Notes under the pieces: model-generated
The model's input: the letters and a program-made list of their open reading frames with translations, nothing else
What the model was told of the DNA's origin: nothing
Database searches by the model: none
Assembly (NCBI GenBank): GCA_021432635.1
Contig: MU270128.1
Span: 67,163-131,162, forward strand
Length of the DNA: 64,000 nucleotides
DNA from: Thozetella sp. PMI_491
Lineage: Eukaryota; Ascomycota; Sordariomycetes; Chaetosphaeriales; Chaetosphaeriaceae
Direction: 5' to 3'
Translations under genes and position numbers: made by a program
Shown here: positions 1-64,000 of the stretch, one piece after another
Numbering within the stretch: the first letter of the stretch is position 1
How the letters are laid out: each line of letters starts with the position of its first letter

Positions 1-1128
1 GAAGACCAAGAAGACGACGAAGAGCGGGAGCCTCCCAAGAAGCGCCATCGCACGACGAAGCAGTCCATCGGTCGGCAGGTCTCATTAGCCTGTCCCTTTG
101 CCAAGCAAGATGCGACCCATTACCGGGGGTGCTACTCGTACGTCTTGCGGAGAATCCAGGACGTCAAGCAGCATCTCTCCCGATGTCACCAGCTCCCTAT
201 CTATTGCCCGCGCTGCAAGGAGACCTTTGGGACCGAAAACGAGCGAGACGATCATGCCATCAACACCGTCTGCGAAGTTCGCAACGATGTGACTCTCGCT
301 GGCGTCACCCGGGCACAGAAAGACCTACTGGCAGAGCGGCTTTCGCCCAGGATGTCGTTGAAGGATCAGTGGTTCGCCATCTTCGATATCCTCTTCCCGG
401 GCCATACCCCTAGGCCCGCATCCCCTTTCCTCGATACGAGCCTCACCGCGGACTTGATGGCATTCCAAGACATGATGGTCTCCGACGGCCCGGATCTGAT
501 CCTCTCCACGCTCGAGGCCCACAACATCGTACTTTCGTCCCTCGGGAACGAAGAAAAGAATCTCTCGAATCTGTACCGGGTGGTCATAGCAGAGGGAATG
601 CAGGCGATCGCCGAGAGATGGACTGCAGCAATGGCTCCGCAATCGGCAAATGCGGAGGGTTCTCAGCCACTTCAGCGGTCGCGCTCCTCTGCAACTAATG
701 CAGCATCCGAAGAGTCGCCTAGCGCTCTAGCCGACAACGACAGCGGTCGAGAGCAAGGGTCAACACAACGCAACCCCCGGTCAACAGGACGTGTCCCTGG
801 CCATGCGGATGGTGGGCCAGACCCTCAGAGGCGTTTGGGCGACACTGCGTCGTCGCCGTGGAATCCATTTTCTGCCTTTGGGCAGACTCCGCTGAACGTC
901 ACGGGCACACCGAGTGCTACGTCGCTCACGACAATTACTCCGCGAGACATGGACCTTGGCGCAGAGACGAGCGACAGCACGCCATCGACGGTTAACGACG
1001 GACCATCACGGCTGGATGATCAACCACCAGCCTGGTACGACCCAAGTATGAACGATGAGTCTACAAACATGTTCCTCCTCAGCTCGGAAAATATGTTGGA
1101 CAGTAACGATTGGATACCTGATTTGTAA
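1..1128 (+). CDS. C2H2-type zinc finger protein, 5' end outside window
   Basis: The frame is open from base 1 to the TAA at 1126-1128 and has no start codon inside the window, so the N-terminus lies upstream. The visible protein begins with an acidic/basic stretch (PPKKRHR, a possible nuclear signal). It continues with a zinc-finger-like region: CPF, then RRIQDVKQHLSRCH, then CPRCKETF and a downstream H. This arrangement is typical of a large fungal family in which a degenerate C2H2 pair precedes a conserved block (here around WFAIFDILFPG, codons ~121-131). The C-terminal ~180 residues are Ser/Pro/Thr-rich and look disordered. A role as a nuclear, DNA-associated protein is inferred from the finger only. 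A relative with the same architecture lies at 55282-56301. No introns are apparent in the visible part. Confidence 0.8.
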   Translation, partial: EDQEDDEEREPPKKRHRTTKQSIGRQVSLACPFAKQDATHYRGCYSYVLRRIQDVKQHLSRCHQLPIYCPRCKETFGTENERDDHAINTVCEVRNDVTLAGVTRAQKDLLAERLSPRMSLKDQWFAIFDILFPGHTPRPASPFLDTSLTADLMAFQDMMVSDGPDLILSTLEAHNIVLSSLGNEEKNLSNLYRVVIAEGMQAIAERWTAAMAPQSANAEGSQPLQRSRSSATNAASEESPSALADNDSGREQGSTQRNPRSTGRVPGHADGGPDPQRRLGDTASSPWNPFSAFGQTPLNVTGTPSATSLTTITPRDMDLGAETSDSTPSTVNDGPSRLDDQPPAWYDPSMNDESTNMFLLSSENMLDSNDWIPDL

Positions 1129-1400
1129 AAGCATAGCGTATTGTAGAGCTGTCAATTGGCTGTTAACTGAACTTATTCTTATGAATGGCACTCTCATGAG
1201 TGGAAATAGATCCACATATTGTGCCCATCAGACCCAACATATATATTGTACAGACAAGGCTTGAAAGCGCAGAAGATCACCATCCTAACCAAATGAATAG
1301 CCTTGTCCTTGTGCCGGCACAATATATTTATATAAACACCCAGACGCCTTTCCCATAACCTTTGCTTTTTGTTTCTCTCCCAGGGTATTCATATCATCAG

Positions 1401-1826
1401 CTAGCTCATCAACGTCTTGAGGAGTCCATCGATCTGATCTTGTAGCATTTGATGCCGGCGGCCGTCCGGTGTCGTCAAAGCCGCACTTCCTGCGATGATA
1501 GCAGCCGGGGGGTCGGCACATGTTTGAGCCTCGAGATAGGCCGCGAGCTGTGCGGATCGCCGGCTAGGGGCAGGAGAGGCCGAACCACTAAGGGGGCAAG
1601 ACATGTTAGCCCCCAGGATCGAAGGGGAGGCAGGCTAGGCTGGGCAGATAATCATGTACCTTAAGGCAGGTTTGCAGGGCGTCAGGTCCGACCATCCTAG
1701 CGCTTCCAAGCTCTGTTCGGATGGCGCGGTGTCCGCCTCACTGGGTGCGTCGGACCCTGCCCGGAGGCGAGCGAACGAGGCGACCAGGGACGCCGGGGTC
1801 GACTGCACATACGACTTCTCAGACAT
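1401..1826 (-). CDS. Small hypothetical protein, two exons
   Basis: Exon 1 (1826-1660) starts at an ATG with A at -3 and encodes MSEKSYVQSTPASLV. The donor GTACAT is at 1659. The intron is 72 nt with a GCTAAC branch site and a TTAG acceptor at 1588. Exon 2 (1587-1401) ends in TAG. The joined frame is 354 nt, or 117 residues, and phase is kept across the splice. An in-frame ATG at 1847 would add seven residues. The protein is Ala/Ser-rich with a helical C-terminus and no domain I recognise. Support comes only from the consistent splice signals and open frame. Function unknown. Confidence 0.5.
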
Positions 1827-2979
1827 GGTTGTGATTGGGGCTGGCATGGATTCTTAGGGCTTAGTAGAGTAGAAGTGAAATGCTCTTTGAGTATTGGTAA
1901 TAGGTCAGGATAGTGGTCGGCGATAGACATCAATCCTTCTCCTGGGGGAGGGCAGTAGGAGGTATTTATTTTGCTCCTGGAGCCATCGAGTCCAGTAGTT
2001 ATACAGCATTGTATAGCGATGGAGTGCACCAGCGAACGCGAATTCTATTTCATTTGTGCTATGTCTACTCACGGTCTGCTCTCCGGCCGCCAAAGGTGGA
2101 CCAGCCTGCGATTTACTCGTTCTGCACAATTGCGCGTGGAGGTGTTAGTGGGGCCTTGCGCAGCTGCGCTCGCAGATTCTCGCTGAGCGCACAATTGTGC
2201 GCTTCAGGCCGACCCACAAGCGGGATACTGTTGCCTGAGGCAGCAATCCTTCTGCCTCGCCACCACCACGTGGGTCAGGTAAACAGTAAGAAGTGCAGTT
2301 AAGCAAGGGGAGAAAAAAAATTGCTAGTAAATAGATACATTTCAGGCGCTTTCCGATCGCCATCCAGTATATTTCCGTCCATATGGCTCAGCCAGTGGCG
2401 ATACTACCGACGCAGGAGTTCGTCATTCCCCTAATCCAGCTAGTAGAATACCTACTACACACAATACTCCCCAGTATACCTAACTGCAATAGCTGCACTG
2501 GTTTCGCTGACTGCACTGGCTGTATTTCTTAGTATATACTAAGTACATGCTTGGTATACGCTTATTATATATAGTTATTGTCTTGCAATTTGTAGTAGCT
2601 AGAGTGGGCTACAGCCCTATATTGTAGGTAACTATATGTAGTTATGCTGATTACAGCGTATTTTCACTCGGTATAACGCAACGTTTATTCCTTAACCTCC
2701 CGCGAGTGTGTGGGGCGAAAAGTGGGCCAACCTCCCTATATACAACAAATACCTTTCTGTGAGGGGGTTCCGTTCAGCGCATTGTTGGGCGGTCGAGGAC
2801 AGTATGCGGCTGAGAGAAATGCATATCTGGTGGGGTGGCTGGGGTTCCATGAGACTCTCGTAGCCTGTACTGTGTACTTATCCACTCTCGCCAGAATGCT
2901 CGATACCAAGCCGCGTCGGTATAGAAACCTTGGCAGCAATTGACTATCCTCCAGCTTCAAGAGATTCTAACTTCAGGTC
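1827..2979. other. Intergenic, no gene seen
   Basis: About 1.15 kb with no coherent coding signal on either strand. The part from roughly 2440 to 2690 is AT-rich with many TA dinucleotides, as expected of decayed sequence or a promoter. The last ~280 bases lead into the NACHT-HEAT gene. Confidence 0.6.
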
Positions 2980-5900
2980 ATGGCGACGACAATCGAGCGC
3001 CCGCCTAGACCCGCGGCAGTGGGCGACCTCGTCGGGCGCTTGATAGAGCTCGGGTCGGTCACAGGTAGACCACTTACGGCGGCAGAAAAGGGGCCTGGCC
3101 TGGAGCAGGAGGCGCGGAGAAATCATGACGAGGTGGTCGCACTGCACGAGTTGTGCGGACATATGGTGGATGTGTTTTCCAACAATCTCGGCAACAAGTC
3201 GTACGCCGTCGAGGCTGCGGTGCTGTCGCTCGTGGCCTTGGAAGAGATGACGTTCCGGAAACTGTTCGAAGCCTCAGCCAGCGCCATCGCAAGAAGCTCG
3301 ACCAACCATGGCATCCCGGACCTTAGGCTCTTAATGTGCCTAAGGGACGTGCTATACTGCCCTCAGGCCGCGCTCGAATGCCATCTCGCGTTTGGCCATG
3401 CCCTGACCATCCTCAAGGAATGCCTGGAGACAGCCGACCTCGCGACCGACAGCGAGATCACCTACGACCTGCTGCGCGCGCTATCATCCGTCCTAGACGC
3501 CATGAACGCGGTCAAGTTCAAAGGCATCAGGGAAGAAGTGATCGTGCAGGCCCTAGTCAAGCAGCTAGATGCCAGCTGCAAGCACCGCGAACTGAGGCTG
3601 GCTCAGGCGGCGCAGTACGCGCGCGAGTCCCTGCGCAACATTCCCACCGACACCAACCCGTGGAAGAAGCTCGTCGTGAACCTCTATAAGACCACCAAGG
3701 CCGGTGTCACCCTTGGCAGCGCTGTCTCGTCTCTAGACCCATCCAAGCTGTTTCAAGGAGTGGAAGAGGCGGCCGACAACATCCCGAAGTTGATAAAGGC
3801 CGTGATGGATGCCTTTGACGAGCTGAAGGAGGCCTTTGAACCCCTGGGCGACTTCGTGTCCAGCGCCTCCGATGCATACCAAGATGGCGAAAACCTTCTG
3901 AAGCCGTCCCAGTGGTATCTCGCCCTCCGCATGATCGACCCGCTGGTACGAGGCGGAGCGCCGGGCATCCTAGACGGTGTGCTCAAAAGCCCAAGACTCA
4001 AATCGCTGCGCCAGCACGAAGCCTTCTTATGCGGTCTCTGTGCGCAGCTAGAGGAACGGGCGGCCCGCACCAACGCCACCCCCGAGGACGACAGGGTCGT
4101 CCGCGTGCTCACCGACTTCGTGCGTGAACAGGGCCGCCAGTCCAAGTCAGTCCGCGTGCGCGAGTGGGCTCGGCTGACTGCCCGGCTGGACGCGCCGCTC
4201 GAACCCTCTCTTGTCCAGCGGCTGCTAGCCAAGTCCAGCCACGCCGTGTCGGGCTTACCGTACGGCGCAAAGCTCGGCAGGCTACTCTCCAAGGCGTCGG
4301 CAAGCGGGCTCCCCTTCGACACCAGCGTCGGACACAGCAGCATGAAGCCCGACGAGCCCGGGAGCGAGCTGTTAGGCGCCGCCTGGCTGTTAAGCCACAA
4401 GGCCCACTTGTTTTACGCTGACCAGGCGATCCGGGACAAGTACACCAAAAACTCGTCCCAGCGGCTCAAGATCTCGAGGCTTCGCAAGGGCGCCAGCGTG
4501 CCCCTGGACCAGTGTCACATCAACCTAGTCGATGTTACCAATAGAGACAAGGGAGCAACCCTAGCAGCCGTCTCCCTGCGTCACCGCCTCGCTATCTGGG
4601 ATCCCGAAGAGAAGGACCACGTCTTGCTTCCGAAGCTCTTCGAGCATGTGGCGAAAGCTCGTGAAGAAAAGGCTGCCCGGGACGAGTCAAGCCAGGGCCG
4701 CGTGCTGGTTCGCGGGCGGGCCGGAGTGGGCAAGAGCACGCTCTGCAAGAAAATTGTGTACGACTTTCTGCATCACGGCCTATGGGCCGGCACCATCCAC
4801 CGCGTCATCTGGCTGCCGCTCCGCGAGCTCAAGGACAAAGACGTGCGCGAGTACGGCCTTGAGACTCTGCTCCAAAAGCGATACTTTGATGATCTGAAGG
4901 ACGGCAAGCTGTTTGCGGCCGCGCTCTACTCGGAATTTTGCCGCGACAAGACCAAGACACTCTTCATCCTCGACGGCCTCGACGAGGTGGCGCTAGAGGC
5001 TGAGTCTTCTGACCTGCTCACACTGCTCCTGAAGCAGCCTCGGGCCATCATCACCACACGGCCCGGCAACTTTAACCCGAAGCAGATAGGCGGAGTCGGC
5101 ATCGGCCTGACGGTAGAGACGATCGGGTTCTATCACCAACAAGTAACAGACTATATCCAGATGGTGGTGCCCGGCCAGGCAGCCGAGATCCAGGGCTTTG
5201 TAGATGCCCACCCTACCGTCGAGGAGCTGGCCCGCATCCCAATCCAGCTCGACGCTCTGTGCTATAGCTTCGAGACCGGGGCTCTGGATTTCGCCAAGGC
5301 GCCTAGGACCGTCACAGAGCTCTACGCTTCTATCGAGCGCGTCCTGTGGGTTAAAGATGTGGTTCGGCTGGAGAAGCATCGCCCGGGCACCAATCTGTCC
5401 ATATCCAACCCCGAGGCCTCCGAAATGCTCCCCAGCGAGCTCCAGCGCTGGGTGCGGGGCGAGGCTAACGTGCTGCAGGCCTTGGCCTTCGTCGGCCTCC
5501 AGAGAAGCACGGAGGAGTTCAACCGAGACTTTCAGGACAGCGTCTGGGACGACCTAGACATGCTCACCAAGCACCTCCCCAAGCCGCGACCCGAGTTCGA
5601 GGCATCATCCGCAGACCTGGACAAGCTCTCGTTTCTGCGCTCGCCAGACGATGAGGCGCCAGCCAGCGACAAAAACTACCACTTCCTGCATCTCACCTTC
5701 CAGGAGTATTTTGCCGCGCGCTACTTTGTCCAGCACTGGCCCGACGAGCAGCTCCCGCGCGCCGGAGTGAGCGCCCGAGCTTTTTTCCGCCGGGAGAAGT
5801 ACAACCCCCGCTACGACATCATGTGGCGCTTCGTGGCGGGTCTCCTCCACACCAAGGGAGGCCAGGACTTATTCTTTACCGAGATCCAAGCGCCGCCTTA

Positions 5901-8664
5901 CGATGTCCTGGGCCCCGCCCATCAACGTCTAGTGATGCGCTGCCTGGCCGAGGTGGTCCCATCTCGTGATACGCCAAAGTTCCGCGACGTGCGCATCGGC
6001 CTAGAACGTCGTCTACAGCATTGGTTGCTTTGCGAATATCTCCTGGAGCTTCAATCTCCCGCACTGGGTAAAGAGCTCGAATTCCCAGAGTCCATCCTGC
6101 TGAGTCTCTTGCAAGATGCCTCCACCGAATCCACAAACGCGCTCAAGTTCTTCCAAGACCATCTGATAAACGCAGATCTTATACACGAGGATCTCATAGA
6201 CGAGGATTTTATGAATGAGGTTACGGACGATCTTCTGCTCGCGCTAGCTCAGCGCCCAAGTATCTCCAAGGCAACCGCCGCTCTTTTTGTCGGCTGGTTA
6301 GAGGAAGACACCCCATATCGGTTCAGATCCTGTGCTCTAAAAGCTTTCTCCCGCTACGGCGGTGCCTTTCCCATCGAAGAATTTCCCAAACTATTGGAGC
6401 TACTGGATGATTCAACCAGAATTCGGTTTGACGCGTTTTCGGTCCTAGACGCAGATCCCCCAGATTGGGCACATCCCTATTTCCGGTGGTACGCGATCCA
6501 GCTTTTGGAAAAGATGTCAGCACTGCCGGGAGATATCGTCTTGTGTCTAGTAGCCAAGCTTGTAGATCTAGACGACGAAATGGGCCTCCGAGTAGCTAGG
6601 ATTGTGTCCAAGCAGCCAGCTCTCTCGGAAGAGGTGGTTCAGAAGCTGTGGATCCTACTACAAGATCCCCTTATAACCCGCAAGCGGCCTTTGCTGGAAG
6701 CAGTCATGAATGAGTCGAACCTCCCCGACAAATTCATCGAGCATCTCTTAGTCTTGTCAAAGGAGCCCAAGCCAGGCATTTGGCAAGCCGCTGCGGGGAT
6801 ACTAGGCCGCCAGTCGACGAGACCGGAGCTGCCGGAGCAGTTATTTGCTCAACTACAGGACCTTAACCCGCCCGCGCAGTCTGCAGCGGAGTACGCCTTG
6901 ATACAGAAAGTCCCTCTCTCCGACGAATTGCTAACACGGCTAGCAAAACTGTTGGAGGAATCCACAGAGCCAACCATTAGAACAGCTGTGGTGAATATCT
7001 TGAGAGCTCAAGGGCTGTCATTGCCGGATACAGTCCTCCGAGACGTGTGCGCCTTGCTAGATGTTCCAGAAAAGAGACTAGATGCCTTGTCGGCCATTGG
7101 GAATCTGCCATCCCTCCATGGTGATATCTTGCAAAAGGTGCTGCACTTGTATCGTGCGCCGGAAACAGCTCAGCTCGCAGCTCTGGTGGTGCAGAGCCAG
7201 TTTTCTCTATCCGTCGCAGTTCTAAAAGAGCTGATAGCCGTGATCAAGGAAGAAATAGGCCAAGATACCCGCTCAGCAGCCTCAGGGACCTTGAAACTTC
7301 AGCGCTCTCTTCCCGTCGATATTCTAGATGAGGCTCAAAATTTGCTCAAAGATGCAGATAAAACCATCCGGTCTGCGGGAGTAACGGCCTTGGAGCTCCA
7401 GCGATCACTGCCAGAGCCGATTTTGAAAGATCTGGTGGTCATGCTTCGGGATCCCGAAGCAAACATCCGGCCGATGGCGTGCAAAATCTTGCAATCTCAG
7501 TCATACCTGCCAGAGCCTATTTTGAAAGACCTGGTGGCCATGCTTCGGGATGCTGAAGAAGACATACGGTCGATGGCGTCCGAAATCTTACAGTCTCAGT
7601 CGTACCTACCAGATTCGATACTGGAAGATTTGGTCCTCATGCTCAAGGACGCAGAAAAGGCCTTCCGGGCCGCAGCGTCAACACTATTGAGTACTCGGTC
7701 CTTCTCAAAGAACCTCGTTACAAAGGCAGCAAGCCTGCTCCAAGACCCAGACACAGACATTCAGGCTAATGCCGCAACAATCCTGTGCAAAAACGGCTCT
7801 CTACCGGCGCCCGTACTTGAGCGTATGCTCATCTTGTCGAAAACAGACCCAGGCATGCGCCATATTTTCGCAGAGGCCGTCGCGAGCCAAGCGGCCAACA
7901 AACCCGAGCACCTTCGCGAGTTAGTGGAAATGCTGGGGGACTCGGCTGAGTACATTCAGGAGTCGGCACAGAGAGCCTTGACCAAGCAAACCCACTTGTC
8001 GAAGGATATCATTAAGATGATAGCAACGTTGCTGGACGATACCAATGTCCGGAAGCATCCAGTACTGAGGGTCTTTTGCGGCCGCCCGTGCTCAGAACTA
8101 GAGTCCTCAGAACCAGACCTGAAAGTGCTGGAAAAAATCTGTCGCTTTTTGCATCCTCGCCTCGCCTCCGTTGATGGTGCAGAACTCGCATCCATCATCT
8201 TGGCTCAGCAGCAGTCTATTTTGCCAAACCAGGTCCTCCTGAAGCTGGTAGATGGCCTGACAGATATTTCCTCGGGGTTATATTACCGCGCAGAGTCTAT
8301 CCTAACCCGCCAGCCAGCCATGCCTCACGAGGTTCTGAAACGGATAACAGCTTTATTGGAGGATGACACCAAATCCTGTGATGCCGCCGCCAACATTCTC
8401 CTTCAGCAGTCAGCTGTGCTCAACGATGAAATATTTACCACACTACTTTCTGGGATTGACAGCAAATCTTTCAAACACCTCTACAAGCGTTGGCTTTTGA
8501 CGAGCTTTTCTGAGCCTCTAGCCTGGTCTACTGACGAGGAGAGCTCTACTCTCCGCACCGCCGGAGGGAGCACGACGATTTCTTGGGCCGAAGTACGGGA
8601 CAGAATTGATGAGGCGCGAGAGGCCCTAAACCTGCCCTCCGGAGACATTATCAAGGCCTGCTAA
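2980..8664 (+). CDS. NACHT-HEAT STAND protein (NLR-like)
   Basis: A single uninterrupted exon of 1894 codons. Residues ~1-560 are a helical N-terminal region whose family I cannot name. A NACHT module follows, with Walker A GRAGVGKST at ~579-587, Walker B LFILDGLDEV at ~661-670, an Arg-containing TTRPG motif and, near ~903, the FLHLTFQEYFAA motif typical of the helical segment after NACHT domains. From ~1040 to ~1830 the protein is a long series of ~33-residue alpha-helical HEAT-type repeats, including three near-identical units. Proteins of this layout act as signal-transducing ATPases; in fungi several control non-self recognition and programmed cell death. That function is family knowledge, and this gene's specific partner is unknown. 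Codon use and GC match neighbouring genes, with no stops or frameshifts. The repeat region is AT-richer than the N-terminal half. Confidence 0.9.
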   Translation: MATTIERPPRPAAVGDLVGRLIELGSVTGRPLTAAEKGPGLEQEARRNHDEVVALHELCGHMVDVFSNNLGNKSYAVEAAVLSLVALEEMTFRKLFEASASAIARSSTNHGIPDLRLLMCLRDVLYCPQAALECHLAFGHALTILKECLETADLATDSEITYDLLRALSSVLDAMNAVKFKGIREEVIVQALVKQLDASCKHRELRLAQAAQYARESLRNIPTDTNPWKKLVVNLYKTTKAGVTLGSAVSSLDPSKLFQGVEEAADNIPKLIKAVMDAFDELKEAFEPLGDFVSSASDAYQDGENLLKPSQWYLALRMIDPLVRGGAPGILDGVLKSPRLKSLRQHEAFLCGLCAQLEERAARTNATPEDDRVVRVLTDFVREQGRQSKSVRVREWARLTARLDAPLEPSLVQRLLAKSSHAVSGLPYGAKLGRLLSKASASGLPFDTSVGHSSMKPDEPGSELLGAAWLLSHKAHLFYADQAIRDKYTKNSSQRLKISRLRKGASVPLDQCHINLVDVTNRDKGATLAAVSLRHRLAIWDPEEKDHVLLPKLFEHVAKAREEKAARDESSQGRVLVRGRAGVGKSTLCKKIVYDFLHHGLWAGTIHRVIWLPLRELKDKDVREYGLETLLQKRYFDDLKDGKLFAAALYSEFCRDKTKTLFILDGLDEVALEAESSDLLTLLLKQPRAIITTRPGNFNPKQIGGVGIGLTVETIGFYHQQVTDYIQMVVPGQAAEIQGFVDAHPTVEELARIPIQLDALCYSFETGALDFAKAPRTVTELYASIERVLWVKDVVRLEKHRPGTNLSISNPEASEMLPSELQRWVRGEANVLQALAFVGLQRSTEEFNRDFQDSVWDDLDMLTKHLPKPRPEFEASSADLDKLSFLRSPDDEAPASDKNYHFLHLTFQEYFAARYFVQHWPDEQLPRAGVSARAFFRREKYNPRYDIMWRFVAGLLHTKGGQDLFFTEIQAPPYDVLGPAHQRLVMRCLAEVVPSRDTPKFRDVRIGLERRLQHWLLCEYLLELQSPALGKELEFPESILLSLLQDASTESTNALKFFQDHLINADLIHEDLIDEDFMNEVTDDLLLALAQRPSISKATAALFVGWLEEDTPYRFRSCALKAFSRYGGAFPIEEFPKLLELLDDSTRIRFDAFSVLDADPPDWAHPYFRWYAIQLLEKMSALPGDIVLCLVAKLVDLDDEMGLRVARIVSKQPALSEEVVQKLWILLQDPLITRKRPLLEAVMNESNLPDKFIEHLLVLSKEPKPGIWQAAAGILGRQSTRPELPEQLFAQLQDLNPPAQSAAEYALIQKVPLSDELLTRLAKLLEESTEPTIRTAVVNILRAQGLSLPDTVLRDVCALLDVPEKRLDALSAIGNLPSLHGDILQKVLHLYRAPETAQLAALVVQSQFSLSVAVLKELIAVIKEEIGQDTRSAASGTLKLQRSLPVDILDEAQNLLKDADKTIRSAGVTALELQRSLPEPILKDLVVMLRDPEANIRPMACKILQSQSYLPEPILKDLVAMLRDAEEDIRSMASEILQSQSYLPDSILEDLVLMLKDAEKAFRAAASTLLSTRSFSKNLVTKAASLLQDPDTDIQANAATILCKNGSLPAPVLERMLILSKTDPGMRHIFAEAVASQAANKPEHLRELVEMLGDSAEYIQESAQRALTKQTHLSKDIIKMIATLLDDTNVRKHPVLRVFCGRPCSELESSEPDLKVLEKICRFLHPRLASVDGAELASIILAQQQSILPNQVLLKLVDGLTDISSGLYYRAESILTRQPAMPHEVLKRITALLEDDTKSCDAAANILLQQSAVLNDEIFTTLLSGIDSKSFKHLYKRWLLTSFSEPLAWSTDEESSTLRTAGGSTTISWAEVRDRIDEAREALNLPSGDIIKAC
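7408..7704 (+). repeat. Three tandem 99-bp HEAT-coding units
   Basis: Units begin at 7408, 7507 and 7606, each 33 codons and starting LP(E/D). The first two share LPEPILKDLV and MLRD; the third keeps LEDLVLMLKD. High nucleotide similarity between the first two units indicates recent duplication or conversion inside the repeat domain, which is otherwise much more diverged. Confidence 0.8.
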
Positions 8665-8896
8665 GGCCTTTGCGCACTGTATCCGCGGATTCTATGCAGG
8701 TTTCTCCTGTCATTGTCAACCATATTGAAGTCGTAAAATAAAGACCTCGTGGAATGTCTTCTCGAGTCCTACAAAAAAAACCTGCGGTCAACACCACCGC
8801 ATGGCTGGATGGAAGAGTACTTACGCCGACAAGAACCGCTCGTCCTTGAGGAACAGAGCAACGGTATGCACGTGGCTGAAATAAGAGTTCCAGCCT

Positions 8897-9150
8897 GTGA
8901 TTGACTACGACCTCTTGAGACGATACCTTGAGACTTGCCAGGCCATAGAAAGACTTGATGACTTCGCAAAAGTTCGGTCCATAGGCAGGTCTGAAGGTTC
9001 CAAAAAAAAAAAACTGCCCTAATTAGAACATGGGCAGAGCTGTCCAACCTCAACGTACTCAAGGCAAAGAGGATTCTGGAGGTAGCAAGGGTAGTGTCGG
9101 CAGCCAACCAAGTAGAGTTACACCCGTGGGTAGGCGTGTTGAGAATTCGG
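8897..9150 (+). pseudogene. Aldo-keto reductase relic
   Basis: Two short blocks of aldo-keto reductase sequence lie in different frames. The first (about 8897-9003) reads YLETCQAIERL then AKVRSIGRS, matching the family segment that normally reads like TWRAMEKL...GKVRSIGVSNF. The second (about 9037-9150) reads LSNLNVLKAKRILEVA then ANQVELHPW, the NQVELHP motif of the NADPH-dependent fold. They are separated by an A12 tract and a frame change, and the second ends at an in-frame TAG at 9151. No catalytic Tyr/Lys region or C-terminal half is found downstream. This is a dead fragment of perhaps 80 codons out of ~300. The rest of 8665-9646 holds no gene I can support. Confidence 0.7.
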
Positions 9151-9646
9151 TAGCATGGACTGGAGCTTGGCAGACTCTCGGTAGAACATGTGTTGTCCTC
9201 GAGTGGGTTCGACTTGCGAAAGGAACAGTACGGGAGGGGGGGTTCATGTTAGCTTAAATTGATACATGGATATAATTGGAAGAGAATTTGCATTGCATGC
9301 CCGTGAAGTTGCGTTCAAACTGCCGTCGTGGCGCTAGACTAGCAGAGGCTGCCTGGTGGTCGGCGTAAGTGGCGCAGCTGCGACTCGTAATTTGAGCGCT
9401 AGCCGTGTGAATTATATGCAGAGCAGACTCAGCCAACATTCACGAGCACCCAAGGGCAGCCGCCAAGCTGAACCCTAGCGCATGTCTCAGACGTGGTACG
9501 GCTTCCGCTAGACGGGTCATCAAGCAACTTGAATCAGTCCGACTGAGGTACATAAGCTCATCCAGCCCTCTGCACTGACGAAAGAACCACGGTTTTGTGC
9601 CTTTGACTTTGGCTTGGATTATTAACAACTAGTACACTGCAAGAAA

Positions 9647-10141
9647 ATGTCTGTCGACAAGATCACCACGTGCTTATGGTTTGACGGACGCGCCGAGGAG
9701 GCTGCCAATCATTACACCTCCATCTTCAAGGACTCCAAAATCCTCCATGTCCAACGCTATCTCGAGGCTGGGAAGGAGATCCACGGCCAGAACCCAGGTA
9801 GCGTTATGGTCGTCGAGTTCGAGCTGAACGGCACCCGCTTCGTCGGGCTCAACGGCGGCCCGCATTTCACCTTCACCCCGGCCGTGTCCTTCCAGATCGG
9901 CTGCGACACCCAAGAGGAAGTCGACTACTTCTGGGACAAGCTGAGCGAAGGCGGCGATACGTCCAAGCAGAACTGCGGCTGGCTGGCCGACAAGTTCGGC
10001 GTGTCGTGGCAGGTCGTGCCGAGGAAGCTGAAGGAGCTGCTGGCGCACCCAGACCGCGAGAAGGCAAATCGTGCGACGAAGGCCATGCTTCAGATGAAGA
10101 AGCTGGACATCGCTGCCCTTCAAAAGGCTTTTGACGAGTAA
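9647..10141 (+). CDS. PhnB-like VOC superfamily protein
   Basis: A 164-residue single-exon protein starting at ATG in AAAATG context. It begins DKITTCLWFDGRAEEAANHY and contains the paired beta-alpha-beta-beta-beta pattern of the PhnB/3-demethylubiquinone-9 methyltransferase-like group (glyoxalase/bleomycin-resistance fold), with a C-terminal block CGWLADKFGVSWQVVP that is diagnostic for this group. Members are small homodimeric cytosolic proteins. Their substrates are mostly unknown, and a true methyltransferase activity should not be assumed from the family name. It is convergent with the GH3 remnant, the two stop codons lying about 190 bases apart. Confidence 0.88.
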   Translation: MSVDKITTCLWFDGRAEEAANHYTSIFKDSKILHVQRYLEAGKEIHGQNPGSVMVVEFELNGTRFVGLNGGPHFTFTPAVSFQIGCDTQEEVDYFWDKLSEGGDTSKQNCGWLADKFGVSWQVVPRKLKELLAHPDREKANRATKAMLQMKKLDIAALQKAFDE

Positions 10142-10330
10142 AGGGGGTTTGAGGAGGTCTGGCGAGCGCAACGTTGGAGCAGATCAAGAACAGGTACAAA
10201 ATGGGCCAATGGTGAAGGAGCGATGAATGGACTTGGATCCGTATGGCACGCCTTGTTTTTGCTTTTTTGACTAGATTGGTAGTCTATGTTATAATTTACT
10301 TCTCCATTTCTCCCAAGGCCCTCCCTCATC

Positions 10331-12462
10331 TCATGGCTTGAGGCTAAAGGCTGCCGCGACATTGAAGCTGAGGTCGCTAACGAGGTCCGACGGTCGTGAG
10401 CTGGTCCCAACCAAGACCGCGTGGTTACCGCTCTCGACCCGCCAGCATTGTCCGTCCTGCTCCTTCGCGCGGTCATCCCAGTAGGCTGCAGCATCGGCCT
10501 CAAAGCTGACCTGTATCGTCTTGAACTCGCCGGGCTGGAGGGACACCTTCTCAAACGCAGCCAGCGCCTTCGGCGGGCGACCCTTGTCCGAGCCCGCCGG
10601 CGGAGCCACATACACCTGCACAGTCTCCGAGCCGGCAAAACTCCCGGTATTCTTGACACTGGCCGACACCATCACAGATGAGCCCTCCTCAATACCGCCA
10701 GAGACTGTCACGTCGCTGACAGCGAAGGATGTGTAGCTTAGGCCGAAGCCGAAGGGGAACTGGACCTCCTTCTCGGTGGCATAGTGCCGGTCGAAGTGGC
10801 GGTATCCTACAAATACCCCCTCGACGTATTCGACCTGCTGCGACTCCCAGCTGTCCAGGCCGAAGTTTCCGTAGCATGCCGTGTGTTCGTACTTCTTGGG
10901 CCAAGACACGGGCAGCTTGCCGCTCGGTGTCACCTCGCCCAGGATCACATCCAAAATGGCATTACCGCTCTCCTGCCCGGCGTACCAGGCCTGCCGCAGA
11001 GCGCCGACTTCGTCGAGCCAGGGTACCTCGACGGGGACGCCCGTAGTGTTGACCACAACCACGTTGGGGTTTGCCTTGGCGACCGCAGAGATGAGAGCAT
11101 CTTGGCTGCCATCAGCCGGCAGCTGCATAGTTGCGAGGTCCTGGCCCTCAGTCTCCCACTGCACGGTGTTGCCGACGAAGCAGATGGCCATGTCGGCCTC
11201 CTCGGCGAGAGCCACGGCCTCACCTAGCAGGTCGCGGTCCATCTCGGCCTGCTCGACCAAACCGAGGTGGGCCGAGATCTGGCCGTCAAATAGATGTAGC
11301 TCCGAGTTGGGGATCTGAGAGGGGATCGACTCAATGACGATCTCGTATGTCTTGGCGGCATCGAAGTCGTACTGGAAGCGGTGCTCTTCCTGCACGCCCA
11401 AGAAGAATGCCATGCTATCTGGGGTCTCGCGCTCCTGGTGGCTGAGCATCTCGCCCTTGATGAAGAGCTTCGACGGGCCGATGCCAGAGAAAGAAATATA
11501 ATGCTTCCCAGAGATGGGGGGCGTGTAGGACGTCGTGCATCGGGCCGAGTTTGAGCCCCTGGTAGCTACTTTCATCAGCGTAGTGAAGAAAGAGCGAGGA
11601 ATCTCTTCCGTAAAGAGTGGCGAGCCAGTGCAGTCCTCGCTTTCAAAGTAGTCAATCGTGAACCCAGGCTTGCCGCTCTTAGCGACGGCACCGTCGACGA
11701 TATCGGGATATACGCGGAAGATATGAGCGCCTTTGGAGTGGGTGAGCTCTACATCGGAGCCCAATCGGCTCTGGAAGGCATCCCAGGGCGAGATCTTGTA
11801 GTGGCAGTTGAGGGACGTGCTGCCGCCGCCGTGCGCGGCAGCATACTGGGCCAGGGGCCCGAGCAGGGCGATCTTTCGCGTCTTCTTTGGGTTTAGCGGT
11901 AGGATGTCGTCCTTGTTCTTGAGGAGCGCGATACCCTCGGCGCCGGCCTCGCGGATGAGAGCCTGGTGCTCCGGGAGGTTGATGGCCTTCTCCTCTGGTG
12001 TCTCGCGCCGGTCGCTGAACTTGCCCGTGCGGCTAAGCAGCTTGAGAGACGCAAACGCGCGCTGGTCTAGATCCTCGGTGGTGATGACTCCCTCCTTGAG
12101 GGCCTTCTGAACGGCTTCTAAAGTGCGGTGCTTTGCTGGCCCGGGCATCTCCAAGTCCAGCCTACCGAAGTTGCGTGTTAGTGTTTGATAACCAGGAGCG
12201 GTTACTAGCTATACACTTCACTTACCCGCATTTAATACTCTCGGCCGCGTTGGATGTGGCGCCCCAGTCGCTCATCACGAGTCCTTGGTAACCCCATGCT
12301 TTGCGAAGGATGTCCTGGATGTAGGTAGGGACCTGATCTATGTGTTTCTCGTTCACCTGCAAAAGTTAGCCGAAGTCCCTTTTCAGCCTGGAAAGCACCC
12401 GATTGAGGTCTCACCTTGGGATAGCCGGTCATGATACACCAAGCCTGGGCTGAGGGTGACAT
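10331..12462 (-). CDS. GH3 beta-glucosidase, N-terminally truncated (probable pseudogene)
   Basis: Exons 12462-12415, 12356-12226 and 12161-10331 keep phase through introns of 58 and 64 nt and give a 669-residue frame. It opens a few residues before the GH3 strand carrying the catalytic nucleophile (LVMSDWGA, Asp present), so nearly all of the N-terminal TIM barrel of an ~850-residue enzyme is absent. What remains is the alpha/beta sandwich (ALIREAGAEGIALLKN), an inserted PA14-type domain at roughly residues 200-370 of the frame, and the C-terminal fibronectin III-like domain. Upstream of 12462 the sequence changes abruptly into an unrelated gene on the other strand. The family hydrolyses terminal beta-D-glucosides; this copy lacks most of the substrate-binding barrel and is probably inactive. 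Family call is firm; expression is unknown. Confidence 0.85.
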
Positions 12463-13103
12463 CTGGTTACCTGCCAGAGAGCCCCGACACCTTTCTTTTG
12501 ACAACAACTGGCGTTCTACTAAAGGATAGAGTTGGAAACAAATACATGACTGTTGCTTCGCATGGCTTTCCTGCTGAATGTGGCACACAAGTCTTCCATG
12601 CACTACCTGATAGTGGCCGCAACATCGGCGAGCTCATTATGGAAGTCTCCCACACAGACATCGCACTCGTCAAGTTGCTGGACACAGAGACATTCTCCAA
12701 CGTTAGTTTCCAGAACACCATGATGCCACAGCCTATTCAGCTTAAGAAATTCGTTTCGGCTAAGACATACGGACACTTCAGTCCGATTTTCCTCAATTCA
12801 CCTAATACAAACCTCATCAATGACACTTTTATGTTGACATCATTCCAAACAATCCCCAACGACGACAACTCAATAGAACAACAATGGATCTTTACAGTTT
12901 GGGTCTATAGCGGTCAAGACTCAGCAATCAACCTTCCCGAGGGAATGTGCGGAAGTGCTATCTGGGATGAGGACGGAGATGTCTTAGGATTTTTCAAGTA
13001 TGCTCCTAAGGAAGGGGTGATGAAGGATTGGTGCGCCGGAATTGCTGCTGATGAGCTTATTAAGCGAGAATTTGACCTTGTCAGTACGAGCGAGAGAACT
13101 TAA
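12456..13103 (+). CDS. Trypsin-like fungal protein, 5'-truncated fragment
   Basis: The open frame runs from about 12435 to the TAA at 13101-13103, but its first residues have no ATG; the first in-frame ATG is at 12546, already inside the conserved region. The order TVASHGF (His), HTDIALVKL (Asp) and GMCGSAIWDEDG (Ser) matches the His-Asp-Ser layout of chymotrypsin-fold proteins in a fungal family that usually continues with GFFRYA (here GFFKYA). Relatives have a longer N-terminus before the TTAGVL-like strand (here TTTGVL). That part is missing and the sequence runs into the GH3 remnant on the opposite strand. Probably a non-functional fragment left by a rearrangement. Activity of the family as a protease is not certain. 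Confidence 0.65.
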   Translation: MTSGYLPESPDTFLLTTTGVLLKDRVGNKYMTVASHGFPAECGTQVFHALPDSGRNIGELIMEVSHTDIALVKLLDTETFSNVSFQNTMMPQPIQLKKFVSAKTYGHFSPIFLNSPNTNLINDTFMLTSFQTIPNDDNSIEQQWIFTVWVYSGQDSAINLPEGMCGSAIWDEDGDVLGFFKYAPKEGVMKDWCAGIAADELIKREFDLVSTSERT

Positions 13104-14219
13104 GGAGGCCTTCATAACAATCCCAGGTTTACCTAGCTATAGTTGTAACAAATGACAATTTGGCCATGGAGAGACAGGGGTGTGGTAAGATTGATTTTGC
13201 TTTTGTGTTGCCGAGCGGTAGGCCTTGCAGTATGGGCTGTACGATGCTTGTGTTGGCCGTGGTGCAGAGCGCTTGTAGTTCTAGCGCCATGACGGCTAGG
13301 GCCTTGGCTGCAAACAAGAATTGGTTCTCTTTGTTGACTCTGTCGACCTGGGAGAGGCGTTTGACGTGTGGCTGTAGGCTAGGCGACGTGAATACAATAA
13401 TAGATGGGTTGGAATTTAGGCACTGTGGTCGTAACTACCAAATTCTAATCCCTCTGCAGGGTGATTGGTTTGCTATCATTCAGCTAACTAGGACTGCAGG
13501 ACAATTCCTTTAGGGGAGCTAGTTTCTATTAGCTATAAAGTACTAGTTATAGTTGCTCTTATCTTTTAAAAGTAATGATTTGTCTAGTAGATAGTGTTAG
13601 ATTCGAAAATCTAGAGTGGTTAAAAGCCTTGAACCTTTTTAGATCATGTTTCTCTAACATGTTGTAAAGCCACCCTACCTCAGTGGCCCTTAGCGGCTGA
13701 GGCCCTCCACTTGCTAAAAACAGCAGATCAAACCATAGGCAATGCTATTTTATTGGAAAATCTGTGCTACTGTCTTGAAGGCGACGCGATTGCTCTGGCT
13801 GTGGTGGTTGCCTGAAGAGTTTGATATTTAGGTCTGGGGCGGTGGGAAATTCCCTGGGGTGGAAAGTCGGTGGTAATAACCTAGGCTGTGGCAGGGGCTA
13901 GGGAGGATTAGGGAAAATATGCCTGTATATACTGATCCCATTCTCCTTCCTGCCTCTGAATATCAAATATAATGCCAGTAAAATTAGAACCTTCTCTTAA
14001 GTAATAGTATAACTAAAAGATTAAAATTAATTAAGTTTGCAAGGGGTTTTATATCAATATAATAATATGTTGTGAGCATGCATCAGCCCTGGCCTAATAT
14101 ACCGACCTAGTGTAGATGCCAACTGGCAGCTTGGATTCCTCGCCGCGACCCTATTCAGTAGGAAGGCCGTCGGAACCTAACGCAAGAGCGGCACTCGAGA
14201 CTGACAGCACTTTGAAATC
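13104..14219. other. Intergenic, partly AT-rich, no gene supported
   Basis: No conserved domain was seen on either strand. An open stretch of ~115 codons at 13160-13513 on the plus strand, and a shorter one on the minus strand at 13129-13317, have no recognisable family. From ~13530 to 14090 the sequence becomes AT-rich and stop-dense. The region separates two damaged genes, so part of it may be old transposon or rearrangement debris, which I cannot identify. Confidence 0.5.
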
Positions 14220-15607
14220 CGGGTCTCGTCGCGGGTGGTTTGATCACCGGGTTCGCCGTCAATTGCTTCGGACGCCAGACGTGCATCGCTGCTGGCTACA
14301 TTGTCTCCGTCGGAGGCGTGTTCCTCCAGTTCTTCGCTACCACTCCGGCGCATTTCTTCGGCGATAAGATCCTCACCGGTCTGCCACTAGGTTGCTTCAC
14401 CACGGTGGCCCCGACGTACGCCTCCGAGATGGCCCCTCTCGCCATCCGCGGCTCCATCACCGCCGGCATGAACTTTGCCATCGTCCTGGGCCAGCTGATC
14501 GGGTACGGCGTCATGCGCCAAGCCAGCTTCTATACCGGCAGCGCGCAGTACAAGGTGCTTTTTGCCACGCAATGGGGATTTGCCGCCGTCGGCCTACTCA
14601 TTCTACCGTGGTTCCCCGAGTAAGCCCCGTTTGTCTCTTGCTCCCTCGCCCTCTTGACTAATAAATCGTGCGTCGCAGGTCGCCCTACTAGCTCGTTGCT
14701 CACGGCCGCGACGAGAAGGCGCGCACCAACCTAACCAAGCTGCACGCCCCGGAGTACGATATTGACGGCCACATGGCCGAAATTCGCGAGTCTCTGGCCC
14801 GCATCAACCAGGACAATACTTCGCAAGGCACCATGCTTGAGTGCTTCGGAAGGGACCACTGGAAGCGCACCATGGTTGCCACATCCGTTTTCTTCATCCA
14901 AAATGCCTGTGGTAGCGCCTGGGTTGTCGGATACATGAGCTGTAAGTCTTCTGGTGTTTGCGGTGCTGGAAGATGCGGGAAACTGACCGACCCGCAGACT
15001 TCATGCAGCTCGGCGGCATGTCTGCTGAGAATGCCTTCAGCGCCACCGTCGGCCTGAGCGGCGTGATGGTGGTTGGCAACATGTGCGGCTGGTTCTTTGT
15101 CGAGCGATTCGGCCGCCGCGGCACTGCGCTCTGGGGCATCGTCATCCTATGTGTGACGCTGTTCCTGATCGGCATCTTGGCCTGCATCTCCACGGCTGGG
15201 GCCATCAACGGCCAGGTGGCCTTCATGGCGGTGTGGTCCTTCGTGTACCAGGGCACCATTGGTTCGGCGGCATGGCCCATCGCTGCTGAGGCTCCCACCT
15301 CGCGTCTCCGCAGCCCGACGCAGTCGCTCGCGACTATCATGAATGGCCTGTCATCGTGCATCTGGAGCTTCGCGCTGCCGTATGCTATCAACCCGGACCA
15401 AGGAACCTTGGCGGCAAGATTGCCTTTGTGTTTAGCGCCGTGCTAGTATTCGCTGTGGCCTTCATCTACTTCTTCATCCCCGAAACCAAGGGCCGGACGT
15501 ACATGGAGATTGATGAGCTCTGGGCGAAGAAGATTGCGCCACGGGGATTCAAGGACGCGCAACTTTTGCCGGTGGGAGACGACCACCTGCAAAAGACGGC
15601 GGAGTAG
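14220..15607 (+). pseudogene. MFS sugar transporter pseudogene
   Basis: Translated blocks match the sugar porter family: GFAVNCFGRQT, ILTGLPLGCFTTVAPTYASE, the inter-domain loop, ERFGRRG, AAEAPTSRLR and the C-terminal signature FIPETKGRTYMEIDELW. Two introns are recognisable (14622-14678 and 14942-14997). Three lesions are visible. The 5' exons encoding the first transmembrane helices are absent. An in-frame TAG at 14689-14691 replaces the Trp expected in SPYW, just after the first intron. A one-base loss near 15402 shifts the frame between NPDQ and LGGKIAFVF. The TGG-to-TAG change equals CpA-to-TpA on the other strand, the direction produced by RIP, but one site is not proof. It lies between the GH3 remnant and a Zn2Cys6 regulator, suggesting a former sugar-utilisation group. 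Confidence 0.85.
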
Positions 15608-16236
15608 AGAGACAATAGTCTCTTTTCTAGAGCTTAGGAAGAGCACAATACCCACTAGAGGGTAGTAGTGATCCCGAGAAGCAAGGGAACCTGTACCACA
15701 TAAGTACATATGATATATCTCAGTAATGCAATAGCAGCTTCGTTATTTTTGCACAGCGTCCATTACGTTCTTTCCAGGTCGTCCTGTTCGGTGTTTTTGG
15801 ATGTCTTCCATCTGCTGCCTTTTAGCTGTCATAGGTTTACGCGTATCCGATAACCTCCGCGTATTGCCTTTCACCTCCCTGCGACCTTCCCAATGACCTT
15901 AGATTCGTCCCATTTCTCGCTTCGCATTGTAGCTCCGAAAGCATTTCGATCTGCCACCGGCTATGCCAATCCCGATTTTAGTGCCTCGCCATCTAATCTT
16001 GACGAGCTGGACAAAAAGTGGGTACGGCGTAGCTTCTCTTTGTCGCCTAAGAATTAGCTTCAAGCGGGGATGCAAAGGCACATTCTTGAAGCGCGGCCGT
16101 GGCGCGTCCCCACTCGCGACCTCGTCCTGTCGTTCCACTTCCTCATCATCGCTCTGGTCTCGGCACGCTCGCTCGGCGCGGTGTGCGGCAGCACGGTCGG
16201 GAAAACACAGGCGCCGGAGATGTCTTGGTTTCCTAG
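15608..16236 (+). other. Intergenic / promoter of the Zn2Cys6 gene
   Basis: No gene seen. Open frames crossing 15900-16236 are in low-complexity or antisense frames and have no family match; the regulator's own ATG lies at 16237. Specific promoter elements could not be assigned. Confidence 0.5.
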
Positions 16237-18386
16237 ATGTCGACGAGTTCCAGGAAAGGGAGGCCCATCTCCCGGAAGGCGTGCGATCTCTGCCGCGAGC
16301 GCAAGGTCCAGGTACGAACGCCCCTCCCTCTGCTTTCCGCGTATCCCGGCTCTCGCCTCGGACCCTGGTGTCTAACGTCGCCGCGCAAAAGTGTGTGTTT
16401 GGCATAGAGAACCAAGAAGTATGCCTGAAATGTCTGAAAGCTGAGGTGCCTTGCACCTTCTTGACCGAGAGGAAGCCGCGTGGTCCTCCGAGTCGGTACG
16501 TGTGCCCTTCTCCAGACGCAACACCACAGCGCGTCTTGCCTCAAGATTTTCGACGCTTGCCTAACTGGGATCTCAGACGTGTCTTGGAGGCCCAGAGACG
16601 GGCTCTGTCCCCGCACACGTCTCGTCCATGGGAGCTCGGTGAGGATCCGTCAGGGCAGCCCGCCTCACCAGTCGACAGCGCGGAGCTGCATGCCGTAGCA
16701 CTGCCCCTCGGCCCGCTCACCGTAGATCATCTTGTTCCCGAGCCCATATTCCGCAATGTCATTAGGGACTATCTAGAACAGGTCTACCCCGTCCTGCCCC
16801 TTGTCCACGTGCCGTCGTTCCGAACCAGGTTCGACGCGCGGGACTACGCCACCGATCCGCCCTTCTTCCGCCTCTGCGTCGCCCTGTGCGCCGTCACCAC
16901 GGCGTCCATCCCGCGCCAGGCCGCGAGCTACACGTGCAACATATACCGAGATATGGGCGCGCTTGTCGACCGGGCGTCCCATATGATCCTCATTAGCCGC
17001 ATGTCCTCAGAGAGTGCCTGGCAGAATAGCCCCACAGTGGGGAGCATGATCGTGTCCGTGATTCTCTCGATGGCCGCGCACTATACCTCGCGGCCCAATG
17101 CCGGCTGGGCGTACGCCAGCGAGGCCATCCACTTCTTCCGGACGCTGGAGCTGTACAAGAAAAGCGCGTACGACGGCATGACGCCGGTCGACATAGAAAT
17201 GTGCAAGCGCGCCTTCTGGGTCCTCTACATAATCCAGGTGTAAGTCCATCCTGCCGTCGCATCCTCGCTCCGATAGCTAATGAGCATGGATAGGCACGAC
17301 CGCATTCTGTGCAATGTCCCACATACAGGCCTGAGTTACGACCCCATGTACACGGATTGGGAATTCCTGACGCCCCTGGAGGTGAGCGACGAGCATCTCC
17401 ATCTGCTACCAGAGGATTATCCATCGCCTTCTGATCCGGGGCATCGGCCCGTTATTTCGGGGTTTATCGCGCTGACCAGAGTGTTCCTCTGCTTCGCGGG
17501 CATCATTTCGAAGAGCATCCCAGGACCGCCTCTTTCCTACTCCATGGCTAGCAGAGTCGGCTCAGGCACTGAACCCCATACCTCTGTGCGCTGGTATATG
17601 GGTATTCCAGTCTCATCCAATGCGCCCAGTCTCGAGATCTTTTTCAATGTCATGAAGCGGCTCCACACCGCCTTGGAGGAACTACCTGACGAGCTCAAGC
17701 TCCCACATCGGCGGACGCCACCCGCCTCCAGCCACTCCCCAGATGGCCCGGCAGGCTCCATGTTGCAACCTAACATGGGGGAGGCCTTTGTCCCAGACTC
17801 GAGCGAGCAGTCTTCACAGCCCTCGACCGTGCGCCAATTCGATATCATGCGCGTCAACATCCATGTTACAAGCCTCTACTTGCAATCCACCATATTAGAT
17901 CTATGTATCAACACTCTCCAGCGGGCGACAACACGGGAGGGGTCGACTCCGTACAGCAACAGCAGCCCCGCGAGCATGGATGCCTATAGTCCAAATGCCG
18001 GCAAGGATGCGGCCGCAAACGCCAGCAAAATATCCGCTCGCGCCCAGCTCTTCGAATTCCGTAGCAGTCTGGCACGAGAACTGCTAGACATACTTACCTA
18101 CTACTCCTCGGAATCACTCGAGGCAAACGGAGAGTCGATGGTAAGTAGTAGCATCACAGCTGATGTACTACGGAATCTAGGACTGACTAGTAGTTATTAG
18201 ATCATAAAGATACGTGACATCGCGTCATCACTCCTCGACCGTGACGAGGAGCGCGATATCGCAGCCGACATCGAGGAACGCAACCGGCACTATGTTACAC
18301 GCTTTGTGGAGATCCTGGCGAAGCTAGATTACGCGTCACGGCATCTACGCCAAGTTGGGGAGCACCAGAGTGGCCGAGCCGGATAG
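16237..18386 (+). CDS. Zn2Cys6 transcription factor (fungal-specific)
   Basis: Five exons (16237-16311, 16392-16495, 16577-17239, 17294-18140, 18201-18386) give a 624-residue protein with phase kept throughout. The zinc cluster spans exons 1 and 2: CDLCRERKVQC then, after nine residues, CLKC and C, a normal C-x2-C-x6-C-x9-C-x2-C-x6-C. The second intron (81 nt, GTACGT...CTAAC...CAG) is in frame, so read-through is also open, but its signals are strong. The middle homology region of fungal regulators begins near FRNVIRDYLEQVYPVLPLVH. The family binds CGG-type sites in the nucleus. Position beside a sugar transporter relic, AA9 and GH43 genes suggests control of carbohydrate degradation, which is inference only. 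Confidence 0.85.
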
Positions 18387-18942
18387 TCGGCGTAATATTC
18401 TCGGCGTCGTGGTCCCAGCGTCCCACGACAAATCTAGATTACCGTCTTCGCGCTGTAGACTTACAAAATGGCTTCCCTTGGGGAAACGGCAAACGCCGGC
18501 CAGGACTTTTGTCGTGGCATTGCCAGCAAGGCTTCGCAATACTACATCCTGAGTCATAGCCTGCAGGTTGAAGAGGCGCACTAGGCCTAATATACGTTTT
18601 CGGCAGCTTTCTGCCAAGTCGCGGTATAGCATTATCGTTTTTCAGTATACATTACATCATGGCCATGTCGATAGGCGAGAGAACTATATAACTAGGGCCG
18701 CATTGGCGCACATGCAGCAAGTGGTGTTCGCAATATGCACATGCCTGACTAACCGCCTGCAGCTCGAGGATACACTAGGCACCGCATACGCTTTCGGCAA
18801 TGTTTTTGCGAACTGCAACTGGCTATATACTACATCATCGTGAACATTGGTGAATTCTAGGTTGTACAGATATTATCCCTAGGCACTAGATAGGAACAGA
18901 GTCGCCTCAAAAAATTCTAGCTACTTTCGCATCTTCAGAATA
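18387..18942 (+). other. Intergenic, no gene seen
   Basis: Contains only short incoherent frames. It includes the terminator side of the Zn2Cys6 gene and the promoter of the DJ-1-like gene. No clear regulatory motif. Confidence 0.5.
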
Positions 18943-19733
18943 ATGTCGCCCCCACGTCGTGCCCTCATCGCCGTCACCTCGGCGCATGCCCCCCTCTTCG
19001 AGGGCAAGCATACCACCGGCCTCTTCATTGGTGAGGCTCTGCACCCCTACCTCGCCCTGACGGAGGCTGGCTTCGAGGTCGATCTCTCCTCCGAGACGGG
19101 AACCTATGTCGCAGACTGGCTCTCGCTGCAGCCCGACTTCCTGCACGGCAAAGAGCTGGAGATCTGGAACGACACCAACAGCGAGTTCCGCAAGAAGCTG
19201 GACAACATGACCAAGGCAGCTGATCTAGACGGGTCCAAGTACGGCGTTTTCTTCGCGTCCGCCGGCCACGCCGCCCTGATCGACTACCCCACGGCATCGA
19301 ACCTGCAGAAGATCGCCGCTCAGGTTTGGGCGAGCGGCGGCGTCGTGTCGTCGGTGTGCCACGGTCCCGCCATCTTCGCCAACGTGCCTGACCTCGCCAC
19401 CGGTGAGCCCCTGATCAAGGGCAAGTCCATCACGGGCTTTACCGAGCAAGCCGAGGATGACATGGGCCTCACGGCAGAGCTGAAGAGCTGGGGAAATCCC
19501 CTAATCGAGGAGCTTGCGGCGAAGCTTGGGGCAACCTGTGAGCGTTCCGAAAATCTTGCACATTCCGGGCGGACTTGTCTTCCGAGTGCTAACTAGGTAC
19601 CGTCTTAGACAAACGTGCTCCGGGAGTTTGGGACGACTTCCACATCGTCGATGGGCGCTTGGTTACGGGACAGAACCCCCAGAGTGCACTTTCTACGGGC
19701 AAGGCTGTAGTGGAAGTTTTTGATAAGCTTTAA
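18943..19733 (+). CDS. DJ-1/PfpI family glyoxalase III-like protein (Hsp31 type)
   Basis: Two exons (18943-19537 and 19609-19733) joined across a 71-nt intron with GTGAGC donor, GCTAAC branch and TTAG acceptor give 239 residues, the usual Hsp31-like size. Catalytic residues are visible: Glu31 in GLFIGEALHP and the nucleophile Cys139 with His140 in SVCHGPAIF. The C-terminal VTGQNPQSA motif is encoded in exon 2 and is expected for the group. Related yeast and fungal enzymes convert methylglyoxal to D-lactate without glutathione and protect against carbonyl and oxidative stress in the cytosol. Without the splice the ORF would end early at 19596 and lose the C-terminal strand. Confidence 0.9.
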
Positions 19734-20314
19734 CGCTGTTTCTGGGCAACCTTATGCATATTCCCTTCGTCGATGAAATCGAGTAACATGAACCTATAGT
19801 TCGAAAATCGGCCTATACTTTATGGAGGTTACATGGTGGTTAGGACCGAACATACTAGTTTGGCGGTAGGCTTATTCGAAGTAGTATATCAATACCATGC
19901 AATTACTAGAGTCGTCTCTAAGAGCTCACATTGAATATTGGGATCAGGTATATACGAAAGCGCACCCTTGACTAAGGAACTCTTTCACAGACATGGGATA
20001 GATGCACAGGCACGGAGAAACGGATGTTGTTAGGACGTCCTGCGAGATAATTAAGCGGAGTGTCACTGCCGGCCACTTAGATATTCCCCGGCTGACGCAG
20101 GTCGGGGTGGCAATATATTTTACCTTGGCCAGGTGGACAATTGCACCAGTACCCCAGATTGCAATCTAGGCGGCCGGCAAAAAGACCCATTACCTGGTTT
20201 CAGCCACCATAAACCCCAGAGGCCGATATAATAGCTTGGATGCTACAATTGTGAAAACCATATGTCTTTCTCTAGCTCTAATCTCGGAACCCACAGCTAC
20301 GTGTCACAGCAACC
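19734..20314 (+). other. Intergenic upstream of the AA9 gene
   Basis: About 580 bases without coding signal. The only recognisable element is a TATAAT-like AT stretch shortly before 20240, near where an AA9 promoter would be expected. It may be fortuitous. Confidence 0.4.
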
Positions 20315-21116
20315 ATGTGGTCGATGGGAGTCTTGGTGTCGCTTGCAGCATTTTCCCAAGCTCACTGTGCGTATTTCGGTGAGACGAAACGGTGATATGT
20401 CGAGACTAATCGTTAGAGAAGACCACTTCTCCAACATAGGCGTCGCTAGCCCAGAATGGAGTTTCGGTCGGCCGGTGAAAAACGCACGCGACAATGGACC
20501 CGTGACGGATCTCAACAGCATCGACATGCGTTGCAATCAGGCAGGGGTTGGCAAGAGCATATTCACTGCCGCCGCTGGCGGTAAGATGCCTGTGTACTAC
20601 AACCAGCAGCCGTGGCACCAGGGGCCTTACCAGGTATATATGGCGAAGGTCCCGCAGGGGCAGTCCGCCTTGACTTGGGATGGAGCCGGTCAAGTGTGGT
20701 TCAAGGTCTTCTCGGCAGGAGGCTACACGGGCGGGTGTAAATACTCAAGCGGCAACTACTGCTTCCCTGATAAGTGTAAGTTCAGGTGATGAGAGGGCTT
20801 GATATTTACGGTGCTGATGTTCTGCTCAGGGGAAAACCCACAGGTTGTCACCCTCCCGGAGGAGCTCCCCGCGGGAGACTACCTCGTTCGTGCCGAGCAC
20901 CTGGCACTACACATCTCAAACCAGCCTCAGTTCTACATTGGGTGCGGAGCCGTCACAGTTACGGGCGAGGGCCGCGGCACGCCGGAACCTTTGGTCGCGT
21001 TCCCAGGCGCGTATAAGCAAGGGGACAAGTCCGTCTTCAACAACTTCAACTACCCAAAGCCGGTTAACTATAGTCCCCCAGGGCCGCCCGTGTGGACGGG
21101 AAATTCTACGTCGTGA
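20315..21116 (+). CDS. AA9 lytic polysaccharide monooxygenase
   Basis: The start ATG at 20315 opens a short signal peptide (MWSMGVLVSLAAFSQA) followed directly by His17, the N-terminal copper-brace histidine of the mature enzyme. The first intron can be drawn two ways: 20371-20416, or 20379-20418 with a better GTGAG donor. These give 233 or 235 residues and differ by a few residues after His. Intron 2 (20776-20829) is clear. Further AA9 landmarks are GPVTDLNSIDMRCN, the second copper His in HQGPYQVYMAKV, Trp-rich QVWFKV, and QFYIGCGAVTVTG with the axial Tyr. There is no cellulose-binding module. The family oxidatively cleaves cellulose or hemicellulose outside the cell. The loop before HQGP is short, so substrate preference cannot be guessed. 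A GH43-type gene follows 264 bases downstream on the same strand. Confidence 0.88.
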
Positions 21117-21379
21117 GGGGCGCCGGGGCGTGCAACGCTACCGTAGGATGCAACCTAGTTAATGCCAAATTAGTAAAATCACCAGCCGTACAAATCCCAA
21201 ACTCTTTATGGATGCAACATTGTGCGATTACGTGTCTCGGAGAATTCGCTGTGGAGTTGGAGGCGGGTAAATTCATCTCTAGAAAACCCGACGTGTCCTG
21301 CTTCTCTTGGCCGCGAGGGGAATGAGCCATCGCCACAACACTTGTAAATATACGGTCATTGTTCTTTGCGTCGAGCAAA

Positions 21380-22607
21380 ATGCGCCTCTCTGCGCTGTTG
21401 AGCAGCCTAGCACTGCTCTCCTGGGCTTCTGCTGCCTCATGGATCGAGTCAGGGGCAGTATGGTACGACACCGACGGGAAGAAGATTGACGCTCACGGAG
21501 GTGCTGTGCTCCAGAGAGGGGACGTCTTCTACTGGGTTGGCCACAGCGCAAGCAGTGAGTTTTGGTTGGTGTAGGGGATGGAGGTGTATAGAGGAATCGC
21601 GCATCTGACAGTATACCCAGACCAATCGCCTATGGTGTACTCGTCGACGGATCTACTCAACTGGAAGAATTTGGGCTCACAAGCACCATCAATTACGGGG
21701 ATGTGGCGGCCCAAGTTCGCCATTCCGAACAATGACTCCTTCTGGGTAAAAATCGTTATTACCAGGGAAAGCATGACGTGTCTGCTAATAGTTCACCAGA
21801 TATTCGGACAGCAGGACCGCTATGTGCTCTCCTTGAAGTCCAGCCAGTTTCTCGGTAGCTATGGAAAGTCCGGCAAGGTCCACCTACCTCCCAGTGACTA
21901 TTCGTACTCCGACACTGGGATGTTTTACGACGAAGCTACCCGTCAGTGCCAGGCCTTCCGTAGAAGTCCCCGTCTTTTCTCTCCTAACCTCGCTTAGAAA
22001 CCTGGTACTTGCTGACCAGCGCCGACCACAATACGGTGCAGATCAATAAGATAAACTCGGATGGGTCCCTCGGGGATCGCGTGACAGCATTCAGTAAGCA
22101 TACAGCCGTTAGGCGCCGAGTTACAAGACTGACGTGCGATGCGCAATAGCTAAAGGATCATACGAGGCACCGGGTCTCTTCAAAGTCGACAACATCTACT
22201 TCCTGATAGTCTCGGGGAAGACGGGGTGGCGGTCGAACCCGAACAAGGTGTTCTGGGCCAACTCCCTCGCGGGCCCTTGGAGCGGCGGCACCGACATCGC
22301 ACCGCCCGACGACAAGACGTACAACTCGCAGAACACATTCGAGCTCACGATCAAAGGCTCCAAGCAGACTACGTATATCTACATGGGAGACGCGTGGGAC
22401 TCCAAGGGCTCGGCGGCGTCCAACTACGTCTGGCTCCCGATGAAGGTAGACACGAGGTAGGTTCCCGCGCTTCTGCTGTGGCTGTCGCCTTGGCTAATGT
22501 CGGCTCGCTGCAAACGCAGTGCGAAGATGGTTACGCTGGACTATCACCAGAAATGGAAGATCGATGTCAAGACTGGTGTGGTTACCTATGCGGACAACGC
22601 AGCATGA
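21380..22607 (+). CDS. GH43-type galactanase-like glycoside hydrolase, secreted
   Basis: Six exons (21380-21554, 21612-21745, 21800-21941, 21998-22093, 22150-22456, 22520-22607) with introns of 54-63 nt give 313 residues. A signal peptide (MRLSALLSSLALLSWASA) is followed by a five-bladed-propeller type sequence. DAHGG, YSSTDLLNWKNLG, GMWRPKF, SYEAPGLFKVDNIYFLIVSG with the likely acid Glu, and YIYMGD resemble the GH43 group that contains exo-beta-1,3-galactanases. The subfamily call is from motif order only. Secreted enzymes of this type trim galactan side chains of arabinogalactan proteins. Every splice keeps phase, so the gene looks intact. It shares orientation with the AA9 gene and may be co-regulated with it. 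Confidence 0.8.
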
Positions 22608-22791
22608 GTCAAGTCAAGACCGTGCAGCCATCTTGTGAAACGGGCATTAACCGAGCTATGTGATAAAGGATATCTTTGCACTCTCTTCTAGTCTAAAAAA
22701 CTCCTCTACATAGGGAAACCATGTCGATGATGGATGCAGAACCAGGGTATCAAAGCCCACTCGTATCCTCTGTATTCTCGAGACTCCCCCT

Positions 22792-24441
22792 TTAGTACCA
22801 TGCACTCTTCGACCCATCATCGAGACTGTACAGCATCTTGCACTTGTTCGTCTGGCATACCTTGTGCCGCCACAGTCGCTTGAACCTCGGTCCCGTGGGG
22901 CCCTGCACGTAGTGGTACTGGCCGAACAGCCGCCACTGGCGCCTATCACGGAGCTCGAAGGTATCATCCCCCCACCATCCCTTGAAGTGGAACCAGGACG
23001 TCGGCAGCTTGGGGTTCGAAGCCGCTGGCGTCAGGCTGGTGGGCTCACGCCCGGCCGCCTTGTCCTCGCGGTCCTGCTCGTAGTCGTAGAAGTATGCGTA
23101 CGTGTTCAAGCTGGGGTCCCAGAGCGGCCCCTTGTCGGTCTGATCCTTGAGCCAGCCGAACGGCAGCACGTACGGGTGGTTCCCGGGCTTGGCGTACATG
23201 GCGTGGCTGCCGACAGCCGAGTACACTACCGGTCGCTCTGGCTTTCCCTTCTTGACTATGCGTTTGTCGAGCGCCTGCCAGGCATAGGCCTGGCCTCCCG
23301 AGTGTTCGCTCAGGAACATGGCGCGCGGCACGCCGTTTTCGAAGCGCACCATGCAGTGCTCCCAGTCGCCGACGTGGTTGCCAAAGCGGATGTTGGCCAC
23401 TGTTTGTCCTAGGTTGTAGCTGTAGAAGAAGAACCAGAAGGCATCCACGATGCCACCTCCCTTCTCTACGATGACGAGGACCACCGGCGCCTTCGAGTAG
23501 CCTTCCGCCGTCGGCTTGTGCATCGGATCTGAGTCCGGATCTGAGTCCGGATCCGAGTTGGCCATTGTGTGCTGCGGCCGCGACCCATACGCCTGGCGCC
23601 GGCCGAGAGGAGAGCTTTTGCGCCCTGTCCGCCTTGGGTCTGCGATGCGGTGCGGCGGGTGCTGCTTGTCCGCATCCCACCATGTCGTGCCCTCAGGCGG
23701 GAGCTTATCGTCGCGCCACCCCCAATCCCCGTGGTCTTCCTCGACCTTGTCTGGGTAGTGCTCAAAGGGCGTCGGGATGCCGGCGTGGTTGTGCAGCCAC
23801 GCCGGCCTAGATTCCACGTCGTCGTTGCTGGTGAGGAAAATTTCAGCTGACGCATTATTAAGCTGTCCGAGGTTTCCGAGGTCGACCGGCCTCGTCAGAT
23901 TCATCGCGGTATTATTGGCCTTCGGCGTCATGTGCTCGATGTGGTCGAAGATGTCGGACGGCCAGAAGCTTTCTTGCGTGTACAGATGCACGAGTGGCGC
24001 ATGGTCCAGGACGTATTCCGGGATCTCCTGTAGTATCTTGGCGCCGTCATTCCCACCGGCCCTCCTGGCCATCTTACTTCTCTCCTCCGCAACCCACCAT
24101 GTCTCCGGACGTATAGAGGCACCGTGGCCTCTCTCTGAGATCCAAGTCTCCCTCCGGCGGAGGTCCGGCCAGCTCAAGTCGTGATCCTCGTTGCTGGTGC
24201 TGTTTCCTCCCCACCGAAGGACCGGCGCATCCCACTTGACGTGGTGGATCCCGCACAAGCTCAGCCAGCGACAGGCTTGCCGGTCAAGCCAGTATGGCGA
24301 CGAATCGACCCATTCCTTGTCGCGCTGCTGCTCTTTTGGCGTCGGCGGTGTCGGGTTGAGAACGTTGGGGAGCCACCAGACGACGAAGATGGTCGCCGAG
24401 AGGCTGAGCGCAAAGATGGTGGCTCGCCGCAGATTGTACAT
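22792..24441 (-). CDS. VPS62-like (vacuolar protein sorting 62) family protein
   Basis: A single-exon protein of 549 residues starting MYNLRRATIFALSLSATIF, where residues ~7-26 form one transmembrane segment or signal anchor. Conserved VPS62-family blocks include DAFWFFFYSYNLG, GNHVGDWEHCMVRFENG, FLSEHSGGQAY, YSAVGSHAMY, LWDPSLN and WWGDDTFELRDRRQW. A low-complexity insert (SDPDSDPDSDP, ~residues 300-312) separates the N-terminal part from this domain. In yeast the name gene has a vacuolar protein targeting role, but biochemical function is not established. GC content and codon use are typical of the housekeeping genes nearby. Confidence 0.88.
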   Translation of the reverse strand: MYNLRRATIFALSLSATIFVVWWLPNVLNPTPPTPKEQQRDKEWVDSSPYWLDRQACRWLSLCGIHHVKWDAPVLRWGGNSTSNEDHDLSWPDLRRRETWISERGHGASIRPETWWVAEERSKMARRAGGNDGAKILQEIPEYVLDHAPLVHLYTQESFWPSDIFDHIEHMTPKANNTAMNLTRPVDLGNLGQLNNASAEIFLTSNDDVESRPAWLHNHAGIPTPFEHYPDKVEEDHGDWGWRDDKLPPEGTTWWDADKQHPPHRIADPRRTGRKSSPLGRRQAYGSRPQHTMANSDPDSDPDSDPMHKPTAEGYSKAPVVLVIVEKGGGIVDAFWFFFYSYNLGQTVANIRFGNHVGDWEHCMVRFENGVPRAMFLSEHSGGQAYAWQALDKRIVKKGKPERPVVYSAVGSHAMYAKPGNHPYVLPFGWLKDQTDKGPLWDPSLNTYAYFYDYEQDREDKAAGREPTSLTPAASNPKLPTSWFHFKGWWGDDTFELRDRRQWRLFGQYHYVQGPTGPRFKRLWRHKVCQTNKCKMLYSLDDGSKSAWY

Positions 24442-25492
24442 GGGGAATTATTATGGCCGCCGCGCAAGGCTTGGGCGGGCGGGTCGGTCGGAGCAGCGAT
24501 AACAAATGGAGAAAAGGGAAAGCACTGCACTGTCGGATCCGATTGCAGCGGAGGGATCGGCGGCGAGGATGGAGTTCGAGGGAGGTTGACCTGAGACGTG
24601 AGGGAGGGCCTCGACGTGGGGCCGGCGATGCCGGAGCAACAGAAGTGGCGGCGAAAGAGTATCGGCGCAGCCGGGGGGGCTAATACATGTTCGGGTAGGG
24701 TTCGGAGTGTGGAAAAATACTGGTGAATGGGGTTTGCGACAAGAAATAGAGAGATGACATGTCCCTCTCGGCTTTGGAAGAGATCTGGACCCTTCGTTGT
24801 TGGGCGGAAGTTGGCGGAGACTCGGGAACTCAAGCGACGATCTCGGTGGGGTCCGAGAGTCAGTGTACCCAGTACCCTGACTGTGCCTTGGCGCTTACAA
24901 GCTGAGAAGTACCGAAGACCTGGATCCCACCCCGCCTCCCGTCCCTGGCAGGATGGTGTGGATCACGCTGCCGTCCCCCGGAACCTGCTTTGCCTGCCAA
25001 GGACCCAACAAGGAACAGGACACCGCCACATGGCCGGCAGCAAAGATTCTCGTTGGCGGCTGGCGTTGCGATAGCTTCACTCAGGCGGGGGCACATGAGA
25101 GCGCGCATGGCGTCGCACCCACCACACATCGATTCTCGTGGTGTCGCTATCTGTGCTTTCTGGCTGAATCATCCCTCAGAAGCGCCGACGACTCAGCCGG
25201 TCGGCTGCGGCGGTCTGCAAGTCAAAAGATAACAAGATAACGAAAGAGGCGGACGCTGCATCAGCGCTTGCCTGCCCTCCTCTCGTTGGGGTATCACTGA
25301 AGGTCAAACTAAACATGTACTATACAAGCACACCGCCTGACCGGCGACACGAATCGGCGCCGTCTGGTGGTCCACCCTGATCGGTAGTTCGGCCTGGGCA
25401 TCGCGGCTCCCACCGGTACTTGCTCCGAGAGTCTCCACAGTCCGTCAAATCACGCCTCCTCGAGGACGATCGATCACCAGTTTTTTCATTCC
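24442..25492. other. Intergenic between VPS62-like and TFIIIC genes
   Basis: About 1 kb containing the GC-rich promoter and 5' UTR of the minus-strand VPS62-like gene (roughly 24442-24850). The segment to 25492 includes the 3' end of the next minus-strand gene. No supported coding sequence. Confidence 0.5.
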
Positions 25493-26534
25493 TCATTTTG
25501 TCTTTTTGGGCCGCCCGCGACGCTTTGCTGGCGCTTCGACCTCGCCTCGCTCGATCGCCGCCTGGAGTTCCGCCTCGATCTCGGCCTTCTTCCTCCTGTA
25601 ACGCTGCTTGCTCTTCACGTTGCGCATGTTGCGCCGCATGTACATCTCATCTTGCGGGTTCGCATTATTTGGCGGGGGGTCGAGGGCCACGACCGTGACC
25701 TCGTCCATCTCCCCGCGCTTGCGCTTGAGTGCCGTGAGATCCTCCAAGAAGCACGCCTGAGGGACACGCTCGCCCATCTTGTCAGAGGTGACGTTGACGT
25801 AGACACCCTTGTTGCGCCGCAGGCGTTCCTCCATCGCTCTGCTCTTCGCATCGCGGCTAGCTAAGTCTTCCTGGCCCGCTTCTTTCCGTTCGCTGATGTC
25901 CACCTCTTCAAACGCAATCCTCGTGCTGCTCGCAGCTAGCAGGTCCACATCGGGCGCGAGGCTGCGCAGCGTGGGGAGAGGGCTGTCGGGATCGTGTGCC
26001 GCTAGGATGAGCTCTGTTCCCATGTTTCGCATCCATGTTCCGCGTAGAGTCTTGCCGCGGTAGGAAACAATGGGGTGGTCGGAGTGAAGTTCGAGGATCT
26101 GAATGTTTCCCAGCTCTTCTGCGCCCCCCTGCGGCTCTTTTGTGACGCTATTCTTTGGCACTTGGGAGCCTGCGTCCTCCTCATCCTGGTCTTCACGCTC
26201 GGCGGGGGCACCGTCGTCAGAGTCCTGACCCTCCTCGATATACTCGGCAGAATGAGGGTTGGGATCGGATTTGTTGAAGGCGCTGTTGTACCAGATATTG
26301 AACCCACCGCGTCGGTTGTTAGGGGCTTCATCTAGTCCTCGCTCAACAAAATCGGGAAGGGAGAGGTCCAATGTCAGGTAGTAGGTCTAGACAAGATCAG
26401 TGGGTGCGAATGCAAGGGTTGCTGGGGGCGCGACGGACTTCGGTCTCGGTCGTCGAGTACTCGTACTCCCACTCGTCGTCATCGTCAGGCTGGGGATCTA
26501 CCGCGCTGGGTTTGGCGGGGCTCGGCTCTGGCAT
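25493..26534 (-). CDS. TFIIIC subunit with triple-barrel domain (Tfc7/GTF3C6-like)
   Basis: Exon 1 (26534-26439) starts at an ATG with AACC before it and ends in the family signature WEYEYSTTETE. After a 52-nt intron with an unusual GTCCGT donor, exon 2 (26386-25493) continues TYYLTLDLSLPDF, restoring the TETETYYLTLDLS motif of the TFIIIC triple-barrel domain. Total 329 residues. The middle holds HPIVSYRGKTLRGTWMRNMGTELI, the second half of the barrel, and the basic C-terminus has KRRGRPKK, an AT-hook core. In yeast and human the small triple-barrel subunit is part of the TFIIIC complex that recruits TFIIIB to tRNA genes. It is divergent from HIS7 across ~800 bases. Confidence 0.85.
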
Positions 26535-27336
26535 GGTTGCAACCTCTAAAGACCTCTCCGGGAGTGCAGATTGTGCATGACGGCCGAAGTAGGTCGACAA
26601 AGCGCTGCGACTGTTGACGGAATGTGAGTTCAAACGGGTAAAAGCTTGGGAAAGTTTTGGTGGAGTGCGGCAGAACTGGGAGCTACAATGGTGGGGCTGT
26701 AGGCGTAAATTACGCCATCAAAACTGTGCAGTACAATGCTTGCCCCGCGGCAATTGGAAGTAATGGAGTTGCGGGCCAGCACAAGTGCAGTTGGTTGTAC
26801 CGTATAACAGCCTCGTCGTCCGAATACTCATTTCATCAGCCGCTGGTCTGTGAGAGGAAAACGCGGCACTCTAGTATCGCAGCGTTGCTCTACTTGGTCC
26901 TCCCACTCCAACCACCTCGTTGGGATGCGCTAGTCATTGGAGCGTTACGACTCGATATTCTCGAAGATCTAGTCTAGCGTATCCCGTCTCCTCAATCCTG
27001 CACAGAGCTGTCGATCTGGGGCGCCGGAAGCTGGCCATTTGCTGCACGCTTCACCTCTCGAGACAGGGCATCTCGCGAGGGATCTTCGAACACTAGGCTG
27101 CCGTGTGTTTACTTGCAGAAAGGGGCATTAAACGGGGTACTACCCATGCCTGTAGCTAGTGGGCTCTGGCTGCCCTGCGCTTGGTGGGGGAGCTTCGACT
27201 GCCCCGCCATGCGCAGACTAAGTAGAACCAATTTTTGACTCACACGAGCGAACCCCTCCGAAGGGCGCGATCTCTTTTCCCCTTCCACCCACCTCTCAGT
27301 CTATGCGCCGGAGCTGTGTATCGGTCGATTGCTAAA
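26535..27336. other. Divergent promoter region TFIIIC / HIS7
   Basis: 800 bases between opposite starts. No coding sequence is supported. An open frame running into the HIS7 start from 27235 has no ATG and is 5' leader. Confidence 0.55.
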
Positions 27337-29061
27337 ATGCCCAAGGTCCACCTCCTCGACTATGTCGCGGGCAACATCCGCAGCCTCGTCAACGCCATTG
27401 AGAAGATCGGGTACGAAGTGGAATGGATCCGATCACCGGAGCAGATCGTGGATGCTGAGGTGCGCCCCCCCCCCGTGGCTTCCCATCCTACAGAGCCCAA
27501 TGCTGACCTGTATTGCCTTGCACAGAAACTGATTCTTCCCGGCGTCGGCCACTTCGGGCATTGCCTGTCTCAGCTGTCCTCCGCCGGCTACCTGCCAGCG
27601 TTGCGCGCCCATATCGACGCTGGCAAGCCGTTTATGGGAATCTGCGTTGGGCAGCAGGCCATCTTCCAGGGCTCCGTCGAGGACCCACAGTGCCCCGGCC
27701 TTGGTCTCATTCCGCGGTCGCTCGACCGCTTCGACGACGCCGACAAGGCCGTGCCGCACATTGGCTGGAATAGCGCGCTCTGCCAGACGGACGGGGCGCT
27801 GTACGGGCTGAACCCGGGGTCCAAATATTACTATGTGCACTCTTACAAGTACCCCTATAAGAAGGGGGAGCTAGAGGCCCTGGGCTGGGCCGTTGCCGTC
27901 GCGACCTATGGCCAGGAGACGTTCGTTGGCGCCCTCGCGAAAGGCAACGTCTTCGTCACACAATTCCACCCTGAAAAGAGTGGTGCTGCTGGCCTGCGGG
28001 TGATCAAGGCCTTCTGCGACGGTTCCGGCGCAGAGGCGCTGAAGGCGCAGGCGGCCATCGCGATCGATAACGGCTCCGCCCAGGCTCTGCCGCCAGCGGG
28101 CCTGACGAGGCGAGTCATCGCGTGCTTGGACGTCAGGACAAACGACCAAGGGGACCTCGTCGTTACGAAAGGCGACCAGTACGATGTGCGCGAAAAGTCG
28201 TCCGACCGGTCCGTCCGCAACCTGGGCAAGCCGGTCGACATGGCGAAGCGGTACTACGAGCAAGGCGCTGACGAGGTCACCTTCCTCAACATCACGTCGT
28301 TTCGCGACTGCCCGGTGGCCGACCTGCCGATGCTGGAGATCCTGCGGAGGACATCCGAGACCGTCTTCGTGCCGCTGACGATAGGCGGCGGCATTCGTGA
28401 CACGGTCGACACGGACGGCACCAAGGTGTCGGCGCTCGAGATCGCCACCATGTACTTCAAGAGCGGGGCCGACAAGGTGTCTATCGGTAGCGACGCCGTG
28501 CTCGCCGCCGAGGAGTACTACAACGCGGGCAAGTCGCTGTTCGGCAACACGGCCATCGAGCAGATTAGCAAGGCGTACGGCAACCAGGCCGTGGTGGTCA
28601 GCGTGGACCCCAAGCGCGTGTACGTCCCGAAGAAGGATGCCACACGCCACGCCACATTACAGACCAAGTTCCCGGGGCCCAAGGGAGAGGAGTTCTGCTG
28701 GTACGCGTGTACGATCAAGGGCGGCCGGGAGACGCGCGACCTGGACGTCGTCGAGCTCACCCAGGCAGTGGAGGCCATGGGCGCCGGCGAGATCCTGCTC
28801 AATTGCATCGACAAGGACGGCACCAACAGCGGCTTCGACCTGGAGCTGATCTCCCAGGTCAAGGCGGCCATCAGGATACCCGTCATTGCGAGCAGCGGAG
28901 CGGGCAATCCCGGCCACTTCGAGGAAGTGTTCGAGAAGACGACGACAGATGCCGCCTTGGGCGCCGGCATGTTCCATAGAGGGGAGTACACAGTGCAGCA
29001 GGTGAAGGACTTTTTGGCGCAAAAGGGGCTGGTGGTTAGACAGTACGAGGGGGCCCTCTAG
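27337..29061 (+). CDS. HIS7: Imidazole glycerol phosphate synthase HisHF (glutamine amidotransferase/cyclase)
   Basis: The start is ATG at 27337 (CTAAAATGCCC), beginning [17 protein letters not shown]. An in-frame 66-nt intron (27460-27525; GTGCGC...CTGAC...CACAG) interrupts the amidotransferase domain; reading through it would insert a Pro-rich peptide not found in the family. The spliced protein has 552 residues, the normal length. The glutaminase half shows Cys81 in GICVGQQA and the catalytic [10 protein letters not shown]; the cyclase half begins at RVIACLDVR and carries [19 protein letters not shown] and [10 protein letters not shown]. The enzyme makes imidazole glycerol phosphate and AICAR in histidine biosynthesis, in the cytosol, using a tunnel for ammonia between the halves. 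Fusion of HisH and HisF in one chain is standard in fungi. Confidence 0.97.
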
Positions 29062-29436
29062 GCTAGACGGTAGCGAAAAATAAAAAAGATATCCCCATGA
29101 CAACATGCACATAAGATTCTCAGCTCGATTGGGTGATTTGCATGGTATATTACCGGGTGCAACATAACTATGTAGAGAACTGAACCATATAAAGACCAAA
29201 GTTCGAATACAACAATCTCGGTTCCCGTAGGCCCTTGCGGTTCGCCATTCTGATATCAAATTACCAATCCTGGTGTCGCTCTGTGTCCTGTTTTTTTCGT
29301 GTGTAGTTTGCCTCCCAGAAAACAAGACGCCCAACGCAACGAAATAACAATTAATGCTCGCAGGAAGAAGATAGGATTGTCATCCGTGGCTATGCAAAGC
29401 TCGGAACGCCTGGCCTATTGCAACCTGTCCGAGCGA
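29062..29436. other. Convergent 3' region HIS7 / antizyme
   Basis: 375 bases between two stop codons. It contains the 3' UTRs of both genes and no coding signal. Confidence 0.55.
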
Positions 29437-30424
29437 CTAGAGCTCCATACCCATGGTGATCCACCGGTCGCTGGTCACGTCCGCCGTGCCGGCCCAGAAG
29501 TCCAGAGTGGTCAGCGAGAAGCCGGCCCACTGCAGTCCTTTGGTTAGAGACTTGGTGTCCTGCTTGGGGATCGATCGATCAATGCAGATAGTCATGTGTG
29601 CGCAGGCGAGTGGACCGTCGGCCAGCTCAATCAATGCAACGAGACTGGTTTTGCGTCAGCAATACGTCACAGTCGGAGGGCAAAAGGGGGTTGTGACTCA
29701 CGCAGGCTTCAGGTCCTGTCCAACGATGGTATTGTCGAAGAAGACAAACAAGGTTTTATCCTCGATGTCCTCGGAGACGAAGGCGCGGAAGCTAGCACCT
29801 CCAGCGTAGTCCCAAATCTCCAACCAGGCGCCGATGCCCACGCCTCCCGGGGCGCCCATCAGGGTCTTATCCGCGATGGGAAAGTCGTCCGGTGGCGTGA
29901 GCTGGCCGTGGGCAGAGACGACGCTGGTGGGTGCTCCGCTCGCGCCCATTCCATTGCTGCCGTACCCCAAATTGTTGTCGTAAACACCCGTCAGGCCGGA
30001 GCCGTGCGCAGCCGTGTTTCTCTCAACCAGAAACATGGCACGCAGGGTCTCGCAAAAGAATCTCTCACATTCTTCCCTGATCCGTAGTGCTGCCCCCCCT
30101 CGACGGTGCGGTCGAGTGTGGTTTCCCCTATGGCCGCGGCCCGAGCTGCCGCCGCGCGACTTCGTCTTGGGAGTCAGCGCGAGCTCGTTGGTCGCTGTGA
30201 TAGCCGCGAGGGGGGGACTTGAAGGCGGCGAAGGTAGTCCTGAGGAAGGAACCTCAGGAATACCACTCAGCCCCTGTAACGCTCGTAGTGCAGTAGTGCA
30301 GGCCCTTGAGCGACGAGGCACCCGCATCGACAATGTAGCAGCTGGCAAGGACATTGGCCTGGCGGACAACGTCCTCGCCACAATTACTACTCCAATTGTT
30401 ACTGGATTGTTTCATTGGCGCCAT
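29437..30424 (-). CDS. Ornithine decarboxylase antizyme with +1 programmed frameshift
   Basis: ORF1 starts at ATG 30424 and runs 56 codons to TGA at 30256-30254, ending in EWYS. The antizyme sequence lies in the +1 frame: skipping the T of TGA and reading GAG from 30255 gives EVPSSGLPSPP and then 186 more open codons to the intron (29701-29645, 57 nt, GTGAGT donor). The last exon (29644-29437) completes the antizyme fold. The whole product is 309 residues. Diagnostic blocks are EIWDYAGGASFRAFV, LFVFF and LVALIELADGPLACAHMTICI, matching the strand-helix core by which antizyme binds ornithine decarboxylase and sends it to the proteasome without ubiquitin. Frameshifting is stimulated by polyamines in all characterised antizymes, giving feedback control of polyamine level; here this is inferred. 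A caller that ignores the shift would start inside ORF2 or skip the gene. Confidence 0.9.
30254..30259 (-). promoter_or_regulatory. Programmed +1 ribosomal frameshift site (UCC-UGA)
   Basis: Minus-strand bases 30259-30254 read TCC TGA in the ORF1 frame, immediately after TGG TAT. UCC-UGA is the conserved antizyme slippery codon and stop from yeasts to mammals. The ribosome shifts +1 at the stop so that translation continues with GAG. The downstream stimulatory structure was not analysed. Confidence 0.88.
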
Positions 30425-31183
30425 GACTGTCGAGGTATGCCACTTTGATCGACCTAGAGAGGGGTATAGAGGCGGTGGCGAAGGTTGGGCCGGCGGGAGC
30501 GGTGGTTGCGAGTCGGGGCAATTGAGTGCGAGGCTGGTCTAGTCTGCGATGGTAGTTCGAGAGGGCGCTGGGCTTGGGCTGGTACAGGCGATGCTGCGTG
30601 GGTTGAGCGCGGGAGCGAGGCGGGAGATGTGGTCTTCGGAAGTCCGGACTTGGTCGTTGGAGGTGGAGCGTGAAAGGAGGTGAGGAGAGAGAAAGGCGGA
30701 GAAGCGGCAAGAAAAGACTCACTCAGGGCCGTCAGTGCCCTGCCGACCCGAAAACTGGGGGTTCAAAAGTGGGTTTTTGTGGCGTTAGGCCACTATCACG
30801 TGGCTGGCCCTGTGGCTCTCGGCTTTGCGCATTGGGGAGCGGCTCCCAACGGCGTTGGCGAACTCTCTGAGGAGTCGCTTCTTTGGAGCGCCCCAATCTC
30901 TTCGATTCCATTGGACCGCCGGAACAGGTTGCTCTCTCTCGTGCGCCCCTCCTCCGTCATGATGCCCCGCACACGACACCTTGGACCTTCCCGATCGATA
31001 TTGACGGCGTCGCTGCGGAGCTCCCACACGACAAGGTGTCGTTTTCTCCTCTCCCCATCCCAATCCATTCCCCCTTCGCCTCGCTCTAGTCGACCCCGGA
31101 GGTTCTTCCCAAGCACATCACCGTATCTCGGCCAGCCCCGCCACTACCTCACAGACTCCATCCGGTTTCATCAAGCACGCAAG
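30425..31183. other. Divergent region antizyme / dipeptidase
   Basis: 760 bases between two divergent starts. An open frame of the plus-strand gene extends upstream through 30680, and an ATG at 30959 could give an N-terminally extended dipeptidase (see findings). Otherwise promoter and leader sequence. Confidence 0.5.
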
Positions 31184-32614
31184 ATGGCGCCTCAGCTCGA
31201 CGGCTACTTCAAGCAGGTCGACGACATGTCGGACCACTTCATCGAGCGCCTCCGCAAGGCCGTGGCCATCCCGTCCGTCTCGGCCGAGGCCGCCCGCCGC
31301 CCCGATGTCGTCCGCATGGGCCACTTCCTCGCCGACGAGCTCAAGGCGCTCGGCGCAACGGTCGAACTCCGCGAGCTGGGCCCGCAGCCCGGACACCCCG
31401 AGCTCACCCTCCCCCCCGTCGTTCTCGGCCGTTACGGCTCCGACAAGAACAAGCGAACCATCCTCGTCTACGGGCACTACGACGTGCAGCCAGCGGAGAA
31501 GAGCGACGGCTGGGCGACGGAACCCTTCGAGCTCACCATCGCGGAGGACGGCCGCATGCTCGGCCGCGGCTCGACAGACGACAAGGGCCCGGTTCTCGGC
31601 TGGCTTAACGCCATCGAGGCCCACCAGAAGCTCGGTCTGGACTTCCCCGTCAACCTCCTGATGTGCTTCGAGGGCATGGAGGAGTACGGCAGCGAGGGTC
31701 TCGACGACCTGATCGAGGCCGAGGCCAAGAAGTGGTTCGCCGACGCTGACGCTGTCTGCATCAGCGACAACTACTGGCTGGGCACCGAGAAGCCCTGCCT
31801 CACATACGGCCTGCGCGGGTGCAATTACTACAGTGTCGAGATCTCGGGCCCCGGCGCTGATCTGCACAGCGGCGTGTTCGGCGGCACCGCCCAGGAGCCC
31901 ATGACGGACCTGGTGCGCATCCTGGGCAACCTGGTGGACACCAACGGGAAGATCTTGATCCCCGGCATCAACGAGCAGGTGGCCGCCGTGACGGCGGACG
32001 AGGAGGGTCTCTACGACAGCATCGCCTTCACGGTCGAGACCCTGCACGAGTCACTCGGCAGCAAGACGACCATCTTCGACGACAAGAAGTCGACGCTGAT
32101 GGCCCGGTGGCGCTACCCCAGCCTGTCGGTGCACGGCATCGAGGGCGCCTTCTCGGCGCCAGGAGCCAAGACGGTCATCCCCGCCAAGGTGATCGGCAAG
32201 TTCTCGATCCGCACCGTGCCCGACATGGAGATCGAGAAGACGAACGAGGCTGTGTACCAGTACGTCCGCGACCAGTTCGCCAAGCTCAACAGCAAGAACA
32301 CCCTGAACGTGTTTGCCCAGCACACAGGCAAGTGGTGGGTGGCCAGCCCCAACCACTGGAACTTCTCGGCCGCTGCCAAGGCTACGGAGCGGGTCTGGGG
32401 CATGAAGCCCGACTTCACGCGCGAGGGCGGCAGCATTCCCGTGACGATCACCTTCGAGCAGGCGACGGGCAAGAACGTGCTGCTGCTCCCCATGGGCAGC
32501 TCGACCGACGGCGCGCACTCGATCAACGAGAAGCTGGACAAGCGGAATTACATAGAGGGCATCAAGCTGCTCGGTGCATACCTGCACTATGTCGCGGAGG
32601 AGCCGCTCAGCTAA
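31184..32614 (+). CDS. Cys-Gly metallodipeptidase, M20 family (Dug1/CNDP2-like)
   Basis: From ATG 31184 the product has 476 residues, matching the family length, and begins MAPQLDGYFKQVDDMSDHFIERLR. Metal-site motifs are complete: YGHYDVQP (His, Asp), STDDKGP (bridging Asp), CFEGMEEYGSEG (catalytic and metal Glu), ISDNYW (Asp) and PMGSSTDGAHSINEK (terminal His). The dimerisation lid lies between ~200 and ~390. Yeast Dug1 hydrolyses Cys-Gly and is needed for glutathione degradation. Cytosolic by the short start. No intron. It is divergent from the antizyme gene. Confidence 0.95.
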   Translation: MAPQLDGYFKQVDDMSDHFIERLRKAVAIPSVSAEAARRPDVVRMGHFLADELKALGATVELRELGPQPGHPELTLPPVVLGRYGSDKNKRTILVYGHYDVQPAEKSDGWATEPFELTIAEDGRMLGRGSTDDKGPVLGWLNAIEAHQKLGLDFPVNLLMCFEGMEEYGSEGLDDLIEAEAKKWFADADAVCISDNYWLGTEKPCLTYGLRGCNYYSVEISGPGADLHSGVFGGTAQEPMTDLVRILGNLVDTNGKILIPGINEQVAAVTADEEGLYDSIAFTVETLHESLGSKTTIFDDKKSTLMARWRYPSLSVHGIEGAFSAPGAKTVIPAKVIGKFSIRTVPDMEIEKTNEAVYQYVRDQFAKLNSKNTLNVFAQHTGKWWVASPNHWNFSAAAKATERVWGMKPDFTREGGSIPVTITFEQATGKNVLLLPMGSSTDGAHSINEKLDKRNYIEGIKLLGAYLHYVAEEPLS

Positions 32615-33982
32615 GCGGCTGCAGCGATAGGGACGAGCAGACTAGCATAATTAGTGTAATCACTATCGTTCCTCTCCTGAGAACTAAGGCAATACAAAAA
32701 TCCATGTCCAAAACCCCGTCCCAGGTTCTCCCTCATACTTGCTCACTTTTCCCACTGCACGATGCCCTGCGCACATGGAGAGTGGCTCTGCGGCAAGCTG
32801 CTTCGTATGGCCAGGAGCCTCGCCTGGTCAGCGTAGGCGCAGGTTAGTAAGCCTGACCGCCATGTGTCTCCATGCAATCTCACCGTTGACTGCTGTCGAT
32901 GCCCCAAAAGGTAGTGAAGAGATAGCTGGGCCAGAACTGCAGAACTGGGCAGCTGTGGAACGGGGCTTATTTGCAATCACGGGCGGTGGCACATGTCCCC
33001 CTGCATCTAGCCTAGCTGTCAAGGCCGGCTATTGCTGCTGCAGATGCTCTGGCTTAGCGGGACCCCACCATCCACGCGGTGCGCCATGCAACCGCGAGCT
33101 GAATTCTCACTCAGCCAGGTGGGCATGAGAGCCATGTTGAGATTCAAATGGTTAGCTGAACATGGTCGTGTAAGAGACCATTCCCAAAGCACTCGGCTCG
33201 ATCTCCAACAGCCAGCGCAGCCCCTCCTCCAGTGGGGGGGTTCGGGAGGCGAAGGGACAGGGATGCCCCACCTCGTCGCATCAATCTGCCGTTATCGATA
33301 ACCCGGCCGCGGTTCGCTAGAATGCAGAATGGAGGGGACCCTGGCTACCTACCCTAGCCGCTTCCCTCCTTACCGCCCTAAGCCTGCTGCAAAAGCCCGC
33401 CATCGGCTTGACGGATGGGTGATGGATGATGGATGATGGACCAGGTCGGGCGTCGACGCGCCGCCCTGCCCCTTCCTGTGCTGCGCTGTCAGGCAAAGTC
33501 GGGCGACGGTCGGGCAGGCTCGGAAGACATGTCTGAGGAGAAGAAATTTAAATTTGGCACAAATCTCTAGAATCCGATCGCCTGGGCTGCGACATTGTCC
33601 TACATGCCTACCGAGCTCTTGCGTCTTTGTCGCTCACCACCCACCCATAGCCGAGCCTCGAACCCCCCCCCCCCATGACCCTGTGCCACCCGTAGCTGCG
33701 GGGTCCCCGGTCCGAGACTGGCATGAGATCATCAGGTGCTTGGATGCTTTTTTTGCTGGGCGCGCATGAGTAACCCCTCCACCGCCAGGGCGTGACTTTT
33801 TCCCGTTGGCAAGCCTTCCGGGCAATCCGGTCGGACGCAGTCAGGCGATTGAACGCTCCTTCTCTGCGACATCCTCACAGGCCGCGGCGGGAGAAAGCCA
33901 CAAATCGCTCTCAGTTCCCGCCGACTCGCCTCCTCCGTGCCATCTGCCTCTCTTATCGGCCCAGTCTCACAATCCCCAGAGC
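32615..33982. other. Intergenic, no gene seen
   Basis: 1.37 kb without coding support. It contains a short TGATGGA triplicate near 33417-33440 and a C-rich run at about 33661-33675. The last ~180 bases are the leader of the yippee gene and are open in frame without an ATG. Confidence 0.5.
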
Positions 33983-34963
33983 ATGTTCGGCGACGCCGCC
34001 TCCGCCAAGAGCCCCGGCGCCATGTCTGCCGGACTCCACTTCCCTACCTTTCTGCTCCCGAGCCTCAGGCTCCCCTTTCGACGCCCGCGAGCCTCGTCGC
34101 CGTCGCGCCGAGATGCTGCGCATTTCTCGACGAGCCCGCCTATTCCGGAGCTCTCGAGCTCGCCCACCTCCACCCTCTCCAACTCCCCGGCTAGCCCCAC
34201 TAGCCCGACATCCTATTACCCGGACCTCCTCCAGGATCCAGCCGCGCCGACCAAAGGACGCCATGCCCGGGCTATTAACGCGCCCGCTCGCGGCACAGGA
34301 CTTTCACGCGTAGGCCCGGACACGCTTCGCTGCACCACCTGCAGCACCGACGTCGCCTTCGGCGCGCAGATCGTGAGCAAGGGCTTCACGGGGCGCCACG
34401 GCCGCGCCTTTCTGGTGTCGCCCCCTTCCGTCCTACCCACCCCGTCGTGCCCGGGCTCGCCCACCTCGGGCCTGGCGCAGACCATGGGGCACGGGGCCAG
34501 CCTAGAGAACCTGGTCAACGTCCGCGTTGGCCGCGCCGAGAACCGGCAGCTCGTCACGGGCGCCCACGTGGTTGCCGACATTACCTGCGCCGTGTGCGGG
34601 GTGAAGCTGGGCTGGAAGTACGTCGACGCTAAGGAGGCGACCCAGAAGTACAAGGTCGGCAAGTTCATCCTGGAGACGCAGCGGGTGGCCGCGTACCGGA
34701 GCTGGGAAGATGTCGGGCCGGAGGCGTCGCACTCGGGAAGCACGGAGCCGGCCGGCGACGACGGGCGGAGGAAGAGCTCGAGCGCTAGATCGAGATCATC
34801 CGGCTACATGACGATGGACGACATTGAAGACGACGAGGGCGACACGGTCGAGTTCGACTCGGACGACGAAGACGAGTGCGAGGACATCTTTGCCGGGACG
34901 TGGGATCCCGAGGTGGCGGCGCAGAGGCGGAGAAGCCGTGTTTCGGCCCTCTCGAGGAAGTGA
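33983..34963 (+). CDS. Yippee family zinc-binding protein
   Basis: From ATG 33983 the protein has 326 residues; a second ATG at 34022 (MSAGLHFPTFLLPS) is equally acceptable and closer to relatives. A Ser/Pro/Arg-rich leader precedes the yippee domain at ~residues 100-235, which carries both zinc-binding CxxC pairs (LRCTTCST and ITCAVCG) and the conserved strand VGKFILETQRV. The loop between them is enlarged by a Pro/Ser insert (FLVSPPSVLPTPSCPGS). The C-terminal tail is strongly acidic (DDIEDDEGD...DSDDEDECED). Yippee proteins are small conserved zinc proteins, in animals part of CTLH E3 ligase complexes; the fungal role is not settled. No intron. Confidence 0.85.
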   Translation: MFGDAASAKSPGAMSAGLHFPTFLLPSLRLPFRRPRASSPSRRDAAHFSTSPPIPELSSSPTSTLSNSPASPTSPTSYYPDLLQDPAAPTKGRHARAINAPARGTGLSRVGPDTLRCTTCSTDVAFGAQIVSKGFTGRHGRAFLVSPPSVLPTPSCPGSPTSGLAQTMGHGASLENLVNVRVGRAENRQLVTGAHVVADITCAVCGVKLGWKYVDAKEATQKYKVGKFILETQRVAAYRSWEDVGPEASHSGSTEPAGDDGRRKSSSARSRSSGYMTMDDIEDDEGDTVEFDSDDEDECEDIFAGTWDPEVAAQRRRSRVSALSRK

Positions 34964-35684
34964 TAACTCGGCAACTCGAACCCGTTAGGCCATCAGACCC
35001 TACTCTCATGGGCGGTTGTGGGCTGGAGTTACGGTGCATTTAAGGTCGGCTGCGTGTGCGATTCATTATACCCCGCGATGATACACATCTCTCGAGTTAC
35101 ACGGTTATATTGTTTGGGCTGCTTGTTGGACACGCATTGTCTGGTCCTTCAGCACATCGCTTGGGATCTCTAATCCGAAGTGCATAAGCAATGGTCGAAG
35201 GCCGGACAGCCTTGAGTAATACCCAGGCGCTTCTTAGTTGTTCCTGTTTCCCGATTTGGGAAGTACAGATATATGTGCCTTATTTAGACTGCATATCTAC
35301 TAGTCTCATTCCACTTTACTCCGATCGCTTAGCAACATATATGCTACACCCAAGCTTCCACCTCAAAATTGCAGGGGTGAAATTGAGCTTACAGTGGAGG
35401 GACAACAGGGTCTTAGACGAACGGACCACTAACCAGCCGGACTAAGGTAATGAGACTTTTGTCGTCCCTACGGCCCCCACCCACTTGCACGCCAAAACAA
35501 TCAGGGAACTAGCCACGATTAATTCTCCCTCACCGTGTACCCGATCTTCCTGTGATTCCTCAAAAACCTCCTCGTCGACCATTATATATCCCTTCGCCTA
35601 TTGCTGTCTTTATTGAACCGGTCTAGCCTCGGCTAGCCTAACCCTCGCTGTCGGTACCTCACAATAACGTGTGGTGCTGGGAGG
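34964..35684. other. Intergenic, no gene seen
   Basis: AT-rich from about 35040 onward. No supported coding sequence. It ends in the P450 promoter. Confidence 0.5.
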
Positions 35685-37494
35685 ATGTTCAAGTCGATAC
35701 TCTTTGCGGCGGCAGCGCTGCTCGCTTCATATCTCTACTCGAGGCTGCGGTACATACGGTTCAAGCAGTATGCCTACATACCGCAGTTGCCCAGCAACCT
35801 TCTTCTGGGTCATCTCAAGGTCTTTGGAGAGTTCCTACAGCGGGGCAGACCAGATCGCCATCCTGGTAAGAGGCGGCTTCCAATTACGCGTGTCCATTCT
35901 GCCAAACGTTGGAATCGTCAGTTGCTGAGCTGCTACGTCAGATGCGATCTTTGAGGAAATGTGGATTGCCAAAGGCCGACCACCGGTCATGCTTGTAGAC
36001 ATGCGCCCCATCGCTCCCCCAATGTTGCTCGTGCCAACACACGAGATCGCCGAACAAGTATCTAGGCCAACCAGGCTGCACCCCTTGAGCACGACAAAGT
36101 CGCCAACTTGGACTCATATGATTCCCATCATCGGAAAGTCGTCTCTTCTCGGCAGAGAGGTAAGTCGCGCTTGCATCGACTTTCTACTACCAAGATAGTA
36201 CTAACGTCAGGTTCTACCAGGGTCTGGACTGGAAGGAATTGCGCCGGCGCTACAACCCGGGCTTTACCTCTCAGCACATGTTGGAAGTATTGCCTCTCAT
36301 CTTAGATAGAATAGACCCCTTCCTCGGCTACCTCGATCAGTTTGCCGCATCGGGCGAGACCTTTTCCCTGGAGACGCTCATCTCCAACCTCACCTTCGAT
36401 GTTATTGGTGCCGCCATCATGGATGTTGACTTCAAAGCCCAGTACCTAGACCGTTCACAGCAAGGTGAGATCATCCGGCTCTTTTGGGAGCTCCTTCAGA
36501 CGTACAACGACGACAAGAACAACCTCCCATGGTGGGCCGTCCCGGCGACGACATACAGGCGTCGACAGCTAGGAAAGCGCATCGATGCATTGGTCAAAGG
36601 CGAGATTCAAAAGAACTACAAGGAGTCCAAGGAGAAAGCGGCAGGGAATCAGTCGCGCAGCATCCTTTCATTGAGCTTCCAAGACACCAACGTTCTTACG
36701 CCCCAACTCCTTTCCGAGACCTCAGATCAAGTGCGCACCTTCCTCTTCGCAGGCCATGACACCAATACCGGTGTGTTGCAATGGGTCATATACGAGCTCA
36801 GCCGGACGCCTCGCGCTCTGCAGGCGGTGCGTGATGAGCTGGATACTGTTTTCGGCCCCGACCCTGACCCGCGGTCTGTCTCTACCCGACTCACGCAGGA
36901 CGGCGCCGAGTACATCCCTCGCCTGACCTACATCAGCGCCGTGATCAAGGAGACGCTGCGGCTCCACCCACCAGCCGGCACGGCGCGAATGACGGCGCCT
37001 GGGACTGGATTCGTCGTCCGTGCCCCCACGGGCGAGGAGTTCTGCCTCGACGGCCTCATCCTCTATTCCTGCCATGCCATCATCCAGCGCGACCCGGCCA
37101 TCTACGGAGAAACCGCGGACGACTGGGTGCCCGAACGCTGGCTTGATGGGAAATCCAATGACATTCCTGCATCCGCGTGGCGGCCGTTTGAGAGGGGGCC
37201 AAGGAACTGTATCGGCCAAGAGCTGGCAAATCTCGAGTCCCGTGTCATCCTCGCCATCATCGCCCGGCGGTACGACTTCTCGAAGATCGGGCTCGGCGAA
37301 AGTGTTCGCGATGAGGAGGGCCGCCCGGTCGTCAACGAGAATGGGCAGTATGAAGTCAAGCCCGAGCTATATAACGTGGGTTGATTTCCAGTAGTTCGCT
37401 GCTTCGAGATTAGAGCTAACCATTGTTCGCGCAGACTAGAAGGATGACTTCAAAACCAGTGGACGGCACCCAGATGACAGTTAAGTTCGCTTGA
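35685..37494 (+). CDS. Cytochrome P450 monooxygenase
   Basis: Four exons (35685-35865, 35942-36159, 36221-37375, 37435-37494) keep phase and give 537 residues. An N-terminal membrane anchor (FKSILFAAAALLASYLYS) is followed by an I-helix motif AGHDTNTGVL, the K-helix ExxR in KETLRLHPP, the PERW motif and the heme loop FERGPRNCIGQELA with its ligand Cys. The last exon is tiny and ends in the family-like tail MTSKPVDGTQ. The sequence resembles StcS-like P450s (CYP59 region of the tree), a low-confidence subfamily guess. The protein would sit in the ER membrane and use a cytochrome P450 reductase. No secondary-metabolite core enzyme is adjacent. Confidence 0.9.
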
Positions 37495-37966
37495 TCGGGA
37501 GGCGTGCACTCACGGGTCCCCCATTAGTCACTGGCTCGGCTTGTGCTAGGTCGTAACTATATCGAGAGAGCCAAGCTTCTACATGATACATCATGTTTGG
37601 TCTAATCGCCACTGAGAACTAGCAACCCATAGTAAGTGGTCGCAAGTGGTGGTGATCAGGCACCAATTTGATTTGGGTATAACATTTAGAAGAAGACAGT
37701 AGGGAGTAAAAAAGGCATTTTATAGATAGATAAGGTAGATAAAAATACCTTACCGCACCTTACTTATTCAAGTAGGTAAGAATAAAGGGCTGCAAGGAGT
37801 GATAGGGTTAGGGGTTTTACTGACTCATAGGGGACCGTGAACAAGGGCGGAATGTCTCGCCGGCTTATGTGCCAAGCTTGTCGCTGTTGACTCATTCGGA
37901 CATGTTATAATCCAGCATCTCAGAACCCTATCTAGTCCCTTAATTCAGGCCAACAGTGAATGCACA
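37495..37966. other. Intergenic with TACC/GGTA-rich block
   Basis: No gene seen. Around 37720-37790 the sequence is AT-rich and carries short inverted pairs of AAGGTA and TACCTT and a CTTACTT...AAGTAGGTAAG pair, a simple-repeat or miniature-element texture. I see no complete element. Confidence 0.45.
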
Positions 37967-38595
37967 ATGACAACGCAACCAAGTGCCGCCCTAGAGAAGG
38001 TGCGGTCGCTGCTCCAGCGGAGCGAGAGCGATCCCAGGCAGGTGGTGGTCATGACTTGCGGAATTGCAGGTCTGTCAAATTGGCACTTTCAGGCCCAATC
38101 GAAATTAAGACTAAGCTAACGCGATCGATAGGATCCGGCAAGTCGACCCTGTCAAAGGCTATTGTGGCTGAGTTCCCCTCTTACGAACGCCTGTCTATCG
38201 ATGGTTTTCTCCACGAGAAATATGGCATCTACCGCGTAGATTACTCCCCGGAAAAGTACGAGGAATACCAGGACGATGCAGACGACGAGCTGCAACGGCG
38301 TCTTGCGAGCCTGCTAGAAGATGGAAAGCGCGATATTGTTCTCGATCGGTCCCTGTATGCCAAAGAAGACAGGGACTACTACAAACGGATGATCGAAGCA
38401 AAGGGGGCCCGCTGGGTGCTTGTCTTCTTCCGGCCAGCCAGCAAGGAGCTGATATGGCGCCGGATTGTGCAGAGGCGTGAGAATGGTGTAAACGCCGACT
38501 CGGCATTCGAAATCACTAAAGATATCCTAAATGGGTACTGGGATGGTTTCGAGAATCCAGAGGGCGAGGGTGAGATTGTCATTGACGTGAACTAG
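37967..38595 (+). CDS. P-loop ATPase / kinase-like protein (AAA_33 type)
   Basis: Two exons (37967-38069, 38132-38595) encode 188 residues. The splice rebuilds Walker A as CGIAGSGKST, which is missing if the intron is read through. Downstream are the YERLSIDGFLHEKYG and RDIVLDRSLY blocks, typical of the small ATP-binding kinase-like proteins of this type, and RRIVQRRENG, a possible lid with basic residues. The substrate is unknown; relatives act on small molecules or RNA ends. The intron has a GTCTGT donor, GCTAAC branch and ATAG acceptor. Confidence 0.8.
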
Positions 38596-38688
38596 CACCG
38601 TCAAGGGGTCGCGTTCGTTTGAGTCAGAGGAAGACCGGTTTAATATATTTGAGCATTCCCTTCTGGTTTATTTTTATTTCTGCCAAGA

Positions 38689-39682
38689 ATGGCCAATCAG
38701 GGAGCTTCAAGAGTCGATGCTGCATCTCGCACTTGTTATGTTTCTCTCCGCCAGCACAGAGCGACGAGGGCTAGCCTCATATTTACCAATCGTGAGTGAA
38801 CATTAAAAGATGAGCCTGTAATTTACTGTCTTGAAAGAAAGGCGCTTCCAAGGCACTTGGCAACACCTCTAGTCAACTAGATACCCTAGAGAGATCGCTT
38901 GCACTCATCAAAGAGGAGGAGGGGCTCCATACACTGAGAGTAGAGCAGCAGCTGGGAACTATCACTGACGTGGTGGAGGAGCTCAAGCTGTTTCTCAATA
39001 CGCTAGCCACGAAGCAGGGGAAGTCACATTTTCGGCAGGTGGTCATGGCTCTCGCGGATGGAGACAAGGATGACAAACAACTAGGCGGCATCCTCTGTCG
39101 TCTCGACCAAGCGAGACACAAGCTCGCATCGCGCGCGTCAATGGCCAACGTTGGCCTGGTTGGAGACCTAAACAATGGGTGTCAAGCATCCTACAAGGTG
39201 CTCGTAAAGACAAACGAGAAAGTGAAGGAGTTGCTTGGTGTCGAGCTTGTGCTAGCCCAACAGCTAAGCGGCATAGCTTTGCGACAGTTAGGTCTTGCCG
39301 CTTTCGGTATGTTCCCCTGACTGGTACACGGACGCCTATTCTAACGTACTCACATAGAGGAGATTGTCTACTTGAGCGCAAACGACATGGCGCGGGTGAG
39401 GCAGGCCAGCTAGGCGCGTGAAAATGTCTCTTACCCTGGCAACCAGGACTATGACGATGACGATGCATTTATCCAAAGCGTCGATGGAGCGTTTATATAT
39501 GACAACATACGGAAGGCCAGGCACGCATCATGTCCGGCAAAGTGGGGGTGGAAAGTTGGCACAAGACCGCTACAAGAAAGGCCACCATTGCGCGCAACAA
39601 GTTTGGGAAGGATGTCTGGATCATGATAGGGGATCAGGGCGGCGCGGCAGCGAAAAGTTTTAACGCCAACTTCTGGAACTGA
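38689..39682 (+). pseudogene. STAND N-terminal-domain protein, frameshifted
   Basis: A tentative gene: exons 38689-38791, 38842-39306, 39358-39395 and 39447-39682 with plausible introns. The second exon encodes the conserved helical block found at the N-terminus of many fungal STAND proteins (VVMALADGDKDDKQL, then LDQARHKLASRA and VKELLGVELVLAQQL). A short intron (39396-39446) can remove an in-frame TAG at 39411. In the last exon the frame is coherent to about GAFIYDN (~39500). The remaining coding match (TEGQARIMSGKVGV to GDQGGAAAKSFNANFWN) is in another frame, consistent with a one-base loss near 39505. No NB-ARC or NACHT module follows. Either a broken gene or, if the shift is misread, a ~200-residue variant. 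Exon 1 is the weakest part of the model. Confidence 0.6.
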
Positions 39683-40484
39683 TAGTAACGGCCCTTGTAG
39701 CTTAGTACTAGCCCACTTGGCTCTCTGCTCGTCCTGTATGCTCCCTGTATATTGGCCTATTTCTTTTATTATGACTTATACTGAGGTAACTAGCTCTGAG
39801 TGTAAACCCTGAGTATGGCGGTAACTGCTGTGCATTCGGGTCACGAACCGTGTTGAGCCCTGTATTCACTCACTTACTGCTTAGGCCACACTAGGGGTGG
39901 TGCAGCAATGTTGAGCATTCGATCCCGCTCTTAATACAATGTAAAGTAACGGAGACGCAAAGACATTTTAGTTCCACTTCTCGACGAACTAGCTTCTTTC
40001 TACGGATTCCTCTTGGCCTTCGCAGAGAGCTCTAACTGTAGATTCACCAATGGCAAATATCTCTGCGACCCATGCACGTCGTTCTCCATTTGTTGGCGGA
40101 TTCCATTTCGCCGGTATGAGTATATATGCGCATCGGTAGACAATACCAAGCTTCCCTACCTAGCGGCAAACCTTTAATGTGATACTCAAGAATTTAGCTC
40201 AAGCATCTATACTTCTGATCGCTTAGGGAGTTCTAGATTACAAGCGTAAAGTTCCCGGTGCACGTAGTCAAGCCCGCTAGCGTACTGCCCATCCTCGGGA
40301 CGATCGCTTCGGCCCGACATGCGAAATTCGCTTACTCGTCTGACCGACAGGCGAAATTCGCTTTCCCGGCCAGCGTCTTTTCACGCAACCCCACAACGTC
40401 TGGTATGGCATACTGGATGAACTGCGATTAAGCAAAAAATGCCATTCCGAGATATCGCTTCGATAACAGAGCTTGAGATACCGC
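39683..40484. other. Intergenic, no gene seen
   Basis: About 800 bases, AT-rich. It contains only short unsupported frames. The ATG of the following regulator is at 40485. Confidence 0.5.
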
Positions 40485-42592
40485 ATGAAAATGGAGCCCC
40501 CACAGCTGAAGGTCTCGGCGGCGAAGCGATCTTCCATGGCATGCACGACATGCCGGCAGGTGAAAGTCCGACCCCCCGTGTCCACTTATCGGCGCACAAG
40601 CTCTCTGACATGTACTAAAGCTCCGGTGCGATGCCAGCACACGCTACCCAGCAGCATGCTCGAGATGTGACAAGCAGAAAAGAGCCTGCCTATTTGATTC
40701 GAGCTTTAAGAGGCGAGCAGTTCGAGGGTAGCGATCTCTATTACAAGATTTCCTCTCGATGTAATCCTAACTTGACGTGGCAGTGCCTTAGAAAAAGCGA
40801 CCGAGGAAAATGAACGGCTTCAAAGATTGGTTCGTTCAATCCAGGGAGCGGGCGACGATTGCACCTCACCGGTGCGGCCGGCTAGAACGACGACCGAGAA
40901 GCCAGCACCCGTTAGCCTCGTCGCTGTAGACAGTCCGCCAGACGAACTATGCTATTCATCAAACCCTGTATTTGAGCTTGATGGTACTTATCTAGACGGC
41001 CAGATGGTCTGTGAACTTTTCGAACAGTACGAGGTCTACTACCCGCGAGTAAGCATTACCCTCTGAGCTAATCTCTTCATGGATAGCTTCCGCCGTCACT
41101 ACTTACCACATCTACCTATCCTTGACATCTCGAGGCTCATCGATGACATTCACAGCAATACCCCTCTTCTCTTCTGGACTGTGTCCATTACTTCGTTGTA
41201 TAGACACCCAGCACATAGTGACTACTTTCCACGATTAGTCCAGCGCTTCCGGAGACTGTTGTCTGAACATATCGTTGGCGTCGCGATACAGTCCATACAC
41301 ACGTTGCAAGCCCTTCTACTTCTTTGCACATGGCCATTGCCGGTGATGCGCCAAAGTGATGATCCCAGCTGGAATTATTGCGGTCTAGTAGCGTCTGCTG
41401 CAATGCAGATGGGCCTCAATGACTGCTGGAAGAAGCTCAAGCCTCACGAGATCCCATCGGATGACACCATCTTGAGGCTGAAAACGTGGATAGGCTGTTT
41501 TGTGGTGACCAGCTCGTACGCTAGCAACTATTCCTCTCGTCAAAGGCCTATTCAGCTGACTGGTCCTAACGTAGCCTTGCTGCGGACCTCGGGCTTCCGC
41601 CGCCGATGCACATGGTCGCCGGCAGTGAGCCCATAGTTAGGCAGCTTCTAGAAGGAGTCTTGCCCAAAGGCTTTCTTTCTCGATCTCACCTTTTGTGCTA
41701 CTCTGTTCGGACAGTCGCTGCCTTGTATAACTGCCCATCCTCGCCACTCCAAAGCTCTCTTATCGACGTACTCGATGGCGACCTCGACCGTCTACGGGAC
41801 ACATTTCTCGAGCCCGTAAATCTATGTTTACACATCGACTTCCTCGCAGCGAAATTACGATTATATGCCCTGCCAATCCTATCTGCCGACAGAGCAGATA
41901 TGGGCATCAAAGATGCATTGAGCAGGGTTGTATGGTTCAAGGGTTTCCACATCGCTCTGCGGATGGCGACCCTGATTACCGAACCAGGGCAGGATGACCA
42001 TTCGAGACATGCTGAGCGCGTTCAAACAGATACTGTGACGCCGTATTACCCGAAGCATTACCTCCGTCTTTTAGTCATGGCCGCTATATACTTGCTAAAT
42101 TTTCTAGCCATTTGTCAGGACATGTCCCCACGGGACAAAGTCCTCGCCCGGAACCGGGTCAAGCGTGTCTACGAGACGCTGAATGGATGGTCTCGCAGTG
42201 AGCGCGACGAACCTGACCGTACTGCGAAACTTCTTGAACTTCTATCTCTTCATGCCGAAGACACAGCGATGGCAGCTTATTTCACGGAGGCAGAACCGAC
42301 TTCTATTCCTACTATTGTCGAAAACGGCCTTATGACTGCTGGCAAGATCCGTCAGCTGAAGCACTCTGAGTCGCGCGACTCGGCGAGGCAATCTCTTACC
42401 GCACGTCAGAGCCGGGTTTCTATAGATAGCACCCCAGTTTTGCAGCCTATGGGAGATATTGTACCTGAAGACCCTATCTCGCCAGACTGGGACGCATGGC
42501 TCTCGGCTGCAAATGACACAATGGATCTCCTTGGCTCTCAGTCCAGCAGCCTGCTGTTCCCAACGGATTGGGTCTGTGGGCAAGACAATTAG
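40485..42592 (+). CDS. Zn2Cys6 transcription factor
   Basis: Five exons (40485-40565, 40621-40727, 40784-41026, 41087-41515, 41575-42592) give 625 residues with phase kept at each splice. The first intron splits the zinc cluster: ACTTCRQVK joined to LRCDASTRYPAACSRCDK and C, the canonical six cysteines. It is followed by a short coiled coil (LEKATEENERLQRLV). The third splice rebuilds LFEHFRRHYLPHLPILD and the fourth SSLAADLGLPPPMH, both typical of the fungal middle homology region, which supports the model. The first donor (GTCCGA) is weak. A nuclear regulator binding CGG-containing sites; its likely target is the transporter 750 bases downstream on the same strand, inferred from position only. 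Confidence 0.85.
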
Positions 42593-43336
42593 ATTGTTGT
42601 ATGTTGATTGCAGTACGAATAGCCGTTACGCTTGTAGATAACAAGAGTGTCCGCTTTCAGGATTTACTGGGTCCTCCGCAGTCATCATGTATCGCCAATC
42701 GCCTAAATTCCTTTGCTCGCATGCCATGTGTAGTGGTTCCGAGGAGTCTTGCGGCATGAAAGGTTCACTAGCCGGTCTAGTGCTGACAGTTCCGAGTTTC
42801 GTGCGTGCCGATCGAGCAAGGAAGCGAGCCTCGCTCGGGCGCTGGAGAGGATTCCAAAAGAAGGAAAAGGTATTAAACGCCAAGAGTGCGAAGCAAAAAG
42901 ATCCAACATTCGTCACAGAAGGTGCTCCCCAAAGGAGTGATTTTTGAATACTTAGTAAAGAGGGGAGCCCAGAAATTACTGTCTCGAAGCTCTCAGTTAT
43001 TCTGTACCGGCACGGCGAGAGTCCTGAGAAGACCTGCTGCTTTTCTATTTGTACAACACATATTAGCCAGTCCCCCACAGTTTCTATCCTGTAAACATAA
43101 GATCTCTATTCCTTGAATACCCCGTGTTAACCACGGCAGGTTCCACTCTCCACGATCTTGACCCCATGCGGAGTTAAGCTACCGCATTGCGCTATGGTTG
43201 CCGAAGGTCGCTTACTTAGGCCGACACAACGCAACTACCATAGTCGATGTAACCCTTGCTGCCGTGGTTCATAACATGGAACAAACCTCCCCGTAACCTA
43301 GTTGTTCTATCTGGTTTTTCATCTATCCCACTAAAT
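42593..43336 (+). other. Intergenic between regulator and transporter
   Basis: No gene. At about 43192-43244 there is a partly palindromic stretch (CTATGGTTG...CAACTACCATAG) that also contains GCCG/CGG-type triplets and could hold binding sites for a zinc-cluster regulator; no consensus was tested. Confidence 0.45.
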
Positions 43337-45240
43337 ATGGCGGCCACTGCACAGCCAGACACGGGCGTCGTAGATGACGACAAGCTCCAAACCAAGACTT
43401 CTCACGAGGAAGTGCAGCAAGATGTTGACCCTGCATCAGAGCGAAAGCTCAAATGGAAGCTAGACCTCTTTGTCTTGCCAGTCATATCTAGCGTGTACTT
43501 CTTCGCCTCCATGGTAAGCCGAAACCTCATGACAGACCGCGATTTTAGCTTGATCCGACCGCACTGGCTCGTACATGTGCTAACCACATCACTCGCAGGG
43601 ACGCAGTGATCTCGGTAATGCTCAAGTCGCCGGAATGCGGGAAGAACTAGAATTATCGCCTAAGGACTATTCCAACGCCACTACGGTGTTCCTTGTCGCA
43701 TATGTTCTTTTCCAGCTACCGGGAACGTTGCTGGTCAAAAAGATACGCGCTCCAGTACAATTCAGCGGCGCCATGATGGTGGTACGAGCTCTCTCGGTCG
43801 CTACAAAGCAAATCACTAAGTAGTCCTAGTGGGGTTTAATTACTGCGTTGACCGTCTTCGTGAAGACGCCTGGGCAGTTGCTGGCCGTCAGGTTCCTCGT
43901 AGGCATGGCGGAAGCTTTCGTGCAAGGCGGAGCGTTTTGTAAGCCCTGCGGCGTCCCCCAGAGATCCCGACTCATATCCTCTCTTGTACTGACACCTCTA
44001 TTAAATGTTTCTAGACCTTTCCTTTTGGTACGAGTATCGAGAGTTGGCGACTCGCAGCGCCATTTTCTTTTCGACTTCGACCCTCGCTGGAGCTTTCAAT
44101 GGTCTTATCGGGTACGCCATCGTAAAGAACCTTGACGGAGCCAACGGTTGGAGAGCATGGAGATGGATATTCCTTGTCGAAGGTGTCCTACCCATCGCCT
44201 TCAGCTTCGTCGTGCTGGTTCTCCTCCCTGTTTCGCCGACCGAGCTACGGTTCGGGTTCACGGCCGAAGAAAAGGAGCGTCTCATCCAGAGGAGCAGGAG
44301 GGCGCATAACAATGCGGAGGCTCGTTTGGAGGTCAAGAAGATACCCAATGTCCTGTTGAGCGTTCACTTCTGGCTCTACACCTTGATTTACTCTTGCAGT
44401 CATTTTTGTTTGTCCTCGCTAGGAAATTTTCTTCCTTCTATTATCCAGGTTTGAAGTCCCTATACCTTCTTCGGTCATCAGATTATTGCTAACCGCGGAG
44501 TTTTAAGGGATTCGGATATGACAAGGTTGGCACCCAACTATTCACAGTCATAGTATACGCATGTGCCTGTTTTGGCATCATCCTCTGGGCCCGAATATCT
44601 GATCGAACCAATGCTCGTGGGCTCACCTTGGCCATATCAACGGCCGGAGCCGTGGTGGGATATGCAATGCTTATAGGGGTCACAAACGACAAAGTCCGGT
44701 TCTTCGCCACATGTCTAGTTGCGTTTTCTAGCTATCCAAACATTGTGCTGATGTTGAGTTGGGCTGCAATGAATTTTGTCGGGTATACGCGCCGGTAAGA
44801 TGCATTGCTTTATCGCAGCCACAATGGTGCCATTCACTAATCCCGAGAACAGAGGGTCTGCCTTGGCATTCTTAAATATTTTCTCCCAGCTGTTTGCCAT
44901 CAGTGGAAATCAGGCGTATCTCGATCCCCCATACTGTGCGTTAAATTTCGATCCCATATATGGATGGAGCTGACGGTAATGCTAGACCGTACGGGCAACG
45001 CGGCAGCTCTTTCAATGTCCGCAGTGATCTTGGCCACATCCTTGGTCCTCCATTGGTATCTCGGCTACCTGAACAAGAAAAAGACAGAGGAGCAGTTCTC
45101 TGAAAAGGCTACGCAACAGAGACTTCAGAGCTTAGAGGATCTTGGTGATAAGCATCCAGGTATTTGATGCCTGATGACGCAATCTGACCAGTCTATGCGT
45201 ACTTACCGCTCTCTTTCCAGACTTCTTCTATACGACTTAA
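43337..45240 (+). CDS. MFS transporter, anion:cation symporter family (Dal5/Tna1-like)
   Basis: Eight exons (43337-43513, 43599-43781, 43830-43938, 44015-44448, 44508-44794, 44853-44935, 44986-45159, 45221-45240) with introns of 48-85 nt keep phase and give 488 residues. Family marks: GRSDLGNAQVAGM, LFQLPGTLLVKKI, FLVGMAEAFVQGGAFYLSFWY, RAWRWIFLVEGV and a C-terminal HPDFFYTT tail supplied by the last exon. Twelve hydrophobic segments can be placed. Known relatives carry allantoate, nicotinate, pantothenate or similar organic anions with protons across the plasma membrane. Substrate here is unknown. Small introns of 48 and 50 nt are unusual but signals are good. Confidence 0.87.
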
Positions 45241-47256
45241 GGTTCCACCTCTGGCTGATGTGCCAAATCTAGTCTTTCCTTCCATACTGGGACTGTTACG
45301 GATCCTTCATCATTTTATGGTTCCAACAACGGTGGCTGGCTGCTCGGGATTAGGGGGTCGCAATCTACCCAAGGGCGAATGAGGTATTATAGCTGTCAGA
45401 TTGGCCCAACTGGGCCAAGTTGCCAAAAAGAAAGGCTTGTTATGGGCCGTAGTGCGGTTGCTCTGTTCGTCGCTGTTGCCGACTTCTGCTGTCCAAGGTA
45501 AGCCCGCCACTGAAGGACCTAGATAGCGCTGCCAAGGTTACAGGGAGGGACTGTAATAAACGTGTAATAAATTGCTACACTGTTCCTATACTTGTGCGAG
45601 CCTTAGGCGGGCAGCGTGGACCAGGAGCGTTGTGCAGCCGGCTGTTCCGGGCCGGAACTCATCACGAGTGAGAAGCATTCCCATCGGGTATTGAAAGATC
45701 TGGGTTGAGCGTTCTATTTTACTCTCGAAGAATGCTCCGATGTGATGGTGCCCCCTGAAGCAAGATGGCTAGCTAACGGAGATCTCCACATACCTACAGG
45801 CGACAGACAGTCTCTTCCTACTTCAGTGCGGATATAGTGCCGGCGTTGAAGATAATTGGATTACCTACCAAAAACAAAAGCTTCTGTGGTTGGCGCTGGA
45901 GCATCGCCCATTAGCCAGGTCAAATTTTGCGGTAGGCGGCTTAACTGTTGCCATTGGGTGCGAATCGGGCTGGGTCTTGATCTTTCGGGTTTCAACCGAG
46001 TCATCAGCAGTTTAGATGGCTCTAGCCGTTGCTCATATGCCACCGGGGACGTCGGCATCTTTTCCTCCTGATTATGCGATAGCGCGGCCGGGAGCAGCGA
46101 GAGGATCTTGCATATTTAGTCTCCGGCCGGCGGCTAGTCATGGTTTCCGGCAGCAGGCCTTTGTATTGCCGCGGCAACTAGAGTTGACATGTGCACAGTG
46201 TGGCGGATTTCCAGCCACGTTTAAGGGGTAGTCGATCGCTAGACAGGATGGCGCGTCGTCACGTCGTCACGGCGTCGAAGGGACTAGTATTCGCCGCGAC
46301 GGAAGCTGGGGCCGAGGGGTCTAGAAGACCGGGTCGCGCCTTGGCGGCGTTTGAGAAGCGGCTGGAGAATTTTCGCGACCCACAAAAGGGTAGGGTGGAC
46401 CCTGGCAGAATTAGACCCTGAACGGAGCGGCAGGAACCAAGCGGCAAGCCGCGACGAATCCACCGTGGGAAAAGAGGGAGCGTCCGGAGCGCGCATTTCG
46501 TGCCTCGTGCTGGATGAAACGCCCGAACGAACGGAAAGAAGGGCCAGGCGTGGCCGGAACGGCAGGACCGCACGGGCAAGTGAGCACGCTCCGTCTCACC
46601 TGAACCCTCTGCACGCGCTGCAAGGCGACAACGGCAGGCGCAGGCCGTCCCCTAACTAGAGGAATGCAAGCGAGCACGGACCGAGTGGTACGGGACCTAT
46701 CTTTTTTTCTGCGTCGATGTAACGCCGCTCCACCCGTCAACCGTTTCGGCTCCCCAACGATCTCAGATGGGGGGAAAGACCCCTTTTTTTTTCTTTTTTG
46801 GTGAGGCAGCCTTGCGAAGCGCTGGCAGGCAAGGCAAGCAAGGCAGGGTCCAGCCCAGACGCCGTCGCCCGGTCCACTCCGGGCTACTCAAGGGGGGGGC
46901 AACGATTTTAGGGTTATCTTCCAAGCCGAAATGGGGGCTAGAGTGGCGCCAAGACCAAGGTTGTAGCATTGGTTGATAACCGGCACAGTGCTTTGGGAGC
47001 CTTGCCAGGGATCGTGCCAACCCTGCAAGAACGAGATGAGATGGCAGATAAAATTCTCTTGGGCCGCCGCTCGCCCTTGCTACGTGTTCACACCCTCTTT
47101 TTTTGTCTCACCGCCGCAGCCAGACACGGTGAATTGGCATTCTCAGTTATTAGGCTATAGGTTCCAGGCCGTCCCTGACCGCTTCCCTTCTCTTCCTTCC
47201 TTCTCTATCTCCCAATCTCTTTCCTCGTGTACACACAGACACCGTGATCCGTGACC
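45241..47256. other. Intergenic, no gene supported
   Basis: About 2 kb. GC-rich from ~46080 with several long but incoherent frames on both strands between 46190 and 46740; none has a family-like sequence. The end is the promoter of the desaturase gene. Confidence 0.5.
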
Positions 47257-48863
47257 ATGGCGAGTACCGTACAGACGCAGACGCGGTCTCGTGGCCAAAA
47301 GACTACGGTAAGGAACGAGGCTCCACTAGTGCCGCTGGTCTGGAGAAAATTTGTGCTGACGCCTTCGTCCCGCCTTGCCAGGCCCAAAATGGCCGGCTCT
47401 CCGCAGAGGTGTCCAAGGGGCCGCAGTTCCCCGACATCCAGACAATCAGGAACGCCATCCCGGCGCACTGCTTTGAGGCCTCGACGCTGACGTCGATGAG
47501 CTATGTCGTCCGGGATGTCGCAATGGCTGCCGGCCTCCTGTGGGCCGCCCTGACCTATATCCCGCAGATTGAGAACGCCACCTGGCGCTTCGCTGCGTGG
47601 ATGGCATACGGCTACCTCCAGGGCCTCGTCGGCGTCGGCATCTGGATCCTGGCCCATGAGGCCGGCCACGGCGCCTTCTCCAAGCATGACCGCTTCAACA
47701 ACGTGGTCGGCTGGGTCCTCCACTCGTCGCTCCTGGTGCCTTTCTTCTCGTGGAAGTACTCGCACCACCGCCACCACCGCTTCACCGGCCATATGGAGAA
47801 GGACATGGCCTTCGTGCCCCAGACCATCGACCAGCGCTCCAAGCGCCGCATCGCCTCGCTGTACCTCGACCCGGACCTGGTCGAGGACACGCCTGCCTTC
47901 CAGCTCTTCCAGCTCATCTTCCACCAGCTGGCCGGCTGGCAGGCGTACCTGCTCTTCAACGTGTCGTCCGGCCCTGACAGCAGGCAGAAGGACGCCAGCT
48001 GGTGGCGCCAGAGCCACTTCGAGCCCACTAGCGCCGTCTTCCGCCCTAACGAGGCCATCTTCATCGCCATCTCGGACCTTGGCCTGGCCATCACCTTCGG
48101 CGCTCTGTGGTACGCGTCGACCTTTGTTGGCTGGTCGACCATCGGTCTGTTGTACTTTGTCCCCTACTTCTGGGTCCAGGTAAGCTTTTTCGCCAATTCA
48201 CCACAATTTTTTTTTTTCAGCAAATACTAACCTTGTTCAGTATGTCTCCCCTCAACAATTCCCTTTTTTAGCCTGCCGTTGGTACTCCATCGGATTTTGT
48301 CTTTCCCAACGGCGATCTTAATGCTGTTTCTCCACGTGCACCCGCATCTTGTCTGAGACATGTGCTAACCTGGCCGGTAGCCACTGGCTTGTTGCTATTA
48401 CTTATCTGCACCATCATGACCAGGACGTGCCCCATTATGAGGCTGACAGCTGGACTTATGTAAGTGGTCTTCCAAATAGGGAACAGGACCCCCACCCGAA
48501 CACGATTAGTCGCTAACCACAAGACCTATAGGTCAAGGGTGCACTGGCCACTATTGATCGCGACTACGGCTTTGTTGGGAAGCACATTTTCCACGGCATC
48601 ATCGACACCCACGTAGTGCACCATCTGTTCCCGTAAGTCCCCACGCTCTAGCCGAATCGGCTGGCCGTTAACACCTCTATAGCCGCATCCCCTTCTACAA
48701 GGCTGAGGAGGCCACTGAGGCCATCAAGCCCCTGCTGGGCGACCTGTACCACCGCAACGACAAGGCGTTCATGGGTCAGCTCTGGCAGACCTTCACCACC
48801 TGCCGCTATGTCGAGAAGGACCCCAAGGTGCCCGGCGCCATGAGGTGGTCCACCAAGGACTAA
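47257..48863 (+). CDS. Delta-12 fatty acid desaturase (FAD2-type), one exon unresolved
   Basis: Exons 47257-47307, 47382-48179, 48381-48459, 48532-48632 and 48683-48863 are well supported. Three histidine boxes are present: [24 protein letters not shown] and HVVHHLFP. Between exon 2 (ending FWVQ) and the conserved [11 protein letters not shown] of the next exon, phase does not fit a single intron. It fits if a 41-nt exon at 48241-48281 is included; this inserts ~13 residues where relatives have one Asn, so the annotation is uncertain there. With it the product has 416 residues. The enzyme is an ER-membrane di-iron protein making linoleate from oleate with cytochrome b5. Whether this copy is functional depends on that exon. 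Confidence 0.8.
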
Positions 48864-50007
48864 TATATGAGATCACGACGTGTTACGACATGGATCATTG
48901 GATTCACCGGCTGCATCCTTTAGATCTTTAGAGCTTTAGAGATCTAGACGCGCCAGCCTCGATACCATCGACGCGATTTTTGAGGTATAGACTATTGCCG
49001 ATAGACCAGGGTGGCGTGGAATTGGCGATTAGATTTCAGATGCATCGCGATGCATGTGCCAGTTTATACAGTTGGTTTATAATGAGAACAAAGTAAATAC
49101 TAAGAAATCAGTGCTTTTTACCTTGGTGAAGACTGCCCAATCTTGTAGTCTTCGGGAACAGCTACATTTCAGTACTCTTGTCATCTGTCTTGCATGTACT
49201 TTTGAGATGGTCTCCACCAGGCCTTGGTCTTGGACTGCAGTGTGAGACCTCAGTGCGCTTAAATCTAAAACTGAAGGCCATTGTACGAATGGCATGAAAT
49301 GGGGTGCATAGGGGCCGGGTCACATGAGTCGGACCGTTGTTAACTCGGGGTATATTTGCCGACGAGCTGGGGCGGGGCTGACTGTTCCCCCCCCCCCCCC
49401 CCCCCAACGCCGTTGTACGTCATGGACGAGATCGACGCTGCCTTGGATTTCAGGAATGTGAGTTTTTTGCCCCCCCCCCCCCCCCCCCCCCCCCCGGAGC
49501 GAAGTGAGCTTCTAAACGCGCGCGCATTCTATACTGTCCGACTTACAAGGCCATACGGCCCGAGCCGTCTGATCCACCCATGCATACTGTCGTAGAGCAC
49601 GCTCATTGCGCTAAAGTAGACGTAGATATTTCAAGATCCAACTCGGAGTCCGGGGTTTCGCAGTAGTGGTATAGACAATCCTGAATTCGTATGGAGACGA
49701 TGCATGTGAATCTTTGGCCAATCAGCGAATCTCGACACTTCTGGGTTTCCCAAAATATGTACGAGTCGAGGGAAGAGGCCCGATCGACGAACCAATCCCA
49801 ATCTACCAAGGATTCCTCCGGGGAGTGCAACTTCAGTATGAATACGAGCCGAGGAAAGACATCCGACAAGTGCGCCAATCCAAACCAAGCTCGGACTAAA
49901 TTGTTTCACTTTGGACATGACGCCGGCGTTTGCAAGTGATTGGCTTACACCTGCCTGCTTGGTACCACCGCGCACATATAAGCTATTCGGACTGGTCAAC
50001 CACTTAC
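48864..50007. other. Intergenic, two poly-C tracts, no gene seen
   Basis: No supported gene. Short frames at 49600-50000 on both strands have no family match. Contains the poly-C tracts listed separately. Confidence 0.5.
49387..49495. repeat. Two poly-C tracts (19 and 26 bases)
   Basis: Uninterrupted C runs at 49387-49405 and 49470-49495, 64 bases apart, with nothing coding between. On the minus strand these are poly-G and could form G-quadruplexes. Length would vary by polymerase slippage and be hard to sequence accurately. Confidence 0.9.
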
Positions 50008-50050
50008 GGGGATCACTAAATCCGCGGGTTCCGCGGATTTAGTGATCCCC
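50008..50050. repeat. Perfect 20-bp inverted repeat (hairpin)
   Basis: Left arm 50008-50027 (GGGGATCACTAAATCCGCGG) and right arm 50031-50050 are exact reverse complements around a GTT loop; a further G-C pair extends it by one. The right arm is the start of the tandem repeat listed next. Confidence 0.95.
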
Positions 50051-50220
50051 GCCACTCACCCTTCTTCGTCGCAATGGATCATAGTTGAATAACCCAAGCT
50101 ACACAGTATCGGTGCTTCAAGTATTCCGCGGATTTAGTGATCCACACCACTTACCCTTCTTAGTCACAATGGGTGATAGCTGAATAACCCAAGCTACACA
50201 GCATCGGTGCTTCAAGTATT
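50031..50220. repeat. Two tandem 95-bp repeats
   Basis: Units 50031-50125 and 50126-50220 each begin CCGCGGATTTAGTGATCC and end TTCAAGTATT, with about nine mismatches between them. The first 20 bases also occur inverted immediately upstream, forming the hairpin. No coding sequence; possibly a transposon end or excision relic. Confidence 0.92.
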
Positions 50221-50449
50221 CCGGGCCGTGTCATACAGCAGCCTCGGGACTTGCTAGACCCCGAGCGCGGGCCGACAAGCTTGCCATTGCAGCTTCTGTG
50301 ACGTTTTGAATCCTGCACTTTTTATATCCAGCCACGGTACGCGTGTCTCATCTTGTCCAGCTCACATTCTGCTCGAGCTCTATAAATCATTGCCCTACCG
50401 CAAGAAGTGCTCGTTGATCAAGTAACTCAGGCACTGCCATAACCACCAA

Positions 50450-51397
50450 ATGGCCCTCATCACCACCATCGTCTTTGGCCCCACTGGCAATGTCGGCTCC
50501 GTAGTCGCCTGCGCTGCCCAGGAGCACGGCGCCAAAGTCGTGCTCGCCCTCCGAGACACCTCCAAGCCGATCCCCGGCCTCACGCCCGAGCAGGAGAAGA
50601 CCGGGGGCTTCGAGCGCGTCCAGGCTGACCTTACGGATCTCACATCGGTCAAAGAAGCCGTCACAAAGACGGGTGCAAAGCGTGCCTTTATCTACAGGGC
50701 GCGTACCACCCAAGACAACATGCGGGGCTGCATCGAGACGCTCAAGGCTGGCGGCGTCGACTTTATCGTCTTCCTCAGCAGTGCGACGATCGTCTATGAG
50801 AAACGCAGCGTGCCGCCGGACACCCTCATACCCTTTTTGCATGCGCAGGTGGAGGTGGCGCTGGAAGAGGTCATGGGCCCTGAAGGCTACATCGCCGTCC
50901 GGCCGGGGTTCTTTGCCACCAATGCCCAGCGTTGGACCGCGGACATCCATAAAGGGGAGATCCAGCTCGAGTATCCCGACGGCGAGTATGACTGGATCAC
51001 CCCGGAGGACATGGGCAAGGTGTCTGCCGCCGCACTTGTGCGCGGTATCGAGGCGACGGAAGGGGAGGAAGACCGCAACATTATTTACACATTCGGTCCA
51101 AAGTTTTTGTCTCTCAGAGACGGCGTAGAGCTGATTGCGAAAGCGCTCGGAAAGGATGTGAAGATTACCGAGATGGGTGAGGAAGAAGCAGTGCGGGCCT
51201 ACATACGCCGCGGAATGCCAGAGCCGGTTGCAAGAGATGTGCTCGGAGAGCTCAAGATGAGATTCAATGGCGAGGGTGTAGGCATTTACGATCCCACGAG
51301 ATACGCCAAGGGCGTAGCGAATGTGCGCAAGTATGCCGGCAGCAACACTGGCTTCGGGGAGTGGGTGGAGAAGCACAGGGATTTATTTCAGATCTGA
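50450..51397 (+). CDS. NmrA-like NAD(P)-binding protein
   Basis: A single-exon protein of 315 residues from ATG 50450 (CCACCAAATGGCC context). A Rossmann N-terminus has the dinucleotide motif FGPTGNVGS, followed by a DLTDLTSVKEAV acidic/charge block, FIVFLSSAT, and later AAALVRGIE. NmrA-like proteins bind NAD(P) and act as redox sensors or atypical reductases; they usually lack the catalytic YxxxK of classical SDR enzymes. Substrate unknown. Its 5' side carries the hairpin and tandem repeat at 50008-50220. Confidence 0.85.
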   Translation: MALITTIVFGPTGNVGSVVACAAQEHGAKVVLALRDTSKPIPGLTPEQEKTGGFERVQADLTDLTSVKEAVTKTGAKRAFIYRARTTQDNMRGCIETLKAGGVDFIVFLSSATIVYEKRSVPPDTLIPFLHAQVEVALEEVMGPEGYIAVRPGFFATNAQRWTADIHKGEIQLEYPDGEYDWITPEDMGKVSAAALVRGIEATEGEEDRNIIYTFGPKFLSLRDGVELIAKALGKDVKITEMGEEEAVRAYIRRGMPEPVARDVLGELKMRFNGEGVGIYDPTRYAKGVANVRKYAGSNTGFGEWVEKHRDLFQI

Positions 51398-51672
51398 TGC
51401 GTAGGGGAAGTGGGCGTTCCTTCATATCCAGCCTAGGCAGTAATAAATGGCGGCCCAGACGCAGCATGTTTAGAACCCAACAACACCCCTGCCATGTGCA
51501 CTTTTGGCCGGTATTTGTACTTCTTGAAGTCAAATGTACAGATATAATATTTGAGGTCCCAGCAGCCAATATGAAAGCATGCAACCAAGGAACGCTGTCA
51601 AAGTGAGGGTGAGGTAGAGTGCGTAAGTGCGCAAAGAGCACTTTTGTGCAGAGGTTGTACCATCTATTTTGA

Positions 51673-52229
51673 TCATACTATTGAAAACATACGCTCAGAG
51701 AATTGCCCCTCTTCATAGTATGCTTTCAGCATATCTGTGTCCCCAAAGTAGCCCAGCTGTGCTGCACGAATGACTTTTGTGGACATTCTGAGCTTGCCGA
51801 GAAAGACGACCACACGCGAGGCGCATGAGTATATGTCCTGCATCATGCAGACTTGATGGCCGCGTTCTTCCGCATCACCCTGGTTTATGCTTATGGCATC
51901 GGGCCAGATCTCCCAGAGAGGCGCGCCGAGTTAACATCTGGTGGCAGAGACGCCTGTCGCAGATGTCTATGGGCAGTTGCTAGGTTGGCTGTGACTTGTA
52001 CGGTCTGGCGATTGACCAAGATAGACATAGTTACTTTACGGTCTCCCCAGACGTAGGAAAGGGCCTTACAAGGAATCGACTCATCGAGCGATATTGAATT
52101 CATAGAACAAATGATGGAACTGCCGCAGATAGGATGGACCGTAAGTACTCGAATCTCCCGGCGAGAACGGTCTAGCGAATTGTTCACATAGAGGTCTGAA
52201 CTCCCAGCATCGGAAGAATCTGTGGTCAT
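51673..52229 (-). pseudogene. HET domain (heterokaryon incompatibility) fragment, frameshifted
   Basis: From ATG 52229 the frame encodes REIRVLTVHP, then CKALSYVWGD and QTVQVTANLATAHRHLRQ, the start of the HET domain. The rest of the domain (EIWPDAISINQGDAEERGHQV, then YSCASRVVVFLG) continues in a different frame from about 51915, so a one-base lesion splits it. The restored frame ends at TGA 51675-51673, after ~185 codons, whereas HET proteins usually run to 600 or more. Genuine HET proteins trigger cell death on contact between incompatible strains; this fragment cannot encode one. Confidence 0.85.
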
Positions 52230-53183
52230 CTCGGTTTCACTTCAACTCCATTGGTTTTGAACAAGGATATTGAAAGCAATACAAGACCCGAACACCTCAA
52301 GGCTGGAATGACCCGTCGTTTCTGAATATAATTTTCACTACCTGGTCTCCACCGTTGGTGCGCACTGGTTCTATTGACACACGACGAATGTGCAACTTTA
52401 GGCAGCAACCACGCCGTTTCGAGGAGCAATAGTGCTACGGGACACAAAATTATGGCTGAGAGTGGCTAGCCTCAATACTTGGCGCGGGGGAGCGAGCTGT
52501 GACACCTGGAAGCTTTCGTTGCTTGGTAGAGGTGCTATGCTAGAGGTACCATAGACCTAGTCTTGGACCTACTACGTCCACTGGAGGCTCCTTGTGGCAG
52601 CGTACAGCGAAAGGCTATGGGGTATCTCGAAGAGGCTAGGACTCACTAAAATGGTGTTCTCGAGCTATAGTTGTCGTGGTAGGTGGCATATACCTAGGAT
52701 CGATGGACCCGGGAGATGAAGTATCGGCCAAGACGAGTTGACCCCCAAATTAAGCAGTTGGTGCTTTGAAGCTTTCGGCGGAGCGACAAAACGGGTAATA
52801 AATTTAATGAAGGTATCAGAAATCGGCATCCTCAACATCGACAAGGAGATTAACTCTTAGTTACCGTGTCGAAGGTACGCCTTCCGAAAATGGCAGCTCA
52901 GATGCGCCATTTTATGAACCCCAAACACCCCGCCGAAATACATTTTTGGTCGAGCATAAGTACAGTGTTTCGCGAAGTTTCCTGTACAAGCGCAGTGCGG
53001 TTAGTGTGTATGCTATGGGGGTTTGGGGGGAGCGTAGCTCCAAGCACTGCTAATGGGAAGCTTATGCTCCGAGACTCGGGCAACCAGCTGCCGGAGAACG
53101 GGACGCAAGAACGTAAGAGGGAAAATTGTTTTAAAACAGACGCTGTACTTTTTTTCTTGTGTTTCACAGGTATATCTACCAGA
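52230..53183. other. Intergenic, no gene seen
   Basis: Nothing coherent on either strand. One long plus-strand frame (52866-53324) overlaps the end of the next minus-strand gene and has no family character. Confidence 0.5.
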
Positions 53184-54528
53184 CTAGTTTCCGTTATCAG
53201 CAGCCCGTCTTCTCATCTCGTTAGCAGAGGGCTTGCCGGCGTCCGTCTCGGGTTCTATTGGCTGGTTTTCCTTCTTCTTTTGGTTTGGACGCTTTGTATT
53301 ACTACCGAGTCCCTTGGAATCTGAAGATGAGGTGAACTCCCTGGATAGAGTACGCTCAGAATCACCGCTCACGGAACCAAATCGAAGATTGTAGTGCTGG
53401 TAGCGGTTGGTGGCCAAATGCTTCAGCGACTCGGCGTCCATTGAACCAACGAGATACCCTCCTCTGTTTCTGGCTCTGACGACTTTGACTTCGAATAAGT
53501 CCGCCACTGTTGTGAGCACCACTAGATCGGAGTCATCCTCTCCAGCCACCTCTCCGATAATGTGTATCTTTTTAGTGGACACTTGATTCTCAGCCTCTTT
53601 GCATATTGTTATGCAGTCTTTGGAAATGTTGATATCCTGCTGCAGCGCTGTCCTCTGCTCTTCTCTTTCAGGGCCCTCAATCGAAAGGAAATGATTCAAG
53701 CGATCCTGGAGAAGAGTGATAGTTTCTGTGAACTTCTGTCGACTCTCGCTCAGTGCTTGATTTGCCACAGTTTGTGCTTTGAATTGAATCTCTACCACGT
53801 CTGCGGCTTCTCCACTCGCTTCATCCGGGACAAGTAGACGTTGCTTTTGCACGATCTCGAGATACGAATTTGCGTCTTGACAGATGCGGATGCATTGTTC
53901 AGTGACGGCCTTTTCGTCTTTCAAGTCGACATGCGTGGGCGAGATGCCTGTAGTGTCCGGGGGCCTAGCCGCTATAGTGTCATCAAGACGTTGAATGTTG
54001 AGTTCGAATTGATACATGGTGTCTTTGATCATATCCTCATACTGATCGAGGAACTTTTGAGTAGCCCGGGTATGTTTCCTTCGAAGAGATGAGTTTATAT
54101 CCCGAGTAGTGAAAGTAGAATACTCACATGCTAATGGTACCCAGTGCAATCGTGATGGTAGACTTATAATTGGCTAGTTCTCGTACAAAACCATCGATGT
54201 TGCCTCTTTTGAAGTCCATCCTAGCCCAATCTATTAACCTCTTGTTGGGTTTATCGACATACTCCTTCATAGCAGCTTCAAATTGGTTACAGAGTTGGCT
54301 GCATCGTTCAACAGGGCCTTCCAGGAGCTCCAACAGAGAATTATCGGTATCCACAGCTTCCTTGAGCGAGGCAAGAACATTCATCAGGTCATTCAACTGG
54401 GCTAATAGATTGCCCAACGTCGTATCGCGTCCTTTGTACCGTTCAACAGCATCGTGAAGCGATTTTATCGACTGTATCGCAGCTGTGACGACAGTTAGAA
54501 GTGACGCTGCAATGCTTACGGGGTCCAT
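53184..54528 (-). CDS. STAND N-terminal-domain protein (PigL_N type)
   Basis: Exon 1 (54528-54128) starts MDPVSIAASLLTVVTAAIQSI, the hallmark opening of the fungal STAND N-terminal family represented by azaphilone-cluster protein L. A 49-nt intron (donor GTGAGT, acceptor in CGAAG) joins to exon 2 (54078-53184), giving MKHTRATQKFLDQYED. Total 431 residues with a central coiled-coil region (SRQKFTETITLLQD) and a charged disordered C-terminus. No NB-ARC, NACHT or repeat domain follows, so it carries only the N-terminal module. Function unknown; the family is linked to signalling in NLR-like systems. Confidence 0.8.
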
Positions 54529-55281
54529 CTTGAACGGATGAGGCCCTGGTTCGATATAGTGTCTAGTGATGAAAGCTAGGCACAAGCAGGGTGAAAGATG
54601 AAAAGGGATTGAGCTCACTTGAGGTGCGGGGTTATTTATAATTATGTGCAGCAGTTTCGGTTGTTGGTTAGGCCGCGCTTCGATGGCGTTCCTCATTGGC
54701 TCAAAGGGCTGCTAAAGTAGCCGCTCAGGTGGGGTGGTCTGGCGCCTCCAGATAGGAGAAATTAGCACAAATTCGATGTACATTCAACCCAATCGTGCAG
54801 AAGATGATGCCTGTTAAACTTGGCACCCAGAGATCCTTGGAAGGCTTACCTGACCTACTTCGCTTCGCCATGCGCGGCGTGGTGGGCGGCAATTTCGTTA
54901 TTGGCTATAATATAATGGACCAAGCCATATGGAAAGGGGAAGAATATAGAGGAAGGGTGCGAAGATTCAGAGATCGGGGTATGGAATATTTATCAAGACT
55001 TCCTTAGTTGGATCGGCTTTCACTTTGCGGGACGGAGTAGATACCTGAAACCTTTGGTAGAGTGACAACCTTGGGTCTTGAGGTAGTTAAAAGTTTATCC
55101 CATATCGGTCAACGAAGCTGTCGTAAAGAGGATCTGTAGTGCTAGACAGAATATAGAAATTCTATGTGGTACGCCTGTCGGGGCAGTATACATGATCTTA
55201 TAGGTGTAGAACAGCCTAAGAGCTTCTGGCGTTTCAGTGCCATCTACTAGCTTTCGCGCCAACGTTTGTGCCATGACAGGC
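54529..55281. other. Intergenic, no gene seen
   Basis: Short frames only. It includes the promoter of the preceding minus-strand gene and the 3' side of the next. A 70-codon plus-strand frame at 54795-55007 has no support. Confidence 0.5.
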
Positions 55282-56301
55282 TTAGCCTATCTCGCGGGCC
55301 TGGACGTTCAACTTATTTTTGGCCATGTCAAAGTTCTCGAGGACACGCTCGCAGATAACCAATTGAACCTCATCGCTGAGGCCGAGCCCCTGTAGGCAAG
55401 GCTGGAGGTCTTGGATTGATTCTGTGTAGCTCCCTGCCAGCTCAAAGTGCTCGATAACGGCCTGGAACTCTGGAAATGGGCCGAGCAGAGCTGGTTAGCC
55501 GACGCGGTCTCTATCATTGGGGAAGGAGACATCGCCGTTTAACAATGAGACCTAACTTACTATAGGAAGGAATTTCAATATCATCGGGAAACACAAGGGC
55601 CCAAATATCGTTCCATTGGTCCTGATCTGTCGGCCCGCTACAAATGCGACGCCGGTCAATGATGCGCTTGGCCGTGAAGCTGTCGATACCATCCTCAGGA
55701 TCTAGGTCGATCAGCTCGCAGACCTGATGGATGGGCACACGGACGTGGGCCTCGAGCTCCTTCTTCATTTCATAGCTCCTGTTACAGCGGACACAGACAA
55801 ATTTCTGAGGCCCTTCTCGGCTGTGTTTCTTGAGAATATGCTGTCTAGGGGCTGCTGTAAGCTTGTATATTCTCCTCCAGTAAGTCTAATAGGAGGGGCT
55901 AACCGAAGATCTGAAAATGATCTAAAATAAGTCATAGCACACGAGTAGTGGTCACGCACGTTGAACTTTATGGGATTTCGTGCGCGGAAGACACAGCGGA
56001 GCTGAAGGCCGGTATTAGGCCGTTTCTGGCGAAACCCACGGCCGTCGCTAATATCTAGGTCGTTCTCTTCTTCATTGTTGTTATCATGCCCTGTGCCGCT
56101 CCTACTTCTCTTTCTGCCCAAGTTTGCCGCAATCTGCTCTCTCCGCGTGTTGTGGCTGGCGGTGCTGCTGAAGTCACCGGTGCTCGACGACAACTCGCAG
56201 CTAGATCGATTTCTTTTATCCGTAGGCCGGTGGGCAGGCTCGTTGATGGCGACCGGGTGGAAGTTATCTAGAAACACGTCCGCGGATCTATGCTGGGCCA
56301 T
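55282..56301 (-). CDS. C2H2-type zinc finger protein
   Basis: Three exons (56301-55904, 55844-55561, 55469-55282) give 289 residues. Exon 2 rebuilds the finger: SFSDLR joined to QHILKKHSREGPQKFVCVRC, with another His in ELEAH. The following block EDGIDSFTAKRII then DQWNDIWALVFPDD is the conserved segment of the same fungal C2H2 family as the gene at window position 1-1128. The third exon was located from its own frame (FQAVIEHFELAG) after a GTAAGT donor. A naive reading of exon 2 into the intron would add KLGLIVKRR and stop. The N-terminus (residues ~1-95) is low-complexity with a basic GRKRSR patch, a possible nuclear signal. Function unknown. Confidence 0.8.
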
Positions 56302-57232
56302 GGTGATGCGGAGAGTGATTCAGACAAGAGTGCACGCGATGCATGGGATGAGGGCGAGTTGTGCTACGAGGATGTAGAGCAAGCAGAAAGTAGTCGCAAG
56401 GCTGGCGAAGCCGACCGATCCTTTCCCTGATTCTGCCTCTAAATACCGCTTCGATGTCAATTCTCACGCGCCACTTCGTACGCTCACGTGCATTATTACG
56501 GGATTTATGTAAAGTACAGCTTGTTTGCTGTTTTGTATATGAGAGTACCAATATTGGTGCTTGAGCTTTGTAACATGCAGAACAACCGGTCCCGTTCTTG
56601 AAGCAAGCTTATTTCTGGATACGGCCTAGTTCCTGGAGCCAGCCCGGTTTCCAGAAACCAAGCTAATTAACAAAAGAAATCAGGACTGGAGTTGGTTGGC
56701 TCTGAGAGAACTTTCCGCCTGGGAGGAAGCGTCTACCTCGGAAGGGTGTCAGCCTGTGTCTAATCTCGCTAGCGACGCTTGAGGCAGTAAAGTGTAAAGC
56801 ACTTTTAAGGAGCGAAACGCTAACACTTCTCTCTATGTACGGATGAAAGTACCTTAGTGATATATAGATGGCTGACTAGTCAACCTTTGTGGGCTTGAAA
56901 CATCTGTCAGTTTCTTTCTGAGAGGAGTATTGGCTTTGTTGGGTATGTCCGCCTCTCCGTAGCCGAATTGCCACAGATCCGTATTCACTCTATAATGGCC
57001 ACTCTACTGGTTGCTCAACATATCTGCATTGCCGACAGTGGGACGGAGTCTAGAGGATGGCTCACCGAGTTTCAGCTAGGTGCGAGAATCAGTCTGCCGC
57101 GGATCGTACTTGAAGTGCGGAACAGCCACTAATTACCCCCCTGAACGCGCTAAAACAGGGTGATTATTCAACTCAACAGCGATTTAACTTCTGGATGCGC
57201 CCTAAAAGCCCGCAGAACGCATTTAACTGACA
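56302..57232. other. Intergenic, no gene seen
   Basis: No supported coding sequence. The piece at ~56590-56680 has partial inverted symmetry but no recognised element. Confidence 0.45.
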
Positions 57233-60200
57233 CTAGCGGTCGTCCTTTCTGTCACTGTCTTCGCCCTCAATGTCCTCACCCTCACTGTCCTCATCCTCAC
57301 TGTCCTCATCCTCACTGTCCTCATCGTCACTGTCCTCATCGTCACTGTCCTCATCGTCACTGTCCTTGTCGTTGCTCTCCTCGTCCTCGCTCTCCTCGTC
57401 ATCTTCCGCTAACCACCCTTCCCTGACAGCTGTTTTAACATTCTTGCAGTCCCAGAGAATCAAACTCTTCTTGTAGACAACGATGCCCGCAGCTACCAGC
57501 TTTCTGCACTCTTCAAAATCCCCCAGCTGCAAGGGGGGGTAGAAACAACCCTCGTCAGGCGTATATGTCTTGGACTTGAGCTGTTGCATCATCTTCGGCG
57601 TCAGCCTCGCCCCAGCCTCCACCAAGTTGTGGCATTCGAGCCAGTTCTCGGCTCCCAGCGCGATCTGCAAGTCCTCGTCGTCCGGTTCGTGGTTGTTGCG
57701 CTTCATGTACTCGGCAATGGCGTAGTTTTCCAGCGATGCGTATCTACTGAAGATGGCCAGCCCGACGGCGCTGCGCTGGCCAGGCCCGTGTTGATGCGGA
57801 TCCGCACCTGCTTCTATCAGGGCCTCCACCATCTTCAGCGAGGGAGGCGTTCCTAAAATGGCTCGGCAGAGCATTGGCTGCCCGCTCGTTCCGACCGCCC
57901 TGGTATCCCCGAGCCGGCCAAACAGTTTTCGCGCCGATTCCACGTTCCCGAGTACCACGGCTGCTTCTAGCGCCTCCTTGAGCAGGCTCCTATCGTCGAT
58001 CTGGCCGTCGGTGAAGCGGAGGCGCCCGAGGATCTCGCTAGCTGCCTCGTAGGCGTCGTGCCGCAGCAGGTCGTCGAGTACTCCATGTTGGAGATCCTTA
58101 TGCCAAGCTTGCGAACTTCGCAAGAGCATCCCAATGGGTTGGGCATTCGCAGGCTCGCTGGTCATCACGGCGAATTGGAATAGGTCCTGCAGCTCTTCCC
58201 TGTCAAGCGGGGCTTTATCGGCGTGGACGAGGAACTGCAATGCGCTCTTGTCCTCTGGAGTCATGGCACAACGAAGTGCGCTGTAGACGCGGTCTTGGTC
58301 CTGCAGGAGGTTAAGCCGGTTGGTGACCGCGTCCTCTACCGTCTCCGCAAAGCCAAACAGACATGCGAGCAGAAATCGGTCGGGCTGTGCTGAGGCGAAT
58401 GTCCCCTGGACGAACCAGGGCAGCTGCTCCCCTATACACCGGCGTAGGTTCTCCATGCTGCGGGAGTCGTCCCCTATCGCCCAAGCCCACCATCGCGTGA
58501 AGGAAGGGTGGACTTCTCTGCCGTGTAGGAGCTGTCGGAAGCGCGGCGCCACCGGCTTGCGCTGACGGCCCACGGCTTTGACGTCCCTACACAGCCGCGG
58601 CCAGCCCGAGAGAGCAAAGGCAGCCAGTGCATGCTTGCCCGACCCGATCTCATCCACCGCCGCCAGCTCTGGTCCCATCTTCAAGTCGTCGCCAGGTTGG
58701 ATATCCTTCATGGCTAAGACATAGGCCAAGCACTCCGCTGCGACCTCTTCCCTTGCCTTCTCCTTCGAGAAGTCTATTTTGTATGCCGTGCGGAACTCGG
58801 CGCTCTGTAAGAAGTCGAGTACCGAGGTGTGGGGAAAGCTAACCGTCTTGGTATCGTCGTCGAAAAAGAGCAGATTATTAGTGGCGTCGCGCACGTACTT
58901 CTCGTCCACATATTTCGAGGAAATTTTCCGCTTTTTGGTCACGGACTGGTCGGGGTGAAAGGCCACAATTTTCACAAGGGTCGCAATAGAGGGTATGTCT
59001 ACCACCTATAGTGTCAGCCTTTGCTCTTGCTGGTGGTTACTCCGGGGGAAAACTGCATGTAGCCTGAGAGACACGCGGCGGGCTCCTAGCTACCATTCCC
59101 TCTAGAGCTATTGGAAGAAAGCGGAGAGGGAGCGAGCACGGGAGTGAATATAAGAGGGGATAGGAGAAATTTAGAAAAAAGAGAATAGAAACAGGCAAAA
59201 GTTCGGACAAGAGAAATAAGTTTGGCACACGTACTCCTGGAGAGAGCTCGTCAGCGGTGATTTAATCCGGTTATGGTTAAAAGTAGCTAAAGATTAGGAA
59301 ACTGATACTGGCGTTACGCCGAAGAAAAGCAAGTGGGAAAATATGGTTGAATACAGGAATACACTTACTTCAAAAAGATCATCCAGGTTAGTGCTCGTTG
59401 AACATGTCGCTGCAGCTTGGATTCGGCTGGCTGTTCGGATGGTTGGGTCGGCTGTTTCACGTAGCCGATATTCCGCTGCCATTCCTTGTGGTAGGCACTC
59501 TGCAGGTCGTTGCTGCTAGGCCTTTCTCTCAAGCTGGAAATTTCGGTTTTGAGATCTTCTGGATTAAATGCCGAACCTTGATTCAATAGTCCCCTCAGCT
59601 GGATTTCCGTCCATCGGAAACTACATGTCCACATCCACCATCTCATGCTTAGTCTGGCGATCACAGGCACCGCGCTCTACAGGATAGATGTCTTACCTCC
59701 CTTTGCCAGTGGCGACCAAAGTTGTCTCGAAATTCTTGCGCAGCTTGGAGTTCTCAGGCTTGTGTAGAGCGTGGTGATGCTCGTCGCACTTTATGGCCAC
59801 ATAGCCCTTGACGAAATTTTGGAGGTCTTGGTTGGTCCGCTCCGGAGTGATGGTGACGGAAGACAGTTGGTCCTGGAGGAAGTAATCGCTCATCGCTGTG
59901 CCTTCTCGGCTGGACAGGAAGATTCGGAGGGCGAGGCCAGATCTATGCTCTTTAGAGAGCTTGCCGAGGGCCGCAAGCAGCTCGCGCGGGTCAGAACACT
60001 CGTCTAGGGCATCGATAATGATAGTGATGGCACGGGTTGTCATGAAATGTCGAAGGAGTTCCTCGCACTGTTCTTTATCCAACAGAGACTTCTTATTTTT
60101 AACCCACTTGTCTAGAGCGAAAGAGTCGAGATCGCGCGCTTTAGGTGGCCATGCCAGCTGGCGGACTATAGAGCGCAGGACGTCCGTCGCGTCGGTACCT

Positions 60201-61324
60201 TTACCGCCCGTGATCGTCCTCGAACAGTAGAAGTAGGCGATGTTCCCCGCGCCTACTTCGGAGCTGACGGCCTGGTCCAGCATCTTCTCGATCACACACG
60301 TCGTGAGGCAAGTCTTGCCGCAGCCGACGGGGCCGTGGATCCACAGTGCTCCGGAGCCGTCGCCCATCGAGGACCAGGTCTTGAATTCCGCGGTTTCCTC
60401 AAGGAGCCAGTTCCCCGCTCCGGGGTAGTCGTCGCTCAGGATCCGCGTACGATGCAGCACGCTGACTAGCTCCGATACGGGATCTCCTCCCAGCCAGTCT
60501 AGCACCGTCGTCCTCTGGCGGTCCTCGAGATCACGCACTAACTTCTCGACGCCAAGGTCGGTAGAGATGATGGCGCTATCGATGGAATGGCCAAACTTGC
60601 GTCGGAGGTCCTGGTATTGGGCCGTTATGCCTTCGACCAGCTTCGACCAGTTGTCGAGTCCGACCGCAGTCCTTAGAAACTGGGACAGCTTGCCGCGCCC
60701 GTAGTGCTGGGACAGTGACACGTCACAGGCCAGCAGTCTAGCCCGAAGGTCGACCAGAGACGTCTCAAACTCGGTGGACCGATATTTATGGTCCATCTGG
60801 CAATAGTTCCTCTCGGTCAGGCTGCACTCATAGATGGTGTCAACGACGGTCGAGAAGGCTCCGAGAGCCTCGGCGAAGGCCTGGGAGCCCCGAGACGAAA
60901 TGTCGACGATGAGACTGAAGGGAATCCAGGCCAGCTTAAGATAGCCCGTTGGATCTAGGTCTACTAGTGGGCTGACCAGGTCCTTGGTGCACTTGACCTT
61001 GTCAAGAATGTTGACCATGTGCCTTTCTAGCGTGCTTTTGTCGATTCGGAGCGCCCGGGGAACAGACGACGGCCGCTCTTGCATGGCCTTCCTCTTACTC
61101 TCCACTACATCGAGCACTCTCTGCGCAAGCGCGGTAATTTTATGCTCACCATCCTGCGCCTGGTCATTCGGCAAATCCGGGTATTGTACTCGAAGCTCCA
61201 GCAGGTTGTCATAGGCCTTTCTGTCGGTGTCTCTGAGCCGATTCTCAGCCGATCTCCCCAGGGTTGCTAGGAAATCAGCCTCGGATTTTTGGTGTGCGTC
61301 CTCCATGTGTTGAGCGTCACACAC
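57233..61324 (-). CDS. NACHT protein with C-terminal ankyrin-like repeats, one exon disrupted
   Basis: Exon 1 (61324-59697) carries a fungal N-terminal region and a NACHT module: Walker A GPVGCGKT at ~331-338 and Walker B TIIIDALDECSD at ~435-446. A 76-nt intron joins to exon 2 (59620 to ~59366), giving SFRWTEIQLRG and the start of the winged-helix-like block ALTWMIF. The last exon (59005-57233) is ~590 codons with degenerate ankyrin-like repeats (KMVEALIEAGADPHQHG) and an acidic tail. The segment between (59365-59006) should carry one more exon: ITADELSPG is readable at ~59261-59231 with a good GTACGT donor. Its upstream frame, however, has TAA codons (59264-59262 and earlier) and no usable acceptor was found. 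The gene is therefore either mis-modelled there or damaged. Stop/start phasing elsewhere is consistent. Confidence 0.75.
57252..57400 (-). repeat. 12-bp coding minisatellite (acidic tail)
   Basis: The 3' coding end of the NACHT protein consists of ~10 repeats of a 12-base unit encoding Asp/Glu-rich DEDS-type tetrapeptides (DEDSDDEDSDDEDS and variants). The pattern reads as TCACTGTCCTCA-like units on the plus strand. Copies near the middle are almost identical, so the tract length probably varies between strains. Confidence 0.85.
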
Positions 61325-62884
61325 GGTCGCTTCTTCTTCTCTCGCGTTGGCGGACTCGACGAAAAAAGACCGGTGGGTGGAACTGATGGCTGTTATTGAG
61401 CTGACAGGTTCTCGAGCTCAAGGGTTCTCGAGCTCGCGGTCCACTTGGGCGAACTGGGGGTAGAAAAGACGTAGGCAGCAGAACCCCGCTCGCGATACTT
61501 ATGGCCAATCATGCTCGATAGTCCCAGCTGCTATCGGTTTGCGGCTGATCTCGGCGCCATTTGGGCGAGCTTAGGTAATGGGATGCAGTAGAAACCGTAC
61601 TTATTGGCCCGCTGTTCCTATAGGCTCGAAGGAGCATAGCTTGTGCGGCCTCGTGCTGCTGCGGTCGCATCCTTTCATGTATTCTGCAGCGCGACCTATG
61701 TCGTAAGTTCACTCCGAGAAGGGTTGACCTGTCACTGTTCTGCGGTGGGCTGGTTTAATAGCGTTGATTTATCATGATATATGCTATGCAGACTATCTGC
61801 CATTTCCCTACAAACAATAGAGAAATATTGAGTGGCATGTTTTGCTCTCCGGTTGGCTGTCGCTGTGATATTACGCTATACTCTGCAAAGAGTTGCTTTG
61901 AATCAAGCGAGAAAGCTGAGTCTGATGTCTAGGATGTTTTATTCGTCACGAACTGTGTTAGCCCACTTCGATAACCCAGTTAACATAAACACAAAAGCCC
62001 CAATATGATACAAAGCTAATTTTAAATCGAAGAATAAAAACCTAAAAGGTACAATGTATAGCGAGACACTGACTATGATGCGCACTTGGTCTCTATACCA
62101 CGAACACAAGCGATTACACTGTGGCGCACAGCTTCGTCTACAGGTACGAGGGCTTTCTTGCTGAAGGAATAGCGTGCTTTGTTTGTACAGCTACGAGAAA
62201 ACATTGATGTCTAATCGGCATAGCTATAGATACATACAGACAAATTTACACACACACCTATCAACAAACAAACAAGTTAGATAGCTAAATGAGGGTACAA
62301 GTCCATCGTTCCTACGGCGTATCCAGATCCGAATAATCTCCTTTCTTGCATGATGACGCCGAAGCCAAAATTTGTTGCCCTCAGGCCCAGCCGTGAAGCC
62401 TTCGTCCTACTCATGGAGTCTGAAGCGCTGGGAGAATACCGGGTACTCTGCCACACTCATTGCCGGCTTACTGAGTTCGACCACATGTTTAGGCTCGAAA
62501 TCATTGGTAAGACAACATCGAATTTGCGTCCAAAGTCGAGACACTTCCATTGAAATTCTGCTGTGAAGCACTGCCCAAGCGAAGGGGTCAGAAACCCGTA
62601 TGTTGTCCTACCAGTATTCAGGACAAAAATAAAAAACCATGATAGGGATAGATAGACGATTCGATAGATCAGTACACTCAGGACATCACGCCTGATGTAG
62701 AATTATCTACTGACGGGTCGGAATATTAATCATCCAGCTGGTTATAGGATCATTATAATATGCTTAATACTATAACTAAGCTTAAAATATATTATATAGT
62801 ATTTATATTTAATACATATATTTAATACATGTATTATTTTAAGACTGAAAATATAATATAATACATGTATTTAATACAATATAT
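61325..62884. other. Gene-poor, partly AT-rich region
   Basis: No gene is supported on either strand. The first ~200 bases are the promoter of the NACHT gene. From ~62720 to 62884 the sequence is extremely AT-rich (TAATACATGTATTTAATAC repeated in variants), the look of sequence altered by RIP or of decayed repeats. Confidence 0.55.
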
Positions 62885-63012
62885 TGAGCTGGGGGTAACC
62901 AGTGGATTTTTCTTTTTGCCCAGCGTGGCGCTGTTACTGGATGGGCTGCGTGGTGGATCTAGACCCTGGTCTGATCAGACCATGCAGCCTGATTTGTATA
63001 AGTCGCTAAGGG
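62885..63012 (+). repeat. Dispersed repeat, copy 1 (~128 bp)
   Basis: Begins GAGCTGGGGGTAACCAGTGG and ends with a GATTTGTATAAGTCGCT stretch. A second copy lies at 63870-64000. Both contain AGACCCTGGTCTGA, followed by CAGACCATG or CAGGCCATG. No coding capacity recognised. Confidence 0.85.
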
Positions 63013-63339
63013 ATGCCGTCCTACCTCAGGGGGACCATCATCGAGCATCCATCCATTAAGCTAGTAATCAACTTCATTCGTTTCCCTAGACAAGACCAAC
63101 CACAAGACCACTTCGTACGACCGTTACGGGGCTTCGCCCCATTCCTACGTGTTCATCCTGCTCTGGTCAGAGCCCAGCACTCGTTGGTCCACGCATAGGC
63201 ATGCCCTCTCCCACGTACCACTAGACTTACGCTGCTTCAACGGCCCTACCTACAAACTGGATCGCAAGATCGTGGTATTGGTTCCGCGCTGTGGCTACTA
63301 GGCTACAGAGTGTTTGGCGGTGGTGTTTTGTGTGGGTTG

Positions 63340-63519
63340 TGTAACGGGCTACGATGCACCGTTACACATTAGCTATATAAGACCAGCACAGCGTCAATCC
63401 AGCAAGCTGGATTGTTCTAAGCATCTTTTTGAGTTGTGGGGTAGCTCAATTGGATGGGGTAAGCCCTAACGAACTGTGCGCTGCTGTGTCGCGAAGCCCA
63501 ATCCGGCCGAACCGTTACA
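63340..63519 (+). mobile_element. Solo LTR of a retrotransposon (180 bp)
   Basis: The element begins TGTAACGG and ends CCGTTACA, i.e. TG...CA termini within 8-bp inverted ends, and is flanked on both sides by GGTTG (63335-63339 and 63520-63524), a 5-bp target-site duplication. A TATATAAG box lies near 63375, as expected for the promoter in an LTR. No internal coding region or second LTR is present, so it is best explained as a solo LTR left by recombination. Family cannot be assigned from the LTR alone. Confidence 0.85.
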
Positions 63520-63524
63520 GGTTG

Positions 63525-63869
63525 TTCCGCACGTGCTCTGCTTCCTGCTCCCCGTTCTCAATACATATTATACTAAATACATGTATTATGCATTATTTGT
63601 TAATACTCTGTATATTAGTATTATATTATAATATTTATTTGTCTAATAGCTACTATAATGTAACGTGTGGAGGCCGGCCTGCCAGTGGGTGGGGGCCCTA
63701 CATCAGGGAGTAAGCGATTCACAGCCGAACGGCTGGCGATCTTGCTCCTGCACGGATCAACTTATGTTACGAAACCACCACTTATACGTCAATATATCAG
63801 TGCCCCCATGTGCCCCCATCGTTTTTCCCCTGGTTGTGCAAGCAGTGCAGTCTGTAAAGTGGCTAATAC
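63525..63869. other. AT-rich spacer, no gene seen
   Basis: Contains a very AT-rich block (63558-63660) and no coding signal. Confidence 0.5.
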
Positions 63870-64000
63870 TGAGCTGGGGGTAGTCAGTGGATTTTTTTTC
63901 TTTCGCCCAGCGTGGCCCTGGTACGGGAGGAACTGTATGGTGGATCCAGACCCTGGTCTGACCAGGCCATGCCAGCTCGATTTGTATAAGTAGTTAAAGG
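63870..64000 (+). repeat. Dispersed repeat, copy 2 (cut by window edge)
   Basis: Similar over its length to 62885-63012, by eye about four positions in five, starting GAGCTGGGGGTAGTCAGTGG. It may continue beyond base 64000. Confidence 0.8.

Follow-up and report, generated by a model that had tools for sequence, protein, structure and literature searches.

The codon pair UCC-UGA is the shift site of most known antizymes (PMC5009743, in the sections available), and the accessible part of PMC3432380 names fungal members that use it, namely SPA of fission yeast and sequences from Botryotinia and Emericella. For the antizyme mRNA of Agaricomycetes, several features have been described. In the available sections of PMC4505036 these comprise module A, a stretch of 6-7 nt abutting the shift site that has a G at the third position of codon −4 followed by UGG; a stem of 14 bp that lies 106 nt 5′ of the shift site, within the first half of ORF1; and a nascent-peptide signal. 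When GAG was tested as codon −4 in the mushroom antizyme cassette, full efficiency was retained. We found no discussion of such an ORF1 stem in ascomycetes in those sections. In yeast ABP140, according to the accessible part of PMC12661321, an upstream stem lies 6 nt from the site, and a displacement by one codon abolishes its effect. PMC12661321 also states, in general terms, that single-ORF annotation models miss frameshifts, and antizyme genes are for this reason easily mis-modelled.

The window analysed here, a 64,000-nt stretch of the Thozetella sp. PMI_491 assembly, contains on its minus strand a locus that we regard as a cellular ODC antizyme gene of the classical, polyamine-induced +1 frameshift type, with a probability of about 95%. 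ORF1 (30254..30424) extends over 56 codons from the ATG at 30424 to the TGA at 30256-30254 and ends with UAU-UCC-UGA, the TCC occupying 30259-30257. Its ATG lies in the context GTCATGG, with G at −3 and +4, which is the best start context of the locus, and no ATG is present 5′ of it between 30425 and 30831. When one base is skipped after TCC, the +1 frame is free of stops from the GAG at 30255 to 29702 (ORF2 exon 1, 29702..30255). A predicted intron of 57 nt follows (29645..29701), with a GTGAGT donor that matches at 6/6 positions, a CTGAC branch-like site and a CAG acceptor, and exon 2 (29437..29644) ends with the TAG at 29437. The computed translation of the frameshifted and spliced product, from ORF1 through exon 2, is 309 aa long, and the interval 29437-30424 corresponds exactly to the gene from its final stop to its ATG. 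The original prediction of a 56-codon ORF1 ending at UCC-UGA on the minus strand was thus exact to the base, and its claim that the +1 frame continues without stops through a spliced last exon held once the intron at 29701-29645 was removed.

The putative shift site (30254..30259) is, as had been claimed, the conserved antizyme site UCC-UGA (PMC5009743, in the sections available). Directly 5′ of UCC is a module A-like context, G-UGG-UAU (30260..30266), in which codons −4 to −2 are GAG UGG UAU. Among the 437 ATG-initiated ORFs of the window with 30 codons or more, 6 end in TCC-TGA. This codon pair is therefore not rare by itself, and it is the joint occurrence of site, frame, domain and context that counts as evidence. 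The longer pattern GTGGNNTTCCTGA, which was picked post hoc after the site had been seen, occurs once in the 64 kb when both strands are counted. No Rfam frameshift element was matched; an Rfam match to a GRIK4 3′ UTR element, at 16.3 bits versus 38, was dismissed as chance.

The identity of the downstream protein was determined by profile search. The original prediction had assigned it to the antizyme family and proposed a search of the joined product as a check; the spliced +1 product matched Pfam ODC_AZ (PF02100) with an E-value of 2.3e-44 and 150.4 bits, far above the curated cut-off of 24.2 bits. The match covers residues 143-253 of 253 and positions 3-114 of the 114-position profile. Searched separately, the two exons matched adjoining parts of the profile (exon 1, positions 3-44, 53.1 bits; exon 2, positions 43-114, 87.0 bits), and removal of the intron joins them without a stop into one continuous match. 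The domain was found solely in the spliced +1 frame, and the short ORF1 matched no Pfam family at E ≤ 1, which bears out the proposal that only the +1 frame carries it. A phmmer search with the exon 1 frame and the spliced ORF2 as single-sequence queries matched no antizyme chain in the PDB, a match to a solved chain being no defining feature of the family; its sole PDB match was to an antibody, which we take as chance. Relatives of exon 2 were also sought in viral and prokaryotic contig collections, which are uninformative on fungal conservation: none of the 17 pattern-matching stretches in viral contigs and none of the 163 in prokaryotic genome contigs was confirmed.

Further genes of polyamine synthesis were found in the same assembly (72,315,471 bases), in which a profile search gave a single ODC_AZ match. 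There is one PF02784 match for ODC (E 1.4e-77), and this gene reads openly through two exons and contains YGAVKCN-like and WGPTCDGID motifs; we take AVKCN and WGPTCDGID to be the carriers of the catalytic Lys and Cys. S-adenosylmethionine decarboxylase matched at one place, and spermidine synthase (Spermine_synth) at four, three of them adjacent on contig C17 and a weaker one on contig C54.

The frame favoured by codon usage changes at UCC-UGA. Codon log-odds were derived from 5260 codons in seven long reading frames of the window, with stops left out. The values for frames 0, +1 and +2 were −0.025, −0.330 and −0.178 on the 5′ side of the site, where frame 0 is best, and −0.218, +0.090 and −0.125 on the 3′ side, where frame +1 is best; in exon 2 the ORF2 frame again scores best (+0.215). 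A second scoring based on 12 ORFs with a stop penalty left the order of the frames unchanged. Within 30154-30065 of the minus strand the third frame is preferred (+0.103 versus −0.234 for the ORF2 frame). This Arg- and Gly-rich segment has no stop in the ORF2 frame, and a run of seven G residues lies within it at 30099-30093. In our reading it is low-complexity coding sequence, an assembly indel being a less likely alternative.

One could envision two ways of obtaining the antizyme protein without a frameshift. One scenario is that an unrecognized intron removes the TGA and places ORF1 and ORF2 in one frame. Potential splice pairs are not lacking, given that 58 of the 61 GT-AG pairs of 40-299 nt examined across the TGA keep the frame open and that 14 further candidate pairs lie entirely upstream of it. 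None of the 58 TGA-spanning candidates, however, has a donor matching at 6/6 positions. Inspection covered the best 12 of the TGA-spanning 58 and, from the upstream set of 14, eight pairs. Among the best 12 of 58, the four candidates with 5/6 donors all lacked a branch-like site, and of those with 4/6 donors one, at 30263-30146 with the donor GTATTC, possessed such a site. A stricter donor pattern left one candidate, a 52-nt intron with a GC donor and no branch-like site. The predicted last-exon intron, with its 6/6 donor and CTGAC site, is better marked, and an intron across the TGA would reduce the canonical UCC-UGA context to a coincidence. We consider this scenario extremely improbable.

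Another scenario is that translation of ORF2 starts directly at a +1-frame AUG, at 30354, 30327 or farther 3′, and that ORF1 is an upstream ORF. The +1 frame does contain five ATGs between 30424 and 29830 (30354, 30327, 30036, 29949 and 29859), and the first three are 5′ of the entire ODC_AZ domain. Yet those at 30354 and 30327 have weak contexts, with C and T at −3, and are preceded by two frame-0 ATGs, the first of which is in a good context. The preference of codon usage for frame 0 on the 5′ side of the site also argues against such a start, which we judge to be very unlikely.

The reading that we prefer, frameshifting at UCC-UGA, would operate as follows, the shift itself being inferred from the anatomy of the gene and the known biology of the family (PMC5009743, in the sections available). 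Ribosomes would initiate at the AUG of ORF1, arrive at UCC-UGA and, for the most part, terminate. At high polyamine levels, some of the ribosomes whose P site holds UCC would shift to the +1 frame, read GAG and complete the 309-aa antizyme, which would bind ODC monomers and direct them to the proteasome, thereby closing the feedback loop. Both the polyamine response and the targeting of ODC are here ascribed to the gene by virtue of its family membership. A correct gene model supplies the polyamine feedback of this genome.

The decoding tRNAs were surveyed by running intron-aware ARAGORN on 45 tRNA places; 63 of 1545 candidates were scored, and the counts are minimum values. The Ser anticodons among the scored tRNAs were AGA at no fewer than two loci and CGA at one or more, besides at least one locus with an odd ACT call, and two loci were ambiguous; the GGA anticodon was absent from the 63 scored candidates. 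Genes for tRNA-Ser(AGA) and tRNA-Glu are present in the assembly, and the genome has a UCC-reading tRNA (IGA). On re-pairing of IGA from UCC to CCU, two of the three positions could pair, so that slippage and out-of-frame entry into the A site are both possible.

Two predicted RNA hairpins were found in the transcript. The first, in ORF1 (30343..30380, minus strand), has a 14-bp stem, one mismatch, 2 bp and a 4-nt loop, with a calculated energy of −26.3 kcal/mol; it begins 121 nt 5′ of UCC, and 83 nt separate its foot from UCC. Windows of 38 nt as stable as this number 4 of 63,962 on both strands and fall in three distinct places including ORF1. When ORF1 was recoded with random synonymous codons, a local energy as low as its best one was reached by 2 of 300 versions in one run and by 9 of 1500 in another, and among 90 coding segments of the same length from the window one had as low a z-score and none as low an energy. 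The fold of the whole ORF1 is not unusual (−63.9 versus −58.1 ± 5.4 for synonymous versions, 69 of 500 of which reach the ORF1 value). Because the ABP140 stem is position-sensitive at 6 nt, the ORF1 stem, at a distance of 83 nt, would need to act in another mode.

The second hairpin (30234..30263, minus strand, −15.5 kcal/mol) contains the shift site. Its 8-bp stem is formed by UCCUGAGG and CCUCAGGA around a 6-nt loop, with three outer pairs, and the 5′ arm is UCCUGAGG itself. This hairpin was spotted first and tested afterwards, with controls confined to the codons of this gene, shuffles and window scans: its stability was reached in 0 of 200 shuffles, by 74 of 42,648 windows of 30 nt and by 4 of 1000 synonymous ORF2 starts. 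Across the 64 kb, 10 separate places, the shift site among them, can form perfect 8-bp hairpins with loops of 3-10 nt. The excess shrinks when the hairpin is folded within a 91-nt segment (z −2.3, 4 of 200). For the RNA 3′ of the site, shuffled versions are as stable as the real sequence (z 0.31 for 114 nt and 0.09 for 150 nt). With UCC in the P site, the shift-site hairpin would already be melted and would therefore not be a classical 3′ roadblock.

Our guess is that both hairpins may tune the frameshift, and we treat them as leads rather than findings. That both are real regulatory RNA elements, with the stem shared with mushrooms through deep inheritance or convergence and with UCC-UGA sequestered, seems rather unlikely. 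The geometry of the shift-site hairpin is unlike that of known stimulators, which are positioned 3′ of the site, and sequestration of UCC-UGA, if true, could couple frameshifting to the speed of RNA refolding between ribosomes. Of broader interest is the stem in ORF1. Should orthologues have retained it, an RNA element known from mushroom antizymes would be extended to a further lineage of fungi, and comparative tests of its role would become feasible. Titles and abstracts in the literature searched, a set to which the broad survey 10.1093/nar/gkm035 does not belong, revealed no antizyme frameshift elements of filamentous ascomycetes.

The neighbours of the antizyme gene are a HIS7-like gene, in convergent orientation, and a gene for an M20 peptidase, in divergent orientation (29061-31200). 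The HIS7-like reading frame, a fused HisH-HisF, lies at 27226-29061, and a hairpin of −26.8 kcal/mol (27177-27214, plus strand) is located just 5′ of that frame in the likely 5′ leader. Together with the short introns and the gene content, this fused gene points to a fungus, probably one of the filamentous ascomycetes. At 50011-50048 lies a 38-nt palindrome, the stablest in the window (−29.1 on the plus and −28.3 on the minus strand), and it contains AAATCCGCGGGTTCCGCGGATTT. A cytochrome P450 reading frame is found at 36164-37381 on the plus strand.

How does this locus compare with the described systems? In S. cerevisiae OAZ1, antizyme is likewise made through a +1 frameshift at UGA, at the site GCG_UGA_C rather than UCC-UGA (PMC5009743 and PMC12661321, in the sections available). 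With the Agaricomycete antizyme mRNA, as described in the accessible part of PMC4505036, the locus has in common the G-UGG of module A and a stem of 14 bp, predicted here, which lies within the first half of ORF1 and some 100 nt ahead of the shift site, the stems being likened from the text description. It differs in the site (UCC-UGA here, UUU-UGA there), in the energy of the stem (−26.3 kcal/mol predicted here, at least 30 kcal/mol there) and in having no excess structure 3′ of the site. Comparison with the UCC-UGA antizymes of PF02100, found in most animals and also in fungi, revealed no difference in protein-coding layout: the overlapping ORFs, their +1 relation, the C-terminal antizyme domain and an ODC gene in the genome are the same (PMC5009743 and PMC3432380, in the sections available). 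The gene is well-founded but expected, an ordinary antizyme.
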